Origin: Prevotella illustrans
Lineage (GTDB): Bacteria > Bacteroidota > Bacteroidia > Bacteroidales > Bacteroidaceae
DNA: 64,000 bases
Reading direction: 5' to 3'
Assembly: GCF_017426725.1 (NCBI RefSeq)
Contig: NZ_JAERMS010000002.1
Span: forward strand, 62,001-126,000
Shown: positions 1-64,000 of the stretch, piece by piece
How positions within the stretch are numbered: the stretch's first letter is position 1
How the letters are laid out: each line of letters opens with the position of its first letter
Notes under the pieces: model-generated
Told to the model about the DNA's origin: nothing
Databases searched by the model: none
Seen by the model: the letters and a program-made list of their open reading frames with translations, nothing else
Position numbers and translations under genes: made by a program

Positions 1-904
1 TTAAAGCCCATGCGGAGAAATTATTGGGGGCTTTTGCCAATTTATCATTAATAATCTGATCTTGTTCCGCGTTCATCTTCAGACTACCATACATACCCAC
101 CAGTGTTGCAAAGATTTGATCATTATTGCTGTCCTGCATGTAAAGTTCTTTCAACTTATTTACATAGCCCAAAGAATCTTCTTTTGTTTTAAGTCCCTGT
201 TGCATAATGTACAACTTCAAGTTCAGCGCGTCTTTGTAAACAGCCGTATCCTTCATTGCGATGTCAACATATTTGTTAGCATTCTCTATTTGTTTGTTCT
301 GGAAAGCAAAGACTGCGGCTACACGAGCTACTTCACCAAGATACTGATCCGGAGTTTTGGTTTTATCAATGCCACTAAACAATGGATCTGTAGAAGAATC
401 TACATACAAAGCATAATTTTTGAATGCCAATGCCGTATTTTCAGCATTACCGGCCTGTTGACCACCATTGATTAAGTGGGTTCTAAGTCCCCACAGCCTG
501 TCAGCATTAGCCTTTTGGAATTTAGGCTTTACCTTACCTTTTTCATTTGGCTGTTGATCAAAGGTATTGCAGAGGATTGCGTTTTCCATCGCGTTCATGA
601 CAGCATTGTAGAAGCCCAATGTATCAAATGCCTGTTGTTTACCTTGGCCAAACTGAGCAGCCATCTGATTGGATGTTATAATAGCCTGCTCTTTGTTCAC
701 CTTGTCCATTGCAAGATCAACTAACTTGTTATATGCTTTGGCTTTCTCTTCCGCATTCGTAAGTTGATTCAAGTTTGATTTCAAAAGAGTCTGTGCCTCG
801 TCATAAGTTTTCGACTTTAAGATGGCCTTCAAAGGTTCGCTGTCACCGGCAAATACAGTAGATGTACTTAGTAACATCATTGCTGCAAGCATCAATTTTT
901 TCAT
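1..904 (-). CDS. Exported TPR-like protein, 3' end cut off by the window
   Basis: The reading frame opens at an ATG at 904 and runs without a stop to the window edge, so about 301 residues are visible and the C-terminus is missing. The first 20 residues (MKKLMLAAMMLLSTSTVFAG) are a signal peptide, so the protein is exported to the periplasm or outer membrane. The rest is helical and alanine/asparagine rich, with loosely repeated segments (for example around AEEKAKAYNKLVDLAMDKVN and ENANKYVDIAMKD) that resemble tetratricopeptide helices. Exact TPR count cannot be judged by eye. It starts 45 bp downstream of the gyrA stop in the same direction, so it may be co-transcribed with gyrA. A scaffolding or protein-binding role is inference from the fold only. 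Confidence 0.75.
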   Translation of the reverse strand, partial: MKKLMLAAMMLLSTSTVFAGDSEPLKAILKSKTYDEAQTLLKSNLNQLTNAEEKAKAYNKLVDLAMDKVNKEQAIITSNQMAAQFGQGKQQAFDTLGFYNAVMNAMENAILCNTFDQQPNEKGKVKPKFQKANADRLWGLRTHLINGGQQAGNAENTALAFKNYALYVDSSTDPLFSGIDKTKTPDQYLGEVARVAAVFAFQNKQIENANKYVDIAMKDTAVYKDALNLKLYIMQQGLKTKEDSLGYVNKLKELYMQDSNNDQIFATLVGMYGSLKMNAEQDQIINDKLAKAPNNFSAWAL

Positions 905-949
905 AATTGAATTGTTTAAAAGGTTGATATTTCGTAATTAATTTAATTG

Positions 950-3577
950 CTAATCGGATACAGATTCGTCTTGAGTCGATTTCGCTGTATCCTCTACTTC
1001 GATTGGATTAGGCGAGAAGTCACTTTGTAAAGTGGCGGTAGAATTAATATCGTTCTGAATTTCTTCATTTTTTCGAGTCCAATTTGAACGGCTTTCCTCT
1101 TCTACAGAAGCCTCTAAATCAGAACACATCACTTTGCAGACGCTGGCGATAACATCATTTTTCTTTTCCAGATTAATAAGTTTCACACCCTGGGTCGCAC
1201 GTCCCATAACGCGGCAGTCGGCAACGGACAAGCGAATTACGATACCACTCTTATTGATGATCATCAAATCATTTTTATCCGTTACATTCTTAATTGCGAC
1301 CAAAAGTCCCGTCTTCTCTGTGATGTTCAAGGTTTTCACACCCTTTCCACCCCGATTCGTGACACGATAATCTTCTACCTGCGAACGTTTACCATACCCG
1401 TTTTCACTAACCACCATGATCGTTTCTTCCTCAGGATTGTTGACAACAACCATTCCAATAACCTGGTCATCACCTCCGTCAAGTCTCATTCCTCGAACTC
1501 CGGTGGCAGTTCTTCCCATGGTACGAACCGTGTTTTCGTCAAAACGGACAGCACGGCCATTTCGGTTGGCCATAATCAATTCATTATGACCATTTGTAAG
1601 GCGAACATCAACAACCTCGTCACCTTCAGCAATATTTATCGCTATCACGCCATTGGTGCGGGGACGTGAATAGGCTTCAAGAGTTGTTTTCTTAACAGTA
1701 CCGTTCTTTGTTGCGAAGATCACATAATGCGAATTGATAAATTCTTCGTCATTCAACCCTTGCAATCGAAGTATTGCGTTAATCGCGTCGTCAGGCTCTA
1801 TATTAAGCATATTCTGGATAGCGCGTCCCTTGGAATCTTTACCTCCTTCCGGAATCTCATAGCATTTCAGCCAATAACATCTACCCTTCTTTGTAAAGAA
1901 CAACATGGTTTGGTGCATTGTGGCAGGATAAATAAACTCTGTGAAATCCTGCTCACGATGACGTGCTCCCTTACTGCCAACACCGCCTCTGGCCTGCTCT
2001 CTGAACTCAGACAGAGGAGTGCGCTTGATATATCCCATATGACTGACAGTAATAACTACCGGATCGTTAGGATAGAAGTCTTCGGGATTAAACTCGTGAT
2101 CGTATGGCTTAATCTTTGTACGACGAACGTCGCCATATTTCTCCTTCACTTCTAAAAGGTCATCTTTCATAACTTTTTTACAAAGTTCAGGATCACTCAA
2201 AATCTGATTGAAATAGTCTATCTGTCGTTCCAATTCTTCATATTCGGTATGTAACTGGTCCATTCTTAGGCCTGTCAACTGACTCAATCTCATGTCTACA
2301 ATAGCCTTGCTTTGCAGTTCATCGAGATTAAAGCGTTGCTCCAAATTACTTTGAGCCTCAGATGGCGTTTTACTGTTCCGGATTATATGAACAACTTCAT
2401 CAATATTATCACATGCGATTATTAATCCTTCTAAGATATGCGCTCTTTCTTGAGCTTTGTTTAAATCGTATTGGGTACGCCGGATTGTGACTTCGTGACG
2501 ATGTTCGACAAAATATTTAATACATTCTTTTAAGCAAAGAAGCCGTGGACGCCCCTTAACCAGCGCGATGCAATTAACAGAGAAAGAACTTTGCAGTGCA
2601 GTCATTTTAAAAAGCTTATTCAAAACGACATTAGCATTAGCGTCACGTTTTACATCTATTACAATGCGCATACCTTGACGGCCCGACTCATCATTCGCGT
2701 TCGAGATTCCGTCGAGTTTGCCTTCTTTAACAAGTTCTGCGATATATTCAATAAGTTGTTGCTTATTGACTCCGTAAGGTATTTCTGTAATGACGATCTT
2801 ATCATGGTCGTCATCGCTCTCTATATCAGCCGTGGCTCGGATGATGATACGCCCACGCCCCGTCTCATACGCGTCTTTTACTCCCTGTAAACCATATATA
2901 GTTGCGCCTGTCGGGAAATCCGGCGCAGGCAAAAACTTCATTAATCCCTCTGTATCTATATCGGGATTGTCAATATACGCGCAACAACTGTCAATTACTT
3001 CTCCAAGATTGTGGGTGGGCATATTCGTAGCCATACCCACAGCGATGCCATTGCCGCCGTTCACCAAAAGATTTGGAATCCTTGTTGGCATCACGGTCGG
3101 CTCTTGAAGAGTATCATCAAAGTTATTGGTCATATCCACCGTATCTTTTTCAAGATCGTCCATAACATGTTCGCCCATTTTTGACAAGCGACATTCCGTA
3201 TAACGCATGGCGGCAGGCGAGTCGCCATCAACCGAACCAAAGTTTCCTTGACCATCTACAAGCTTATACCGCATATTCCAGTCTTGCCCCATACGGACCA
3301 GGGCACCATAGACAGAGCTATCACCATGCGGATGATATTTTCCAAGAACCTCACCAACGACGCGAGCGCACTTCTTATAAGGGTTTGTACTTGTATTACC
3401 TATTCCGAGCATACCGTATAAAATACGCCGATGAACAGGTTTAAATCCATCCCGAACATCAGGAAGCGCACGGGCTACGATCACCGACATCGAATAATCT
3501 ATATAAGAAGACTTCATTTCTTCTTCTATATTTATTTTTAAAATACGGTCCTGATCAATAGTTTGGTTTTCGTCCAT
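950..3577 (-). CDS. gyrA: DNA gyrase subunit A
   Basis: 875 residues, the usual gyrase A length. GyrA cuts and rejoins DNA in the A2B2 gyrase that introduces negative supercoils. The N-terminal breakage-reunion domain has the signature around residues 40-55 ([18 protein letters not shown]), the helix with [15 protein letters not shown] at about 82-96, and the catalytic tyrosine in AAMRYTE (Tyr126). The C-terminal part forms the beta-pinwheel blades and contains a GyrA-box-like motif, TNRGGKG, a variant of QRRGGKG; its presence favours GyrA over ParC. A roughly 65-residue acidic, serine-rich tail follows. In the quinolone-resistance region the serine equivalent to E. coli Ser83 is kept, while the position of Asp87 is glycine, which I believe is usual in this phylum. 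No clear promoter was found upstream. Confidence 0.97.
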
Positions 3578-3929
3578 AAAGTTTTCTCTTTTTATTTTAT
3601 CAATTAGCTTGTCCTAAACTGTTAGAAATTGAGCGTAACCGCGTTTTCTTGCGATTTAAGACGTTTTACATACTTTCAAGCGGCTAAATTAATTAAAAAA
3701 AATGGTTTAATCAAATTATTACAACTAATTCACATTGCTTTTACGAATAATTGGCTGCATTAAACTTCACAATAAGATTAATGAAACGGTCGAAACTCAC
3801 CAAAAAAAGGAGAAGGCATTAAAATCCGTTTATTATATACGATATCGGAACGTGTTGAAGAGCCTCGACGTGACCACTTGAAAGAATACACATCATTTGT
3901 AAGCCCATCCTCATATTGATTCAGTGTTC
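3578..3929. other. Intergenic stretch upstream of gyrA, no gene seen
   Basis: About 350 AT-rich bases between the gyrA start and the left edge of repeat copy A. No convincing coding frame, RNA gene or TAnnTTTG-type promoter on the minus strand was found, although gyrA must be transcribed from somewhere here or further upstream. Confidence 0.5.
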
Positions 3930-4300
3930 CGTGATTTTGTCAGAAAAAACTACCTGATTTTAACACTTCCGCAATACGTCATTTAGCTGCCGAAATGGCG
4001 AAAAACGTCTTTGATTTGTCGATTTTTATATCTTTTTATGCTCAAAGCTATCCTTTTATCGGCTCAAAGCATAGCGATTAGCTCGTCAAAGCATAGCTTT
4101 TAGCCAATGAAAGGGCCGCGATTACGGCCTAAAAGCATAGCGATTAAGGGTAAAAAAGTGACGGAAAAACACACCTAAAAATGCAATGTTTTGATAATCA
4201 AAGCTTTATAAACTTGCTCAAAAATCGCTTATTTTCGCCCGTCTCTTTTCTTTTCCGAAATAATGCCACTTTTTTGATGGTATATGTAAAGATAATTCAG
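3930..4300 (+). repeat. Intergenic repeat family, copy A (~371 bp)
   Basis: One of three near full-length copies in this window (B at 59239-59610 plus, C at 45038-45410 minus), with a divergent relative D at about 29660-29935. The left end begins CGTGATTTTGT and the right end is a 43-bp block at 4258-4300 (AATAATGCCACTTTTTTGAT ... ATAATTCAG) that is identical in B and differs at two positions in C. A central 28-bp block at 4053-4080 is identical in all three. The centre holds three AAAGCATAGC motifs (about 4066, 4088 and 4132) and a GGCCG-CGATTA-CGGCC hairpin. No open reading frame spans it. No terminal inverted repeat or target duplication is apparent. It lies between the end of the nqr operon and gyrA. 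Confidence 0.88.
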
Positions 4301-4348
4301 GGCCGGTAGATTTGTCGTAAGCCCAATTTATAAGCGTTGCGTCAGTCT

Positions 4349-4386
4349 AAAAATAAAATGAGCCCGGTTCTATTACCGAGCTCATT
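4349..4386 (-). terminator. Rho-independent terminator of the nqr operon
   Basis: Read on the minus strand, AATGAGC and GCTCATT (4357-4363 and 4380-4386) pair with an inner CGGT/ACCG stem across one mismatch, and the hairpin is followed by TTTTATTTTT. It lies 60 bp beyond the nqrF stop. Confidence 0.85.
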
Positions 4387-4446
4387 CTAAAGAGATAAAT
4401 ATTTAATTTGAATTTGATATTCAATGTTTGGGGCCCTTAAACGTTA

Positions 4447-5715
4447 TTATCCAAAATTATCGTACATGATAGCATCTTGTTCTACGCCCAAACTATCCAG
4501 ATAATCTGTTACGGTTTTAATAAGCATTGGCGGTCCGCAAAGATAATATTCACAATCTTCCGGTGCGTCATGATCTTTCAAATAGGTATCGCGAATGCAA
4601 TTTACCGCAAAACCTTCATAATATTTCACCCCTTGCGCGTCTGCAATAGGATCCTTTTGATCAAGAGAAAGGTGGAAATGGAAATTGGGATATTCTTTTT
4701 CTAATTCCCAAAAATCTTCCAAGAAGAAAGCCTCTCTTAAAGCTCGGGCGCCATAGAAAAAATGCATCTGTCGGTCAGTTGTATGCAATGTCTTCGTCAT
4801 GTGCATAATCTGAGCGCGAAGAGGCGCCATTCCTGCTCCACCACCAATCCAAATCATCTCTTTACCGGAAGTAAAATTAGGATGAAATTCGCCATAAGGA
4901 CCACTCATCATGACCTTGTCGCCTGGTTTAAGGCTAAAGATATAAGAAGAGCCAATACCGGTAGGAACATCTTGGAAACCGACTTGAGGGCGAGGTAAGA
5001 AAGGAGTGCTGGCAATTCGAACGGTCAGGGTTATGATATCACCTTCCGCAGGATAGTTTGCCATGGAATATGCCCGCACTGTAGGTTCCGGATTATGAGC
5101 CTTCAATGAGAAAATATTAAACTTCTTCCAAGTTTCTATATAATCTTCTCCGATGGCCTTTTTATCAAAATCTTTATCATAATCTATACAATCATAAGCC
5201 GGTATCTTGATTTGAGCGTAAGAACCGGGAATAAAGTCCATATGCTCACCGGCGGGGAGCGCCACTTTGAACTCTTTGATGAACGAACTGACATTATTAT
5301 TGGAAATAACAGTACATTCCCATTCTTTTACACCCATTATGGTTTCCGGAACTAAAATCTTCAAATCACCCTTTACCTTACACTGACAGCCTAAACGCCA
5401 ATGGTCTTTTATTTGCTTGCGAGTGAAATGAGGCCGCTCCGAATCAAGAATTTCTCCGCCTCCTTCAAGGACCTGCACTTTACATTGTCCACAACTGGCT
5501 TTACCACCACATGCAGAAGGTAGGAAAATTCCATTCTCATTCAACGTGGCCATTAAAGAAGCCCCCTGCCCTACAGAAAGACTTTTTTCGCCATTAATAT
5601 CAATCGCAACATTTCCGCTGGGACTCAGATATTTCTTTGCCACCAACAAAATGACAACCAAGAGAATGATTGTTACCAGAAAAACTCCTATGCTTGCTGA
5701 TATAAATTCTGCCAT
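4447..5715 (-). CDS. nqrF: Na+-translocating NADH:quinone reductase subunit F
   Basis: 422 residues; the subunit that takes electrons from NADH and passes them into the sodium-pumping NQR complex of the inner membrane. One N-terminal membrane helix (about residues 5-27) is followed by a plant-type 2Fe-2S domain with the cysteines in SACGGKASCGQC and LGCQC, an FAD-binding barrel with RAYSMANYP, and an NADH-binding domain with GGGAGMAPLR and YYLCGPPML. The C-terminus ends in the family-typical YDNFG. It is the last gene of the nqrABCDEF operon, 16 bp after nqrE, and precedes a strong terminator. Confidence 0.97.
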   Translation of the reverse strand: MAEFISASIGVFLVTIILLVVILLVAKKYLSPSGNVAIDINGEKSLSVGQGASLMATLNENGIFLPSACGGKASCGQCKVQVLEGGGEILDSERPHFTRKQIKDHWRLGCQCKVKGDLKILVPETIMGVKEWECTVISNNNVSSFIKEFKVALPAGEHMDFIPGSYAQIKIPAYDCIDYDKDFDKKAIGEDYIETWKKFNIFSLKAHNPEPTVRAYSMANYPAEGDIITLTVRIASTPFLPRPQVGFQDVPTGIGSSYIFSLKPGDKVMMSGPYGEFHPNFTSGKEMIWIGGGAGMAPLRAQIMHMTKTLHTTDRQMHFFYGARALREAFFLEDFWELEKEYPNFHFHLSLDQKDPIADAQGVKYYEGFAVNCIRDTYLKDHDAPEDCEYYLCGPPMLIKTVTDYLDSLGVEQDAIMYDNFG

Positions 5716-5731
5716 TTAAACATCCTCCTCT

Positions 5732-6358
5732 TTAAAATTTCAAACCACTGAAGCATAGCATGGCCATTGCCATAAGCCCAACAGTAATAAAAGTTATTCC
5801 AAGACCTTGCAAGGGTTTTGGAACGTTGCAATATTCCATTTTCTCACGAATTGCTCCCATGGACACAATAGCAAGCGTCCATCCTAATCCTGAGCCTATG
5901 GCATAAGCAATACTATCCCACACACTAACGATTGACTGAGTACTATCAGGATCCATTAGAATACGCTGTTGCATGAAGAGAGAAGCGCCCATGATCGCGC
6001 AGTTCACGGCAATCAATGGTAAAAAGATGCCCAGTGCGCTATATAGTGATGGAGAATACTTTTCAACCACCATCTCTACCAATTGTGTAATACCGGCAAT
6101 GACGGCAATGAACAGAATAAAGCTCAAATATGAGAGATCAACTCCAGACACCAGGCAATCTGGCCCCAACACTTTTGTCTGAAGAAAATAGTCTACGGGG
6201 ACGGTAATGAGCAACACGAACGTCACTGCCAGTCCCAACCCCAATGAAGTCTTCACATTCTTAGATACAGCCAAATAAGAGCACATACCCAAAAAGTATG
6301 CGAAGATCATATTATCAACAAAAATTGAACGAAAAAATAAGTTTATTAAGTGTTCCAT
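5732..6358 (-). CDS. nqrE: Na+-translocating NADH:quinone reductase subunit E
   Basis: 208 residues, very hydrophobic with about six membrane helices, the normal size for NqrE. NqrE and NqrD are homologous inner-membrane subunits related to RnfA and RnfE, with inverted topology, and help form the sodium/electron path. The family sequence FVDNMIFAYFLGMCSYLAVS near the N-terminus and NCAIMGASLFM in the middle are visible. NqrE follows nqrD with a 3-bp gap. Operon position between nqrD and nqrF separates it from RnfA. Confidence 0.95.
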   Translation of the reverse strand: MEHLINLFFRSIFVDNMIFAYFLGMCSYLAVSKNVKTSLGLGLAVTFVLLITVPVDYFLQTKVLGPDCLVSGVDLSYLSFILFIAVIAGITQLVEMVVEKYSPSLYSALGIFLPLIAVNCAIMGASLFMQQRILMDPDSTQSIVSVWDSIAYAIGSGLGWTLAIVSMGAIREKMEYCNVPKPLQGLGITFITVGLMAMAMLCFSGLKF

Positions 6359-6361
6359 CCT

Positions 6362-6985
6362 TTATTTCTCCTTATAAAAATAAGCACGATGTACCCAGAT
6401 AACGCACCCGAGAAGAATCAAAGCCATTGCCGACATGGTCATCATACCATTATTCATATACCCTGCATCGTATGCACTTTGGGGGATTAACTGAAATCCC
6501 AACAGGCTGCCACGCCCCACGAACTCACGCAAAGCTCCAACAATGACAAGAATCAGTGCGTATCCCAGGCCATTGCCGACGCCATCGAGAAAACTTGGCC
6601 ATGGTTTATTAGTCATGGCAAATGCTTCTAAACGTCCCATTAAAATACAGTTTGTAATAATTAAACCTACGTAAACTGAAAGTTGAACGCTTACGTCATA
6701 TGCCACAGCTTTTAATATTTGACTCACGATAGTTACTAAAGCGGCGACAACGACTAACTGGACTATAATACGAATACGGTTGGGTATCGTATTACGGATG
6801 GCGGCAATGATCACGTTTGAGAAGGCTGTGATGATTGTTACTGCTAATCCCATTACTATGGCAGGCTTCAATAACGAAGTGACAGCCAAAGATGAGCAAA
6901 TACCCAACACCTGAACCATAATAGGATTATCCAAGTTGAGTGGATTGCAAAATATCTCTTTATTTTGTTTACTAAATAATGCCAT
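6362..6985 (-). CDS. nqrD: Na+-translocating NADH:quinone reductase subunit D
   Basis: 207 residues with about six membrane helices. The N-terminal NPLNLDNPIMVQVLGICSSL and the central ITNCILMGRLEAFAM match the NqrD/RnfE family; the NCI-L-GR-EAFA stretch is a hallmark. It acts as an integral inner-membrane subunit of Na+-NQR next to NqrE. The gene lies 6 bp downstream of nqrC and 3 bp upstream of nqrE, consistent with tight translational coupling. Confidence 0.95.
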   Translation of the reverse strand: MALFSKQNKEIFCNPLNLDNPIMVQVLGICSSLAVTSLLKPAIVMGLAVTIITAFSNVIIAAIRNTIPNRIRIIVQLVVVAALVTIVSQILKAVAYDVSVQLSVYVGLIITNCILMGRLEAFAMTNKPWPSFLDGVGNGLGYALILVIVGALREFVGRGSLLGFQLIPQSAYDAGYMNNGMMTMSAMALILLGCVIWVHRAYFYKEK

Positions 6986-6991
6986 ATTATT

Positions 6992-7618
6992 TTAATTATT
7001 TGCCAAAGTTCGTATTGTCGGGAGATTATATGCTTTCAAACAATCTTTGAGCATCGCGTCAACACCATTAGATGTCAAAGTTGCACCTGTAACAGCGTCA
7101 ACCTCACTCACAGGGTTCTTTACTACCTTTTTCACGCCAAGAGCAATATCAGATGATCCGTCATTGAAAATTTTCTTTCCAATAAACTTCTCCTGCCATT
7201 TCTGATTATCTTTTATTTCTGCTCCCAGGCCTGCAGTCTCACTCTCATGATTAAAATATACGCCATAAACGGTCTTCATATCATAGCCGTCCACAGCAAG
7301 GAAACCGGAAATTCCCCCCCATAATCCCATACCTTTCAATGGAAAAACAAAGACCGTCTTTCCTTTTACCTTACATTTATAATAAACCTTATTACCAACC
7401 TCTTGTTTTTGAATGATTTGATTATACGTTTGTTCTGCTTGATCACTTGGTAAATTACGCATATTCAGAGAGTTAAGAATCTGTTTCTTCTTATCAAGAG
7501 CTACATTCGCATCTTGCATAGGCTTTAAGGCTGTATAGACAAAAGCCAGCAGAAAAGCTACGATAACTACCAATACTACCGAATAGATAATGGTATATGT
7601 GTTTGATGTTGTTTTCAT
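6992..7618 (-). CDS. nqrC: Na+-translocating NADH:quinone reductase subunit C
   Basis: 208 residues from the ATG at 7618, chosen because it opens directly onto the membrane anchor (MKTTSNTYTIIYSVVLVVIV); a frame opening 63 bp earlier would overlap nqrB and adds a non-family extension. NqrC carries a covalently bound FMN, attached by a phosphoester bond to the last threonine-type residue of the motif seen here as TGATLTS near residue 180. One N-terminal helix precedes a periplasmic FMN-binding domain. It is the third gene of the operon, after nqrB. Confidence 0.95.
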   Translation of the reverse strand: MKTTSNTYTIIYSVVLVVIVAFLLAFVYTALKPMQDANVALDKKKQILNSLNMRNLPSDQAEQTYNQIIQKQEVGNKVYYKCKVKGKTVFVFPLKGMGLWGGISGFLAVDGYDMKTVYGVYFNHESETAGLGAEIKDNQKWQEKFIGKKIFNDGSSDIALGVKKVVKNPVSEVDAVTGATLTSNGVDAMLKDCLKAYNLPTIRTLANN

Positions 7619-7629
7619 GCTATAGTCTC

Positions 7630-8784
7630 CTACTTTTTTAAACGATTTACACGACGCGAAACATTCTGGTTTACCACACAATAATCAATCAATGGCGCAA
7701 ACATGTTTCCAAAGAAAATAGCCAGCATCATACCTTCCGGATAACCGGGATTCATTACTCTCACAATAATCGCCATGGCACCTATCATGAAACCATATAT
7801 ATATTTCCCGGTCTCAGTACGTGCCGACGTTACGGGATCCGTAGCCATAAAGACTGCTCCAAAACAAAATCCACCTAAAATAAGATGTTCATACCAAGCG
7901 ATCGGCGTCATGCCCAAAGTTTTGAATATCAATGCCATTACAACACCACCAAAGAAAACACTACTCATTGTCTTCCATGAAGCAATACCAGTCCACAATA
8001 GAATGAATGCGCCAATTCCTATGGCAATAACCGAAGTCTCGCCTATTGATCCGGGAATAAGACCTGTCACCATATTATATATACTTGTATTGGGCAGAAT
8101 ACCTTGGCCTATTTGGCTCAAAGGAGTAGCCATCGTAAAACCATCTGGCAGATTGTTTCCCAATCCCAAGATAGATTCTTGTGCCACCCATACGGCGTCA
8201 CCTGTCATTTTTGATGAGTATGAAAAGAACAAAAACATACGTGCACCTACAGCAACGTTGAATATATTCATGCCTGTTCCACCAAAAATCTCCTTACAAA
8301 ATATAACTGCGAAAGCACAAGCTAAAGCCAGCATCCATAAAGGAGTTGTGACGGGAATAATCAACGGAATGATGATACCGGAAACGAGATACCCCTCTTG
8401 AATTTCTTCATGTTTCCATTGTGCCCAAGCAAATTCTATCCCTAAGCCTACTATATAGCTAACTAAAATTTTGGGTAGAACAGCGAGAAAACCAAACAAG
8501 AACACCTCAAACAAAGAAGCTGTTGCCAAAGTTCCTGCCGCAAGATAATTCTGATAGCCTACATTATACATGCCAAATAGCATAGCGGGTAGTAATGCTA
8601 TCACTACCATGCTCATAATACGTTTCGAATCAATGGCGTCATGAATGTTTACTCCGCTTGTTGATGTTCGATTGGGTACATACAAAAATGTTTCAAAACC
8701 ATCAAAAATACTTTCGAATGCGTGAAGTTTACCTCCTTCTTGAAAGTTTGGTTTAATTTTATTGAGATAGTTTCGTAAGTTCAT
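7630..8784 (-). CDS. nqrB: Na+-translocating NADH:quinone reductase subunit B
   Basis: 384 residues with about ten membrane helices; NqrB holds a covalent FMN and riboflavin and contributes the sodium channel. The expected FMN attachment threonine lies in DGFTMATPLSQ (about residue 220-230), a Bacteroidota-like version of the SGAT motif of other NqrB proteins. The conserved FMATDPVTSARTETGKYIYG stretch is present near residue 310-330. It starts 5 bp after nqrA. Confidence 0.96.
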   Translation of the reverse strand: MNLRNYLNKIKPNFQEGGKLHAFESIFDGFETFLYVPNRTSTSGVNIHDAIDSKRIMSMVVIALLPAMLFGMYNVGYQNYLAAGTLATASLFEVFLFGFLAVLPKILVSYIVGLGIEFAWAQWKHEEIQEGYLVSGIIIPLIIPVTTPLWMLALACAFAVIFCKEIFGGTGMNIFNVAVGARMFLFFSYSSKMTGDAVWVAQESILGLGNNLPDGFTMATPLSQIGQGILPNTSIYNMVTGLIPGSIGETSVIAIGIGAFILLWTGIASWKTMSSVFFGGVVMALIFKTLGMTPIAWYEHLILGGFCFGAVFMATDPVTSARTETGKYIYGFMIGAMAIIVRVMNPGYPEGMMLAIFFGNMFAPLIDYCVVNQNVSRRVNRLKK

Positions 8785-8789
8785 ATCTT

Positions 8790-10142
8790 CTATGCGTTTT
8801 CTTTTCTTAATGTATTAAGACCGTCACGAACTATTTTCTGAAGAGGCATTTTGGAACTGTCGACAAATTCTGCTAATGCAAAATCTTCCGGACTAACCTC
8901 ATAAATTCCTAATTGTTCCTGTCGATCTATATTTCCTGCAATAATCGCTTTTATAAGATACTCGGCATAAATATCCATAGGCAGCACTTTATCATATTCG
9001 CCACTCATAATCATATGGCGCTCTCCTCCTTTTATTCTTGCGTCGAGGCAATACTCTTTCTTCTTACCAAGCAACCAAGTGAAATAACTATGCGATACAG
9101 AGAAATTACTTAACCGAGGAGAAATCCAGCCCAACATCTCGTTGACATCATCACCTTCCGGTATAACCGTCACTTCGGAGGTATGCCCCCCGATATAATC
9201 CGTCATACAACTCTTATGACCTACCAATGGATTTCCATTGATAATTCTTACATGGGCAGTTTCTTTTATCTGTCCTTTCAGCAAGGCTGAAAACGGTGCT
9301 CCGACAATCGTATTGACATAGCATGGATTATTAACCTCACTACCGGCGACTGCTACCACTTTTCGTAGATCAACCTTACCTGTAAGGAATAATCTTCCTA
9401 TAAAAATTACGGTTGTGGGATCAATTGTCCAGATGACTTCACCTTTGGTTATTGGTCTTGTATGGTTTATCTGCACTCCAACATTTCCTGCCGGACATGG
9501 GCCATCATAGATGGTTACTTCTACATCAGCAGCCTCTGTAAGCGAACGGTTTGATTGATTGGGGCCTATGCCTAAATGTACTTTCGCTATTTTACTCAAT
9601 GCCGATAAACCAACTTGAAAAGCTTCTTCATTACCTTCAAGCTCTACTTCAAAATCAGAAGCTAACGGCATATCTCTCAATGCAGAAACAAAAATAGCTT
9701 CCGGATGGACTTTCGGGTTTGTAGATATTGCATAAGGCAACTGATTGATATAGCCAAACAAACCTGCATCCAGTAAGTCTCTTTTGACATCTTCTCCATT
9801 TAACTTTGACAGATCCTTAATTCCAAAATCTACATATTGCTGTTCGTTAGCAACTTGTACTTTAACACAGAGAACTTTTCTTCGATCACCTCTTACTACT
9901 TTGGTAACTTTACCGCTGACAGGCGAAGCAAATTTAATCTCCGGGAAGGCTTTATTAACGAACAACGCATCACCGACTTTCACCGAGTCACCTTCATTAA
10001 CAACTACTTTAGGAACAACACCTTCGAACGCCGCCGGAACGAGCCCTATTTCAGACGGAAGCTCTATGGTTACCTTTTTTTGAATAGCTTTTCCTTTAAG
10101 GTTTATGTTTAAGCCTTTGCGTAACTTAACGACATTCACCAT
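8790..10142 (-). CDS. nqrA: Na+-translocating NADH:quinone reductase subunit A
   Basis: 450 residues, first gene of the nqr operon. NqrA is the soluble cytoplasmic subunit implicated in quinone binding, with no cofactor motif. The start MVNVVKLRKGLNINLKGKA matches the conserved NqrA N-terminus (K-x-x-KGLdINLKGKA), which fixes the ATG at 10142. Downstream features include HPEAIFVSALRDMPLASD and GDRRKVLCVKV, typical of the family. A TAnnTTTG-type -7 element lies about 85 bp upstream, and the operon is divergent from the TamB-like gene. Confidence 0.96.
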   Translation of the reverse strand: MVNVVKLRKGLNINLKGKAIQKKVTIELPSEIGLVPAAFEGVVPKVVVNEGDSVKVGDALFVNKAFPEIKFASPVSGKVTKVVRGDRRKVLCVKVQVANEQQYVDFGIKDLSKLNGEDVKRDLLDAGLFGYINQLPYAISTNPKVHPEAIFVSALRDMPLASDFEVELEGNEEAFQVGLSALSKIAKVHLGIGPNQSNRSLTEAADVEVTIYDGPCPAGNVGVQINHTRPITKGEVIWTIDPTTVIFIGRLFLTGKVDLRKVVAVAGSEVNNPCYVNTIVGAPFSALLKGQIKETAHVRIINGNPLVGHKSCMTDYIGGHTSEVTVIPEGDDVNEMLGWISPRLSNFSVSHSYFTWLLGKKKEYCLDARIKGGERHMIMSGEYDKVLPMDIYAEYLIKAIIAGNIDRQEQLGIYEVSPEDFALAEFVDSSKMPLQKIVRDGLNTLRKENA

Positions 10143-10224
10143 TGTTTACAAACTACGTTTATCAATTATAATTCAAATAAAAAAAACAAACAATTTCTCG
10201 ATCGTAATGTCAAGAAATCTGTTG

Positions 10225-10232
10225 CAAATATA
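10225..10232 (-). promoter_or_regulatory. Putative -7 element for the nqr operon
   Basis: Minus-strand TATATTTG fits the Bacteroidota TAnnTTTG consensus, 83-90 bp upstream of the nqrA start. No clean TTTG -33 element was found at the right spacing. Confidence 0.5.
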
Positions 10233-10293
10233 CTCAAAATTAAATGTATTTAAAAATAAAACATATTATTTATTTTAATATTTAGCTTGAATA

Positions 10294-13200
10294 ATGTACT
10301 TTTGTCAAATAATTTGTTGTCCAAATCAACTGAAAAAGATCGCACATATTGTTAATGGCCTTATATGGATTTTGTTTTCCATATACATTGCTTGTATTGT
10401 ATTACTGAACATTCCGGTAGTACAGAAAGGCTTTGGTAATCTTGTCAGCAACATTCTCGAAAAGGAAATAGGAGCAAAAGTGAAACTTGAGAGAATTGAT
10501 TTAGGTATCCTCAATCGCTTAATTATTGACAATGTAGAAATTTACGATCAGAAACAGAAGCTTATGCTCTCCGCGAATCGCGTTTCAACAAAGATTTCCG
10601 TTTTAGATCTTTTTCATGGGAAAATAAATATTTCATCTGCCCAGCTGTTTGGCATGCATGTCTATTTGTACCAAAATACGCCAAAAGACAAGCTTAACTG
10701 CCAATTTCTTATAGATGTATTCAAATCTAAAGATAACACAACATCCGGCAAACCTGTTGATTTCTCATTAGGGGCGTTAGTAATAAGAAATGGAAACATA
10801 CAATTCGACAAATGGTTTGTCCCCGAAGACAAGACACAGAATAAATTAGATGCCAACCATTTAAGTATTACGCATCTAAATGCCCACATTGGGTTGGAAT
10901 TCTACCCGACAGACTCCGTTATTGCCCAAGTTAAAAGTCTGTCATTAAATGAGAAATCAGGACTTATTGTAAATTCACTTCGCTTTAGATTATTCTTGGG
11001 TAAAGGTAGCGGTACGCTTCAAGATTTTTATTTAGCGCTTCCGAAATCTTTTGTCGATATCAAACAGGCAGAAGTTCGTTATCCTACGAATAAGCAACTT
11101 TCATTGAAGTCGAAATTACAATTTAAAGGTTCTATCTCCAAAAGCAGAATTTCTCCGAAAGACTTTTCTTTCTTGTCACCTGTATTGAAGCAATATGAAG
11201 CTCCAGTCTATTTGCACGCAAGTCTGAAAGGCAACAACTCGAAAGCAACGATCGCCGGTCTTTCTGTCCGTTGTAAAGAATACGGATTGAATCTTGAAGC
11301 AATGGCTACGAGTTATAATCCTTTGAAAAATGGACGTTGGGCTGTTAAATTAAAGCATGTTGAGATTCAACAAAAAGGTATTGATGAACTCATAAAAATT
11401 GCCAAATTACCTTCTACTTTACATGCTATAAGCTGGATGAAAGCACAAGCTTTATTTTCTTACGAGAAAAATAACGTTATATTGAAAGGTAACTTTTCAA
11501 GTGCGCTTGGGCGTTCTAAATTCTTTTTATCCAAGTTGGGACGATCGGTTGACGGATCCGTTCAAGTAGAACATTTTAATATGGATAAATTGATAAACAC
11601 CAAATTTTTAGGCGATATCTCTACAACAGCGTCTTTCAAAGGTATAATCGATAAAACGACTGTTGATGTTACAAGCAATGGCCGGATCAACGGATTAAGC
11701 TATAATAATTACAAATATAAAGACATTATATTCAAAGGCCGATACCAAAAAAGCTCAAGTAGCCATTGTGCAGACGTGAATATTAATTTAGATGATCCAA
11801 ATGGAGTCATCAGTCTTGAGGGAAAATGTAATCTTCACTCATCGCAACCCAATATTCAGGCTACGATGCATATCCAAAGTCTTAATCTGTCGGCACTAAA
11901 ACTCTACGACAAATTGGGAACAGCCAGTATTGACGCAGACATAGAAACCCGGTTTAACGGAAGTGATATTAAAGACGCGACAGGCTATATAGATATCTCT
12001 AATTTCAAGATGAGAGGTGGTTCCAAAGATTATACAATGAATACCATACATTTTGAAATGGGTAAAGAAAAAGGAAATAACTATGCTTCATTTCTGAGTG
12101 ACTTTGGCAGAATCTACATCAATGGTAATCTTGACTATTCACAATTGCCCTATACCGTTTTCAATTTGATAGGAGATAAACTTCCTACCATTCCCGGATT
12201 ACCAAAATCGAAAGCGACAAACAATAATTTTCACATAACAGCTCATATCAACAATTCTGATTTTCTCGCGGAATTATGTAACTTCCCTATTATTTTGCGT
12301 CAACCAGCCGATCTCACCGGTGATATCAATGATAAGAACAAGAAAATTTCCTTAGATGTTAATCTTCCTCATTTCGAATACGATAACAATACGATCGAAA
12401 ACGGGCGAATCAACATATCTTCTCCTAATGATACATTACAACTGAAGGTCTCTTTTCAACGTGTCGAAGAGAAAGGACATAAATTATCCGTAGCCATAGA
12501 CGCGGCGGCAGTCCATAATAACCTCCTTACCAAGATCAGCTTTGATAATGGAAGAGCAAAGCGGTTAAGAGGCTATTTTGACGCCCAGACCTATTTTTTC
12601 CTTAATAAAAACAAGCAAGCAACCGCCCATGTTAAAGTTCTGCCATCAAATATCATGGTAAGTGATTCCGTTTGGCAGGTTGAACCCAGCGATATTATCT
12701 ATTCAAAAAACCATCTGACTATTGATCATTTTGCGGTTCAACATAACAGGCAACATATTATCGTTTCGGGCTTGGCTTCCAACAGCAGAAATGATAAGTT
12801 AACCGCGGATTTAAAGGAAGTAGATCTCAGCTATATATTGAATTTAGTAAACTTCCATGCGGTCAGCTTCAGTGGAAAGGCTTCCGGAACGGCAGAAATC
12901 GTGTCGGCCTTTCGACGTCCGGAAGCAACGGCAAACTTGCAGGTTGAGGACTTTAAATTTGAAGATGGCAGGATGGGAGATTTGCAAGCCATGGCCGTAT
13001 ATGATAACACAGAGGGCAAAATAAATTTGAAGGCCATCGCGCAGGAAGACGACCGGAAAACCTTTATCAATGGTTATGTTTCCCCTAAAAATGACAATAT
13101 CAATTTAGAGATAACGGCTCAAGACACCAATATTGAGTTTCTGAAAAGTTTCTGTGGAAGTTTTATGAGCAATATTGAAGCTTCCGCCTCGGGAAAAGTA

Positions 13201-14742
13201 AGAGTAGCAGGCCCGCTTAGCGCTATCAACCTGTCAGGAGAGCTGGTAGCCAACGGTTCCCTAAGGATAACACCCACCAACACAACCTATCGCTTGGTTA
13301 ATGACACGATTCGGATGATACCTGACAAGATCATTCTTGCAAGAGATACTGTATATGATAAGGATGGAAATATCGGCGTGATCAACGGCGTGCTCCGACA
13401 TCACGATCTCACGCAACTCACCTACGATCTGAATATTAACGCGAAGAATCTTCTTTCGTATGACACTCATGGATTTGGAGATAATACATTTTATGGAACG
13501 GCTTATACAACCGGCACGTGCCATATTTATGAGCATAATGGAGAAATTACTATAGACATTGACGTCCTGCCCGAAAAAGGATCGCAATTTGTTTACAATA
13601 CAACAAGTCCCGGCGGTGTCGATAATCAACAATTTATTCATTGGCTCACAGAGCCTGATGCGGAGATGGCGGATACGGGGAAGAGACAGGAAATCCGCAA
13701 ACAAACCGATGATGAAGAAGATGAAGACTCTCCCCCATCGGATATACATATTAATTTTCTTATCAACATGACCCCGCACGCCACACTAAAGCTCCTGATG
13801 GACGAAAAGACAGGCGATTATATAGCTTTAAGCGGCAATGGAGCCCTTCGGGCCACCTACTTTAATAAAGGTAGGTTTAATATGTATGGTAATTATGTGA
13901 TCGATCACGGAATTTACAAACTTACGATTCAAAACATTATCAAAAAAGAATTTCAATTCAACCCTAACGGATCCATAGCATTCGGCGGGGATCCATACGA
14001 CGCCACGCTCGATTTGAAAGCTCAATATATTGTACCGGCCGTAAGCCTCTCCGATCTGAACCTCGCCCAAAACATTACGACCAACAATATCCGGGTGAAT
14101 TGTATCATGAACATTACGGGAACTCCGGCCTATCCCAAAATAGACTTCTCCTTGGACATGCCGTCGCTGGACAATGAAGCCAAACGAATGGTTTTCAGCA
14201 TTATCAACAGTGAAAATGAGATGAATCAGCAAGTTCTATATCTGCTGGCAGTAGGACGATTCTACTCACAGAGAAATAACAATAATAGCGAAATCGCGCC
14301 CGGCGCACAGCAAAGCCAGACCAGTCTTGCCATGCAAAGCATATTAAGCGGCACTGTAAGCCAGCAGATTAACAATGTGATTTCGTCACTTTCTAAAAAC
14401 GACAATTGGAATTTTGGCGCCAACATCTCGACAGGTAACGAAGGCTGGAACAACGCAGAATACGAAGGCCTCCTCTCCGGAAGATTATTGAACAACCGGT
14501 TGTTAATCAACGGACAGTTTGGCTACAGAGATAATCCCAAGACTTCGACAAGCTTCATTGGCGATTTCGAGGCTAAATACCTGCTTGCGCCCGGCGGCAA
14601 CTACGCAATCAGAGTTTACAATCAATCAAACGATCGCTATTTTACCAGAAACAGCCTCAATACGCAGGGAATAGGCTTTGTCATTAAGAAGGAATTTGAC
14701 AGTTGGAAAAGTCTGTTCCGGAAAAAGAAAAAGAAGAAATAA
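10294..14742 (+). CDS. tamB: TamB-like translocation/assembly protein
   Basis: 1482 residues if the ATG at 10294 is used. One N-terminal membrane helix (about residues 22-42) anchors a long periplasmic chain of repetitive beta-structure, ending in the conserved TamB C-terminal domain (about residues 1150-1480, including FNPNGSIAFGGDPYDATLDL and INGQFGYRDN). TamB-type proteins span the periplasm as hydrophobic grooves for lipid transport and outer-membrane biogenesis. The start is uncertain: a TACTTTTG promoter-like element at 10296-10303 overlaps the first codons, so translation may begin later, possibly at the CTG at 10330 which gives L/M-KKIAH as in relatives. The C-terminus is a run of lysines. 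No TamA gene is adjacent. Confidence 0.88.
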   Translation: MYFCQIICCPNQLKKIAHIVNGLIWILFSIYIACIVLLNIPVVQKGFGNLVSNILEKEIGAKVKLERIDLGILNRLIIDNVEIYDQKQKLMLSANRVSTKISVLDLFHGKINISSAQLFGMHVYLYQNTPKDKLNCQFLIDVFKSKDNTTSGKPVDFSLGALVIRNGNIQFDKWFVPEDKTQNKLDANHLSITHLNAHIGLEFYPTDSVIAQVKSLSLNEKSGLIVNSLRFRLFLGKGSGTLQDFYLALPKSFVDIKQAEVRYPTNKQLSLKSKLQFKGSISKSRISPKDFSFLSPVLKQYEAPVYLHASLKGNNSKATIAGLSVRCKEYGLNLEAMATSYNPLKNGRWAVKLKHVEIQQKGIDELIKIAKLPSTLHAISWMKAQALFSYEKNNVILKGNFSSALGRSKFFLSKLGRSVDGSVQVEHFNMDKLINTKFLGDISTTASFKGIIDKTTVDVTSNGRINGLSYNNYKYKDIIFKGRYQKSSSSHCADVNINLDDPNGVISLEGKCNLHSSQPNIQATMHIQSLNLSALKLYDKLGTASIDADIETRFNGSDIKDATGYIDISNFKMRGGSKDYTMNTIHFEMGKEKGNNYASFLSDFGRIYINGNLDYSQLPYTVFNLIGDKLPTIPGLPKSKATNNNFHITAHINNSDFLAELCNFPIILRQPADLTGDINDKNKKISLDVNLPHFEYDNNTIENGRINISSPNDTLQLKVSFQRVEEKGHKLSVAIDAAAVHNNLLTKISFDNGRAKRLRGYFDAQTYFFLNKNKQATAHVKVLPSNIMVSDSVWQVEPSDIIYSKNHLTIDHFAVQHNRQHIIVSGLASNSRNDKLTADLKEVDLSYILNLVNFHAVSFSGKASGTAEIVSAFRRPEATANLQVEDFKFEDGRMGDLQAMAVYDNTEGKINLKAIAQEDDRKTFINGYVSPKNDNINLEITAQDTNIEFLKSFCGSFMSNIEASASGKVRVAGPLSAINLSGELVANGSLRITPTNTTYRLVNDTIRMIPDKIILARDTVYDKDGNIGVINGVLRHHDLTQLTYDLNINAKNLLSYDTHGFGDNTFYGTAYTTGTCHIYEHNGEITIDIDVLPEKGSQFVYNTTSPGGVDNQQFIHWLTEPDAEMADTGKRQEIRKQTDDEEDEDSPPSDIHINFLINMTPHATLKLLMDEKTGDYIALSGNGALRATYFNKGRFNMYGNYVIDHGIYKLTIQNIIKKEFQFNPNGSIAFGGDPYDATLDLKAQYIVPAVSLSDLNLAQNITTNNIRVNCIMNITGTPAYPKIDFSLDMPSLDNEAKRMVFSIINSENEMNQQVLYLLAVGRFYSQRNNNNSEIAPGAQQSQTSLAMQSILSGTVSQQINNVISSLSKNDNWNFGANISTGNEGWNNAEYEGLLSGRLLNNRLLINGQFGYRDNPKTSTSFIGDFEAKYLLAPGGNYAIRVYNQSNDRYFTRNSLNTQGIGFVIKKEFDSWKSLFRKKKKKK
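10296..10303 (+). promoter_or_regulatory. Putative -7 element overlapping the tamB start
   Basis: TACTTTTG matches TAnnTTTG and lies inside the first four codons of the longest tamB frame. A TTTT at 10273 sits about 19 bp upstream in the -33 position. If real, the first ATG is not transcribed. Confidence 0.4.
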
Positions 14743-14847
14743 GAGACCGTAGATATCTTCATGACAAATGTTCCCGATATTAAACGCGCAATTTTTTTCT
14801 CTTTCTCTCTCGAAAACAAATCAAAAAACATATTTTTTTTAAACAAA
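14743..14847. other. AT-rich spacer after tamB
   Basis: Pyrimidine- and adenine-rich tracts with no gene and no clear hairpin terminator. Confidence 0.4.
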
Positions 14848-15135
14848 CAGAATCTCTTTGTTAATTTTCCCGTGCGTTTTTAAATAAATAGAACGACGGG
14901 GTAAAATTCTGTGCGCATTTTTTTATCAAATGAAATGTCGCGGTAAAATTCTGCGCGCGTTTTTTAACAAAGGAAACGTCGCGGTTAATTTTTGCGCGCG
15001 TTTTTTATCAAATAGAACGACGAGGTAAATTTTTCTTCGCATTTTGTCACAAAGCAAATGTCGTCGTGAAATTTTCCACGCATTTTGTAACAAACAGAAC
15101 GGCTTTGTTAGTTTTCGCACGTGTTTTTTAAACGG
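14848..15135. repeat. Seven tandem degenerate 41-bp units
   Basis: Units begin at 14848, 14889, 14931, 14972, 15013, 15054 and 15095; all are 41 bp except the second, which has one extra T. The consensus is approximately nAGAACGnCGnGGTnAAATT followed by TTnCGCGCGTTTTTTATCAAA. CG-rich cores (GCGCGC, CGACG, GTCGCGG) alternate with A/T tracts. Because 41 is not a multiple of three and the frames are not conserved, it is not a coding repeat. It lies between tamB and the serS promoter. Confidence 0.88.
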
Positions 15136-15310
15136 CAGGACATGGCGCGAGCCGCAGGGACGTGATTTATCACACCGCACCGTCGCATTCGGTTCTTGTC
15201 GCAGCATGAGATATCTTCGTCAGATTCTCGGTGTGTGTATTTGAAAGGTGTCGGACGGCCGAAACACGTGATGCCGGCGCTTCAGGCAGGCTTAAAACCT
15301 GTGATTAATT
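15136..15310. other. Spacer between tandem array and serS promoter
   Basis: About 175 bp of more GC-rich sequence; no gene or RNA recognised. Confidence 0.4.
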
Positions 15311-15311
15311 C

Positions 15312-15341
15312 TTGTTGCAATCAAAATTTATTGTATCTTTG
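15312..15341 (+). promoter_or_regulatory. serS promoter
   Basis: TTG at 15312 (-33-like) and TATCTTTG at 15334-15341 (-7) are spaced 19 bp apart, as in the Bacteroidota consensus. The leader to serS would be about 85-90 nt. Confidence 0.65.
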
Positions 15342-15433
15342 CACGTTGTATGACTGTGAGTTTCTTTTGAAATTATAAATGTTGCAGCCATTAATTACAC
15401 AACAGGAAAATCAATTAATAAATTAATATTGTC

Positions 15434-16723
15434 ATGCTTACATTAAAACTCATCAATGAGGAGACCGAACACGTAATCAAAGGTCTTGAGAAAAAGCATT
15501 TTAAGGGTGCCCGCGAAGCTGTCGAGAAAGTTTTGGAATATGACAGAATCCGTCGTGAGACTCAACAGAAACTTGATTCCGGCAAGCAACAGGCCAACCG
15601 GATGTCAAAGCAAATCGGCGCCCTCATGGCTCAGGGCAAACGCGACGAGGCCAACGCCATCAAAGAGCAGGTTGCGGAACTGAAGGCTTCGGGCAAGGCT
15701 TTGGAGGAAATCCTGGCCAAGGCAGAGCAGGATCTCACAGAATTGTTGTGCCAAATACCCAACCTGCCTTATGACGAAGTCCCCGAAGGAGCCGACGCTT
15801 CTGCCAATGTGGTTGTAAAAGAGGGTGGCGAAAAGCCCGAACTGCCGGCCGACGCCTTGTGCCACTGGGACTTGTTGAAGAAATATAACTTAGTGGATTT
15901 TGACCTTGGTGTCAAGATTACAGGTGCCGGCTTCCCAATCTATATCGGCAAGATGGCCCGTTTTCAACGTGCCTTGGAGGCGTTCTTCCTCGACGAGGCA
16001 CGCAAGTCGGGCTATTGGGAAATCCAACCTCCCTATGTCGTCAATGAAGCATCGGGCTATGGAACGGGGCAGCTGCCCGACAAGGAAGGCCAGATGTATC
16101 ATGCCGATATGGATAACCTGTTCCTCATACCTACGGCCGAGGTACCTGTTACCAATATCTTCCGCGACGTGATTCTCAATGAGCAGGAACTGCCGATTAA
16201 GCGTTGCGCCTATTCGGCATGCTTCCGCAGAGAGGCCGGCAGTTACGGCAAAGACGTGCGCGGGCTGAACAGACTGCACCAGTTTGACAAGGTTGAAATC
16301 GTAAGAATCGATACGCCGCAGCATTCTCAGGAAAGCCTGAAAGAAATGCTGAACCACGTAGAAGGTTTGCTTCAGAAATTGGAACTCCCCTATCACATCT
16401 TGAAACTGTGCGGTGGCGACATGAGCTTCACGTCGGCCATCTGCTATGACTTTGAAACATGGAGCGCGGCTCAGAGCCGTTGGTTGGAAGTGTCTTCCGT
16501 GTCCAACTTCGACAGCTACCAGGCCAATCGTCTGAAGTGTCGTTATCGTCATGCGGAAGACAAGAAGATAGAGCTGTGCCACACCCTGAACGGCTCGGCG
16601 TTGGCATTGCCGCGAATCGTAGCCACTATCATCGAGAACAATCAGGCCGAAGAAGGAATCAGAGTTCCGAAGGTCTTGGTGCCCTATTGTGGCTTTGAAA
16701 TGCTTGACGACAAGAACTTTTAA
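15434..16723 (+). CDS. serS: Seryl-tRNA synthetase
   Basis: 429 residues, the usual length. It charges tRNA-Ser and tRNA-Sec with serine in the cytoplasm. The N-terminal 100 residues form the charged coiled-coil arm that grips the tRNA. The class II catalytic core follows, with motif 2 in FRREAGSYGKDVRGLNRLHQ and motif 3 in NGSALALPRIVATIIENNQ. It has its own promoter about 95 bp upstream and is followed at 64 bp by the NfnAB-like gene. Confidence 0.97.
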   Translation: MLTLKLINEETEHVIKGLEKKHFKGAREAVEKVLEYDRIRRETQQKLDSGKQQANRMSKQIGALMAQGKRDEANAIKEQVAELKASGKALEEILAKAEQDLTELLCQIPNLPYDEVPEGADASANVVVKEGGEKPELPADALCHWDLLKKYNLVDFDLGVKITGAGFPIYIGKMARFQRALEAFFLDEARKSGYWEIQPPYVVNEASGYGTGQLPDKEGQMYHADMDNLFLIPTAEVPVTNIFRDVILNEQELPIKRCAYSACFRREAGSYGKDVRGLNRLHQFDKVEIVRIDTPQHSQESLKEMLNHVEGLLQKLELPYHILKLCGGDMSFTSAICYDFETWSAAQSRWLEVSSVSNFDSYQANRLKCRYRHAEDKKIELCHTLNGSALALPRIVATIIENNQAEEGIRVPKVLVPYCGFEMLDDKNF

Positions 16724-16787
16724 CAGCTATCCACAGATAACGTGGTAGCTCCCCGCCAACTTTACAATCAATAATACCAGACATCGT

Positions 16788-19127
16788 ATGTATAAAATCG
16801 TCCATAAAGTTCAATTCTCCGAGAAGGTTTTCCGCTTCGACGTGGAGGCGCCCCTCATTGCAAAAAGCCGCAAAGCAGGTAACTTTATTATTGTTCGTGT
16901 AGACAAAAACAGTGAGCGTATGCCCCTGACCATTGCCGATGCCAACCTGCAGGAAGGCACCATTACGCTGGTGGTGCAACGCGTGGGCTTGTCGTCTACC
17001 AAATTGTGCGACAAACAGGAAGGCGATACGGTAGCCGATATCGTGGGGCCTTTGGGAAACCCTACGCATATCGAGAACTTCGGTACGGTGATTTGCGCGG
17101 GCGGTGGCGTGGGAGTAGCGCCTATGTTGCCGATTATCCGTGCGTTGAAGGCGGCGGGCAATCGTGTCTTGTCGGTTCTCGCCGGGCGCAACAAGGAACT
17201 CATCATTATGGAAGATGAAGTGCGCGGTAGTTCTGATGAGATAATCATCATGACAGACGATGGCTCGTATGGAGAAAAGGGCGTCGTGACGGTCGGCATA
17301 GAGAAGTTCATCAATCAGGAACATATCGACAAGGTGTTTGCCATCGGTCCACCTATCATGATGAAGTTCTGTTGTCTGCTCACCCAAAAGTATAATATCC
17401 CGACCGACGTTTCGCTCAACACCATCATGGTTGATGGTACGGGGATGTGTGGCGCATGCCGCCTGACAATAGGCGGGAAGACCAAATTTGTGTGTATTGA
17501 TGGCCCGGAATTTGACGGAGCATTGGTCGATTGGGACGAGATGTTTAAGCGAATGGGAACTTTCAAGGCAGCCGAAAGAGAGGAAATGGAGCACTATCAG
17601 GAGCATCTTGAGTTGTCTGAACGGCAGGAAAGCCTATTCAAAACCGATATAACAATGGACGTCTCTCCTACCGAAGCCTCGATAGACGAACTGACCAATC
17701 GTGACGCTGCTTGGCGCGTGGAATTGCGAAAGAGCCTTAAGGCAAAAGAACGGGCTGCCATCAAGCGGGTGGTCATGCCGGAACTGGATCCCGAGTATCG
17801 TGCGACAACCCGGTTGGAAGAAGTCAACTGCGGACTGACAAAAGAAATGGCACTCACCGAAGCCAAGCGGTGTCTCGACTGTGCTAAGCCTACTTGCGTG
17901 GAAGGCTGTCCGGTTAGCATCAATATTCCATCATTCATCAAAAACATCGAGCGAGGACAGTTTTTGGCTGCTGCCAAGGTCTTGAAGAACACTTCGGCCT
18001 TGCCGGCAGTCTGTGGCCGTGTATGTCCGCAGGAAAAACAATGCGAAAGCCGCTGTATCCATCACAAGATGAATGGCGAACCGGTAGCTATCGGCTATCT
18101 GGAGCGTTTTGCCGCCGACTATGAACGGGAGAGCGGACAGATGGCTTTGCCGGAAATGAGTCCGGCCAACGGAATTAAAGTGGCCGTGGTTGGTTCCGGC
18201 CCGGCGGGACTTAGTTTTGCGGGCGACATGGCTAAACGAGGCTTCGATGTCTACGTGTTTGAAGCACTCCACGAGATCGGCGGCGTACTGAAGTACGGAA
18301 TTCCCGAGTTTCGTCTGCCCAACCGTATCGTTGACGTAGAAATAGACAATCTACGTAAGATGGGAGTCCACTTTCAGACCGACGTCATCATTGGTAAAAC
18401 CATATCTGTTAGTGAGTTGGAGGAGCGAGGATTCAAAGGAGTCTTTGTGGGTTCGGGTGCGGGATTGCCCAATTTCATGAACATTCCCGGTGAAAACGCG
18501 CTCAATGTCATGTCATCGAACGAGTATCTGACAAGAGTCAATCTAATGGACGCGGCCAACCCAAGGACAGATACGCCTATCAATCTTGGTAAGAAAGTGG
18601 TAGTGGTCGGTGGTGGCAACACGGCTATGGACTCCTGTCGTACAGCTAAACGGCTGGGTGCCGATGTTACATTGGTCTATCGGCGGTCTGAGGCCGAAAT
18701 GCCGGCTCGGCTTGAAGAGGTGAAACATGCGAAGGAAGAAGGCATTCATTTCCTGACGCTGCACAATCCACAAGCATACCTGACCGATGAAAACGGTGCC
18801 GTGAAAGCGGCTGTTCTCGACGTGATGGAGCTTGGCGCCCCCGACGCCTCGGGCAGACGCCGCCCTGAAACTACGGGAAAGACAGTCACGATAGACTGCG
18901 ACCAGGTTATTATCGCTGTAGGTGTCAGTCCGAATCCACTGGTACCCAAGAGTATTGAAGGACTGGAACTGGGCAAGAAGAATACGATCGTTGTAGATGA
19001 GGCAATGCAAAGTTCAAGAAAGAACATCTATGCGGGAGGTGATATCGTCAGAGGCGGAGCCACGGTCATCTTGGCGATGGGTGATGGGCGCAGGGCCGCG
19101 GCCAACATGGCGGGAGCTCTGGCTTGA
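16788..19127 (+). CDS. NfnAB-like fused ferredoxin:NADP oxidoreductase (annotated elsewhere as DHODB NAD subunit/glutamate synthase small subunit fusion)
   Basis: 779 residues, a fusion of two flavoproteins. Residues 1-280 are a PyrK/NfnA-like module with FAD barrel, NAD fold (GGGVGVAPMLPIIRAL) and a 2Fe-2S site around GTGMCGACRLTIGG. Residues 310-779 are a GltD/NfnB-like module with cysteine clusters for two 4Fe-4S centres (RCLDCAKPTCVEGCPV and CGRVCPQEKQCESRC) and two dinucleotide folds (VVGSGPAGLSFAGDMA and VVVGGGNTAMDSCRTAKRLG). In separate-subunit form this pair makes NfnAB, which couples NADH, NADPH and ferredoxin by electron bifurcation. No gltB or pyrD lies nearby, which favours the Nfn reading, but activity is inferred. 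Confidence 0.85.
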   Translation: MYKIVHKVQFSEKVFRFDVEAPLIAKSRKAGNFIIVRVDKNSERMPLTIADANLQEGTITLVVQRVGLSSTKLCDKQEGDTVADIVGPLGNPTHIENFGTVICAGGGVGVAPMLPIIRALKAAGNRVLSVLAGRNKELIIMEDEVRGSSDEIIIMTDDGSYGEKGVVTVGIEKFINQEHIDKVFAIGPPIMMKFCCLLTQKYNIPTDVSLNTIMVDGTGMCGACRLTIGGKTKFVCIDGPEFDGALVDWDEMFKRMGTFKAAEREEMEHYQEHLELSERQESLFKTDITMDVSPTEASIDELTNRDAAWRVELRKSLKAKERAAIKRVVMPELDPEYRATTRLEEVNCGLTKEMALTEAKRCLDCAKPTCVEGCPVSINIPSFIKNIERGQFLAAAKVLKNTSALPAVCGRVCPQEKQCESRCIHHKMNGEPVAIGYLERFAADYERESGQMALPEMSPANGIKVAVVGSGPAGLSFAGDMAKRGFDVYVFEALHEIGGVLKYGIPEFRLPNRIVDVEIDNLRKMGVHFQTDVIIGKTISVSELEERGFKGVFVGSGAGLPNFMNIPGENALNVMSSNEYLTRVNLMDAANPRTDTPINLGKKVVVVGGGNTAMDSCRTAKRLGADVTLVYRRSEAEMPARLEEVKHAKEEGIHFLTLHNPQAYLTDENGAVKAAVLDVMELGAPDASGRRRPETTGKTVTIDCDQVIIAVGVSPNPLVPKSIEGLELGKKNTIVVDEAMQSSRKNIYAGGDIVRGGATVILAMGDGRRAAANMAGALA

Positions 19128-19217
19128 CACAAAGAGTATCGACTGCAGTATGAATAATTAATTTATTTAGTGGCTGCCGTTTATTTCATATTCATAAAAT
19201 AGCATTATTGATTGTCA

Positions 19218-20390
19218 ATGAAGAAATTGTTAGTCATTCTACTGGTTTGCCTGATGGCTATTCCCGGAAGTGCGCAACGCAAGGTGTTGAAGAACCGAAC
19301 CGTCACTGCTGCTTCTAAAAAAGGAAAAAGTCTGCCGGTTGCGGCGAATTCTCGCCCAAAGGAACACTTGTTACCGAAAGAGTTGCTTGCTTCGACCGCA
19401 AAACTAATGTTTGTCGACAGTATTGTTGTCGAGAAAGATGATTTTTACAAATATATTCCATTGCCGGTGGAGATTGGTAAATTTGTCGCAACAACACCTA
19501 CTAAGAAACAAGATCTCGTTGGAGCCGCGTTCATAAACGGACTGGGTAAGCAATGCTTCTATGCTGCAGGGGATACGATTTCATCTTCTCTTTTCTGCAT
19601 GGATCAACTCGCTAACGGCTGGGGAGAGCCTAAGAAGATGGAAGATATTGATAACAACTTTAACTTTGTAGGCTATCCTTGTCAACAGTCTGACGGCATG
19701 ACTCTGTTCTTTGCTGCGAAAGACAAAAAAGCATTGGGCGGTTATGATATCTTCATGACACGCTATGACCGTGAAAAAGGTTCATACCTGGTACCTGAGA
19801 ATTACGGATTGCCCTTTAATTCTACAGCTAATGATTATCTGCTGGTTATAGACGAGCCCGACTCACTGGGCTGGTTGGTTACCGACCGTCGTCAGCCGGA
19901 AGGCAAGGTATGTATCTATACCTTTGTGCCAACAAAGGTCCGGCAGACCTATGAAGTTGATAACTTGACAGAAACGGAGCTCTACAATTTTGCCATCATC
20001 AACAGAATAGCAGATACTTGGCAGTTTGGTGATCGACAAGCAGCCTTTAAGAGACTGAAACGACTTAGACAAGGAGCAGAGACTTCAGTTACTCGAAGAT
20101 TTTCTTTTCCCATTGATGATCATACGATTTATACGAGAAAAGAAGATTTCAAGGAACCACAGAATATTCGACAACTGGAAGAATATCAAGCAGGACTGCA
20201 ACGATTAACAGAGCTTGAACAGCAACTGAATCAGTTTTGGGACAAATACAAAGAGAGTGGTGAAGCTCTTAAAGCCAATTTGACGGAGAAAGTAAGGATG
20301 TTGGAGAATGAATATATAAAATTAAATCTGCGCGTAAAGCGTATTCATAAAAGTATTATAAATTCAGAAAACAATCTAATTAACAATTGA
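19218..20390 (+). CDS. Exported PD40/beta-propeller-like protein
   Basis: 390 residues from the ATG at 19218 (a TTG two codons earlier is less likely). A signal peptide (MKKLLVILLVCLMAIPGSAQ) is followed by a basic linker, a central region with WD40-like PD40 features (LFFAAKDKKALGGYDIFMTR, then DSLGWLVTDRRQPEGKVCIY) and a C-terminal coiled coil of about 60 residues rich in E, L, Q and K. PD40 repeats are common in envelope-associated Bacteroidota proteins. The specific role is unknown. Its stop overlaps the region just before the phosphorylase start, suggesting an operon with the next two genes. Confidence 0.75.
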   Translation: MKKLLVILLVCLMAIPGSAQRKVLKNRTVTAASKKGKSLPVAANSRPKEHLLPKELLASTAKLMFVDSIVVEKDDFYKYIPLPVEIGKFVATTPTKKQDLVGAAFINGLGKQCFYAAGDTISSSLFCMDQLANGWGEPKKMEDIDNNFNFVGYPCQQSDGMTLFFAAKDKKALGGYDIFMTRYDREKGSYLVPENYGLPFNSTANDYLLVIDEPDSLGWLVTDRRQPEGKVCIYTFVPTKVRQTYEVDNLTETELYNFAIINRIADTWQFGDRQAAFKRLKRLRQGAETSVTRRFSFPIDDHTIYTRKEDFKEPQNIRQLEEYQAGLQRLTELEQQLNQFWDKYKESGEALKANLTEKVRMLENEYIKLNLRVKRIHKSIINSENNLINN

Positions 20391-20395
20391 GCATC

Positions 20396-21265
20396 ATGAA
20401 CTATTATCCAGAATCAGAACTAATTATCAATCAGGATGGAAGTATCTTCCATCTGCATTTAAAGCCGGAACAACTGGCAGACAATGTTATCCTTGTAGGC
20501 GATCCGGGCCGAGTTCCTCTTGTTGCGTCTCATTTCTCAGAAATAGAATGCGAGGTAACAAGCAGAGAATTTCATACGATTACGGGACGTTACAAAGGTA
20601 AGCGCATCACGGTGCAAAGCACAGGTATCGGCTGCGACAATATTGACATTGTTGTGAACGAAATGGATGCTTTGGCTAATATCGATTTTGAGACACGGAC
20701 CAATAAGGACCAATTAAAATCATTAACATTCGTACGCATTGGCACATGTGGCGGTTTACAGCCAAATACGCCTACCGGCACTTTTATCGCCAGTGCAAAA
20801 AGTATTGGCTTTGACGGTTTGTTGAATTTTTATGCAGGACGCAATGAAGCGTGTGATTTGGAATTTGAAAAAGCGTTTAAGTCACAAGTCAAATGGAACG
20901 ACCAAATTGGCAATCCCTATGTTGTAGATAACGATCCGGAACTTCTTGACCGTATTGCAGCCGATGATATGATTCGCGGTGTAACAATCGCCTGCGGAGG
21001 CTTCTTTGGCCCGCAAGGAAGAAAGCTACGGTTGCCATTGGCTGATCCTTATTTAAATCAAAAGATTGAGCAATTTTCGTTTAACAATCTCAAGGTCACC
21101 AACTTTGAAATGGAAAGTTCGGCACTTGCCGGCCTAAGCAAACTGATGGGACATAAAGCTTTAACATGTTGCATGGTGATAGCCAACAGAAGAGCCAAAG
21201 AGGCCAATACCGGATATAAGAACACGATTGACGGGCTCATAGAAAAAGTTTTAGAACGTATTTAA
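20396..21265 (+). CDS. Nucleoside phosphorylase, uridine phosphorylase-like
   Basis: 289 residues. It belongs to the PNP/UDP phosphorylase family, which splits nucleosides with phosphate to base and ribose-1-phosphate. The phosphate-binding GDPGRV near residue 40 and the RIGTCGGLQ strand near 110 are clear, as is the NFEMESSALAGLSKLMGHKA ribose-binding segment with its M-E. I chose the ATG at 20396, six bases after the previous stop, over an upstream TTG that overlaps that stop. The base specificity is not certain. Its stop overlaps the mnmE ATG by one base. Confidence 0.88.
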   Translation: MNYYPESELIINQDGSIFHLHLKPEQLADNVILVGDPGRVPLVASHFSEIECEVTSREFHTITGRYKGKRITVQSTGIGCDNIDIVVNEMDALANIDFETRTNKDQLKSLTFVRIGTCGGLQPNTPTGTFIASAKSIGFDGLLNFYAGRNEACDLEFEKAFKSQVKWNDQIGNPYVVDNDPELLDRIAADDMIRGVTIACGGFFGPQGRKLRLPLADPYLNQKIEQFSFNNLKVTNFEMESSALAGLSKLMGHKALTCCMVIANRRAKEANTGYKNTIDGLIEKVLERI

Positions 21266-22653
21266 TGGGGAGCGATACTATCTGTGCGTTGGCCACATCT
21301 ACCGGTGGGGCTATTGGTATAATCCGAATCAGCGGTGACTGTGCTATCAGCATTGCCGATTCGGTATTTATAGCTAAAAATAAGAAACCGCTAAATCAAG
21401 CCAAAGGCAACACCTTACATTATGGTGAGATATATGACCAACAAGGTACGCTCTTAGATGAGGTCGTTACCAGCGTCTATCGTGCGCCACATAGTTATAC
21501 GGGGGAAGACAGTGTTGAAATTTCCTGTCACGGTTCACAGTATGTTCTACAGGCGGTGTTGCAAGCGCTTATCGATGCAGGATGCAGGCAGGCGCAGCCG
21601 GGTGAATATACCAAACGGGCCTATCTGAATGGGAAAATGGACTTGAGCCAAGCTGAAGCTGTGGCTGACTTGATCAGTTCGTCCAATAAAGCATCGTATA
21701 AGTTGGCGCTAAGTCAGCTGAAAGGACATTTCAGTAGTGAACTGGCAACTTTGCGTGAGCAACTTCTCAAGATTACATCTCTGTTGGAATTGGAACTTGA
21801 TTTTTCAGACCATGAAGAATTAGAATTCGCTGACAGAGGTGAACTGTTGGAACTTGCCCATAAGATTCAGAATCGTATTTCAACGCTTGCCCACTCATTT
21901 GAAACAGGGATTGCTTTAAAAAAAGGAATACCCGTTGCCATTGTTGGCCAAACGAATGTTGGAAAAAGCACCTTGCTCAATCGATTGCTCCATGAAGAAA
22001 AAGCGATAGTGAGCGATATTCATGGGACGACAAGGGATATTATAGAAGATACGACCGTCATAGAAGGAGTAACTTTCCGCTTTATAGACACGGCGGGTAT
22101 ACGCAAAACACAGGATACTATAGAGCAATTGGGAATAGAGCGTGCGTATAAAAAGCTGGAAGAGGCGACTATCGTTTTGTGGGTTATTGATACCTTGCCC
22201 ACAAAAGATGAAATAAAAGGCATGTTGAATCGGACCGTCGGAAAACAGCTCATCCTTGTACATAACAAAATAGATAAAGAAACAAATAGTAGTAATCGTC
22301 CAGTTATTCTCTCCTGCGGTAATAACAATATTTTTGCCGCGGAGGTGTTTATTTCTGCCAAATTAAATCAAGGCCTCCAAGCATTGGAAAAGGCTATCTA
22401 TGAGAGTGCGCGTATTCCGGAAATCAGCGAAGATAGCATCATCGTAACAAATGCACGCCACTATGAAGCCCTTACTCACGCAAACGAAAGTATTTCACGA
22501 GTTCTCCTGTCCATGGAAATGGGCCTTAGTGGCGATCTGATCAGTGAAGATCTCCGCATTTGTCTTGAGCAACTCGCGGAGATAACAGGCGGTCAGATAA
22601 CAACAGATGAAGTCTTGGGAAATATCTTTCAACACTTTTGCATCGGCAAATAG
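21265..22653 (+). CDS. mnmE: tRNA uridine-5-carboxymethylaminomethyl GTPase MnmE
   Basis: 462 residues. With MnmG it installs the cmnm5 group on wobble uridine 34 of certain tRNAs. The N-terminal folate-binding domain (TGGAIGIIRISG) is followed by a helical domain holding an inserted G domain with GQTNVGKSTLLNRLL, DIHGTTRD and DTAGIRKT, and the protein ends in FCIGK, the conserved C-terminal cysteine motif. The start overlaps the phosphorylase stop by one base (TAATG). It converges with the minus-strand vitamin B6 cluster 43 bp away. Confidence 0.97.
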   Translation: MGSDTICALATSTGGAIGIIRISGDCAISIADSVFIAKNKKPLNQAKGNTLHYGEIYDQQGTLLDEVVTSVYRAPHSYTGEDSVEISCHGSQYVLQAVLQALIDAGCRQAQPGEYTKRAYLNGKMDLSQAEAVADLISSSNKASYKLALSQLKGHFSSELATLREQLLKITSLLELELDFSDHEELEFADRGELLELAHKIQNRISTLAHSFETGIALKKGIPVAIVGQTNVGKSTLLNRLLHEEKAIVSDIHGTTRDIIEDTTVIEGVTFRFIDTAGIRKTQDTIEQLGIERAYKKLEEATIVLWVIDTLPTKDEIKGMLNRTVGKQLILVHNKIDKETNSSNRPVILSCGNNNIFAAEVFISAKLNQGLQALEKAIYESARIPEISEDSIIVTNARHYEALTHANESISRVLLSMEMGLSGDLISEDLRICLEQLAEITGGQITTDEVLGNIFQHFCIGK

Positions 22654-22696
22654 ACTTAGCTGTCTGATACTTGCCATTATTTCACAAAATGCTTTT

Positions 22697-23731
22697 TTAC
22701 CTTGTTTGAAATCTCATATAAGTAGTCCATTCTTCATGTATATCCCTATCGTGTTCTCCCGTGAAGAATTCCACTTGGCAAGTATCTTTAAAGGGGCTCC
22801 AGTTACCACATACCCGCCCGTCATGGATAATGACAGGTTGGAATATCCCATTATTGTTATAAGCCTTGTGCTTGTGTTCGGGCGCCAACACGATATCGCG
22901 ACTCTTATAACCTATTAAATACTCATCATAAGGGGGAATCAAAAGATATTTCCCCTTACGAAATCCTCGCGTACGCCCATCGTCTGTTAGATAAAAGTCT
23001 CGGCCATCCCATTTCTCAAGATGGATAGTTTTACCCAACAATGCCATGCCTCTGCGGCAATCTGTGATATTCAGTCCCGACCACCATACGAAATCCTCCA
23101 ATGTTGCAGGTTGATGGCTCTGAAAATATTTATAGGCAAAACGCATTAAAGCCTCATCCCTGTCGATTTGGACCGGTGCCCCTACCCTGTCTGTCACCAA
23201 TGCGTAAGTAACCTTCCCAGGCAATAACTTTCCACTACAAATAATTCCAGCAAATTCAGCCATTCGGATATGATATGATAATCGATGGGCGTCCATTCGC
23301 ACATCCTTTTCCGCCAGCGACTGAATAAAGTCCTCTTTCGTTGCACTGCCCTTGTCTGCCGCCGTTCGGACAAGGATATCACGGATGCGCATTAGCTCCT
23401 CTTCCGTAATAACGACTTTATTACTGCTCATCCATCCTTTGGTCATCGCTATTGCCTTGGGAGCGCAAAGGGCAAGCCAAGCCCAATAGTCGGTAGCCGC
23501 AACCAACTGCCACGTCCCACGCTGCAAGTGCAGACGAATGATTTTTCCACTGTCAAAAGCCTTTTTGAATGCCTCAGCAGATGGTTTACGAGTTCGCATA
23601 GCTACAGCCCATCGCATCATACGATATTCCTGAGCCTGCATAGCCCCCATATAATCAACCACTTCAACCGGAGTATTAAACAGAGGACAAATAAGTTGCT
23701 GATTAAGAAGTCGAAGCGTGATTGGATTCAT
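22697..23731 (-). CDS. AlkZ-like winged-helix protein (DNA glycosylase family)
   Basis: 344 residues. It matches the winged-helix family that includes the crosslink glycosylases AlkZ and YcaQ, which remove bulky or crosslinked alkylated bases from DNA. A QAQ tripeptide in YMGAMQAQEYRMMRWA (about residue 32) corresponds to the Q-x-Q catalytic motif of AlkZ-type enzymes. Later segments such as LHLQRGTWQLVAATDYWAWL and the C-terminal IPPYDEYLIGYKSRD fit the family. Its start lies 29 bp inside the pdxT coding region, so it is translationally coupled to the B6 genes although no B6 role is apparent. Glycosylase activity is inferred from the motif. Confidence 0.82.
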   Translation of the reverse strand: MNPITLRLLNQQLICPLFNTPVEVVDYMGAMQAQEYRMMRWAVAMRTRKPSAEAFKKAFDSGKIIRLHLQRGTWQLVAATDYWAWLALCAPKAIAMTKGWMSSNKVVITEEELMRIRDILVRTAADKGSATKEDFIQSLAEKDVRMDAHRLSYHIRMAEFAGIICSGKLLPGKVTYALVTDRVGAPVQIDRDEALMRFAYKYFQSHQPATLEDFVWWSGLNITDCRRGMALLGKTIHLEKWDGRDFYLTDDGRTRGFRKGKYLLIPPYDEYLIGYKSRDIVLAPEHKHKAYNNNGIFQPVIIHDGRVCGNWSPFKDTCQVEFFTGEHDRDIHEEWTTYMRFQTR

Positions 23732-24284
23732 ATTTGAAAGCTCTACACATGTCTATGAACAACCGATGAATACGTTCATCCTCATCCAGTTCCGGATGGA
23801 AGGCTGTTACCAGCTGCTTTCCCTGACGGGCGGCAACAATACGCCCATCCACCTCGGCCAATATCTCCACATCAGTATCGGTTTCAGCTACAAAAGGAGC
23901 ACGGATAAAAGTCATCGGAACACGACCTATTTCCTTGAATTCCGCTATTGTTCTAAAACTTCCCAGCTGCCGTCCATAGGCATTACGTTTGGCCAAGATA
24001 TTCATAGTATTGAGATGAACGCGATCAAGCATGATAAGCCCGGCGCATGTTCCAAAGGTAGGTAAACCATGCGTGATGGCTTCACGAATCGGTTGCGACA
24101 ATCCTTCATCCGAGATTATCCGCATCATGGCCGTACTTTCACCACCGGGAATAATCAACCCATCCTTTGTCTGCTGCCAATCGGCGGCATTACGCACGAA
24201 AAAAGAGTCGATCCCTATTCTTGAGAGCATTTGCCGATGCTCGGCAAACGCTCCCTGAAGAGCCAAAATCGCAATGCGCATCAT
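23703..24284 (-). CDS. pdxT: Pyridoxal 5'-phosphate synthase glutaminase subunit
   Basis: 193 residues. PdxT releases ammonia from glutamine and channels it to PdxS for PLP synthesis. The class I-like glutaminase triad is visible: Cys80 in [10 protein letters not shown] and His/Glu in [13 protein letters not shown] near residue 48 forms the oxyanion region. The ATG at 24284 overlaps the pdxS stop (ATGA); a second ATG follows immediately, so the true start may be one codon later. The 3' end overlaps the winged-helix gene. Confidence 0.97.
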
Positions 24285-25153
24285 TTGCCCCTTTCTGCCA
24301 TGAGCAGTTGAATTTCGCTTTCATTGATACCAACCATTGCCTCACCTAAGTCTTCACTTAGCTCTGCCAGAATCTTTGGATTCTGATAATTAGTTACGGC
24401 CTTGACAATAGCTTGCGCACGCTTTTCAGGATTCCCACTCTTAAAGATTCCGCTACCGACGAATACGCCTTCTGCTCCAAGCTGCATCATAAGGGCCGCG
24501 TCCGCGGGTGTAGCCACGCCACCGGCAGCAAAGTTAACGACAGGGAGTTTGCCATTGGCACGAACATATGCTACAAGTTCAAAAGGAACACGAAGTTGTT
24601 TGGCTGCTTCGTAAAGCTCTTCTTCCGCAAGTGAGGTGAGCCGACGAATCTCACTCTGCATCATACGCATGTGTCTGACAGCTTGAATGATATCTCCCGT
24701 TCCGGGCTCTCCCTTGGTCCGAATCATCGTTGCCCCCTCGTTGACACGCCTCAAAGCCTCACCTAAATCTTTGGCACCACAGACAAAAGGAACCTTGAAT
24801 TGGCGTTTGTCAATGTGATAAATGTCATCAGCAGGCGAAAGCACTTCACTTTCATCAATATAATCTATCTCGATAGCCTCCAAAATCTGAGCCTCCGCAA
24901 AATGACCGATACGGCATTTTGCCATGACGGGAATAGTCACGGCCTCCTGGATTCCCCGTATCATTTTAGGATCGCTCATGCGACTCACGCCTCCCGCGGC
25001 ACGTATGTCGGCAGGAATTCTCTCTAAAGCCATCACGGCACAAGCGCCCGCAGCCTCTGCTATGCGTGCCTGTTCAGGTGTTGTAACATCCATGATAACG
25101 CCACCTTTCAGCATTTGAGCCAACTGGCGATTAAGTTTTGTTCTGTCTTCCAT
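24281..25153 (-). CDS. pdxS: Pyridoxal 5'-phosphate synthase lyase subunit
   Basis: 290 residues from the ATG at 25153, which gives the standard N-terminus ([20 protein letters not shown]); upstream in-frame codons lack family similarity. PdxS joins ribose 5-phosphate, glyceraldehyde 3-phosphate and ammonia into PLP. The first catalytic lysine-region motif ([17 protein letters not shown]), [18 protein letters not shown] and [14 protein letters not shown] are present, and the phosphate-binding [20 protein letters not shown] is complete. The 170-bp gap to the upstream regulator holds two inverted repeats that may control it. Confidence 0.97.
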
Positions 25154-25210
25154 TTTCTTTAATTTATGATTTTCGGCAACAAAAGTCAGCATAATCTTCA
25201 AAACAAGGAA

Positions 25211-25220
25211 GAACATGTTC
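25211..25220. promoter_or_regulatory. Palindrome GAACATGTTC upstream of pdxS
   Basis: A perfect 10-bp palindrome 58-67 bp upstream of the pdxS ATG. It lies just upstream of a weak -7-like element (minus-strand GACTTTTG, 25180-25187), roughly where an operator touching the -33 region would be. Function is inferred. Confidence 0.4.
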
Positions 25221-25280
25221 CTTTCCTGCAAAAGATTGCTCTGAAAATCACAAGTAAGATATTTCTATTATTTCACGACG

Positions 25281-25316
25281 GTTGTATGATGAAGAAAAAT
25301 TATCATATCATACAAC
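25281..25316. promoter_or_regulatory. Inverted repeat between regulator gene and pdxS
   Basis: GTTGTATGAT (25281-25290) and ATCATACAAC (25307-25316) are perfect inverted 10-mers with 16 bp between them, starting 6 bp beyond the stop of the ThiD-like/AraC gene. On the minus strand no T-run follows, so it is a poor terminator; an operator for pdxST or an attenuating hairpin is more likely. Confidence 0.5.
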
Positions 25317-25321
25317 TGAAA

Positions 25322-26398
25322 TCACAATCCTCTATACGCCGAGGGGCTGCGCCCTTCCTGGCTCTTAAAGAACCTGCCAAATAAAGCCTGCGATGAGAAT
25401 CCAAGTTTATTGGCAATCTCTTGAATGGTCAATCGAGAAGAATCAAGCAAAACCTTGGCCTGACTTATCACATAATCAGCAATTACCTGTTTGGGTGTTT
25501 TGGCTACCACCTTGTCCGTTATTTGGCATAAATAGCGGGGAGTAATACATAATTTTTCCGCATAAAACCGCACATCATGAGCCGTCTGATAGTTTTCGGC
25601 GATTAAAGAAAGAAACTGGTTATAAATATCAGAGGGGCGCAGACTCTTGTTTTCCGCAGATACCGCGTAAACAACCTGACTATGTATATACTCATGTGCC
25701 TTACTGATGGCTTGCTCCATGTCATCACCAAATCCCAGACGAGTTGCTATCGCGGCAGACAAAGCTCCACCGACTCCATGCCGTCGCCAGCCTTCCGTAT
25801 TATAAGAGGTAAAGAACTTTTTCTTATTTTGCCCATAGAGAAGCGCGGTCAGCTGTCCCCGAACATGGCTTCCCCCACGTAACAACACCCATTGAGCTCC
25901 CATCTCATGTAGTTGTCGGGCGGCATTCAGCATATCTTCATCCGACAATATGGGTGTTTTAAGTATCAATTCCGCTTCTTTACATTTGAGCATGAGCAAA
26001 GATGTTTCCGGTATCAGATAATTCCGGATGGCTGCCAGTGTTTCGTTGTCAATCAATCTCCTCCCACTCGAACTGATGATTCCCGGATCGAGCACTATAT
26101 ATTTACAACTGATGATTTCGTTACGTAGTGGTGAGATAACATCGCTATCTCCCAACAAACCTACTTTGGCAACGGCCGGACGCATGTCATCAAGAACAGT
26201 TCTTACTTGCTTCAATACCAACTCTGCAGATAGATGCGAAATATCTATAAGCGACTGGCTATTCTGAATCGTAATGGCCGTGACTGCCGTCAATGGATAA
26301 CCGCCCATATCGGCTATGGTTTTCACGTCAGCCTGTACCCCAACGTTTCCGCTACAATCTGACCCCGTGACACTTAAAACCGGTACAATTCGCTTCAT
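25322..26398 (-). CDS. ThiD/PdxK-like kinase domain fused to AraC-type DNA-binding domain
   Basis: 358 residues from the ATG at 26398; the open frame extends further upstream but that part has no similarity and would overlap the promoter. Residues 1-245 have the hydroxymethylpyrimidine/pyridoxine kinase fold: VTGSDCSGNVGVQADVKT, AITIQNSQ, VLDPGIISSSGRRLID. Residues 262-358 are a two-helix-turn-helix AraC domain (YAEKLCITPRYLCQI, then IQEIANKLGFSSQALFGRFF). Active-site signatures are altered: the usual GTGC/GTGD is GVGG at 208-211 and the usual TPN-x-x-EA is MLKCKEA. I infer a ligand-sensing, probably inactive kinase that regulates the neighbouring pdxST genes; the ligand (a B6 vitamer or pyrimidine) is unknown. 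Confidence 0.88.
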   Translation of the reverse strand: MKRIVPVLSVTGSDCSGNVGVQADVKTIADMGGYPLTAVTAITIQNSQSLIDISHLSAELVLKQVRTVLDDMRPAVAKVGLLGDSDVISPLRNEIISCKYIVLDPGIISSSGRRLIDNETLAAIRNYLIPETSLLMLKCKEAELILKTPILSDEDMLNAARQLHEMGAQWVLLRGGSHVRGQLTALLYGQNKKKFFTSYNTEGWRRHGVGGALSAAIATRLGFGDDMEQAISKAHEYIHSQVVYAVSAENKSLRPSDIYNQFLSLIAENYQTAHDVRFYAEKLCITPRYLCQITDKVVAKTPKQVIADYVISQAKVLLDSSRLTIQEIANKLGFSSQALFGRFFKSQEGRSPSAYRGL

Positions 26399-26460
26399 TG
26401 TTGACTTGAAATAATATGGTTTTACTACTGGTTGGTGTAAATTATATAGATTCCTCATGA

Positions 26461-26468
26461 CAAAGTTA
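26461..26468 (-). promoter_or_regulatory. Putative -7 element of the ThiD-like/AraC gene
   Basis: Minus-strand TAACTTTG matches TAnnTTTG, 63 bp upstream of the chosen ATG, supporting that start. Confidence 0.5.
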
Positions 26469-26545
26469 CTGAAAATAAATAGAGAAAAGAGCGCCTTGAG
26501 GTGAAAAAAGATAAGTGTCTTAGGCCGGAATCCGGAGAATAGCCT

Positions 26546-26553
26546 TACTTTTG
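26546..26553 (+). promoter_or_regulatory. Putative -7 element of the yccF-like gene
   Basis: TACTTTTG matches TAnnTTTG, about 93 bp upstream of the ATG at 26646; no good -33 element. Confidence 0.45.
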
Positions 26554-26645
26554 TAACGCCTATCCTGCTGAAAAGGATAAAAACGTGAATCAATCATAGA
26601 GATTGACAATAAATAATAAGAACTTTCTCTTTTATTCATTAGCAC

Positions 26646-27023
26646 ATGAAAATAATCGGAAATATTATATGGCTGCTTTGCGGAGGGCTTCAATCAGCTA
26701 TCGGCTATTTTACAGGCAGTTTAGTATTAGCCATTACTATTATAGGAATTCCGGTCGCGTTGCAGACATTTAAGATTGGTTTGCTTTGCCTATGGCCATT
26801 CGGGTCCACAGTCAAAGAGGCTAAGGCCCCCGGCGGGTGCATCACTGTTCCTTTGAATATATTATGGTTGATATTCGGAGGATTGTGGGCTTGGCTTTCC
26901 CATGTCTTCTTTGGAATTCTGCTATGTATCACCGTGATAGGGATACCTTTTGGCAAACAACATTTTAAGATGGCAGGATTGGCATTGGCACCTTTTGGCA
27001 AAGAGGTAGAGTTAGGCTTATAA
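26646..27023 (+). CDS. yccF: YccF-family membrane protein
   Basis: 125 residues, made of two related YccF domains of about 55 residues, each with one or two membrane segments. The repeated signature is visible as NIIWLLCGGLQSAIGYF ... IIGIPVALQTFKIG and NILWLIFGGLWAWLSHVF ... VIGIPFGKQHFKMA. This is a small inner-membrane protein found across many bacteria with no firmly known function. It is followed 48 bp later by a drug/metabolite transporter in the same direction, which may share its promoter. Confidence 0.93.
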   Translation: MKIIGNIIWLLCGGLQSAIGYFTGSLVLAITIIGIPVALQTFKIGLLCLWPFGSTVKEAKAPGGCITVPLNILWLIFGGLWAWLSHVFFGILLCITVIGIPFGKQHFKMAGLALAPFGKEVELGL

Positions 27024-27071
27024 AAGGGGGGCCATGTGGCATGATTAAAGATTAAAATAAAAGGATATCAA

Positions 27072-27992
27072 ATGACAGAACCAAATACCAGCATCTTTCA
27101 GCGCCCCCTATTCGTGTCTTTGTTTGCCCTGTTGGTTGCGATAGCTTGGGGATGGGCCTATCCGCTCATCAAGCTCGGATTTCATGAATTTGGGATTACT
27201 CCCGGCATGACGGGTAGCAAAATGCTCTTTGCGGGTGTACGGTTCAGTCTGGCCGGAATCATAATTCTCCTTGCCGCAAAATCTACTCATCGAACATTCA
27301 GATTAAAGAAGGCGGGGAGTTGGTGGTATATTTTGTTATTTTGCTTGATCAATACAACTCTCCACTACGCGTTTTTCTATTTCGGCCTTTCTCACAGTGC
27401 GGGTTCACGGGCGGCAATCCTCAACTCTATGAGCGTCTTCTTGGTTGTCATCTTCGCATGCGTCTTCTTTAAAAGCGACAAGATGACGCTGCATAAACTT
27501 CTTGGTTGCATACTCGGTTTTGCGGGAATCCTGTCCTTAAATCTTGGTTCTGTAGACAGTGGACGTTTCACATGGTTGGGCGATGGTATGATCATACTGA
27601 ATGCCTTGTGTGGCGCTACCGCCTCACTGATGATTCGGGGATTGGGGCAGCGTATGGATGTCTTTGTCGGAACAGGCGTGAGTCTGACCATAGGAGGCGT
27701 ATTGTTGATAATGCCGGGTGTCCTGTTGGGTGGCCATTTCCCACAAATAACGATTTTAGGCTGTATCTATCTTCTTTTCTTGATAGGTATCAGTACTTTG
27801 GGATTCACGCTATATAACAAATTGTTGACATGCAACCCGGTGGGTAAAGTCGCCATTTACAATTCGCTTATTCCCATTGTCGGCGCGGTTACGTCTTGCA
27901 TTTGTTTGCAAGAACCGTTTTATTGGAAATATGTCATTGCGGGTCTCCTGTCCGCTTCGGGCATATTCATTATTAATCGATATAAAGGATAA
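27072..27992 (+). CDS. EamA-family (DMT) transporter
   Basis: 306 residues with about ten membrane helices arranged as two EamA repeats (roughly 15-150 and 165-303). Family features include the AIAWGWAYPLIKLG start of helix 1, HYAFFYFGLSHSAGSRAAIL in the first half and YNSLIPIVGAVTSCICLQE in the second. DMT proteins export or import amino acids, nucleosides or other small metabolites across the inner membrane; the substrate cannot be told. It ends 16 bp from the convergent purN. Confidence 0.9.
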   Translation: MTEPNTSIFQRPLFVSLFALLVAIAWGWAYPLIKLGFHEFGITPGMTGSKMLFAGVRFSLAGIIILLAAKSTHRTFRLKKAGSWWYILLFCLINTTLHYAFFYFGLSHSAGSRAAILNSMSVFLVVIFACVFFKSDKMTLHKLLGCILGFAGILSLNLGSVDSGRFTWLGDGMIILNALCGATASLMIRGLGQRMDVFVGTGVSLTIGGVLLIMPGVLLGGHFPQITILGCIYLLFLIGISTLGFTLYNKLLTCNPVGKVAIYNSLIPIVGAVTSCICLQEPFYWKYVIAGLLSASGIFIINRYKG

Positions 27993-28008
27993 TCTTTTGT
28001 TTCTGTTG

Positions 28009-28593
28009 TTATAAACGACAACTATCCAGAACCACACTCTCTACCACTTTGGGGAAATACGCCATTTCCAGCTCATGCTCCTTGGCCGCAATCGTTTCTA
28101 TTGTGTCGGAAGATGAAAGAGGCGTCTTGTACTGCGCAATAATTTCGCCGCCATCACATTGTTCCGAAACCCAATGCACCGTCATTCCGGTTTCTTTCTC
28201 ACGCGCCATGAACACCGCTTCATGTACATGTATGCCATACATCCCCTTACCTCCGAACTTGGGCAAGAGCGAAGGATGAATATTTATCATTTTCCGCCGG
28301 TACCTCCGGATCAAATAAGCGGGTATCATTTGCAGGAAACCGGCCAATACGATAAACTGAATATCAAAGTCGCGAAGCAATGGCAACAGTATCTCCGCGT
28401 TACTGAGATCAGCTTTAGAAATAATTCTCGTTTCTATCTGGAGGCGTTCCGCTCTTTGAAGCACATACGCCCGGCTCTTGTCGGAAACGACTAAAGCCAC
28501 TCGGATGGTTTCGGAATTTTTAAAATAGCGTATTATATTCTCGCAGTTAGTGCCATTGCCCGAAGCGAAAATGGCTATGTTGATTGTTGACAT
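28009..28593 (-). CDS. purN: Phosphoribosylglycinamide formyltransferase
   Basis: 194 residues, normal for PurN. It moves the formyl group of 10-formyltetrahydrofolate to GAR in step three of purine synthesis. The N-terminal ASGNGTNCENII phosphate-binding loop, the catalytic MINIHPSLLPKFGG (Asn, His) and the downstream TGMTVHWVSEQCDGGEII with its conserved Asp are all present. The order of motifs and length argue against a methionyl-tRNA formyltransferase. The cysteine in place of Ser in GTNxE is a mild variation. Confidence 0.96.
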   Translation of the reverse strand: MSTINIAIFASGNGTNCENIIRYFKNSETIRVALVVSDKSRAYVLQRAERLQIETRIISKADLSNAEILLPLLRDFDIQFIVLAGFLQMIPAYLIRRYRRKMINIHPSLLPKFGGKGMYGIHVHEAVFMAREKETGMTVHWVSEQCDGGEIIAQYKTPLSSSDTIETIAAKEHELEMAYFPKVVESVVLDSCRL

Positions 28594-28679
28594 ACGATAA
28601 AAGATAAATGGAGCAGTTTATATTGTAGTCTTTATAAAGGATAATTCCAATTTATAACTTTTCGAAAGTTGATGCGTTG

Positions 28680-28714
28680 CAAAGTTATAATTATTTTCTA
28701 TTTATAGTGTCAAA
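28680..28714 (-). promoter_or_regulatory. purN promoter
   Basis: Minus-strand TAACTTTG at 28680-28687 fits the -7 consensus and TTTG at 28711-28714 lies 23 bp further upstream, slightly longer than the ideal spacing. Confidence 0.5.
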
Positions 28715-28772
28715 ATAATGTAATAGATGCAAACTAAATGAACTTTTATTTCGCCGGTTTAGAGATTCGTAC

Positions 28773-28780
28773 TATTTTTG
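28773..28780 (+). promoter_or_regulatory. Putative -7 element of the oxidoreductase gene
   Basis: TATTTTTG fits TAnnTTTG, 41 bp upstream of the ATG at 28822. Confidence 0.6.
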
Positions 28781-28821
28781 TAGCACAACGAAACAAAAAT
28801 ATACAAATTAAACAATAAAAG

Positions 28822-29379
28822 ATGAAGAATGTATTAGTAATCTCAGGTCATACGGACTTGAACGACTCTGTCGCCAACAAGATTGTGTTGGAGGAATTAA
28901 AGAAGGCGCTTCCCCAGGCGGAGTTTGACATTTTGAGCGAGGAATACCCGACTTTCAATATTAATGTAGAGGCCGAACAGCACAAATTGAGAAAAGCTGA
29001 CGTCATCGTATGGCAGTTCCCTGTTTTCTGGTATAGCATGCCCTCTATCCTGCATCGTTGGATCGAGAAGGTTTGCGTACATGGTTTTGCCCACGGTTCA
29101 ACAGGTACGGCACTCGAAGGTAAAAAACTGATTCCGTCATTTACGACCGGCGCGCCTGAAGTCTACTATTCGCATGAAGCCTTGGGGTATACAATAGACG
29201 AACTTATAGGCTCACAAATCAAATCGATTGCCGGATTGTGCAAACTCGATCTACAACCTTCGGTTTATACCGGAGGTGTATCTTATGCCTTGCGAAGTGA
29301 CGCACAGCAACTCGAAGAAATCAAAAAGCTCAGCAAGGAGCATGCGGAACGGCTTCTCGAGCAAATCAAACAAGCTTAA
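28822..29379 (+). CDS. NAD(P)H-dependent flavodoxin-fold oxidoreductase
   Basis: 185 residues. It matches the Flavodoxin_2/NAD(P)H quinone reductase family (KefF, MdaB, NQO1-like), cytoplasmic FMN enzymes that reduce quinones and related electrophiles with two electrons. The N-terminal LVISGHTDLNDSVANK phosphate-binding loop and the VIVWQFPVFWYSMPSILHRW segment, which lines the flavin site, are clear. It is flanked by its own promoter and a strong terminator, so it is a single-gene unit. The substrate is unknown. Confidence 0.92.
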   Translation: MKNVLVISGHTDLNDSVANKIVLEELKKALPQAEFDILSEEYPTFNINVEAEQHKLRKADVIVWQFPVFWYSMPSILHRWIEKVCVHGFAHGSTGTALEGKKLIPSFTTGAPEVYYSHEALGYTIDELIGSQIKSIAGLCKLDLQPSVYTGGVSYALRSDAQQLEEIKKLSKEHAERLLEQIKQA

Positions 29380-29407
29380 AAAGCGACTTTCTTATAGACC
29401 ATAATTG

Positions 29408-29450
29408 ACGATCGGAATAGAGACATATAGCCCTATTCCGATCGTTTTTT
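29408..29450 (+). terminator. Rho-independent terminator after the oxidoreductase gene
   Basis: ACGATCGGAATAG (29408-29420) pairs perfectly with CTATTCCGATCGT (29433-29445), followed by a run of six T. Confidence 0.95.
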
Positions 29451-29659
29451 GTATTTATAATCTACAGTCTCTTATTTAAAACGGGCTGCAGACAGGCGTA
29501 AGGTACACTACCCCACCATATTTGAGGATAATGGTAGGACATGATGGTCATGTTTTGTTAAGTTTCATTACCATAAAAAGGTGTGTATTAAAATCTTCAA
29601 ATAGATTGGAATAAGGCTATTAATGAATAATTGTGAGGTCGAAATTCAGGTATTGAGAG
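29451..29659. other. Intergenic spacer, no gene seen
   Basis: About 210 bp between the terminator and repeat copy D with no coding frame or recognised RNA. Confidence 0.4.
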
Positions 29660-29935
29660 GTCATTTGAGCCCATTTGATCGTAAAAGCATAGCTATAAGC
29701 AGCCAAAAGCAGTGCTTTTACCGGCCAAAAGCTATGCTTTTAGTTAGTAAAAGAGGGCTAATTATAACGTAAAAGCATGCAAAACGAGCCATCCAAGAAG
29801 CGCTTTTTAAGAGACATAACGCCTAACTGTTTGATATTCAGCAATATGTAACTTCGCGTTTAAATTGATTATTTGCGGCCGATTAGTGGCTCAAGAATAA
29901 TAATGGCACTATTTTAGTACCTTTTGTAAAATATT
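29660..29935 (+). repeat. Intergenic repeat family, divergent copy D (~276 bp)
   Basis: It shares the layout of copies A-C but is clearly more diverged and lacks the left end. AAAAGCATAGC (29683), AAAAGCTATGCTTTTA (about 29727) and degenerate versions (AGCAGTGCTTTTA, AAAAGCATGC) replace the three regular motifs. Further right, TTTGATATTCAG ... GATTATTTGCGGCCG aligns with TTTGATAATCAAAG ... GCTTATTTTCGCCCG of copy A. The right end AATAATGGCACTATTTTAGT corresponds to AATAATGCCACTTTTTTGAT. It runs into the promoter of the rhodanese gene. Confidence 0.72.
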
Positions 29936-29957
29936 ATCGCAAATTCTTTGTATTTTT
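29923..29957 (+). promoter_or_regulatory. Promoter of the rhodanese lipoprotein gene
   Basis: TTTG at 29923-29926 and TATTTTTG at 29950-29957 with 23 bp between them; the -33 part overlaps the right end of repeat copy D. Confidence 0.55.
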
Positions 29958-29984
29958 GCACCGAACAAAAATGTATGGAACATT

Positions 29985-30374
29985 ATGAAGAAAATTGTTT
30001 TGGCGCTCATGGGCGCAATCGCCTCGCTGAGTAGTTGCAATCATCAAGATATTCAAACTGTCGACGCGGACCGGTTTGAATCAATGATATCACTCAATAA
30101 AATACAATTACTCGACGCACGCACGGCCGAGGAATATGCCGAGGGCTTTATTCCTAATGCCGTCAATATTGACGTTAAGAAGAGTGATTTTAAAGAAAAG
30201 GCCGAATCTACCTTCGACAAGAGCAAGCCTATTGGCATTTACTGCCGTTCGGGCAAGCGAAGTCTGGTAGGCGCCAACATACTCGTAAAATCGAAGTTTA
30301 AGGTTGTGAATCTTCGAGGAGGTATCATGGAATGGTCAGCAAAAGGCAAGACTATCAAGAGTAACCGAGAATAA
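29985..30374 (+). CDS. Rhodanese-like lipoprotein
   Basis: 129 residues. The signal sequence ends in a lipobox (SLSSC, Cys18), so the protein should be lipid-anchored in the envelope. A single rhodanese domain follows, with LLDARTAEEYAEGFIPNAVN and the active-site loop YCRSGKRS whose Cys87 would carry the persulfide. Single-domain rhodaneses transfer sulfur or act as persulfide/thiol handlers; the substrate is unknown. The six-residue loop after the cysteine is of the sulfurtransferase type. It has its own promoter and terminator. Confidence 0.93.
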   Translation: MKKIVLALMGAIASLSSCNHQDIQTVDADRFESMISLNKIQLLDARTAEEYAEGFIPNAVNIDVKKSDFKEKAESTFDKSKPIGIYCRSGKRSLVGANILVKSKFKVVNLRGGIMEWSAKGKTIKSNRE

Positions 30375-30409
30375 TCTTGCCAAACTATTTTTCTTTTATG
30401 AAGTTATAA

Positions 30410-30441
30410 TCCGCTTATTCTTTTAAGCGGACTTTTCTTTT
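30410..30441 (+). terminator. Terminator of the rhodanese gene overlapping the end of the hydrolase gene
   Basis: TCCGCTT (30410-30416) pairs with AAGCGGA (30425-30431), followed by CTTTTCTTTT on the plus strand. It overlaps the stop codon and last codons of the convergent GHL10 gene. Confidence 0.65.
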
Positions 30442-31905
30442 GGCTCCTTTGCTCTCGTTACTCATGCGATCAAGGGCTGTTACGATATAGATACAACGAC
30501 CTTTTGCCGCTGTCGCAGGCAGCTTATACATGGTTTCAGTTGTTATATTGACGATCTTTGACGGATCGGCCAGATTGACGGCGTCATTTGTCTCAAATCT
30601 ATAAACCACATATTTGGCGGCAATATCACCCCATTTCTTACCTCGTGGAGCAGTCCAGAACAATACCGGACCGTCATCTGTCGTGATTATTTTCAGTTTT
30701 CGGGGCTTTTTAGGAGCTTTTCCGTCAATAAAGGGCATGCGTGGTGACAAAGCCGGATATTTCCAATAATAATCGCGAAGTGTAGAGCCGATATTGCCGA
30801 TATTATCAACCGCCGCCTTGGCATACCATAAAACAGTGCCTTGCACGTTTTTCATTTGCTGGTGCAAATTATGCTTTGCCGGCAGTTGATGGCTGTTGGG
30901 ATTGGCCGGATCCGGGAATTTTGAAGTTCTGACGATATCTTCTCCAATAAAAAGAGGACGATTGGAGGCATAACGATTCCACCAGGTAATCAGTGTTTTA
31001 TAGTCTGCGGCCTTGTTTCCTATCTCCCAATAGATTTGAGGAACCGTGTAATCGACCCATCCTTTATTGACCCAGAAAAGCACGTCGGCATAGAGATCAT
31101 CGTAGTTTGACAAACCATGTGTGTCGCTGCCATTCAGAGGGTCCTGCTTCTTGTTCCGATAAATGCCAAATGGTGATACGCCAAACTTAACCCAAGGCTT
31201 GATGGAATGGATTGTATCATTCAGTTGTTTGATAAAAAGATTGACGTTATCGCGTCGCCAATCCGCAATATCTCTGAATCCGTTGTTTTGCTGTCTGAAA
31301 GTCTCCCGGTCAGGAATGGGCTGTCCTGCGGCAGGATAAGGATAGAAATAGTCGTCAATATGAAAACCATCAATGTCATACCTGCGGATAATATCGGCCG
31401 CGACTTGACAAATATAACGCCTGTTTTCTGCCAGTCCGGGGTTAAGGATATATTGTTGATCGTATGCGAATACGCTTTGTGGTCTCGTTACCGCAATATG
31501 GTTTGAAGCCAGCTGCGATGTCGATTTTGTCTTGGCTCTGTAGGGATTGATCCAAGCGTGAATTTCCATACCACGTTTATGACACTGCTCAACCATCCAG
31601 GCCAAGGGGTCCCAATAGGGCGATGGTGCCCTACCCTGTTCACCGGTAAGAAAACGACTCCATGGTTCATATTTGCTGGGATAGAGCGCATCGCATTCAG
31701 CCCTAACCTGAAAGATGATCGCGTTGACGCCATCACGCCGGAGTTCATTCAACTGTGACGATAAAGTAGACTGCATTTTTTCTGTGCTTAAACCCTGGAA
31801 CTGGCCATTGACAATTTGAATCCAAGCACCTCGAAATTCCCGTTTATTCTGTGCTTCCAATTGAACAGACACGAAGATAAGCAGGAATAAAAGATAATTC
31901 TTCAT
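30415..31905 (-). CDS. GHL10-family glycoside hydrolase-like protein, exported
   Basis: 496 residues from the ATG at 31905, which starts a clear signal peptide (MKNYLLFLLIFVSVQLEAQ). The N-terminal two thirds is the glycosyl-hydrolase-like 10 (DUF187) TIM barrel: REFRGAWIQIVNGQFQGLS, IIFQVRAECDALYPSKYEPW, GMEIHAWINPYRA and DGFHIDDYFYPYPA. The last about 90 residues resemble a fibronectin-like beta domain (LFWTAPRGKKWGDIAAKYVV). Characterised relatives cut denuded peptidoglycan glycan strands, so a cell-wall role is plausible but inferred. It is divergent from the DUF5686 gene, with overlapping promoters. Confidence 0.9.
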   Translation of the reverse strand: MKNYLLFLLIFVSVQLEAQNKREFRGAWIQIVNGQFQGLSTEKMQSTLSSQLNELRRDGVNAIIFQVRAECDALYPSKYEPWSRFLTGEQGRAPSPYWDPLAWMVEQCHKRGMEIHAWINPYRAKTKSTSQLASNHIAVTRPQSVFAYDQQYILNPGLAENRRYICQVAADIIRRYDIDGFHIDDYFYPYPAAGQPIPDRETFRQQNNGFRDIADWRRDNVNLFIKQLNDTIHSIKPWVKFGVSPFGIYRNKKQDPLNGSDTHGLSNYDDLYADVLFWVNKGWVDYTVPQIYWEIGNKAADYKTLITWWNRYASNRPLFIGEDIVRTSKFPDPANPNSHQLPAKHNLHQQMKNVQGTVLWYAKAAVDNIGNIGSTLRDYYWKYPALSPRMPFIDGKAPKKPRKLKIITTDDGPVLFWTAPRGKKWGDIAAKYVVYRFETNDAVNLADPSKIVNITTETMYKLPATAAKGRCIYIVTALDRMSNESKGAKRKVRLKE

Positions 31906-31927
31906 TTCATTCTTTTTTATTTCGCTA

Positions 31928-31935
31928 CAAAAATA
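31928..31935 (-). promoter_or_regulatory. Putative -7 element of the GHL10 gene
   Basis: Minus-strand TATTTTTG matches TAnnTTTG, 23 bp upstream of the chosen ATG at 31905, which supports that start. Confidence 0.55.
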
Positions 31936-31944
31936 ATTATAAAT

Positions 31945-31975
31945 TTTGAGATGTAGAAAAAATCTTATACATTTG
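31945..31975 (+). promoter_or_regulatory. Promoter of the DUF5686 gene
   Basis: TTTG at 31945-31948 and TACATTTG at 31968-31975 with exactly 19 bp between them, an excellent consensus match. It ends only 7 bp before the ATG. Confidence 0.75.
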
Positions 31976-31982
31976 TAGCTCG

Positions 31983-34085
31983 ATGAAAGCACGACTTATA
32001 CATAACAGATCACTAACTTTATTGTTGTTAGTGATTATTTTAGCAATGCGCTTTCTGCCATCGAGAAGTATCGAGCGGCCCGATTCTTTCATGCTCAGCA
32101 AGATACTCAACTATGCCCGGCAGGTTGATACGACAAACAGCCACGGCCTTACGACATACGCCTATACTAAATATACACTAACGGTAAGTAGGCGAAACCT
32201 GGTACTTTTGGCCGTCCCAAACATGTATGCCATTGCCCATGGGAAGAAACGCAAATATGTCACAGAGACGTATGAGAAAGTAATCTTCAACGGCGCGAAA
32301 AAGTACGACACTCAAAAAATACTTGAATTGACGACAATTCCACACCGTCAGAAAAGCATGTCGACTGTTTTAAAATACATGACCCCCGAAATCTATGATG
32401 AAACTGTAATTGATAATACTATTTTTTCTCCCTTCCACATCAATAATTACAAGTTTTACAAATATAATATCATATATCTGCCTAACCGAATCGTAAGAGT
32501 TACGTTCAAGCCCAGGTACAAGAACACGCAGCTTGTCGAAGGGCAGGCTATGGCAAACTATGATGACGGTAAAATCATCAGCGCGACATTTAGCGGTGAA
32601 TATGATATGATCAGATTCAACATGATCATTTACATGGGTGAAAATGGCATCAAATCGCTTATGCCTAAGGATGTGCGGCTCTTCTGTAATTTTAATTTCA
32701 TGGGTAATCATACGAAAGGCAGTTTCAGAGCTGTATACGATCTGCCTCAAATCAATCTGGACTCATGCGCTACCCTTGACGACTTTCACTACATGGAGCA
32801 GTTGCGACCTATTACCTTAAACGCCGAGGAACTTCAAATTCTTTCGCAACATGTGCGGGAAAGAGCAGAGCACGCCCTTCGGCAGGATTCTTTAAAGAGC
32901 AAAACTCCCAAACTTTCAGCTATTATATGGGATATGATCGGAGATAATCTCATCAATAGAATCAAGAGTAACTTCGGTAATAAAAACCAAGGTTATATCC
33001 GTATCAACCCGATTATGAATCCGCTGTATATGGAATATGATCACAAGCGAGGCTTCACGTATAAAATCAATGTCAGAACAAGCTACCTTTTTACACCAAA
33101 CCGCGAACTAAACCTGCGATTTAAAGCCGGATACGCATTCAAGCAAAAGCAGTTTTATTTCGGTATTCCATTGTACTTTTATTATAATAAGCGCAGAAAT
33201 GGCTTTTTAAATATAGAAGTAGGAAATGGCAACTGGATTGGAAACCAATGGATTAAGAATAGCGCTGATCAGGCAATAAAAGAACAGCATGAATCTCAAC
33301 CTCAGGCTACGCCCCCCAATGATCCTATCTCAAGAAGACAGGAAGACAGAAGAGCTTTTTTCAAAAACACCCATTTTAAAATCGCGAATAATTATGATAT
33401 CAGTGATAACTGGAGTTTTCAGGCAGGTTTTATCTATCACTGTAGATCCGCGGTAGAAAAGAGTTTTTACAAGAAGGCAAAACTTCCCACTGTTTACAAA
33501 TCTGTGGCGCCTATGATTGAATGGCAATGGCGGCCGACAGGATGGAATGGTCCCTATATCACATTAGGCTGGGAGCGGGGTATCAAGAAGTTTTTAAACG
33601 GGGATATCAATTATGAGCAATGGGAATTGGACGGTCAGTGGATTCTAAAGCCTACGAAACTCCATGCCATTCAGATGCGCATGGGCACTGGATTTTATAC
33701 ACGAAAAGATGGGCATGCCTATTTTTTAGACTATTCTAATTTTAGGGCGAATAACATTCCAGGAGGATGGAATGATGATTGGAGCTGTGAGTTCGCGCTC
33801 TTAGGCAGTGAAGAGTATAACATGTCCAACTGGTACGTAAGAAGCAACCTGACGTATGAGAGTCCAATTCTTGTTGTTTCACATCTACCATGGGTTGGTA
33901 ATTTCGTTGAAATGGAGCGAATCTATTTGAGTTGCCTGACAGCCAAGAAGTTACACCCCCATCTTGAAGCGGGATTAGGATTTACGACCCGGCTATTCAG
34001 TATGGGATTGTTTGTAAGCAGCAGAAACGGAAAGTTTAAAGAATGGGGATGTAAGTTTGGTTTTGAACTGTTCAGACGTTGGTAG
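31983..34085 (+). CDS. DUF5686-family outer-membrane-associated protein
   Basis: 700 residues. A basic N-terminus and hydrophobic stretch (about residues 8-28) act as signal peptide or anchor. The middle, for example SPFHINNYKFYKYNIIYLPN and RIVRVTFKPRYKNTQLVEGQ, is typical of DUF5686, and the C-terminal half alternates aromatic and polar residues as in outer-membrane beta strands (LNLRFKAGYAFKQKQFYFGI, ending in FELFRRW). The carboxypeptidase-regulatory-like domain often found at the front of this family is absent. Function is unknown. The leader is predicted to be only 3-4 nt, and addA follows 30 bp later. Confidence 0.78.
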   Translation: MKARLIHNRSLTLLLLVIILAMRFLPSRSIERPDSFMLSKILNYARQVDTTNSHGLTTYAYTKYTLTVSRRNLVLLAVPNMYAIAHGKKRKYVTETYEKVIFNGAKKYDTQKILELTTIPHRQKSMSTVLKYMTPEIYDETVIDNTIFSPFHINNYKFYKYNIIYLPNRIVRVTFKPRYKNTQLVEGQAMANYDDGKIISATFSGEYDMIRFNMIIYMGENGIKSLMPKDVRLFCNFNFMGNHTKGSFRAVYDLPQINLDSCATLDDFHYMEQLRPITLNAEELQILSQHVRERAEHALRQDSLKSKTPKLSAIIWDMIGDNLINRIKSNFGNKNQGYIRINPIMNPLYMEYDHKRGFTYKINVRTSYLFTPNRELNLRFKAGYAFKQKQFYFGIPLYFYYNKRRNGFLNIEVGNGNWIGNQWIKNSADQAIKEQHESQPQATPPNDPISRRQEDRRAFFKNTHFKIANNYDISDNWSFQAGFIYHCRSAVEKSFYKKAKLPTVYKSVAPMIEWQWRPTGWNGPYITLGWERGIKKFLNGDINYEQWELDGQWILKPTKLHAIQMRMGTGFYTRKDGHAYFLDYSNFRANNIPGGWNDDWSCEFALLGSEEYNMSNWYVRSNLTYESPILVVSHLPWVGNFVEMERIYLSCLTAKKLHPHLEAGLGFTTRLFSMGLFVSSRNGKFKEWGCKFGFELFRRW

Positions 34086-34115
34086 TAATCATCGAATGAT
34101 TTGAGGAGATAATTT

Positions 34116-37100
34116 ATGGCGAGTTTGACAATATATAGAGCCAGTGCCGGTTCTGGCAAAACATTTACGCTGGCTGTAGAGTACATGGCTTTGTTGATTA
34201 GCAATCCCCATGCCTATAAGCATATTTTGGCTGTGACCTTTACCAACAAAGCCACCGAAGAGATGAAAATGAGGATTCTTTCACAGCTCTATGCCTTAGC
34301 ATACCTGCCGAAAGAGGACAACAACAATTATCTGTTACAGATAAAGGCTAAAACAGGACTGGACGACGCGACCATCCGCCGCCGAGCAAAGACGGCACTA
34401 CAGCTTCTGCTTCACAATTATAACTATTTCAGAGTTGAGACGATAGACGCGTTCTTTCAAACCGTACTGAGAAATCTGGCACGCGAACTTGAGTTGAACG
34501 CAAATCTGAACATCGCGCTGAATGATCAACAAATAGAGGATGCTGCTGTGGATGAAATGATAGAAGAACTCAACGAACACGCTCCCGTACTATACTGGAT
34601 CATGGAGTATATTTCTGATACGATGCGTGATGATAAATCATGGAATGTGATTGGGAAAATAAAAGAGTTTGGAAGAAATATTTTCCGTGATGATTATAAA
34701 GCTAACGTTGCAGGATTAGAGCATATATTTAAGGACAAAGAATTCTTCTATCGTTTTAAAAAGCAATTGAAAGATATTGAAGATCAAGGCATTCATTCCA
34801 TAATCGAGCAAGGGAATTCCTTTTTCGGCATACTCGAAGAGCATGGCATTTCTACAGACGCTTATTTAAATAATGTCGTTAATTACTTTGCTAAACTAAA
34901 GGCCGGTAAGTATCAGGACGTAAACAAACAGGAAATTTACAATAAAACGATGCAAACGGCCGCATCAGGGGCTGACGGATGGGTAAGGAAAGCAGACAGA
35001 GTTAACGGGAACGCCGCCTATGACTTGGCTCAAAATCAATTGGTCGTTTTTTTACAACAAACAGAATCGTTGCGGACAAGCCAATTGCGACAGATATTTA
35101 CTGCGCAAATAATCAGAAAACATATTGATCAGTTACGCCTATTGAAACAAATTGAAGACAAAGTAAGAGAATTAAATAATGACCATAACCGCTTTTTATT
35201 GAGTAATACACAAACCTTGTTGCATGAGCTGATAGGGCAAAGTGATTCTCCTTTTGTTTTTGAGAAAATAGGAATGCAATTGGAACACATCATGATCGAT
35301 GAGTTTCAAGACACAAGTAATATCCAATGGAATAACTTCAAAGTGCTGCTTCAAGAGTGTATGAGCCATGAAAATGCTTTCAACTTGATTGTTGGCGATG
35401 TAAAACAGAGCATATATCGCTGGCGAGACGGAAATTGGCAATTACTCAATAATCTGGAAAAGCAATTCAACAGCAGTCAACTCAATTCGCAAACCCTAAG
35501 AACGAATTATCGTTCTGACAGCAATATCATTCGTTTTAATAACGACTTTTTCACCTTTGCGAAAGAAGAGGAATATAAGACGCTTAAAGCTGACAATCCG
35601 GTAGAGGCTGAAGAGCTGCTGAAAGCTTATGCAGATGTAGTTCAACTCATTCCGGACCGGAATAAGGAAGAGAAGGGATTAGTTGAAATAAAACTGATAG
35701 ACAGCAAGTCAGAAGCCTATCACCGTGAAACATTAGAACTTGTGGCCGGTCAAGTGCAGGAGCTTCTTGACGAAGGGATTGCCGAAGATCAGATAGCCAT
35801 CCTTGTCCGTACAAACCCGATTATTCAGGAAATAGGCGATTATTTCATGGAATATATGCCCCATGTGAGACTTGTCAGCGACGAAGCTTTTCATTTGGAC
35901 GCTTCGCTGGCGGTCAATATGATGATCGAGGCCATGCGTGTCATCGTCGATCCAAGTAATACCCTGGCTAAAGCGGCTCTTCTATTAAACTATCGCAAAA
36001 ACATCAAAGGTTTTGATGGGCCGGTATCAGAAATACTAATAAGAGATAAGAGTATAGATGACCAGCTTCCAACAGAATTTATAGATCGTCTGGAAAACTT
36101 GGCCGTAATGCCTATTATGGAAATGGCAGAAAGCGTGTACCAGGTTTTCGAACTCTGTTTGTTGGAAAAACAAAGCGCGTATATTTGTGCTTTCTTCGAC
36201 CAGTTAGGCGAATATCTGAAAGACAATATAACAGACATTGGGTCTTTTTTGAAGTATTGGGATGAAGACCTGCATAAAGTATCAATCCAAAGCAGTGAGC
36301 ACAAGGGAATTCGGTTGATTACCCTCCACAAGAGCAAGGGCTTGGAATTTGATAATGTACTCATGCCATTCTGCGATTGGCCCATGGAAAAACAGAATGT
36401 CATCTGGTGTAAACCAACCGAAGCCCCTTATAATCAACTTAGCTTGGTTCCTGTCGATTATAACAAATACAAGATGACAAACAGTATATTTGACAAAGAC
36501 TACAAGCTGGAGCACTTACAGAATGTCGTAGATAACCTTAATCTGCTTTATGTAGGATTTACCCGGGCTAAAAGAAATCTGTTTGTCTATGGACAAAAAA
36601 ACAGTAAAGCCGGTAGCCGATCTCAAATATTACAGCAATATATTCAAGGTGACAATTACCGTATGGGAGCACTTGATGTGCCTCGGCCTAAGCGTGAGCA
36701 GAAGATTACGGTCGCGAAGAATGTCTTTGAGTCGATACCCCGTGATATTACCATTAAGATAGAGAACTTTAAAGCGATTGTAGACTTCAGGCAAAGCAAT
36801 AAAAGCAAAGATTTTGTTACAGCAGAAGCAGAGGATAGTTCCGCAGAACAACGGCAATACATTCAACTTGGCAATGTATTTCACCAGATATTCGCATCTA
36901 TCAAAACAACACAGGATATTCCGAAGATCCTTGCGGACTTGGAAAAAGAAGGAATTCTCTTCGACAATTATTTGACGAGAGAAAAACTTACATCCATGCT
37001 TGAGAAACGCTTTAGTAATAAAATAGTAAAAGACTGGTTTTCAGATAAGTGGGAGTTGTTTAACGAGTGTACTATTCTTCGTTATGATCCTATTACGGAT

Positions 37101-37301
37101 CAAGTGATAGAAAGGCGTCCGGATCGTGTGATGAGTGACGGAAAAAGAATGGTTGTTGTCGACTTTAAGTTTGGAAAAGAGCGAGAACAATATAAAGATC
37201 AAGTGAAAGAATACATGCAACTGCTTCGAGATATGGGATATCAACAAGTTGAAGGGTATCTTTGGTATGTTTACGCAAATCATATAGAGCAAGTATTATG
37301 A
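34116..37301 (+). CDS. addA: AddA-like UvrD-family helicase/exonuclease
   Basis: 1061 residues. It is the helicase-nuclease subunit of an AddAB/RecBCD-type complex that resects double-strand breaks for RecA loading. Helicase motif I is ASAGSGKTFTLA (residues 9-20), motif II is IMIDEFQDTSNIQW (about 392), then KQSIYRWRDGNW, TNYRSDSNI, LITLHKSKGLEFDNVLMPF and LLYVGFTRAKRNLFVYG. The C-terminal nuclease core is VVVDFKFGKEREQYKDQV (about 1020). The overlap with addB is ATGA. The symbol is by family resemblance; Bacteroidota versions are divergent from Bacillus AddA. Confidence 0.92.
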   Translation: MASLTIYRASAGSGKTFTLAVEYMALLISNPHAYKHILAVTFTNKATEEMKMRILSQLYALAYLPKEDNNNYLLQIKAKTGLDDATIRRRAKTALQLLLHNYNYFRVETIDAFFQTVLRNLARELELNANLNIALNDQQIEDAAVDEMIEELNEHAPVLYWIMEYISDTMRDDKSWNVIGKIKEFGRNIFRDDYKANVAGLEHIFKDKEFFYRFKKQLKDIEDQGIHSIIEQGNSFFGILEEHGISTDAYLNNVVNYFAKLKAGKYQDVNKQEIYNKTMQTAASGADGWVRKADRVNGNAAYDLAQNQLVVFLQQTESLRTSQLRQIFTAQIIRKHIDQLRLLKQIEDKVRELNNDHNRFLLSNTQTLLHELIGQSDSPFVFEKIGMQLEHIMIDEFQDTSNIQWNNFKVLLQECMSHENAFNLIVGDVKQSIYRWRDGNWQLLNNLEKQFNSSQLNSQTLRTNYRSDSNIIRFNNDFFTFAKEEEYKTLKADNPVEAEELLKAYADVVQLIPDRNKEEKGLVEIKLIDSKSEAYHRETLELVAGQVQELLDEGIAEDQIAILVRTNPIIQEIGDYFMEYMPHVRLVSDEAFHLDASLAVNMMIEAMRVIVDPSNTLAKAALLLNYRKNIKGFDGPVSEILIRDKSIDDQLPTEFIDRLENLAVMPIMEMAESVYQVFELCLLEKQSAYICAFFDQLGEYLKDNITDIGSFLKYWDEDLHKVSIQSSEHKGIRLITLHKSKGLEFDNVLMPFCDWPMEKQNVIWCKPTEAPYNQLSLVPVDYNKYKMTNSIFDKDYKLEHLQNVVDNLNLLYVGFTRAKRNLFVYGQKNSKAGSRSQILQQYIQGDNYRMGALDVPRPKREQKITVAKNVFESIPRDITIKIENFKAIVDFRQSNKSKDFVTAEAEDSSAEQRQYIQLGNVFHQIFASIKTTQDIPKILADLEKEGILFDNYLTREKLTSMLEKRFSNKIVKDWFSDKWELFNECTILRYDPITDQVIERRPDRVMSDGKRMVVVDFKFGKEREQYKDQVKEYMQLLRDMGYQQVEGYLWYVYANHIEQVL

Positions 37302-40204
37302 ACACATTCCTACACGATGTCGCCAATGACATTATTCAAAAATACGGTACCAACCTGTCAAGAATAGCAGTCGTCTTTCCCAATAAACGAGCTTCTTTGT
37401 TTCTGAACCAGTATCTGGCTAAATCGGTGGATAAACCGCTATGGAGTCCGGCGTACATAACCATTAGTGATCTGTTCCGACAACATTCGACTAAAGTCGT
37501 TGCAGATCCTATCAAGTTGATTTGCGATTTGCATAAAAGTTTTAACGAAGTGACGATGCTGAATGAATCACTTGATCACTTTTATGGATGGGGGGAGTTA
37601 TTATTGTCGGACTTTGATGATGTTGATAAAAACATGGGGAATCCGCAATTGATATTCTCCAATTTGAAAGATATCCACGAGTTGGATAATCTGGAATATT
37701 TGACAAGCGATCAACTTGTTGCGCTCAAGCGTTTTTTCAGTAATTTCAGTGAGGAACAAGATTCAGAGTTAAAGAGGCGTTTCCTACAATTATGGAGCAA
37801 TATTGAATTGATTTACAATGATTTCAAAAAACGACTTGCGCGACAAAACATCGCTTATGAAGGGATGCTTTACCGCGAGGTTGCCGAACTGCGGGATATT
37901 GAGTTCAAGTATGATTTATATATTTTCGTAGGGTTCAACATGATGCACAAGGCGGAGTTAGCTATCTGCGATAAACTACGAGCAATAGGGAAAGCAAAAT
38001 TTTACTGGGATTTTGACCGGTATTATATGCCAAAAGAAAAAGAAAGCGAAATAGATCAAGAAGCCGGTCGCTACGTAGCTTCCTATCTGCGCAACTACCC
38101 TAATGAATTTGACAATCACGATCCTGCCATATATAACCATTTTACGGAACCCAAGGCTATAACTTTTGTCAGTTCGGCCACGGAAAATATTCAAGGACGC
38201 TACGTAAGTCACTGGTTGCAACAGGGCCGGCGTATGGAAGACGGTTCCCAAACAGCTATCATTTTGTGCAATGAAGGGTTATTGCAAACGGTTATTCACA
38301 GTTTGCCGTCGACATATTCTGATATCAGCGGGGAAAAAGAGCTAAAAGTGAATGTTACAACCGGTTATCCGCTTCAGCAATCTCCCGTTTCTACATTTGT
38401 CAAATCGTTATTTTTGCTTCAGACAGAAGGCTATAAGGCGGATCTTAGAAAATATAGATGGTATTGGGTAAAGAAAGTCTTAGGCCACCCCTATAGCGCA
38501 TATCTATCAGAGAACATACATGAATTGCTGATTAAATTGAATGATAGGCCCAGAGTTTTACTTCAAAAAGAAGAGCTTGGAGATGATGAGGGCACGCAAC
38601 TTCTTTTCAAACCGGTGGAAGGGAATGAGGCGATCTGTAGTTGGATATGTGAGGTGCTACAGTACTTAGGAATAGCCGTGGCCAAACAAATGAACAATCG
38701 TCAAGAAGCATTAGATCCCCTACTGCAGGAGTCACTCTTTAGGATGTACACGCTGATGAATAGGCTGCTTTCTCTCATTCAATCCGGCGATCTGTCGGTA
38801 GATGTCATGACTTTACAAAGTCTTTTACAGCAACTCATAGCTTCCACAGCCATTCCGTTCCATGGTGAACCTATCATAGGGGTACAAGTGATGGGAGTGC
38901 TGGAAACCAGAAACTTAGACTTTAAGCATGTTTTGATTCTTTCATGTAATGAAGGAAATATGCCCAAAGGTGTCAATGACGCTTCGTTTATCCCCTATTC
39001 TATACGTAAGGCTAATGAACTTACGACCATCGATAACAAAGTAAATATCTACGCGTACTATTTTTATAGATTGCTGCAGCGTGCCCAAGACGTAACTATT
39101 CTTTATAACAACGCATGCAACGACGGTCAAAAGGGAGAAATGAGTCGCTTTATGCTTCAGCTGTTGGTTGAAAGTAATCATCCCATTAGGCGGGAAAACT
39201 TGAATGCGGGCCAGACACCGCTCTCTCTGATGAGTGCCGGTATAAAGAAGGATGAAAACGTAATGAAGGTTCTCGATGGGATGGAAAAGATATCACCATC
39301 GGCATTAGGAGTATATTTAAGATGCCAGTTGCGATTTTATTATCAATATATTGCCGGAATAAAACAACCTGATAATCAAGAAGAAGAGATCGACAACCGC
39401 ATTTTCGGCAATATATTCCATAGAGCGGCAGAATTATTATACTTACCTTATACAGAGCGTGGCAATCGGATAGAATTAGAAGATCTTCAGCAAATCAAAA
39501 AGGACGAGCTTGCTTTGAAACGATTGATAGATCGAGCCTTTAAAGAAGAGTTCTTTAATTCTTCCGCAAATGAGCAAGTTGAATATAATGGGCTGCAACT
39601 GATAACTCGGCAGGTGATCTTATCCTATATGAAGAATCTCATCGAACTGGATATGAAGAAAGCCCCCTTCTTTGTTATTGGAACAGAAAAAGAGATAGAT
39701 CTGTGGTATAACATAAAAGTTGGTTCGGCAGAAAGAAGAATCAACCTTTATGGCAAAATAGACCGATTAGACAGAACGGTTCAAGATGAGCTTCAGATTA
39801 TAGATTATAAAACAGGCCGCGCAAGCAAAAGTATGGTCTTTGGTAGTGTAGACGAAATCTTCACTCCTAAAAGTGTTGACAAGCACGCAGATTATTACCT
39901 TCAAGCCATGCTCTATGCCCTAATGGTGAGCGAAGATACTAAAATCAATCCAAATAAAAGGGCTGTCAGTCCTTCGCTTCTATTCATTCAGAGCACATTC
40001 AATAATGATTACAATCCAATACTGGCTATTAATAAAAAAGAAATTACAGATATAGCGGACTACAAGGATGTTTTCACCGAAGAAGTTATGAGACTCGTCG
40101 CCGAAATACTGAATCCCGATAATAATTTTGAACCAACGGCAGAAACTCATCGCTGTACAAATTGTCCTTATAGGCAAATCTGTAAAAGCTCAGAAAAATG
40201 CTGA
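37298..40204 (+). CDS. addB: AddB-like PD-(D/E)XK nuclease
   Basis: 968 residues from the ATG at 37298, overlapping the addA stop by four bases. It is the second subunit of the break-processing complex. The N-terminal helicase-like part has no intact Walker A; the equivalent place reads VVFPNKRASLFLNQYLAK, so it probably does not hydrolyse ATP. The C-terminal nuclease has LQIIDYKTGRASK and is framed by the four cysteines expected for a 4Fe-4S staple: LRCQLRFYYQYI (about residue 690) and CTNCPYRQIC near the end. Its last 37 bp overlap the convergent HAD gene. Confidence 0.9.
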   Translation: MNTFLHDVANDIIQKYGTNLSRIAVVFPNKRASLFLNQYLAKSVDKPLWSPAYITISDLFRQHSTKVVADPIKLICDLHKSFNEVTMLNESLDHFYGWGELLLSDFDDVDKNMGNPQLIFSNLKDIHELDNLEYLTSDQLVALKRFFSNFSEEQDSELKRRFLQLWSNIELIYNDFKKRLARQNIAYEGMLYREVAELRDIEFKYDLYIFVGFNMMHKAELAICDKLRAIGKAKFYWDFDRYYMPKEKESEIDQEAGRYVASYLRNYPNEFDNHDPAIYNHFTEPKAITFVSSATENIQGRYVSHWLQQGRRMEDGSQTAIILCNEGLLQTVIHSLPSTYSDISGEKELKVNVTTGYPLQQSPVSTFVKSLFLLQTEGYKADLRKYRWYWVKKVLGHPYSAYLSENIHELLIKLNDRPRVLLQKEELGDDEGTQLLFKPVEGNEAICSWICEVLQYLGIAVAKQMNNRQEALDPLLQESLFRMYTLMNRLLSLIQSGDLSVDVMTLQSLLQQLIASTAIPFHGEPIIGVQVMGVLETRNLDFKHVLILSCNEGNMPKGVNDASFIPYSIRKANELTTIDNKVNIYAYYFYRLLQRAQDVTILYNNACNDGQKGEMSRFMLQLLVESNHPIRRENLNAGQTPLSLMSAGIKKDENVMKVLDGMEKISPSALGVYLRCQLRFYYQYIAGIKQPDNQEEEIDNRIFGNIFHRAAELLYLPYTERGNRIELEDLQQIKKDELALKRLIDRAFKEEFFNSSANEQVEYNGLQLITRQVILSYMKNLIELDMKKAPFFVIGTEKEIDLWYNIKVGSAERRINLYGKIDRLDRTVQDELQIIDYKTGRASKSMVFGSVDEIFTPKSVDKHADYYLQAMLYALMVSEDTKINPNKRAVSPSLLFIQSTFNNDYNPILAINKKEITDIADYKDVFTEEVMRLVAEILNPDNNFEPTAETHRCTNCPYRQICKSSEKC

Positions 40205-40857
40205 ATCGTGATGAGGTCATTATGCACGAAATCGTCAACGCTCTCATGCAGCCATGTCGTATGAAACGGGATATGAACAGCATGCGCGCCAATCTGCAGC
40301 GCAGGGATAATATCGGACTTCAGGGAATTGCCAACCATCAATAAATCTTGAGGACGCGCATGCAAGGTTTCGCATAAGTTTTGAAACTCTGCCGGCGTTT
40401 TATCAGAAACGATTTTGACATGATGAAAATATGAGGTAAGGCCGGAGCGCTTTAATTTATTTTCTTGATCGAGTAATTCTCCTTTTGTGAATACTGCCAG
40501 CTTAAATGGTGTATGCTTCCGAAAGAAGTTCAATGTATCTTCTACTTGTGGCAGTGGATGCGCAGGAATGTTAAGCAGGGACTTGCCAAGAGTCACAATG
40601 TCTGCGATAGCTGACGCCGGAATATCCCCCCTACTCATTTTTATCGCATTCTCAACCAATGAAATGGTAAATGCTTTACAGCCATATCCCAACGCCGGCA
40701 TATTGGCGGTTTCGGTCTTAAACAGGCAACTCTTAACCTGCTCTGCCGTACCATAAGCAGATAAGATAGAAGTATACTGTGTTTCAACCTTATCAAAATA
40801 AGATTGACAATCCCACAATGTATCATCTGCGTCAAACGCGATAACTTTTATTTTCAT
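40168..40857 (-). CDS. HAD-superfamily hydrolase
   Basis: 229 residues. The nucleophile loop FDADDTLWD holds the two catalytic aspartates, followed by a helical cap, the motif II threonine in LAVFTKGELLDQ and the motif III/IV region DKTPAEF ... MVGNSLKSDIIPALQIGAH. These enzymes usually remove phosphate from small metabolites in the cytoplasm; the substrate is unknown. The start overlaps the cupin gene stop (ATGA), so the two are coupled, and the end overlaps addB on the other strand. Confidence 0.9.
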   Translation of the reverse strand: MKIKVIAFDADDTLWDCQSYFDKVETQYTSILSAYGTAEQVKSCLFKTETANMPALGYGCKAFTISLVENAIKMSRGDIPASAIADIVTLGKSLLNIPAHPLPQVEDTLNFFRKHTPFKLAVFTKGELLDQENKLKRSGLTSYFHHVKIVSDKTPAEFQNLCETLHARPQDLLMVGNSLKSDIIPALQIGAHAVHIPFHTTWLHESVDDFVHNDLITIQHFSELLQICL

Positions 40858-41186
40858 CGAAGTTCAGGAACGATTGCTAAATACTCGACATTTTCTGTCG
40901 TTTCATTCACAAAGTGATGTTTATGGCCCTTGGGACAATAATGAACTTGTCCCGCTTCTGCCCATTCTTTCTCACCATCATAATAAAAGGTCATTACACC
41001 TTTTAAAATATAAATCACCTCACAGTTTACTTCATGCGGATGGTCGCCGCTGGAAGCACCGGGCGTGAGGACACTCTTCATAATCTTAATGTTGTCATCC
41101 ACATAGTTGTGTGTCCGCAACTCTCCCTCTCCGCCTTTGAAACCCAGAATGCGTGTTTCCGGTATGTCATTAAAATCTATTATCAT
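40854..41186 (-). CDS. Cupin-domain protein
   Basis: 110 residues, a single cupin barrel. Metal ligands are visible in SSGDHPHEVNCEVIYILKG (His, His, Glu) and GHKHHF (His). Such small cupins bind a divalent metal and act as isomerases, dioxygenases or sugar-binding proteins; none can be picked here. It has its own well-spaced promoter and is the first gene of a two-gene operon with the HAD hydrolase. Confidence 0.92.
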   Translation of the reverse strand: MIIDFNDIPETRILGFKGGEGELRTHNYVDDNIKIMKSVLTPGASSGDHPHEVNCEVIYILKGVMTFYYDGEKEWAEAGQVHYCPKGHKHHFVNETTENVEYLAIVPELR

Positions 41187-41211
41187 AATTTTTGCGTATA
41201 GTTAGTTTTCG

Positions 41212-41242
41212 CAAAATTATATAAAATCCATGTCGCCACAAA
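41212..41242 (-). promoter_or_regulatory. Promoter of the cupin-HAD operon
   Basis: On the minus strand TTTG (41239-41242), 19 bp, then TAATTTTG (41212-41219): a full match to the Bacteroidota consensus, 26 bp before the ATG. Confidence 0.75.
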
Positions 41243-41289
41243 ATACTTTTATACTAAATTCTAAGTTAGGACGCCACAAAAAGTATGAA

Positions 41290-41333
41290 GTAAATACAAA
41301 CAAAAGTGCACCCCATAAGAGAGATGCACTTTT
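41290..41333 (-). terminator. Terminator of the TonB receptor gene
   Basis: AAAAGTGCA (41302-41310) pairs with TGCACTTTT (41325-41333); on the minus strand the stem is followed by TTTTGTTTGTATTT. T residues on the plus side could let it act in both directions. Confidence 0.85.
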
Positions 41334-41358
41334 TAATTTATCCGGATTTGATGAAATC

Positions 41359-44300
41359 TTAGAAAGTCACACGCAAACCTACCTGCATTTGCCAACGGCT
41401 GTAAATGTCGCTCTTGTTTGGCGCATAGCCGAGGAATGTATAAGAAGGGGTATATTTGCCGTTATTCTCGGTAAGTTTTTCCACTTTCAAGATGGTTTCA
41501 CTATAGGCGCTTGCGTAGTTCGTCCCCCAATCATGGTTCAGCAAATTCGCAAAGTTCAGAATGTCCAATGTCAATTCAACCTTGCTGCCACGTTCTTTCA
41601 AGTAATAGAAGCTCTGCGCGAAGTGAACGTCGAAGCGATTCTCCCAAGGAGCTGCAGCTTGATTGCGCTCAGAATACTTACCGCGATTGTTTTTGGCATA
41701 CCTGTTTCCTTCTATCCAGTTACCAAAGGCTGTACGACCTTCTTCGGCTGTCATGATTACTTTACCAGACTTATCTTTAACATCAACAAATGTCATCTTG
41801 GCTAATTCATCCTTCGTTGGGATATAAAGCAAGGTATTGCCTTTCTGGGTATCACCATTGAAATCCGCACCGTTTTCATTCATGGTAAAGCTGTAACGCT
41901 GGCCGGAAGTTCCGTTATAGGTTACGGAAACGTTGGTTGAGAAGCGTCCGTTCGCGTATTTAGGAGAAGAATAAGAAGCCACGGCAAGAACACGATGAGG
42001 AATATCGAACATCGTCTTTGAAAGCTCATTCTTGTTGTTCGGGTTTACGCAATAGTTGTATTTCCAGTTAGAATAAGCAATCGAAGAAGTACCGTCGATG
42101 ACACCATAAGAATGCCCAAAGGTATAGCTTGCCATCAAATCGAGGCCCCAAGCGAAACTCTTCTCCAACTTTCCACTGACACTATAGCTGTAACCCTTGT
42201 TTGTATTCTTCAAGTTCACGATAGCGTAATAGTCACCTGCCTTCGTGTCGAAATATGTAGTTTCAGAAGCCGGAACGTCTTCGCTCACCGCGTATACTCT
42301 CTTGCCGTTGTCCTTAATGGCAAGATTCTCAAACCATACATTGTTCAACGTTTTGGAATATAAGCCTTCCAACGTCATTTTAACATCACCGGGCAACGTT
42401 GTTTCCCAAGCCAAGTTGGCACGGAACACCTGCGGATACTTAAAGTTCTTGCCAATAGTATTGATGGTCGGCTTGGCTGCTTTGCCTGCGGCAGACATGG
42501 CTGCAGCGTAAGCATCGACACCGTACTTGCTGAAAGAAGGTACATTCTTGTTTTGGATGGTAGTACCCTTCATTTCCATACCTGTGTTGTTCCAGGCATT
42601 GGACAACCATACAAAAGGAACACGCCCTGTGAAGAGCCCCGCGCCGCCACGAATCAGGTTCTTGTGGCTGTCATCCGTATACCAACGGAAGCCGAGACGA
42701 GGGGAAAACATAAACTTTGTAGATGGGAGTTCGCCAACCTTCACGCCAAAGTCCTTTGCGTAGTCGCTGGCATTGAACTCCGGATTTGCCGTAGGACTGC
42801 TCATCGTCATCGGCATATCCAAACGCAAGCCATAAGTAAGATTCAAGTTTGTGCTTACGTCCCATTTGTCCTGTACATAGAAACCAAGCTGAGCCGCTTC
42901 TACGGTTCCGGCCCATTTGGTTGTACCGGTCATATCGACATCAGAATAGTTATAGACAAATTTCCAAGCGTTATCATTTTTGAAATCCTCTAAAGACTTA
43001 TAATAGTAAGCGCCATTGTTCGCCTGAATAAAAAGGTTCTGCATATGATAGAACTCGTTATGCGTACCAAAAGTAATGCTGTGGTTGCCGGTAGACCATG
43101 TCAGGTTGTCTTCGATGGTATAGATGTCCTGATCCAACATGTTGGCGCCGGAAGAGTATTCCGTACCAATATAGACTCTCTGGCCTTTCTTCTCACCAAA
43201 GCCCTGGATTTCAACATTTGGAGCACCATAGGCTACGCCACGGTTATCACGAACGAAAGTCATACCTACACGAGCCTCGTTATAGAGCGCGTCGTTCAAG
43301 CGAGAGTTTAATTCCGCAACGAAAGAGTTGGTACGATTGTTCATGCGATAGCCACTATTGGCAAAGTAATAAGTGGTCGAACCTGCAGCGTAAACATCTT
43401 TGTAAGAATCATTCAACTGATAACGGAAAGTGAACTTGTTATTGTCATCTATGTTCCAGTCCAAACGGGCCAAGGCAGAGATAGAGCGGGTGTCGAGTGA
43501 ACGGTGAGCTTTACTTTCCTCTACGCCGGTATACTTTTTATAGATATCAATAACCTCCTGAGCCTGGCTCTCTGTAATATAATCAGACTTATAGCCGGGG
43601 AAATAAGTTGAAGGATAAGAGTTTTTCTTATATTCAAAATTAGTGAAGAAGAACACCTTATCCTTTACAAAAGCGCCGCCTAAAGAAGCGCCGTAAGTCT
43701 TGGTCGACTGGTCGCCAAGCTTCTGTTTCTTGTCAAGCACCTGGCTCCAAGTGCCAAACATGTTCTCATCCGTATAATATGTATAGGCGGAAGCACGGAA
43801 AGTATTGGTACCTGATTTTGTAATAGCGTTGATGCCACCACCGGTGAAACCGCCCTGACGAACATCAAATGGAGAAGCTACCACCTGAATCTGCTCAATG
43901 GCATCCATTGAAATAGGGTTTGTACCGGTTTGACCTCCGTTTGTACCGGAACTGGAAAGGCCGAATACGTCGTTAGAAACCATACCGTCGATTTGGAAAG
44001 AATTGTAACGGTTGTTCGAACCCGCGATAGAAAGACCTCCAATCTTAGAAGCGTTTACCAGCGGAGAGAGTTTTGCCACGTCGTATACATTACGGTTGAT
44101 AGTCGGCGTATTATCTATCTGCTTCTGATTAAAGTTAGAGGAAGCTCCCATACCGCTTTTGCCGGCAACACCAGACACGACAACTTCGCCCAAGACCTGA
44201 GCGTCTTCTTTCAGATCGGCATTAATAACAGAATTCTCACCTAAGCTCAAAAAGATGTTTGAACGCACATCATTCTTGTAACCGATGTAAGAAATCGTCA

Positions 44301-44532
44301 CGGTATAAGGTCCGCCTACACGCATACCCTGAATGTTGAAACGGCCACTCGTGTTGGTTACGCTGTTGTAAGTCGTACCGGAAGGCACATGAACGGCTGT
44401 AACTGTGGCGCCAATTACATCTTCGCCGCCGGCAAGCACCTTGCCATTAATACCTGAAGTTGTGACTTGAGCCATCATGCTTGTTGCAAAAAAGAGCATG
44501 ACCGCCATTAAAAAATGCAATTTCTTTTGCAT
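41359..44532 (-). CDS. Oar-like TonB-dependent outer-membrane receptor
   Basis: 1057 residues. A signal peptide (MQKKLHFLMAVMLFFATSMM-A) is followed by a carboxypeptidase-regulatory-like domain (about residues 25-110, SGINGKVLAGGEDVIGATVT), a plug domain with SFQIDGMVSNDVFG and IEQIQVVASPFDVRQGGFTG, and a large 22-strand barrel ending in MQVGLRVTF. The plug features match the Oar-type group of TonB-dependent transporters rather than SusC, and no SusD gene is next to it. The ligand is unknown. Its own terminator and a likely promoter make it a single-gene unit. Confidence 0.92.
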   Translation of the reverse strand: MQKKLHFLMAVMLFFATSMMAQVTTSGINGKVLAGGEDVIGATVTAVHVPSGTTYNSVTNTSGRFNIQGMRVGGPYTVTISYIGYKNDVRSNIFLSLGENSVINADLKEDAQVLGEVVVSGVAGKSGMGASSNFNQKQIDNTPTINRNVYDVAKLSPLVNASKIGGLSIAGSNNRYNSFQIDGMVSNDVFGLSSSGTNGGQTGTNPISMDAIEQIQVVASPFDVRQGGFTGGGINAITKSGTNTFRASAYTYYTDENMFGTWSQVLDKKQKLGDQSTKTYGASLGGAFVKDKVFFFTNFEYKKNSYPSTYFPGYKSDYITESQAQEVIDIYKKYTGVEESKAHRSLDTRSISALARLDWNIDDNNKFTFRYQLNDSYKDVYAAGSTTYYFANSGYRMNNRTNSFVAELNSRLNDALYNEARVGMTFVRDNRGVAYGAPNVEIQGFGEKKGQRVYIGTEYSSGANMLDQDIYTIEDNLTWSTGNHSITFGTHNEFYHMQNLFIQANNGAYYYKSLEDFKNDNAWKFVYNYSDVDMTGTTKWAGTVEAAQLGFYVQDKWDVSTNLNLTYGLRLDMPMTMSSPTANPEFNASDYAKDFGVKVGELPSTKFMFSPRLGFRWYTDDSHKNLIRGGAGLFTGRVPFVWLSNAWNNTGMEMKGTTIQNKNVPSFSKYGVDAYAAAMSAAGKAAKPTINTIGKNFKYPQVFRANLAWETTLPGDVKMTLEGLYSKTLNNVWFENLAIKDNGKRVYAVSEDVPASETTYFDTKAGDYYAIVNLKNTNKGYSYSVSGKLEKSFAWGLDLMASYTFGHSYGVIDGTSSIAYSNWKYNYCVNPNNKNELSKTMFDIPHRVLAVASYSSPKYANGRFSTNVSVTYNGTSGQRYSFTMNENGADFNGDTQKGNTLLYIPTKDELAKMTFVDVKDKSGKVIMTAEEGRTAFGNWIEGNRYAKNNRGKYSERNQAAAPWENRFDVHFAQSFYYLKERGSKVELTLDILNFANLLNHDWGTNYASAYSETILKVEKLTENNGKYTPSYTFLGYAPNKSDIYSRWQMQVGLRVTF

Positions 44533-44594
44533 AGACTTTAACTGAAATTTAATGAATAAATTGAGGGATAAACCCAGTTAACACGATACAGATA

Positions 44595-44602
44595 CAAAAT
44601 TA
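44595..44602 (-). promoter_or_regulatory. Putative -7 element of the TonB receptor gene
   Basis: Minus-strand TAATTTTG, 63 bp upstream of the ATG; TTTG at 44628 is 25 bp away, longer than ideal. Confidence 0.5.
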
Positions 44603-44804
44603 ATTAAAACTTTCCAAAAAAGAAGTACAAAGTAATAAAAAAACAGCATGACGATAAGAGAATCTTCGGAGGCTGTAGGAAATTAGTGGGGACGGGTTGT
44701 CAAGTTGTGTGCTAAAGAAGGGGGTACGAAAGATCGAGGCCTGCCGGTCTTTATGCCCAAAAAACGGAATTGGAAGACCTACCCAAAGGGAGGGTGAACT
44801 AACT

Positions 44805-44912
44805 GAAGAGTGTGAAATGCGAAAAGGTAAGCTATCTACTTTTCATACTTCGCACTCTATTTTACATTTCACGCTTCACACTTCCTATTTCACTCTTCAC
44901 ATTTCCCACTTA
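44805..44912. repeat. Low-complexity TTCAC/GTGAA-rich stretch
   Basis: Degenerate short repeats of the type CTTCACACTTC, TTTCACTCTTCACA (minus strand GTGAARnGTGAAAT). At its left end 44808-44826 and 44839-44857 form an imperfect 19-bp inverted repeat around a 12-nt loop. No coding potential. Confidence 0.6.
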
Positions 44913-45037
44913 GTTTTATGTCTTTCTTGGCCGCTTGCGGCCCTTATGTCTTTGTTCCTCACAGCCTGAAAAATATGTTTTTATGTCTTTATGTCAAAAA
45001 AAATATCATGCGAAGAATATGTCCTTATGTCTTTACC
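44913..45037 (-). repeat. Extension module of repeat copy C with GGCCGC hairpin
   Basis: It contains at least four TTATGTCTTT motifs and the hairpin GGCCGCTTGCGGCC at about 44928-44942. The reverse complement of this region matches the DNA directly after copy B (AAAGACATCAGGGCCGCAAG, 59628-59647), in the same order relative to the repeat, so it belongs to the same element. Confidence 0.65.
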
Positions 45038-45410
45038 CTGAATAATCTTTACATATACCATCAAAAAAGTGGCATTATTCTGAAAAAGAAAAGAGACGGA
45101 CGAAAATAAGCGATTGTAGAGCAACGTTATAAAATGCTGGTTATCAACATTTTGCGTTTTTCATGGTATTTTCCCTTCGCTTTTTTGCCCTTAATAGCTA
45201 TGCTTTCAGGCCGTAATCGCGGCCCTTTCATCTGCTAAAAGCTATGCTTTGACAAGGTAATCGCTATGCTTTGAGCCGATAAAAGGACAGCTTTGGGCAT
45301 AAAGGGGTATAAAAATCGGCAAACCGAAATGTTTTTTCGGCATGCCGGCACTTAGATGACATGTTGCGGAAGTGTTAAAATCTGGTAGTTTTTTCTGACA
45401 AAATCACGGG
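45038..45410 (-). repeat. Intergenic repeat family, copy C (~373 bp)
   Basis: Minus-strand copy. The right-end block (45038-45080) differs from copies A and B at two of 43 positions; the central 28 bp (45258-45285) are identical to both; and the left end (CCCGTGATTTTGTCAGAAAA on the minus strand) is at 45410. Three GCTATGC motifs lie at about 45201, 45239 and 45262. It sits between the TonB receptor gene and the ABC operon. Confidence 0.88.
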
Positions 45411-45451
45411 AGAAGGTTTATCATGAGCCGAAACTTCCACGATATGGCATC

Positions 45452-45512
45452 ATCAAAAGAAAACGCCCACAAAACAAGCAGAGTCAATTTACATTCAAAC
45501 TTGTTTTATGGG
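45452..45512 (-). terminator. Terminator of the six-gene ABC operon
   Basis: On the minus strand CCCATAAAACAAG (45512-45500) pairs with CTTGTTTTGTGGG (45478-45466) with one G-U pair, followed by the T-rich CGTTTTCTTTTG. It starts 17 bp after the permease stop. Confidence 0.75.
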
Positions 45513-45528
45513 TTGAACAAAATGTGGT

Positions 45529-46728
45529 CTAATCTTTTCTAAACCATATTCGAAGTATCTTTCGTCGGATAACAGCGACATTCAATACGGTGACGAGCAG
45601 CAATAAAATGAGTCCCAGTATGAAGCTCGGTATCATGGAACTGTCGTCGACGGCAGGTTGAAGCGTTTGGATGATATCCATATAATAGCCGCGTATAAAA
45701 AACAGAACCGAGAGCGCAACGACCAGCACGACAGCGTTGAGAGCCAGCGTCAACAGCTGATAGGGTTTGGCGACCGCGCCCGGACTATAACCTATGAGTA
45801 AAAGATTTTCAAGCTTATCCGCGTTTTTCTGTACCAAAAGATAAATGCTCAGCATGAGAATATAAAAACTCAAGACAGAAATAACAAGCCCTACCGTCAT
45901 CACGATCATCACGACAAGTTTCAGAAAATAGATGGATTTCTCCGAATTCAACTTGTCATCTTCCAGCTCATAACCTTTCTTGTCGAAGTATTTTGAAACG
46001 GCCATATCTGAAGGATTTCCCACTTCAAGAATCAATCGTGTGGGTTCGGCGTTCCGTCCCGGGGAGAAATAATCATTGCTCCAATCCATGAAAGATTGCG
46101 GAACGAGAATCGAGGACAGCTTACCGGAGAAGCCGATAACCTTTCCTTGAAAGCTCGCTTCATGGTGATTTCCCTGGATGAACAGCCGAAAGTCGATCAT
46201 TCCGACCAGGCCTTCACTCAACTTTGGCAGGCTGTGGCTTTGGGCAAACCCGAAATTGTATATCGTCAGATAGGTCTTCGGCAAAATGATAGGTACCACA
46301 TGGTCGCCCGGTTTGTATTGCCACAGACTTTTGTCTACTTCAATAAATTCGTCGGGAATGCTTTCAAAGAAAAGCTCTGTATTGGCGATATTCACTCCAT
46401 TGATGCTCATGTTCGCAAGAACCTTGTAGTCCGTACTTGTGAAAACGCCGAACTTAGTGACAAACTTCTGGTCCTTCAGCTCGTCTATCTCTGCGTTATC
46501 AAACATGCTTGCCCGTCCGGATATCGTTCCGGCCGTGCCCACCTTTTTACTGACAATCAGATAACCTTGCTTCATGAAGCTGTCTTCGGCTGTGAAGACG
46601 GGCACTACATCCTGAAAAAACTGATATCCCAAAAGAACGATAAGCATACCGAACAGGTTGGCAAAAAAGAAGCCGAACATCTGTGGCATGCTGATATGCT
46701 GTCGCAATAATTTCCAAACAATATTCAT
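45529..46728 (-). CDS. FtsX-like ABC transporter permease
   Basis: 399 residues with the topology of type VII ABC permeases (MacB/LolCDE/FtsX): one N-terminal membrane helix (about 18-38), a periplasmic domain of about 220 residues, and three C-terminal helices (about 270-300, 320-345, 370-392). The loop after the second helix contains NADKLENLLLIGYSPGAVAK, a coupling-helix-like segment. It follows the ATPase gene by 11 bp, so the two should form one transporter. The partner lipoprotein upstream suggests an envelope role; no substrate is known. Confidence 0.85.
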   Translation of the reverse strand: MNIVWKLLRQHISMPQMFGFFFANLFGMLIVLLGYQFFQDVVPVFTAEDSFMKQGYLIVSKKVGTAGTISGRASMFDNAEIDELKDQKFVTKFGVFTSTDYKVLANMSINGVNIANTELFFESIPDEFIEVDKSLWQYKPGDHVVPIILPKTYLTIYNFGFAQSHSLPKLSEGLVGMIDFRLFIQGNHHEASFQGKVIGFSGKLSSILVPQSFMDWSNDYFSPGRNAEPTRLILEVGNPSDMAVSKYFDKKGYELEDDKLNSEKSIYFLKLVVMIVMTVGLVISVLSFYILMLSIYLLVQKNADKLENLLLIGYSPGAVAKPYQLLTLALNAVVLVVALSVLFFIRGYYMDIIQTLQPAVDDSSMIPSFILGLILLLLVTVLNVAVIRRKILRIWFRKD

Positions 46729-46739
46729 CCTGTGTCTGC

Positions 46740-47387
46740 TTATAACCTCAATACCTTATCATACGGCAACTCCATACGTTTTCCTATGCTTGTAGCGATA
46801 ATACCGGCACCCTGCGCACGCGCTTCGCTCATCAGAATGTCACTCATGACGCGTGAGTTGTTGTCATCCAAATGACTGATAGGCTCATCCACCACGATAA
46901 AGTCAAAAGGCTGAGCCAACGCCCTCATCATGGCTACACGCTGCTGCTGACCGAATGACATGAATCTGACGGGAGCGTCTAATTTGTCGGCGATTCCCAG
47001 CTGTTCAAACCATCTTACGATGTCCTGCCGAGACTTGAATTCCGTCAATCGGTTTTTAATCTGCACATTTTCAAGTGCTGTCAGTTCGGGAAACAATCTG
47101 AGTTCTTGAAACAACAAACTGATATGTCGCTTACGAATATCGGTCCAATCGCGGATTTTCATTTCTTCGGCCGGCCGTGTGTCAAACAAAATTTGACCAC
47201 TATAGTCATGCCGATAGCCCAGTACATAGCTGCAGAAAGTGCTCTTGCCCTTGCCGCTATCGGCCTCTAACAAATAAAGTTTACCCTTTTGAAAAACCGT
47301 TTCCGCATTCCAAATATCGGTATTCAGCCGTGCAACTTGAGCGGAAAAGACTTGTGGAACTACGGAGCTAAACGTTATCTGATCCAT
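46740..47387 (-). CDS. ABC transporter ATP-binding protein with degenerate motifs
   Basis: 215 residues, of LolD/MacB type. The nucleotide-binding parts are readable but altered: the P-loop is EADSGKGKST (first glycine of GxxGxGKST replaced), the signature is MSFGQQQR in place of LSGGQ, Walker B is FIVVDEPISHLD, and the place of the switch histidine reads IIATSIGK where THD is usual. Walker lysine and the catalytic glutamate are kept, so ATP binding is likely and hydrolysis may be slow. Start and preceding stop overlap by one base, and the FtsX-like permease follows. Confidence 0.88.
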   Translation of the reverse strand: MDQITFSSVVPQVFSAQVARLNTDIWNAETVFQKGKLYLLEADSGKGKSTFCSYVLGYRHDYSGQILFDTRPAEEMKIRDWTDIRKRHISLLFQELRLFPELTALENVQIKNRLTEFKSRQDIVRWFEQLGIADKLDAPVRFMSFGQQQRVAMMRALAQPFDFIVVDEPISHLDDNNSRVMSDILMSEARAQGAGIIATSIGKRMELPYDKVLRL

Positions 47388-48742
47388 TATTTTAATGTAT
47401 ATACAATCGTGGACAAGTCGCCAAAGACCGGTTTCAGGAAATCTCTTATCAGTCCGGCCTTGTCATTGTCGATTGCGTTCAAATTGATAACCATGGCTAT
47501 CTTCTTTCCTTTAACCCGTTCTGCAACCGCCGATGGTAAAGGCAAAGTTGCCCTATTTAAGGTAGACTGCGCCAATATCGCGCTGCTGCCACTATAGAAC
47601 AGATTGGAAGGAGATACGCCAAAATAATAGGAAATATCGTCACCTTTATAATAATAGGCATTTTTCTGCCAATCGATAATCTTGCTGCCGGGCGGGCACG
47701 ATTTCTTCCAATAGGCTACATCCTTGAGCCATTGGGCGTTGCCCAGCCGTGCGGTCATGGCCAGTTGTAATTGCTCGTTGGCGTAGCTCGGTATCTCTAT
47801 TAGCACATCACCCTTAAAACTTTTTATGATGTTGTCCATGTCTATGGCGGCATTGATGCCGGCCAGCAAGCCTGTCAGCAAACTATTATCATGAAGATGA
47901 TGGATGAATTTGCTTCCGTCTACATTCATAAAAATAGAGAATAAGCAGGAAGCAGACACGTTGCCGACGAACTTATCCGTGATGGGATAGTACTCATTAT
48001 AAGCAGCTTGCAATGCGTTGTTAGTGGATTTGTTAAATGAGAATGTCTCGCCTTCTATCGTCAACATCTTGTCGCTGACATTCATTTTCGCCGCAATGAA
48101 GACTTGAGACGCATCGGCCGACTTCGGAGCCCCCAAAGTAAACGGCGCAATCATTTTGTCGGGCAAGGCCTGGACTTGAGCAACCAGCGCCATCGGGCTG
48201 TCTATGCTGTCGAGTCTGGCGAATATACGACTACCGGTAACGCCTTGGTCTTCGTCTTGGTTAAGATATTTGGCCATCTGTTGGCGCAACACCTTTTGCC
48301 CGTCAGCCGAAACAGGTCCCATCAACAGAAAACTTCGGTCGTTAAAGCCTACGAGCCAAGCGTCCTTAACCATCGCAAAACGTGCGCCCCGATATTGCTC
48401 AACTCGCGAAACGGCTGACGATTTCATACTTTCGAGGAATGAAACGATATCATCCGCACTCTTCACTCTCCCGCAGAATCCCAGATTGCCGTCGGATGAT
48501 TCAAACAGATAAACCTTCTTAGAAAAGTCCAAACCGCTCTTTTCTACATTCTGCCCGGGCAACAACCGCGTGAATGCCGCAGCCTGCTTCGCGTCCAGTC
48601 CGGAGATATCGATTGACATCAAGGCCTTGCTTTCGGTGGGTATGGCGTTCAGATAATCAGAATCATGACAAGAGGCCAAAGCCAACATGATGACCAGTGC
48701 TAAGCAGCCTTTTACCAGCAGACGGAGATTGCTTGTTTTCAT
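47387..48742 (-). CDS. DUF4836-family lipoprotein
   Basis: 451 residues. The signal sequence ends in a lipobox (ALASC), so it should be a lipoprotein. The rest resembles DUF4836 proteins: an opening AIPTESKALMSIDISGLD, later VLIEIPSYANEQLQLAMTAR and a closing GKKIAMVINLNAID. These are Bacteroidota envelope proteins of unknown function. It overlaps rsmE by ATGA and the ABC ATPase by one base; sitting directly before the transporter genes suggests it may be its partner. Confidence 0.82.
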   Translation of the reverse strand: MKTSNLRLLVKGCLALVIMLALASCHDSDYLNAIPTESKALMSIDISGLDAKQAAAFTRLLPGQNVEKSGLDFSKKVYLFESSDGNLGFCGRVKSADDIVSFLESMKSSAVSRVEQYRGARFAMVKDAWLVGFNDRSFLLMGPVSADGQKVLRQQMAKYLNQDEDQGVTGSRIFARLDSIDSPMALVAQVQALPDKMIAPFTLGAPKSADASQVFIAAKMNVSDKMLTIEGETFSFNKSTNNALQAAYNEYYPITDKFVGNVSASCLFSIFMNVDGSKFIHHLHDNSLLTGLLAGINAAIDMDNIIKSFKGDVLIEIPSYANEQLQLAMTARLGNAQWLKDVAYWKKSCPPGSKIIDWQKNAYYYKGDDISYYFGVSPSNLFYSGSSAILAQSTLNRATLPLPSAVAERVKGKKIAMVINLNAIDNDKAGLIRDFLKPVFGDLSTIVYTLK

Positions 48743-49464
48743 ACAAATTGCTTTTTAAGATTACACATCATGACTGCCGCCAAGCCTGCCGTTTCCGTTC
48801 GCAATCGACTTTGCCCCAAGGAAATAGGCTTAAAACCGCAGGCTATAGCCTCTCGTACTTCGTTGACAGAAAAATCACCTTCCGGCCCCACTAATACTGT
48901 CACGTCATCATCCGGCGACAACGCGTCCAGTTCCTTGTATAATTCTGTCTTGGAAATTTCGTCGTAGCAATGAGCAATGAACCTGTGTCCCTGCAAAGGA
49001 AGATGGATGAAGTCGCCAAAAGCCATCAGTTCGCCGATCTCCGGCATATAAGGCTTGCGGCTTTGTTTCACAGCCGCCACGACCACCTTTTCGACTCGAT
49101 CGCGGCGAATGACCGTGCGCTCCGAATAATCGCAACGTAAAAAATATAAGCCGTCAAAGCCTATCTCCGTCGCTTTCTCAGCCATCCATTCTATCCTGTC
49201 AATATGTTTGGTTGGCGCAATAGCCAATTGGATGCGCCCCCGCCAGCTTTTCTTTTGTGGTAAAGTTTCTACCACGTGATAAAGACAATGCTTGTGGTTC
49301 GCCATATCTACCACGGCCTTATAGAAAATGCCCTTACCGTCAATCAGGAATATCTCGTCATCTTGGTGCAGTCGTAAAACCTTCACGGCGTGCGCGGCCT
49401 CCTCTACAGGTAGCTCTGTTACCGTAGAAGCGTCGGGCACATAAAAAAATCTAACTTCTCTCAT
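48739..49464 (-). CDS. rsmE: 16S rRNA m3U1498 methyltransferase
   Basis: 241 residues from the ATG at 49464 (MREVRFFYVPDAS); an earlier in-frame codon would add 20 residues without similarity. RsmE methylates N3 of U1498 in 16S rRNA. It has an N-terminal PUA-like domain and a SPOUT knotted methyltransferase core with VLVGPEGDFSVNEVREA and LGQSRLRTETAGLAAVMM, which bind S-adenosylmethionine. The gene overlaps the DUF151 gene by 14 bp and the lipoprotein gene by 4. Confidence 0.95.
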   Translation of the reverse strand: MREVRFFYVPDASTVTELPVEEAAHAVKVLRLHQDDEIFLIDGKGIFYKAVVDMANHKHCLYHVVETLPQKKSWRGRIQLAIAPTKHIDRIEWMAEKATEIGFDGLYFLRCDYSERTVIRRDRVEKVVVAAVKQSRKPYMPEIGELMAFGDFIHLPLQGHRFIAHCYDEISKTELYKELDALSPDDDVTVLVGPEGDFSVNEVREAIACGFKPISLGQSRLRTETAGLAAVMMCNLKKQFV

Positions 49465-50002
49465 TCTTTCGCGAATTAAGTTCGTCGCGCAACTGCGACG
49501 CCAACTCATAATTCTCTTCCTCAATGGCCTTTTTCAGCGACTTTCTGATCATCTTGGCGCTCAATGTATTAATAGGTAAGGCCATCGACTTGGAATGCCC
49601 CTGATAAGGAACGCTCTGAAAATTCATCAGCTGTTCGTCTATGAAGATAGGTTGCCGGCTGATGAAGGAAAGCAACACTGCGTCGGGCGCACGTAATTTC
49701 ACCGTCCGATTGGCCTGCTCCATACGCAGTTCGGCAACGTATTCACCCTCATTGACCGCTGCGATGAATATCTCAAACGACGGCTCCGCTTCGGACTGCA
49801 ACAGGGACAGCAGGGCCTCGGGCAGCAACATGTTGCTATCAATGGCCTGCCCCATGTCGCGCAACTGAATCTGGTCGACAATAAACTTGTCACAGACTAT
49901 ATTCAATTGACGCTGCTCGAGTTCATCAAGCAGCGTTATAAGTCCGGCATCATCGATACCGACGACTTCGGAGATAGATTTATAATGTAACTTTACTTTC
50001 AT
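49451..50002 (-). CDS. Bifunctional nuclease (DUF151) with UVR motif
   Basis: 183 residues. Residues 30-125 are a BFN/DUF151 domain, recognisable by RDMGQAIDSNMLLPEALLSL (spacing of the family) and VKLRAPDAVLLSFISRQPIF, and residues 145-178 hold a UvrB/UvrC helical hairpin (IRKSLKKAIEEENYELASQL). BFN proteins have reported DNase/RNase activity. Its start overlaps the permease gene by 23 bp. Confidence 0.9.
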   Translation of the reverse strand: MKVKLHYKSISEVVGIDDAGLITLLDELEQRQLNIVCDKFIVDQIQLRDMGQAIDSNMLLPEALLSLLQSEAEPSFEIFIAAVNEGEYVAELRMEQANRTVKLRAPDAVLLSFISRQPIFIDEQLMNFQSVPYQGHSKSMALPINTLSAKMIRKSLKKAIEEENYELASQLRDELNSRKNERS

Positions 50003-51227
50003 TTGTTTTTTTCTTCGGACGGAACATTAGGCCAAAGCTCAGACAAACGACCAAGGCATAGCCCGCGAAAATAAACCAGCAACTTTGCCAATCCGTCACG
50101 CCATTGACAGTGCGGTCGTTCACGACAGCCTGAGCCGACAACGTTCCTACGGTTGCGCCAATACCATTGGTCATCAGCATGAACAGGCCTTGGGCACTGG
50201 AACGAAGCGACGGATCGGTGGACTGGTCAACAAACAGCGAACCGGAGATGTTGAAAAAGTCGAAGGCTACGCCATAGACAAGCATGGACAAAACGAACAT
50301 CCAAACGCCTGAACCGGGATTTCCGGCACCAAAAAGTCCGAAGCGAAGCACCCACGCAAACATGGCTATCAGCATGACATTCTTGATTCCGAACCGTTTC
50401 ATGAAAAATGGAATCAATAGAATGCAACAGGTTTCGCTGATTTGGGACAGCGAAATCAGTATATTGGCATGCTGTACACCAAATGTGTCGGAATATTCGG
50501 GAATGTCTTTAAACGATGTAATGAATGGGTTGGCGAAACCATTCGTGATTTGCAAACTCACGCCCAGCAACATGGAGAAGATGAAGAAGATAGCCATCTT
50601 TTTTTGCTTGAACAACGCAAAGGCACGCAGGCCGAACGCATCGACCATACTTTTCTTGTCGGTGTCCTTACTGATTGGGCAATGCGGCAACGAGAATGTA
50701 TAAAGGAACAGCAATAGGCTGACAACGCCCGATGCCACAAATTGATTCTGGTTAGGCTGAAATCCCTTTAAGTCGACAAACCACATCATACAGATGAAGC
50801 CGATGGTGCCAAACACACGAATAGGTGGGAAGTCCTTCACGGTGTCCATGCCGGCCTTTGTCAAACCATAATAAGCCACAGAATTGCTCAAAGCGAGGGT
50901 TGGCATATAGAACGCGACACTCAAAGAATAAAGCGGGAAGATATAATCCGCATTACCAGAGACCTCTGCATAAGCGGCGGCAAACATACAGAGGCCGGCC
51001 AGAAGATGACAAACACCCAACATGCGCTGAGCCGGAATCCAGCGGTCGGCCACAATGCCGGCCAAGGCTGGCATGAAAATAGAAACTACACCTTGAATGG
51101 CATAAAACCAACCTATTTGTGAAGCCATTCCAATATTCGTCAAATAAGTTCCCATCGATGTCAAGTAAGCGCCCCAAGCAGCAAACTCTAAGAAATTCAT
51201 GATGGCTAAACGCACTTTTAGATTCAT
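49980..51227 (-). CDS. NupG-family nucleoside:H+ symporter
   Basis: 415 residues from the ATG at 51227. About twelve membrane helices of the major facilitator superfamily; the N-terminus LRLAIMNFLEF-like AIMNFLEFAAWGAYLTSMGT is characteristic of the NupG/XapB nucleoside symporters. Nucleosides cross the inner membrane with protons. It is the first gene of a six-gene operon with a well-formed promoter. The link between nucleoside import and the other five genes is unclear, so the operon may be a housekeeping collection. Confidence 0.93.
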   Translation of the reverse strand: MNLKVRLAIMNFLEFAAWGAYLTSMGTYLTNIGMASQIGWFYAIQGVVSIFMPALAGIVADRWIPAQRMLGVCHLLAGLCMFAAAYAEVSGNADYIFPLYSLSVAFYMPTLALSNSVAYYGLTKAGMDTVKDFPPIRVFGTIGFICMMWFVDLKGFQPNQNQFVASGVVSLLLFLYTFSLPHCPISKDTDKKSMVDAFGLRAFALFKQKKMAIFFIFSMLLGVSLQITNGFANPFITSFKDIPEYSDTFGVQHANILISLSQISETCCILLIPFFMKRFGIKNVMLIAMFAWVLRFGLFGAGNPGSGVWMFVLSMLVYGVAFDFFNISGSLFVDQSTDPSLRSSAQGLFMLMTNGIGATVGTLSAQAVVNDRTVNGVTDWQSCWFIFAGYALVVCLSFGLMFRPKKKTNESKVTL

Positions 51228-51254
51228 TGTGGTCCTATAATATGTAATTCCCTG

Positions 51255-51285
51255 CAAAATTAATATATTATTAATACTACGCAAA
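51255..51285 (-). promoter_or_regulatory. Promoter of the nupG-like operon
   Basis: Minus-strand TTTG (51282-51285), 19 bp, then TAATTTTG (51255-51262), 28 bp before the ATG. Confidence 0.75.
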
Positions 51286-51362
51286 ATAAATATACTTTTT
51301 TATCTTTAAAAGTCAAATCATTAATAATTCAATAAAAAAGAGACGTTATCAGAATTATTATT

Positions 51363-51370
51363 TAATTTTG
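51363..51370 (+). promoter_or_regulatory. Putative -7 element of the DUF3256 gene
   Basis: TAATTTTG fits TAnnTTTG, 25 bp upstream of the ATG at 51395. Confidence 0.55.
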
Positions 51371-51394
51371 TAGTCTATAAATTATGTCTGTACA

Positions 51395-52015
51395 ATGCGA
51401 CTGATAAAACAATTATTTATCTTTATACTACTATTCATAGCCATAAACAATACTTTATATGCTAAAAGTATGAAAGATTTATGGCTGACAATGCCCGACT
51501 CCATTATTCCATACTTAAATGCTAACGACCGCCTTCAATTTATTGATTACAACGATCTGCATGTTCAGGCTACCGTAACCAATAAATTACAGGGTGAATG
51601 TAAAATGGACACGCTTACATCCAACTATGTACACGTAAGCCTAACTCCCTGTTCTTCGATAGAGATGCGGCTTTTGCCATACGCCAATAATGACAGCATT
51701 CTCTGTGTGGTAAAAACTTATGGTGACGAGAATAAAGAAAGTCAGATATATTTCTACGACCAGAATTGGACCTTATTGCCAATCAACGTTGCTCAAATAA
51801 GTAGTCCATCTGTCACGGAAAGCAAACTCACCTCTTTTACAAATGATTCCACCTATATTTCAGATCCGGTTATGATTTGGATGTCGTTAGACATCAACGA
51901 TGATATATTAGTTATACATAGGTCAGTCACTATGGTGACAAATACAGAAAAGAAAGATATAAACACTAATCTTTTGCAAACAACCATTAAATGGAACGGG
52001 AAAACATTTAATTAA
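51395..52015 (+). CDS. DUF3256-family exported protein
   Basis: 206 residues. A signal peptide (about residues 1-24, ending NTLYAKS) precedes a region matching DUF3256: MKDLWLTMPDSIIPYLNAND and later VCVVKTYGDENKESQIYFYD-like segments. This is a Bacteroidota-specific exported family with no known function. It is a single-gene unit with its own promoter and terminator. Confidence 0.85.
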   Translation: MRLIKQLFIFILLFIAINNTLYAKSMKDLWLTMPDSIIPYLNANDRLQFIDYNDLHVQATVTNKLQGECKMDTLTSNYVHVSLTPCSSIEMRLLPYANNDSILCVVKTYGDENKESQIYFYDQNWTLLPINVAQISSPSVTESKLTSFTNDSTYISDPVMIWMSLDINDDILVIHRSVTMVTNTEKKDINTNLLQTTIKWNGKTFN

Positions 52016-52120
52016 TGTTTAATGAAACAATATTGCTTTTAAAAAGCTTTGTCCATTCAATTATAAAGGCTAAATTTGCAATGTGTTTTTCATGGTATTA
52101 GATTATTAAGGTTAATAAAG

Positions 52121-52151
52121 ATTGGTTGTCGTGAGACAATCAATTTTTTTT
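52121..52151 (+). terminator. Terminator of the DUF3256 gene
   Basis: ATTGGTTGTC-GTGA-GACAATCAAT forms a 10-bp stem with one G-U pair (52121-52144), followed by eight T. Confidence 0.85.
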
Positions 52152-52195
52152 GTCTCATAATTTACCGGCTAATTATCCGCGCTTTATCATACTTC

Positions 52196-52243
52196 ATATA
52201 ACAAAATAGAGGATAAAGCCAAATTAGTTTGGACTTTATCCTC
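52196..52243 (-). terminator. Terminator of ppdK
   Basis: GAGGATAAAG (52234-52243 complement) pairs with CTTTATCCTC (52209-52218 complement) plus an inner CCAAA/TTTGG stem; on the minus strand TATTTTGTTA follows. Confidence 0.85.
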
Positions 52244-52274
52244 GTTATTGTTTTAGTGTAAAATGTAAAGGTTG

Positions 52275-54995
52275 TTACTCTTCCACGGCAGCTTGCGCCG
52301 CTGCAAGTCGTGCGATTGGTACACGATACGGTGAACATGAAGCATAGTTCATACCTAATTTTGCACAGAATTTCACAGAGCTTGGTTCTCCTCCGTGCTC
52401 TCCACAGATTCCCGTACGGATATTCGGACGCACACGACGACCCTTTTCTACAGCCATGTGAATCAACTGGCCAACCCCCTCTTGATCCAATACCTGAAAT
52501 GGATCTACCTTCAAAATCTTCTTGTCAAGATATGCGGGCAGGAATGAAGCAATATCATCACGTGAATAGCCAAACGTCATCTGGGTTAAGTCATTGGTAC
52601 CAAATGAGAAATATTGTGCTTCTGAAGCAATAAGATCAGCGGTAAGAGCCGCTCTTGGAATTTCAATCATCGTACCGATTTCAAATTCCAACTTGAATCC
52701 GTACTCGTCAAATGTTCTACGGGCACTCTTTAGTATGACGGCCTTCTGCTGACGGAATTCTGCCACTGTACCAATCAATGGTACCATAATTTCCGGTTTA
52801 GGATTCTTGCCTTCCTTCTTCAGTTCGCAGGCGGCACTGATAATTGCTCTGGTCTGCATGGCCGTAATCTCCGGGAAAGTAATGCCTAAACGGCAACCAC
52901 GATGTCCCAGCATTGGGTTGTTTTCAGCCAAAGAGGCTACCCGACGTTGTATCGTAGACAAGTCTACACCCATTTCATCTGCCATTACCTGTTGGCCGAC
53001 TAAATCATGAGGAACAAATTCATGCAAAGGAGGATCCAGTAAACGGATATTAACCGGTAGTCCATCCATGGCTTCTAAGATTCCTTTAAAGTCCGCTTTC
53101 TGATACGGGAGCAGTTTATTGAGTGCTTTTTCTCGGCCTTCTGGTGTGTCTGCCAGAATCATCTCACGCATTGCGATGATTTTTTTGTCATCAAAAAACA
53201 TGTGTTCCGTACGGGTAAGGCCGATTCCTTTGGCTCCAAAAGCTCTTCCAACACTCGCGTCATGGGGAGTATCGGCATTGGTACGCACCTGCAGTTTGGT
53301 GTACTTATCGCAGAGATCCATCAACTCCTTAAAATCACCGCTTAATTCTGCGGCTTTTGTTGGAACTTCTCCTGCATACACCTGTCCGGTCGTACCATTC
53401 AAAGAAATGTAGTCACCTTCTCTGTATAGTTGACCGTCAATCTCTACGGTTTTATCCTTGTAGCTCACGTTAATACCACCGGCACCGGAAACGCAGCATT
53501 TCCCCATACCACGGGCTACAACTGCCGCATGCGACGTCATACCACCACGTGCAGTCAAGATTCCTTCCGCAGCCGACATGCCTGCCAAGTCTTCGGGTGA
53601 GGTCTCGATTCTTACTAAAATTACTTTGTGACCATCGGCATGTCGGTCCTGCGCGTCATCAGCGTGGAAGACGATCTGGCCACAAGCCGCACCGGGAGAA
53701 GCGGGAAGTCCTTGCGTGATTACGTTAGCCTTCTGTAATGCCAGTTTATCAAATACGGGATGAAGCAGTTCGTCTAACTTATTTGGTTCACAGCGTAGTA
53801 TCGCTGTCTTTTCATCTATCATTCCTTCATGAAGCAGATCGATGGCAATTTTTACCATAGCCGAACCTGTTCTTTTACCGTTTCTTGTTTGTAAGAACCA
53901 AAGTTTACCTTCCTGTACCGTGAATTCCATATCCTGCATATCACGATAATGGTGCTCGAGCTTTTCTTGAATATCATTCAGTTGCGCAAAGATATCAGGC
54001 ATAGCCTCTTCCATGGAAGGATATTTGCTTGCACGCTCTTCTTCTGAGATACCAGCTCTTTGAGCCCATCTCAATGATCCCACCTTGGTAATCTGCTGTG
54101 GAGTGCGAGTTCCGGCCACAACATCTTCGCCCTGTGCGTTAACAAGATATTCTCCGTTGAACAGGTTTTCACCATTTCCTGCGTCACGACTGAAGCATAC
54201 ACCCGTAGCAGAGGTTTCACCCATGTTGCCGAATACCATTGCCATTACGGAAACAGCAGTCCCCCACTCGTCTGGAATTCCTTCCATCTTTCTATAAAGT
54301 ATGGCACGATCATTCATCCAACTGCGGAACACGGCGCAAATGGCCCCCCAAAGCTGTTCAATGGGATCATTAGGGAAGTCCTTGCCCGTACGCTCCTTGA
54401 TGGCTTCCTTAAATAATTTAACCAGTTTCTTCAGTTCGTCTACAGTAAGGTCCTTGTCAAGTTTTATGCCACGCTCTGCCTTTACTTCCTCAATGATTTC
54501 TTCAAACGGATCTATATCCTCCTTGTTGACCGGTTTCATTTCCAGAACCACGTCACCATACATCTGCACAAAGCGGCGATATGAATCGTAAACAAAATGG
54601 GGATTGTTGGTTTTGGCCACCAATCCCTCGGCAACTTCATCATTGAGTCCCAGATTGAGAATGGTATCCATCATTCCCGGCATGGAAGCACGAGCGCCGG
54701 AACGCACACTTACAAGGAGCGGATTGGTCGTATCACCAAACTTAGAGTTCATTAAATTCTCTATATGCTTAACGGCACCATTCACTTCACTTTCAAGCAC
54801 CTTAATGATCTTTTCCTGACCGATTTTGTAATATTCATTACAGCAGTCAGTCGTAATCGTAAAGCCTGGAGGAACAGGAACTCCGATTAAGTTCATTTCG
54901 GCCAGGTTGGCGCCTTTTCCACCCAGCAGTTCACGCATCTGCGCATTACCTTCGGCCTTTCCATTACCAAAGGTGTATACTCTTTTTTCTGTCAT
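52275..54995 (-). CDS. ppdK: Pyruvate, phosphate dikinase
   Basis: 906 residues, the usual length. It interconverts pyruvate + ATP + Pi and PEP + AMP + PPi through a swivelling phosphohistidine. The N-terminal ATP-grasp domain has GGKGANLAEMNLIGVPVPPG and the gate region; the central swivel has the catalytic histidine in GGMTSHAAVVARGMGKCC (about residue 455); the C-terminal PEP-binding barrel has TRTEHMFF, LGHRGCRLGI and the acid-base Cys in GICGEHGGEP. In anaerobes it serves PPi-linked glycolysis. Promoter and terminator bracket it as a single gene. Confidence 0.98.
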   Translation of the reverse strand: MTEKRVYTFGNGKAEGNAQMRELLGGKGANLAEMNLIGVPVPPGFTITTDCCNEYYKIGQEKIIKVLESEVNGAVKHIENLMNSKFGDTTNPLLVSVRSGARASMPGMMDTILNLGLNDEVAEGLVAKTNNPHFVYDSYRRFVQMYGDVVLEMKPVNKEDIDPFEEIIEEVKAERGIKLDKDLTVDELKKLVKLFKEAIKERTGKDFPNDPIEQLWGAICAVFRSWMNDRAILYRKMEGIPDEWGTAVSVMAMVFGNMGETSATGVCFSRDAGNGENLFNGEYLVNAQGEDVVAGTRTPQQITKVGSLRWAQRAGISEEERASKYPSMEEAMPDIFAQLNDIQEKLEHHYRDMQDMEFTVQEGKLWFLQTRNGKRTGSAMVKIAIDLLHEGMIDEKTAILRCEPNKLDELLHPVFDKLALQKANVITQGLPASPGAACGQIVFHADDAQDRHADGHKVILVRIETSPEDLAGMSAAEGILTARGGMTSHAAVVARGMGKCCVSGAGGINVSYKDKTVEIDGQLYREGDYISLNGTTGQVYAGEVPTKAAELSGDFKELMDLCDKYTKLQVRTNADTPHDASVGRAFGAKGIGLTRTEHMFFDDKKIIAMREMILADTPEGREKALNKLLPYQKADFKGILEAMDGLPVNIRLLDPPLHEFVPHDLVGQQVMADEMGVDLSTIQRRVASLAENNPMLGHRGCRLGITFPEITAMQTRAIISAACELKKEGKNPKPEIMVPLIGTVAEFRQQKAVILKSARRTFDEYGFKLEFEIGTMIEIPRAALTADLIASEAQYFSFGTNDLTQMTFGYSRDDIASFLPAYLDKKILKVDPFQVLDQEGVGQLIHMAVEKGRRVRPNIRTGICGEHGGEPSSVKFCAKLGMNYASCSPYRVPIARLAAAQAAVEE

Positions 54996-55037
54996 GATAG
55001 ATTTGATAATCGTATATATTAGTCATTTTTATGGCTG

Positions 55038-55069
55038 CAAATATATAGGTTTTCTAAAAGATAGGCAAA
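55038..55069 (-). promoter_or_regulatory. ppdK promoter
   Basis: Minus-strand TTTG (55066-55069), 20 bp, then TATATTTG (55038-55045), about 43 bp before the ATG. Confidence 0.75.
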
Positions 55070-55173
55070 CTTTTATATTAAAAATTGCAATGTCGACATT
55101 GCATTTAGCCGTGTTTGCGTACACAACACGAAAAAAGATAAGGTCAAAGCATAAGCAGTTAAGCTGTTTTTAG

Positions 55174-55181
55174 TATTTTTG
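55174..55181 (+). promoter_or_regulatory. Putative -7 element of the RlmD-like gene
   Basis: TATTTTTG fits TAnnTTTG, 19 bp before the ATG at 55201. Confidence 0.55.
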
Positions 55182-55200
55182 TATATCGAAAATCGATTCT

Positions 55201-56652
55201 ATGGCAAGAAAAAAGAAAACATTCCCTGTTTTAGAAAATATTGTAATTACTGACATTGCGGCCGAAGGTAAATCCCTGGCTCGGGTAGACGACATGGTCG
55301 TATTTGTCCCTTACGCGGTTCCCGGCGACATTGTTGACCTACAGATTGTGAAGAAGAAGCATCATTACTGTGAAGCTGTTGTTGTCAAATACAAAAAGTT
55401 AAGTGACATTCGAGCTACCCCACCTTGTCAACATTTTGGTATTTGCGGTGGATGTACTTGGCAGAACCTACCCTACGACCAACAATTAAAAGCCAAACAA
55501 CAGCAAGTGTACGACCAACTAACCCGCATCGCAAAGGTAGAACTTCCTGAAATCAGCCCTATCATAGGCTCAGTCAACATCTTTGAGTACAGAAACAAGA
55601 TCGAATTCGGGTGCAGCAACAAGCGCTGGTTTACCCGTGAAGAACTTAATAGCCTGCCTCCTAAAGGCGATGAAGGGCCACAGCTTCGTGATAATATTGT
55701 GGCAAACAATGCCATCGGCTTCCATATCAAGGGCGCTTTCGATAAAATATATCCTATCAGCAAGTGTTATTTGATGGATGATTTACATAACCAAATCAGA
55801 AACTACATCTTTGAAGAAGCTAACCTCCTTGGAATGACCTTTTATGATATCCGTCAGCAGTGTGGGTTGCTGCGCGATGTCTTGATCAGAAACAGCAACA
55901 CGGAAGAATGGATGGTTCTCATCCAGTTTCATTACGACCGGCCGAAAGACGAACAACTAAGTCTGACACTGCTTGAACACGTTGCTCGGCAGTTCCCTCA
56001 AATCACTTCCTTGCTTTATGTAAACAACCAGAAAGGTAATGACACGTTCAATGATTTAAACATTCTGACCTATCGGGGCAAAGATTTTATCTATGAAAAG
56101 ATGGAAGAGCTTCGCTTCAAGGTCGGCGTGAAAAGTTTTTATCAAACCAACACAGATCAGGCCCATCAACTCTATAGCGTTGCCCGCGATTTTGCGGGAC
56201 TTACAGGCAAAGAGCTTGTCTACGACTTATATACCGGCACAGGGACCATAGCCAACTTTGTGGCAAAAGACGCCAAAGCGGTCATTGGTATTGAGTATGT
56301 CAACGAGGCGATCGAAGACGCCAAGGTAAACAGCGAAATCAATCATATTTTAAACACATTGTTCTATGCCGGCGATATGAAAGATATTCTCACCGATGAT
56401 TTTATCAAGACACATGGTCGCCCCGATGTCATCATCACCGATCCGCCGAGAGCCGGAATGCACCCCGATGTTGTCAACGTCATTCTCAATGCCGCGCCTG
56501 CCAGAATTGTCTATGTAAGTTGTAATCCGGCTACCCAGGCCAGAGATTTAGCCTTGTTGGACGTTAAATATAAGGTCGTTAAGGTGCAACCTGTCGATAT
56601 GTTCCCTCATACGCCACACGTAGAGAATGTTGTATTATTAGAAAAGAAATAA
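55201..56652 (+). CDS. rlmD: 23S rRNA (uracil-5-)-methyltransferase, RlmD/RumA family
   Basis: 483 residues. It uses S-adenosylmethionine to methylate C5 of a uridine in 23S rRNA. A TRAM domain (about 10-65) comes first, then the 4Fe-4S cysteines (CQHFGICGGCTW), the SAM-binding DLYTGTGTIANFVA and the catalytic cysteine in IVYVSCNPATQARDL. DPPRAGMHP is the family motif. Specificity for U1939 or another site cannot be told by reading. The porin gene follows 13 bp later in the same direction. Confidence 0.92.
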   Translation: MARKKKTFPVLENIVITDIAAEGKSLARVDDMVVFVPYAVPGDIVDLQIVKKKHHYCEAVVVKYKKLSDIRATPPCQHFGICGGCTWQNLPYDQQLKAKQQQVYDQLTRIAKVELPEISPIIGSVNIFEYRNKIEFGCSNKRWFTREELNSLPPKGDEGPQLRDNIVANNAIGFHIKGAFDKIYPISKCYLMDDLHNQIRNYIFEEANLLGMTFYDIRQQCGLLRDVLIRNSNTEEWMVLIQFHYDRPKDEQLSLTLLEHVARQFPQITSLLYVNNQKGNDTFNDLNILTYRGKDFIYEKMEELRFKVGVKSFYQTNTDQAHQLYSVARDFAGLTGKELVYDLYTGTGTIANFVAKDAKAVIGIEYVNEAIEDAKVNSEINHILNTLFYAGDMKDILTDDFIKTHGRPDVIITDPPRAGMHPDVVNVILNAAPARIVYVSCNPATQARDLALLDVKYKVVKVQPVDMFPHTPHVENVVLLEKK

Positions 56653-56665
56653 CAAATATATTCAT

Positions 56666-57796
56666 ATGAAAAAAGGTATTTTAATAGCCTTGTTGGCAGT
56701 GGCCATGACTGCGGAGGCTCAAGAGAAACAACCATCTTGGTTCAACAACATCAAACTTTCAGGCTATGGCATGACACAATACCAATATAGTGATCAGGAA
56801 GGTGCCAAAGCCAATTCGTTTAATCTGCGCATGTTTCGTTTGGCGTTGGAAGGTAAAATCAAGAACGAGTTCTATTGGAAAGCACAAGTTCAACTGAATG
56901 GAAACACATCGACACTTGGAAGCAGTCCGCGCGTGGTAGATTTGTTTGCCGAATGGCAACGCTATACGGCGTTTAAAGTGAAAATAGGACAGTTTAAGCG
57001 TCCTTTCTCCTTTGAAAATCCACTCCATCCCATTGTCCAAGGTTTCATGAGTTATTCACAGAATGTGCTGAAACTGGCCGGCTTTAGCGATAGAACGGGC
57101 GAACATGCCAGCAATGGACGCGACATCGGCGTGCAGATACAAGGCGATTTCCTGCCCAATGCTGACGGCAGAAATCTGCTCCATTATCAAGTTGGCGTCT
57201 TCAATGGGCAGGGTATCAATACCAAGGATGTAGATCAGCGAAAAGATATCATTGGCGGCGTATGGGTTATGCCCGTAAAAGGAATGCGTTTAGGCGTATT
57301 TGGTTGGGAAGGTTCTACCGCCCGTAAAGGCAAATGGAAAGACACAGGCGATACAGAAGAACACTCCGGAGTGAGGTCGCTTCCCAAACACAGATACGCT
57401 ATCAGTGGCGAATACCTGACAAACGACTGGACTTTCCGCACCGAGTATATCCACGCTACGGGCAATGCCTTTTCTACCACGCTCAATAATACAAATGACG
57501 AAAATAGCAAGAATTGTAATCTGAGCAAACTAGGCAACAAAGCCGACGGCTACTACGCGTTGGTAATAGCCCCGATTATTCGAAAGAAGTTTCACGCCAA
57601 GGCCCGCTACGATGTATATCGTCCTACAGCCGAATGGTCGAAGACCAAGACTTTCTGTGAAATCGGTGCCGATTACGAGTTTCATCCTAACTTCCAGATC
57701 AACGTCGAATATGCACGGGTGAACGATAAGACCGGTTCTACTCTTGCCAAACACGGTTATAACATGATTGATGTAGAAGTGGACTTTAAATTCTGA
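56666..57796 (+). CDS. OprO/OprP-like porin
   Basis: 376 residues. A signal peptide (MKKGILIALLAVAMTAEAQ) is followed by a barrel of alternating strands matching phosphate-selective porins O and P: FNLRMFRLALEGKIKNEFYW, VKIGQFKRPFSFENPLHP, and a C-terminal INVEYARVNDKTG. The last residues form a typical outer-membrane strand with terminal phenylalanine (DVEVDFKF). It would let phosphate or other anions across the outer membrane. It shares transcription direction with rlmD and ends at a shared terminator. Confidence 0.9.
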   Translation: MKKGILIALLAVAMTAEAQEKQPSWFNNIKLSGYGMTQYQYSDQEGAKANSFNLRMFRLALEGKIKNEFYWKAQVQLNGNTSTLGSSPRVVDLFAEWQRYTAFKVKIGQFKRPFSFENPLHPIVQGFMSYSQNVLKLAGFSDRTGEHASNGRDIGVQIQGDFLPNADGRNLLHYQVGVFNGQGINTKDVDQRKDIIGGVWVMPVKGMRLGVFGWEGSTARKGKWKDTGDTEEHSGVRSLPKHRYAISGEYLTNDWTFRTEYIHATGNAFSTTLNNTNDENSKNCNLSKLGNKADGYYALVIAPIIRKKFHAKARYDVYRPTAEWSKTKTFCEIGADYEFHPNFQINVEYARVNDKTGSTLAKHGYNMIDVEVDFKF

Positions 57797-57810
57797 CAGA
57801 CATACTATCA

Positions 57811-57864
57811 AAAAGAAAAAAGCTTGAACCCCGGTTTTGTTCTGGTTTCAAGCTTTTTTCTTTT
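57811..57864. terminator. Bidirectional terminator between porin and yggS
   Basis: A perfect 18-bp inverted repeat (AAAAGAAAAAAGCTTGAA, 57811-57828, with its complement at 57847-57864) around an 18-nt loop, giving T-runs on both strands. Confidence 0.92.
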
Positions 57865-57875
57865 CGATAATTATA

Positions 57876-58547
57876 TCAATAGATACGCTCTCCGAATATA
57901 GAAGTGCCGACACGAATCATATTTGAGCCATGAAGTAAGGCCGTCCGATAATCATAGCTCATGCCCCACGACTTCTCACAGAACGAAGCAACATCCGCGA
58001 AATAGGCCTTTTTGACTTCCGCAAAGAAACGATCCGCCACGTCAAATTCAGACGCGACCTGCCGTTCATCATCCGTATTGGAAGCAATCGTCATCAGTCC
58101 ACAAATCTCTACATGTCGCAAGGAACGCCAGCCGCCATCCGCAAGTAAAGTCCTGCAAGTCTCCAAGGTCAGTCCCGACTTCGTTTCTTCCGCCGAGACC
58201 TTTATCTCAAGCAACACCTTGACCGTCTTGTCAATCTTGGCGGCCTGCTTTTCCAACTCTTCCAAAAGCTTCATGCTGTCAACTGATTCCACCATATATA
58301 TATAAGGTACGATATATTTTACCTTATTTGTTTGCAGATGACCGATATAATGCCACTCAATGTCTTCCGGCAACGCATGGACTTTCTGGCGCAGTTCCTG
58401 TTCGCGGCTCTCCCCAAAAATCCGTTGCCCGGCCCGATAGGCCTCTTGAATGGCCGCCACGGAATGGAATTTACTGACAGCTACCAGCTTGGTTCCCTCG
58501 GGAATATCCTGTAGGATGGCATGAAGATTGGAAGCAATATCTATCAT
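57876..58547 (-). CDS. YggS-family PLP homeostasis protein
   Basis: 223 residues from the ATG at 58547 (an upstream TTG is less likely). It belongs to the PLPHP/YggS group, alanine-racemase-fold proteins that bind PLP without a known catalytic reaction and keep cellular B6 balanced. The PLP lysine is in LVAVSKFHSV, and ENxQE-like FGESREQELRQKV, WHYIGHLQTNKVKY and the phosphate-binding GSNMIRVGTSIFGER are all present. It follows the DUF4494 gene by 21 bp on the same strand. Confidence 0.95.
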   Translation of the reverse strand: MIDIASNLHAILQDIPEGTKLVAVSKFHSVAAIQEAYRAGQRIFGESREQELRQKVHALPEDIEWHYIGHLQTNKVKYIVPYIYMVESVDSMKLLEELEKQAAKIDKTVKVLLEIKVSAEETKSGLTLETCRTLLADGGWRSLRHVEICGLMTIASNTDDERQVASEFDVADRFFAEVKKAYFADVASFCEKSWGMSYDYRTALLHGSNMIRVGTSIFGERIY

Positions 58548-58568
58548 AACGCTCAAATTAAATATTCA

Positions 58569-59075
58569 TCAAGCCTTCGCCTCGGCTTCTTCGTATTCGG
58601 GAGTGTCGTTTTTCTCCTTTCCCGAAACTGTCGATTTGTGCTCAAATACATCCATGATCTGTGTTTCCTGAATGGCGCTGATCACATAATCAATCATCGT
58701 TCCACCCATCACCTCCTCAATATGCTTGACAGCTAACGGCAGATTGCCCGCCTGCACCAGATAGGTTACCGTGGAGCGTTTCTCTTTTTCGGTCTTTTCG
58801 TCAATCGTGATAAACTGAAGTTTGATCTTGTACCACTTGTCATCGTTGTCCGCGTCGCTGAAGAATATTTCCCCATAACCGGCCATCTTGATATCACGCA
58901 CCTTGAAATCGCCGGTGATATAAGCCGACATCTCTTCAATTATGGCATTCTCAGCCTCGGTAAAGCTCAACGCGTCGACAACATATTGTTCGGTGGTCAT
59001 CTTCTGAGAACCGTCCTCCATCATTTTTTCATAACGAATCTTGGTTTCAAACCAACTACTTGTTCTACTTCTCAT
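58569..59075 (-). CDS. DUF4494-family protein
   Basis: 168 residues, cytoplasmic, acidic, with no signal peptide. It matches DUF4494, a family nearly confined to Bacteroidota: SWFETKIRYEKMMEDGSQKM, ALSFTEAENAIIEEMSAYIT and KWYKIKLQFITIDEKTEKEK are recognisable. The C-terminal 30 residues are charged and probably disordered. Function unknown; it may be co-transcribed with yggS, 21 bp away. Confidence 0.87.
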   Translation of the reverse strand: MRSRTSSWFETKIRYEKMMEDGSQKMTTEQYVVDALSFTEAENAIIEEMSAYITGDFKVRDIKMAGYGEIFFSDADNDDKWYKIKLQFITIDEKTEKEKRSTVTYLVQAGNLPLAVKHIEEVMGGTMIDYVISAIQETQIMDVFEHKSTVSGKEKNDTPEYEEAEAKA

Positions 59076-59238
59076 TCTGTATATGCTTATTGTTATTGTG
59101 TCGCAAAAGTACCAATTAAATTCCGAAACTCAAAAAGATTTCAATAAATGATAAAGTCATACAGATCTGTCAATCGTTTATGGCAAAGGGGCTGGCATAC
59201 CGGTGATGAAGCATCCTACTTCATTTCCTAAACTTTCT
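59076..59238. other. Intergenic spacer, no gene seen
   Basis: About 160 bp between the DUF4494 start and repeat copy B; contains no recognised gene or clear promoter. Confidence 0.4.
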
Positions 59239-59610
59239 CCCGTGATTTTGTTATAAAAAATCGCATTATTTTAACACTTCTGCAACATCTCATTCAGCTG
59301 CCGTCATGCCGGAAAAAGCCTTCGTTTTGCCGATTTCTGCACCCTTTTATGCTCAAAGCTGTCCTTTTATCGGCTCAAAGCATAGCGATTACACGGTCAA
59401 AGCATAGCTTTCTGCCGATAAAAGGGCCGCGATTACGGCCTAAAAGCATAGCTATTAAAGGTAAAAAAGCAAAGGAGAAACACCCATAAAAATACAATAT
59501 GTTGATAATCAGCGCTTTATAAAGTCGCGCAAAAATCGCTTATTTTCGTCCAAGTCTTTTCTTTTTCAAATAATGCCACTTTTTTGATGGTATATGTAAA
59601 GATAATTCAG
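59239..59610 (+). repeat. Intergenic repeat family, copy B (~372 bp)
   Basis: Near full-length plus-strand copy. The right end (59568-59610) is identical over 43 bp to copy A, and the central 28-bp block (59364-59391) is identical in A and C. The three AAAGCATAGC motifs are at about 59377, 59399 and 59442. It lies between a minus-strand gene and the plus-strand aminotransferase, so it is in a divergent intergenic region. Confidence 0.88.
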
Positions 59611-59735
59611 GTTTTCTCATTGCTGTTTTCAAAGACATCAGGGCCGCAAGCGGCCAAGAAAAGCATAAGGCTAATTTTCCAAGGAAAAATCGGTATTTTC
59701 ACGCTACTTTGAGCAAGTGCCGGTAGAAAACAGTC
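59611..59735 (+). repeat. Extension module of repeat copy B
   Basis: It begins after ATAATTCAG and contains GGGCCGCAAGCGGCC (59641-59655) between AAAGACAT and AAGCATAAGG, the reverse complement of the region next to copy C. The final GCCGGTAGA also follows copy A at about 4302-4310, but the intervening 110 bp are missing there, consistent with a deletion in A. Confidence 0.65.
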
Positions 59736-59797
59736 ATTTTTTAAGTCAATTTTTCCCAAATGCGATGGAAAACATCAGTTAATAGACTGAATTTTCT

Positions 59798-59805
59798 TAA
59801 TTTTG
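59798..59805 (+). promoter_or_regulatory. Putative -7 element of the aminotransferase gene
   Basis: TAATTTTG fits TAnnTTTG, 38 bp upstream of the chosen ATG at 59844; it rules against the upstream ATG at 59760. Confidence 0.6.
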
Positions 59806-59843
59806 CACAGAAGATAACCCAAGACATATCAAGTATAATTAAA

Positions 59844-61049
59844 ATGCCGGAAATTTCAGTTCGAGGTATAGAGATGCCAGAATCTCCTATCAGAAAGTTG
59901 GCACCCTTGGCAATGGAAGCCAAAAAGAAAGGTATCAAAGTATATCACCTAAATATCGGTCAGCCCGACCTGCCAACTCCCCAATGTGGTTTAGACGCTC
60001 TGAAGAATATCAACCGAACGGTTTTGGAGTATTCGCCAAGCCAAGGATATCTAAGCTACAGGCAAAAACTTGTTGATTACTATAAAAAATATGATATTCA
60101 CGTGACGGCCGACGACATCATCATTACTTCGGGTGGTAGTGAGGCCGTGCTGTTCACCTTCATGAGCTGTCTCAATCCCGGCGATGAAATCATTGTTCCC
60201 GAGCCCGCTTATGCCAATTACATGGCTTTTGCCATCAGTGCCGGCGCCAAGATAAAAACGATCGCGACAACCATAGACGAAGGTTTTTCGCTGCCCAAGG
60301 TCGAAAAGTTTGAGGAACTGATCAACGACCGTACCAGGGCCATTATGATTTGCAACCCCAACAATCCTACGGGATATCTCTATACAAGGCACGAAATGAA
60401 CCAGATCAAGGATCTTGTCAAGAAGTACGACCTGTACCTCTTCTCCGACGAGGTGTATAGAGAGTACATTTATACGGGTAGTCCCTATATATCGGCTTGC
60501 CATTTGGAAGGTATTGAGCAGAATGTGGTTCTCATCGATTCCGTTTCGAAGCGGTATTCGGAATGTGGTATCAGAATCGGAGCTTTGATCACGAAAAACG
60601 AACAGATCAGAAAGGCTGTGATGAAGTTCTGCCAAGCCAGGCTGTCGCCCCCTCTGATCGGACAGATCGTTGCCGAAGCGTCGCTCGACGCGCCCGAAAG
60701 CTATTATCGTGACGTGTATGACGAGTACGTAGAACGCCGGAAATGCCTGATCGATGGGTTGAACCGGATACATGGCGTCTACTCTCCGATTCCGATGGGG
60801 GCCTTTTATACGGTGGCCAAACTGCCGGTTGACGATGCCGAAAAGTTCTGCAGATGGTGCTTAAAGGAATTTAACGACGAGGGCGAAACGGTCATGATGG
60901 CACCGGCCTCGGGCTTTTATACGACTCCGGGAGCCGGCCGCAACCAAGTAAGAATAGCCTACGTACTGAAGAAAGAAGACCTGGCGCGCGCGCTCGTCAT
61001 ATTAAGAAAAGCACTCGACGCTTATCCGGGCAGAGTAGACGAAGATTGA
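59844..61049 (+). CDS. PLP-dependent class I/II aminotransferase (aspartate aminotransferase-like)
   Basis: 401 residues from the ATG at 59844; an earlier in-frame ATG lies upstream of the promoter element. PLP and substrate motifs are clear: YHLNIGQPDLPTP, VLEYSPSQGYLSYRQKL, MICNPNNPTGYLYT, FSDEVYREYIY, the Schiff-base lysine in SVSKRYSECGIRIGALIT and the carboxylate-binding Arg in GRNQVRIAYVL. It moves amino groups between an amino acid, probably aspartate or aromatic, and 2-oxoglutarate. The SKRYSECG segment differs from the common SKTYAMTGWR. A permease gene follows 9 bp later. Confidence 0.93.
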   Translation: MPEISVRGIEMPESPIRKLAPLAMEAKKKGIKVYHLNIGQPDLPTPQCGLDALKNINRTVLEYSPSQGYLSYRQKLVDYYKKYDIHVTADDIIITSGGSEAVLFTFMSCLNPGDEIIVPEPAYANYMAFAISAGAKIKTIATTIDEGFSLPKVEKFEELINDRTRAIMICNPNNPTGYLYTRHEMNQIKDLVKKYDLYLFSDEVYREYIYTGSPYISACHLEGIEQNVVLIDSVSKRYSECGIRIGALITKNEQIRKAVMKFCQARLSPPLIGQIVAEASLDAPESYYRDVYDEYVERRKCLIDGLNRIHGVYSPIPMGAFYTVAKLPVDDAEKFCRWCLKEFNDEGETVMMAPASGFYTTPGAGRNQVRIAYVLKKEDLARALVILRKALDAYPGRVDED

Positions 61050-61058
61050 CAAGAACTT

Positions 61059-62309
61059 ATGAACTTCCCTCTATTTATAGCCAAACGCTTATTTAAGGAG
61101 CAAAGCGACCGTAAGAAAGTGTCGCGTCCGGCCATCCGCATAGCCATGGCAGGCGTTGCCATCGGGCTGGCAGTGATGATTGTATCGGTTTGTGTCGTGT
61201 TGGGATTCAAGCATTCTATCAGGAACAAGGTGATTGGTTTTGGCAGCCAGATTCAAGTTGCCGACTTCATGACCCTGCAAACATCCGAATCCTACCCCAT
61301 CCAAATGGGCGACTCCATGATGCGGCTGCTGAAGAAAGTGCCGGGGGTAAGACACGTGCAGCGATTTGCTATGAAACAGGGGATTCTCAAAACCGAATCC
61401 GACTTTCTGGGTGTTGTTTTCAAGGGTGTCTCGGAAGAATACGACACGACATTTATTCATCATAACCTCGTATCGGGCAGCTTGCCAAAATTCTCCGCGT
61501 CGAAGAGCAGCAATCAGCTTCTCATTTCGAAAATCATGGCTGATAAGCTCATGTTGAAGACCGGCCAAAAGATTTTTGCCTATTTTATTGACATGAATGC
61601 GGGCATCAAAATGCGACGGTTTACTATTTCGGGAATTTACGAGACCAACCTGGCCCAGTATGACCAGTCGATCTGCTTTACCGATTTATATACAGCCGTG
61701 AAGCTCAACGGATGGGAAAGCGATCAGGCAAGCGGCGCGGAACTGATGGTGAACGATTTCGACCAAATCGATCTTTCCGAAGACTATATCGTCAAGCATG
61801 TAAACCGGACAGTAGATAAATACGGCGAAACATACAGCTCTAAAACTATTCAGGAGCTCAGCCCGCAGATATTCTCATGGCTCGATCTCCTCGATCTTAA
61901 TGTCTGGATCATCATGGCCCTCATGATCGCCGTGGCCGGAGTGACCATGATATCAGGACTATTGATCATCATTTTGGAACGGACAGCCATGATCGGCGTG
62001 CTCAAGGCACTGGGATCGAGCAACCGTATAATCCGTCATACCTTCCTCTGGTTTGCGTTTTTCATCATAGGCAAAGGTCTGATGATTGGCAATCTTATAG
62101 GCTTTGGCCTGGTATTGACCCAGAAAGTATTCGGTATTATCAAACTCGACCCTTCTATATATTATATTAATGTAGTGCCGGTAGAAATCAATGTGACGCT
62201 GTTGGTCTTGCTCAATATTGCTACTTTGCTGATCAGCGTTTTCGTCCTGATTGTTCCCAGCTACCTCATTTCACACATACATCCGTCGAAGAGCATGCGC
62301 TATGAATAG
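61059..62309 (+). CDS. LolC/E-type ABC permease
   Basis: 416 residues with the type VII ABC permease layout: helix at about 25-50 (AIRIAMAGVAIGLAVMIVSVCVV), a periplasmic domain of about 220 residues, then three helices (about 280-310, 330-355, 370-400). The sequence AMIGVLKALGSSNRIIRHTFLW is the LolC/E-like coupling region. In the Lol system it releases lipoproteins from the inner membrane. The matching ATPase LolD is not adjacent, so it would be supplied from elsewhere. Confidence 0.88.
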   Translation: MNFPLFIAKRLFKEQSDRKKVSRPAIRIAMAGVAIGLAVMIVSVCVVLGFKHSIRNKVIGFGSQIQVADFMTLQTSESYPIQMGDSMMRLLKKVPGVRHVQRFAMKQGILKTESDFLGVVFKGVSEEYDTTFIHHNLVSGSLPKFSASKSSNQLLISKIMADKLMLKTGQKIFAYFIDMNAGIKMRRFTISGIYETNLAQYDQSICFTDLYTAVKLNGWESDQASGAELMVNDFDQIDLSEDYIVKHVNRTVDKYGETYSSKTIQELSPQIFSWLDLLDLNVWIIMALMIAVAGVTMISGLLIIILERTAMIGVLKALGSSNRIIRHTFLWFAFFIIGKGLMIGNLIGFGLVLTQKVFGIIKLDPSIYYINVVPVEINVTLLVLLNIATLLISVFVLIVPSYLISHIHPSKSMRYE

Positions 62310-62409
62310 AGCCATGCGATAATATCGAACAACGAATAGGACAAACCGAACAACGACTGCCGACAAACGACTTTTATTCGGATAAAAACACGATTTTCTG
62401 CACATTTTT

Positions 62410-62441
62410 TTTGGCTTTGCGCAAAGAAGATATTATCTTTG
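62410..62441 (+). promoter_or_regulatory. Promoter of the ligase gene
   Basis: TTTG at 62410-62413 and TATCTTTG at 62434-62441 with 20 bp between; 23 bp before the ATG at 62465. Confidence 0.7.
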
Positions 62442-62464
62442 CACACAAAATTGAAGATTGTGCA

Positions 62465-64000
62465 ATGAATACGATACCTAGTTTTAATTCGTATATAGAA
62501 AAAAGCATTTTAGATAATTGGGACAAAGACGCTCTTACCGATTATAAAGGAACAACATTACAATACCGCGATGTAGCCCGCAAAATAGAGAAACTGCATA
62601 TATTGTTTGAGAATAGCGGAATACAAAAAGGTGACAAGATCGCGTTATATGGTAGAAACAGTTCACATTGGGCTGTAGCATTTCTGGCTACCATCGCTTA
62701 TGGAGCTGTTGTCGTTCCTATTCAGCATGAGTTCACGCCCGATCAGGTTTACAATATCGTAAACCACTCGGAATCCAAACTGTTGTTTGTCGGCGATTTT
62801 GCCGCTCCCGAAATAGAAGCCGCGGAAATGCCCCACTTAGAGGGCATCATCTACATTCCTGACTTTTCTGTTATAGTATCTCGAACAGAGAAACTGAACT
62901 ACGCCCGTGAGCATCTCAATGAGATTTTTGGTCATAAATATCCCAAATATTTCAGAAAAAAGCATGTCAAGTATCATCAAGATACGAGTGAAGAGCTGGC
63001 CATGATCAATTATACAAGTGGCACGACGGGATTTTCCAAAGGCGTAATGCTTCCTTACAGGGCCTTGGCCAGTAATGTAGACTTTCTGACAGACGCTATC
63101 GGAACAAAATTAGACAAGAGCAACAGCAATGTGCTCTCAATATTGCCGATGGCCCACATGTATGGGTTGCTGGTAGAATTTCTTTTCGAATTTTGCTTTG
63201 GCAATCACATCTTCTTTCTCACTCGACTTCCAAGTCCTTCATTCATAGCGGAGGCCTGTGCTGACATCAAGCCGGCACTGTTGGTTTCCGTGCCTCTGAT
63301 CGTTGAAAAAATCGTCAGGAAGAAAATCTTCCCGATCTTACAGACGAACAAGGTAAAGTTTCTGCTGAACATCCCTGTACTTAACAAAAAAATCAAAGAA
63401 CGTCTCGTAGAGATGGTGAAAGCAGAGTTCGGCGGAAAGATCTACGAAATCATTGTCGGTGGAGCCGCGCTAAACAGAGAAGTAGAGAGTTTCCTGACAA
63501 GCATAGGCTTCCCGATAACAATGGGATATGGTACGACGGAAACGGCACCAATGATAACGTTCAGCGATTGGACAGACTTTGTGCCCTGCAGTTGTGGGAC
63601 TCCGGTTGCCAATATGGAAGTGAGGATTCTTAGCGATGATCCCGAGAATAAGCTTGGCGAAATCATCACGAAAGGCGCCAATGTGATGACCGGCTACTAC
63701 AAAAACGAAGAGGGCACCAAGGCCGTTCTTGATGAATATGGCTGGTTTCACACAGGAGATTTGGCAACCATGAGTCCGGATGGACATGTTTTTATCAAAG
63801 GAAGAATCAAAAATATGCTGTTAGGATCAAACGGTCAGAATATATTCCCGGAAGAAATTGAAGACAAGCTCAATTCAATGACGATGGTAAGTGAGAGTCT
63901 TGTCATTCAAGAAGGTGACAAACTCATTGGTTTGGTTTATCCTGATTACGACGAAACGGATTCCTTGGAATTTAACGACGAAGACCTTGCGGGTATCATG
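62465..64000 (+). CDS. AMP-forming acyl-CoA ligase-like protein, 3' end cut off
   Basis: 512 residues are visible and the frame is open at the window edge. It matches the ANL (acyl/aryl-CoA synthetase) superfamily, which activates carboxylic acids as acyl-AMP and passes them to CoA. A3, the ATP-binding loop, is INYTSGTTGFSKGVMLPYRA; A5 is MGYGTTETAPM; A7 is YGWFHTGDLA; and GRIKNMLLGSNGQN begins the C-terminal domain. A long-chain fatty acid substrate is the most likely by family, but is not shown. It has a clear upstream promoter and is separate from the permease by 155 bp. Confidence 0.92.
   Translation, partial: MNTIPSFNSYIEKSILDNWDKDALTDYKGTTLQYRDVARKIEKLHILFENSGIQKGDKIALYGRNSSHWAVAFLATIAYGAVVVPIQHEFTPDQVYNIVNHSESKLLFVGDFAAPEIEAAEMPHLEGIIYIPDFSVIVSRTEKLNYAREHLNEIFGHKYPKYFRKKHVKYHQDTSEELAMINYTSGTTGFSKGVMLPYRALASNVDFLTDAIGTKLDKSNSNVLSILPMAHMYGLLVEFLFEFCFGNHIFFLTRLPSPSFIAEACADIKPALLVSVPLIVEKIVRKKIFPILQTNKVKFLLNIPVLNKKIKERLVEMVKAEFGGKIYEIIVGGAALNREVESFLTSIGFPITMGYGTTETAPMITFSDWTDFVPCSCGTPVANMEVRILSDDPENKLGEIITKGANVMTGYYKNEEGTKAVLDEYGWFHTGDLATMSPDGHVFIKGRIKNMLLGSNGQNIFPEEIEDKLNSMTMVSESLVIQEGDKLIGLVYPDYDETDSLEFNDEDLAGIM

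Follow-up and report, generated by a model that had tools for sequence, protein, structure and literature searches.

A dispersed intergenic element of Prevotella with genome-specific 22-bp arrays beside a shared anchor block

The window analysed here, a stretch of 64,000 bp from Prevotella illustrans, holds three full-length copies of a repeat that we read, with somewhat better than even confidence, as the P. illustrans representative of a family of dispersed, non-autonomous elements found across Prevotella sensu lato, its array of 22-bp units serving as the cis-site of a DNA-binding protein specific to each genome. Mobility of the element is well supported; the protein that would read the array is a part of the proposal that we infer.

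Copy A (3929-4301, forward strand, 373-bp core) lies between a gyrA-like gene (950-3577, reverse) and an nqrF-like reductase gene (4447-5715, reverse), copy B (59240-59611, forward, 372-bp core) between a DUF4494 gene (58569-59075, reverse) and an aminotransferase gene (59760-61049, forward), and copy C (45037-45409, reverse, 373-bp core) between a TonB-plug/outer-membrane gene (41359-44532, reverse) and an FtsX gene (45529-46728, reverse). An earlier note on this DNA had placed all three correctly within a base or two and had taken them for one repeat family, as the pairwise alignments confirm, running end to end at about 85% identity with E ≤ 2e–117. Nor are the copies chance resemblances: a right-end pattern allowing up to three mismatches found 67 sites in this genome, and a reversed control pattern found none. 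The window also contains a diverged relative (29660-29940, forward), flanked by Flavodoxin_2 and rhodanese genes, with array motifs of the AAAGCATAGC type, a related right end, and an anchor (29829-29883) that scored 37.5 bits with the anchor model described below, of which it is itself a training row.

The element runs from a left end through a series of 22-bp units, five of them in this genome, and an anchor block to a right end. The five-unit arrays, with unit starts read from the sequence, occupy 4044..4153 in copy A (forward; units starting at 4044, 4066, 4088, 4110 and 4132, three of the five containing AAAGCATAGC), 59355..59464 in copy B (forward) and 45185..45294 in copy C (reverse). 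All three copies have GCATAGC at element positions 141, 163 and 207, with spacings of 22 and 44 that place the motifs on a 22-bp grid, and a GGCCG/CGGCC hairpin stands at position 186; the common order of these motifs and hairpin had been reported earlier, and the positions prove to be identical. The anchor block opens with a small dyad (of TGA-N3-TCA type, by eye), followed by AAAAyCGCkTATTTTCG. We described it with anchor model R1 (58 positions, sequence-only), made from 14 rows that included copies A to C, the window relative and several other genomes, and trained partly on loci found with the core from this genome. The anchors of copy A (4189..4242, forward, TTGATAATCA ... AAAATCGCTTATTTTCG), copy B (59500..59554, forward) and copy C (45096..45149, reverse), all of them training rows, scored 55.9, 57.9 and 51.1 bits with this model, respectively. 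The 43-bp right end of copy A (4259..4301, forward) is among the most conserved stretches of the core; its claimed identity between A and B holds, and of the two differences claimed for C one was found inside the block. A 28-bp central block said to be identical in all three copies is visible in the alignment as some 30 bp, the longest block identical in all three being one of 35 bp inside the right end. The copies are intergenic and, as had been stated, carry no coding frame, no frame of at least 90 codons spanning any of the 52 copies examined.

Copy numbers throughout are lower bounds. Scoring 40 of 203 BLAST candidates gave at least 40 full-core matches in this genome, all nearly full-length and 83–100% identical, and scoring 150 of 1571 candidates gave at least 92 anchor matches at E ≤ 0.01. 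Short (core about 373 bp), non-coding, dispersed and multi-copy (67 right ends), the element shows a trait of MITEs. In contigs C48, C70, C80, C98, C99 and C105 of this genome a copy's 35-bp right end follows 7–43 bases after the contig start, from which we conclude that the repeats break the assembly; the repeat class probably disrupts short-read Prevotella assemblies.

Variation was assessed in an alignment of 49 full copies, from which L036, L104 and L100 were excluded (indels or strong divergence), as were copies cut by contig ends from all core statistics. The median identity between copies is 85%, which the word 'recently' fits loosely in the earlier suggestion of a recently spread non-autonomous element; the spread itself stands, as described below. 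Constraint is uneven from site to site: 150 of the 372 columns are invariant, against 2.3 expected under one uniform rate, and in 44 columns the major base falls below 0.7, against 0.02 expected. Per-copy totals came to 28 indels versus 1805 base differences from the consensus, with no internal indel in 41 of the 49 copies and a nearly constant core length. This strong constraint lends support to the idea of selection on sites. Together with the rarity of indels, the 150 invariant columns exceed the expectation for a decaying parasite, which we count against our preferred reading, and which makes a serious, if unlikely, rival of the view that the copies are host-useful binding arrays, maintained by selection across the chromosome for a nucleoid or regulatory protein to bind, with recombination re-seeding them and keeping them homogeneous. 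The recurrence of the 22-bp spacing while the unit sequence turns over also suits that view, against which the genomic placement of the copies has to be set.

The copies appear to have exchanged sequence. Linkage between variable sites of the core fell from an r2 of 0.26 at 1–2 bp to 0.04 at 21–40 bp (shuffled, 0.016–0.025), i.e., near background within 20–40 bp, and all four allele combinations occurred in 96% of site pairs 21–40 bp apart. The flanks differ among copies; 23 copies belong to right-flank class R1 and 16 to R2, and the comparison of these two classes omits 10 copies in neither. The two classes differed at core sites 14–29, 361 and 372 (p down to 3e–6), and site 103 was the only interior site, among 95 sites tested, with p < 0.01. 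Since class differences lie, site 103 apart, at end sites, the ends travel with their flanks and the interiors have been shuffled between classes, a shuffling that we read as gene conversion, with recurrent mutation at hot sites as a possible explanation for part of it. The earlier picture of conserved ends with diverged DNA between them is thus too simple, in that the array and anchor are conserved too and the ends are linked to flank class. A second repeated module (a AAAGACATAAGG... tandem with a GGGCCGCAAGCGGCC hairpin) was observed at 44924-44954 and 59630-59660; it adjoins many copies in this genome (right-flank class R2).

Copies of right-flank class R1 can be extended to a larger unit with a 29-bp imperfect inverted repeat outside the core, GGCTCACTCGATCATTTGTGGGGACAAGT on the left and GGGTCAGTAGAAAATTAGTGGGGACAGGT read from the right, for which a degenerate pattern found 52 sites and a control none. 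The left repeat was found for 15 of the 52 copies (in one of these 621 bp away), the right repeat, at 55–59 bp, for 20, and both repeats, with up to seven errors, for eight, one of which is the copy with its left repeat 621 bp off. Most copies are without one or both repeats and none was seen in the core itself, so that the earlier remark that there was no clear terminal inverted repeat is right for the core and fails for those copies that lie within the larger unit. Copy A retains a remnant of the left carrier module outside its core (3893..3928, forward; 52 flanks compared by eye). Perfect 8-bp direct repeats lie immediately outside three of the eight carriers (GTATATAC, TTCTTTAT and CTACATTC); the flanks of the other five match at 6, 4, 2, 0 and 0 of 8 positions, both zeros being same-flank copies, and mis-paired flanks (n = 54) match at no more than 5 of 8. 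The binomial P for these duplications is 3e–13, treating the eight carriers as independent although two share flanks. Four of the eight carriers show no target duplication, a further point that we count against the preferred reading.

At the core's own borders no convincing target duplication was found among 50 copies here or 13 in genome G423. With all offsets and lengths of 3–10 tried, the best excess over these many settings was a 3-mer, present in 16% of the 50 copies here versus 8% of mis-paired ones, and in 23% of the 13 G423 copies versus 3%. The 8-bp duplications therefore point to movement of the inverted-repeat carrier and not of the bare core, at whose borders we found neither inverted repeats nor duplications. 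Direct-repeat ends (a similar motif at both ends, by eye) were also tried as a candidate, and are unsupported here and at most weak elsewhere: the best 9-base end match in direct, inverted and shuffled comparison, respectively, was 6.00, 6.25 and 6.78 in this genome, 8.10, 7.30 and 7.63 in G015, 8.10, 8.00 and 7.53 in G058, 8.30, 8.20 and 7.70 in G224, 8.40, 7.60 and 7.27 in G177, and 7.00, 6.00 and 6.53 in G423. No transposase was recognised by eye near the inverted repeats (16 of the 52 sites, up to about 400 bp inwards, many cut by contig ends), and the right-repeat pattern, with up to two mismatches, is absent from the other 199 genus genomes searched.

Several loci around these carriers deserve mention in their own right. 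The two copies at L113 and L137 represent a nested or composite form: within the inverted-repeat unit they run into repeated DNA that reads ...PRLTPREQGIPYKDHVHEK.QDEVGSD.... L137 (1-1271; contig C93, this genome) also holds a CRISPR-like array of 20 repeats of about 30 nt with 34–37-nt spacers, some 230 bp from the left inverted repeat of the element copy. L122 (contig C51, near 52580) has a right inverted-repeat end with no adjacent core, immediately upstream of a SusC-type-looking frame.

The neighbourhood of copy A, gyrA-nqrF, is conserved in the nearest relative, G242 (best match of 299 genomes), where 124 bp separate the aligned gyrA and nqrF, compared with 692 bp here; copy A is thus absent from the orthologous gap, whose exact junction is unalignable. 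G242 has nine anchor matches at E ≤ 0.5, four of these at E ≤ 0.01, and the five inspected look heterogeneous. The homogeneous set of copies thus presumably arose in the lineage of the present genome. Across 115 loci (52 here, 63 elsewhere), a neighbour protein was shared in 13 cross-genome pairs at E ≤ 1e–12, five of them at 68% identity or more, including one between G130 and G303 (neighbour proteins 91% identical). Random placement, on a rough hand estimate, would give a similar figure. The spread that the earlier note had proposed is therefore supported by the target duplications at three of the eight carriers, by the G242 gap lacking copy A and by neighbours that are mostly unshared. The unshared neighbours and the state of G242 (no copy A, few anchor matches) also speak against host-useful arrays, as do the 153 of 299 genus genomes without a match at E ≤ 0.01 under strict filters and the lack of orientation bias relative to genes or, on the matches listed, to GC-skew sign.

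Gene-orientation classes were balanced (14, 13, 11 and 9 among the 47 copies with both neighbours), and we therefore rejected the idea that the element serves a gene as promoter, 5' leader or terminator. An impression of replichore-polarised sites, gained from the best 28 G423 matches, was gone in the larger set: with replichore borders placed by eye from 20 samples per chromosome, 28 of 45 matches agreed with GC-skew sign in G423 (45 of 53 listed; p 0.14), or 26 of 45 with another border, and 10 of 24 in G015 (24 of 43 listed; pooled with G423, p 0.47). In the G015 chromosome, 0.93 Mb (1.106-2.037 Mb) has no match among the 24 of 43 listed (p 0.008, post hoc); among the matches listed for G423 there was no comparable anchor-free stretch of note (p 0.16).

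Beyond this genome, the whole core gave way to smaller shared parts. A search with copy B found matches at E ≤ 0.001 in 17 of 200 genus genomes, the present one among them (three candidates scored per genome); among the matches listed, those outside this genome are pieces of about 30–103 bp, and at this depth of scoring the whole core was found in this genome only. An exact tail pattern had no match outside this genome either, and for that reason a profile was used. Anchor model R1 matched 146 of 299 genus genomes at E ≤ 0.01 (up to 18 candidates scored per genome; many genomes incomplete) and 72 of the 131 high-quality genomes, some holding many matches: at least 53 in G423 and at least 43 in G015 (150 candidates scored each). 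In the wider family, 11 of 199 genomes matched at E ≤ 1e–4, belonging to 3 of 22 genera, both other genera weakly. A degenerate exact pattern, run against 84,980 species, was found in 44 places, all in Prevotellaceae, Prevotella, Hoylesella or Segatella records, and Segatella buccae ATCC 33574 carries the element, one copy having been read in its record. Copies confined to this strain would, according to the earlier note, have spoken against a functional role; the architecture, rather than the whole-core sequence, occurs across the genus. A phage or plasmid origin was rejected, copy B having no blastn match in plasmid and phage collections; one 18-mer found no viral contig, and a 16-mer is present in 23 viral contigs, two of which reach 22.9–25.2 bits with anchor model R1.

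What recurs beside the anchor is a period. Testing the 185 bp upstream of the anchor for self-similarity at lags 10–49 (40 lags), we found a best lag of 22 or 44 in 26 of 29 genomes, which are not independent and of which 23 rest on one locus, the loci outside this genome having been found by their anchor. Period scores are weak in some genomes (top z 2.7–2.9 in G037 and G045), and the 22-bp period is missing from G011 (no period) and from G058 and G224 (lag 21), in both of which a long hairpin replaces the array, by eye. A search for AAAGCATAGC-gap-AAAGCATAGC, with a free gap of 4–30, matched 16 of 149 genomes; none of the genomes listed had a control match, and the pair recurs at period 22 in the places listed, except for 15 of the 22 places of G202 (period 23) and one of G227. 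Arrays folded at 22 bp showed dyad symmetry at p ≤ 0.05 in 36 of 66 loci and at p ≤ 0.01 in 22, with odd-centred dyads in 33 of the 36 symmetric loci, e.g., TGCAAAATG-ACC-CATTTTGCA (G272; one base by symmetry) and CTCACTA-CGA-TAGTGAG (G117). The AAAGCATAGC unit of the present genome is partly symmetric, not strictly palindromic, and two units have fixed unpaired flanking positions.

The units themselves are replaced from genome to genome. Seven genomes were compared by local alignment, this one represented by 10 copies and G423 by 8 of its first 10 loci. Arrays scored 27–100 within genomes, 13.3 between genomes and 10.0 when shuffled, and anchors 25–38, 20.2 and 6.9; across genomes, array similarity barely rises above noise, in contrast to a plainly shared anchor. 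For G015, G028, G177 and G423, which carry the most weight, anchors are only 4.5–8 points closer within than between genomes, yet arrays score 2–4 times higher. The array of L160, a locus of this genome outside the 373-bp family, resembles this genome (35.3 vs. 9.2–13.8). The window relative is likewise nearest to this genome in its array (28.0 vs. 8.6–13.6); it is so in its anchor as well (19.0 vs. 10.7–14.2), and plain descent could therefore explain its shared array. Genome-specific units beside a shared anchor are our main argument for a trans-acting reader, as a fixed 22-bp architecture with genome-by-genome sequence replacement is hard to explain without one; exchange of arrays between copies is an alternative explanation for the genome-specific units. 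Among the roles floated earlier for the motif cluster, that of a protein-binding array is the best account of it, the protein itself being something we infer.

The same data bear on an ordinary MITE with a minisatellite, in which the 22-bp period would arise by tandem duplication and the palindromes by template-switch correction, with no reader protein. Covariation of palindrome arms can arise from template switching in the absence of selection. Some copies do bear inverted repeats and 8-bp duplications, the array of the G423 copy L329 is longer by 43 bases (about two units), and minisatellite-bearing MITEs are known in P. gingivalis (PMC4596501). We nonetheless consider this explanation distinctly doubtful, given that the same period lies beside the anchor in 26 of 29 genomes with unit sequences that differ (seven genomes compared), and that length is near-constant, with 41 of 49 copies free of internal indels, unlike free minisatellites.

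Palindromes also raise the matter of RNA structure. In G423 the central palindrome has compensatory changes at 8 of its 17 pairs (16 of 20 copies), a count as high in 0 of 500 shuffles, with 94.9% of cells paired and at most three compensatory pairs in slid registers; each copy was taken in its best-pairing register and four of the 20 were dropped (L330, L336, L338 and L348, which were masked or formed fewer than 11 pairs in the fixed register), which favours pairing, and one of the four, L336, pairs well in another register. For 14 G423 copies, in a full alignment that omits these four plus L340 and L333, RNAalifold gave –42.9 kcal/mol, with 17 of 56 pairs changed on both sides. Such figures would suit structured non-coding RNAs that form a genome-wide family, a reading that we hold to be very improbable; a dyad DNA site explains the same compensations. 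In the present genome the structured RNA offered by the earlier note is unsupported: the RNAalifold consensus of 49 copies is –11.0 kcal/mol, with 2 of 36 pairs changed on both sides, and long-range covariation was absent, no column pair more than 15 nt apart exceeding the largest value of 12 shuffles. No Rfam family reached its gathering score in the window copies or in four element loci; the latter gave five below-threshold matches, one of which, mir-722 (E 0.61), overlaps the element hairpin of L225 and is taken by us as chance. Elsewhere in the window, 52083-52153 (forward) matches Rfam FopS, a paralogous sRNA family of Bacteroidetes, at 74.6 bits, above the gathering score.

Under the preferred reading, a mobile non-autonomous element whose array is a cis-site, the array would present sites on one helix face, about two turns per unit, to a dimeric DNA-binding protein whose specificity would differ between species and which would most likely belong to the apparatus responsible for copying or moving the element in trans. 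More tentatively, we raise the possibility of a genus-wide two-part system, in which the 22-bp-phased arrays of dozens of intergenic elements are read by a dimeric protein with a species-specific target and co-evolve with it, the copies within a genome being homogenised by exchange. The prediction is of a protein that discriminates between the arrays of two species, binding one and not the other, and the genus would then offer a natural series for the joint change of a DNA-binding specificity and dozens of its sites.

Among known systems, BOX of Streptococcus pneumoniae and BIME/REP of enterobacteria are modular dispersed intergenic repeats with palindromes, like the Prevotella element; to our knowledge they have no fixed 22-bp array and belong to other phyla, and they are set apart by description. 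Iteron origins, e.g., R6K gamma, resemble it in having tandem 22-bp protein-binding units beside an AT-rich block; unlike them, the Prevotella element has dozens of chromosomal copies per genome, and no gene next to copy A, B or C belongs to a replication-initiator family. We recognised no description of the element in Prevotella in the literature searched, which was mostly without subscription papers. The MITEPgRS and MITE464 elements of P. gingivalis are also MITEs with internal tandem repeats, and differ by description in their 41-nt repeats and IS5-like ends (PMC4596501). BrickBuilt (Klein et al. 2015, PMC4596501), an intergenic P. gingivalis MITE composed of a leader, 23-nt tandem units and a tail, is described in that paper as intergenic, non-coding, multi-copy, arranged as leader, units and tail, built on a unit of about two turns and limited in host range, all like the Prevotella element. 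The same paper puts its unit number at 1 to 22.8, in contrast to the almost fixed core length in this genome, and its host range by BLAST at P. gingivalis only, with homologues in P. gulae, whereas the Prevotella architecture spans its genus. The BrickBuilt unit consensus AGAYCATARTATCCTCTCRTRTG has no match in the window at up to three mismatches, and its IS5-like end GAGACCTTTGCA no exact match in 427 loci. The closest known kind that we found is the minisatellite-bearing MITE represented by BrickBuilt of P. gingivalis, and it is with that kind, not as a member of BrickBuilt, that the Prevotella element is filed.
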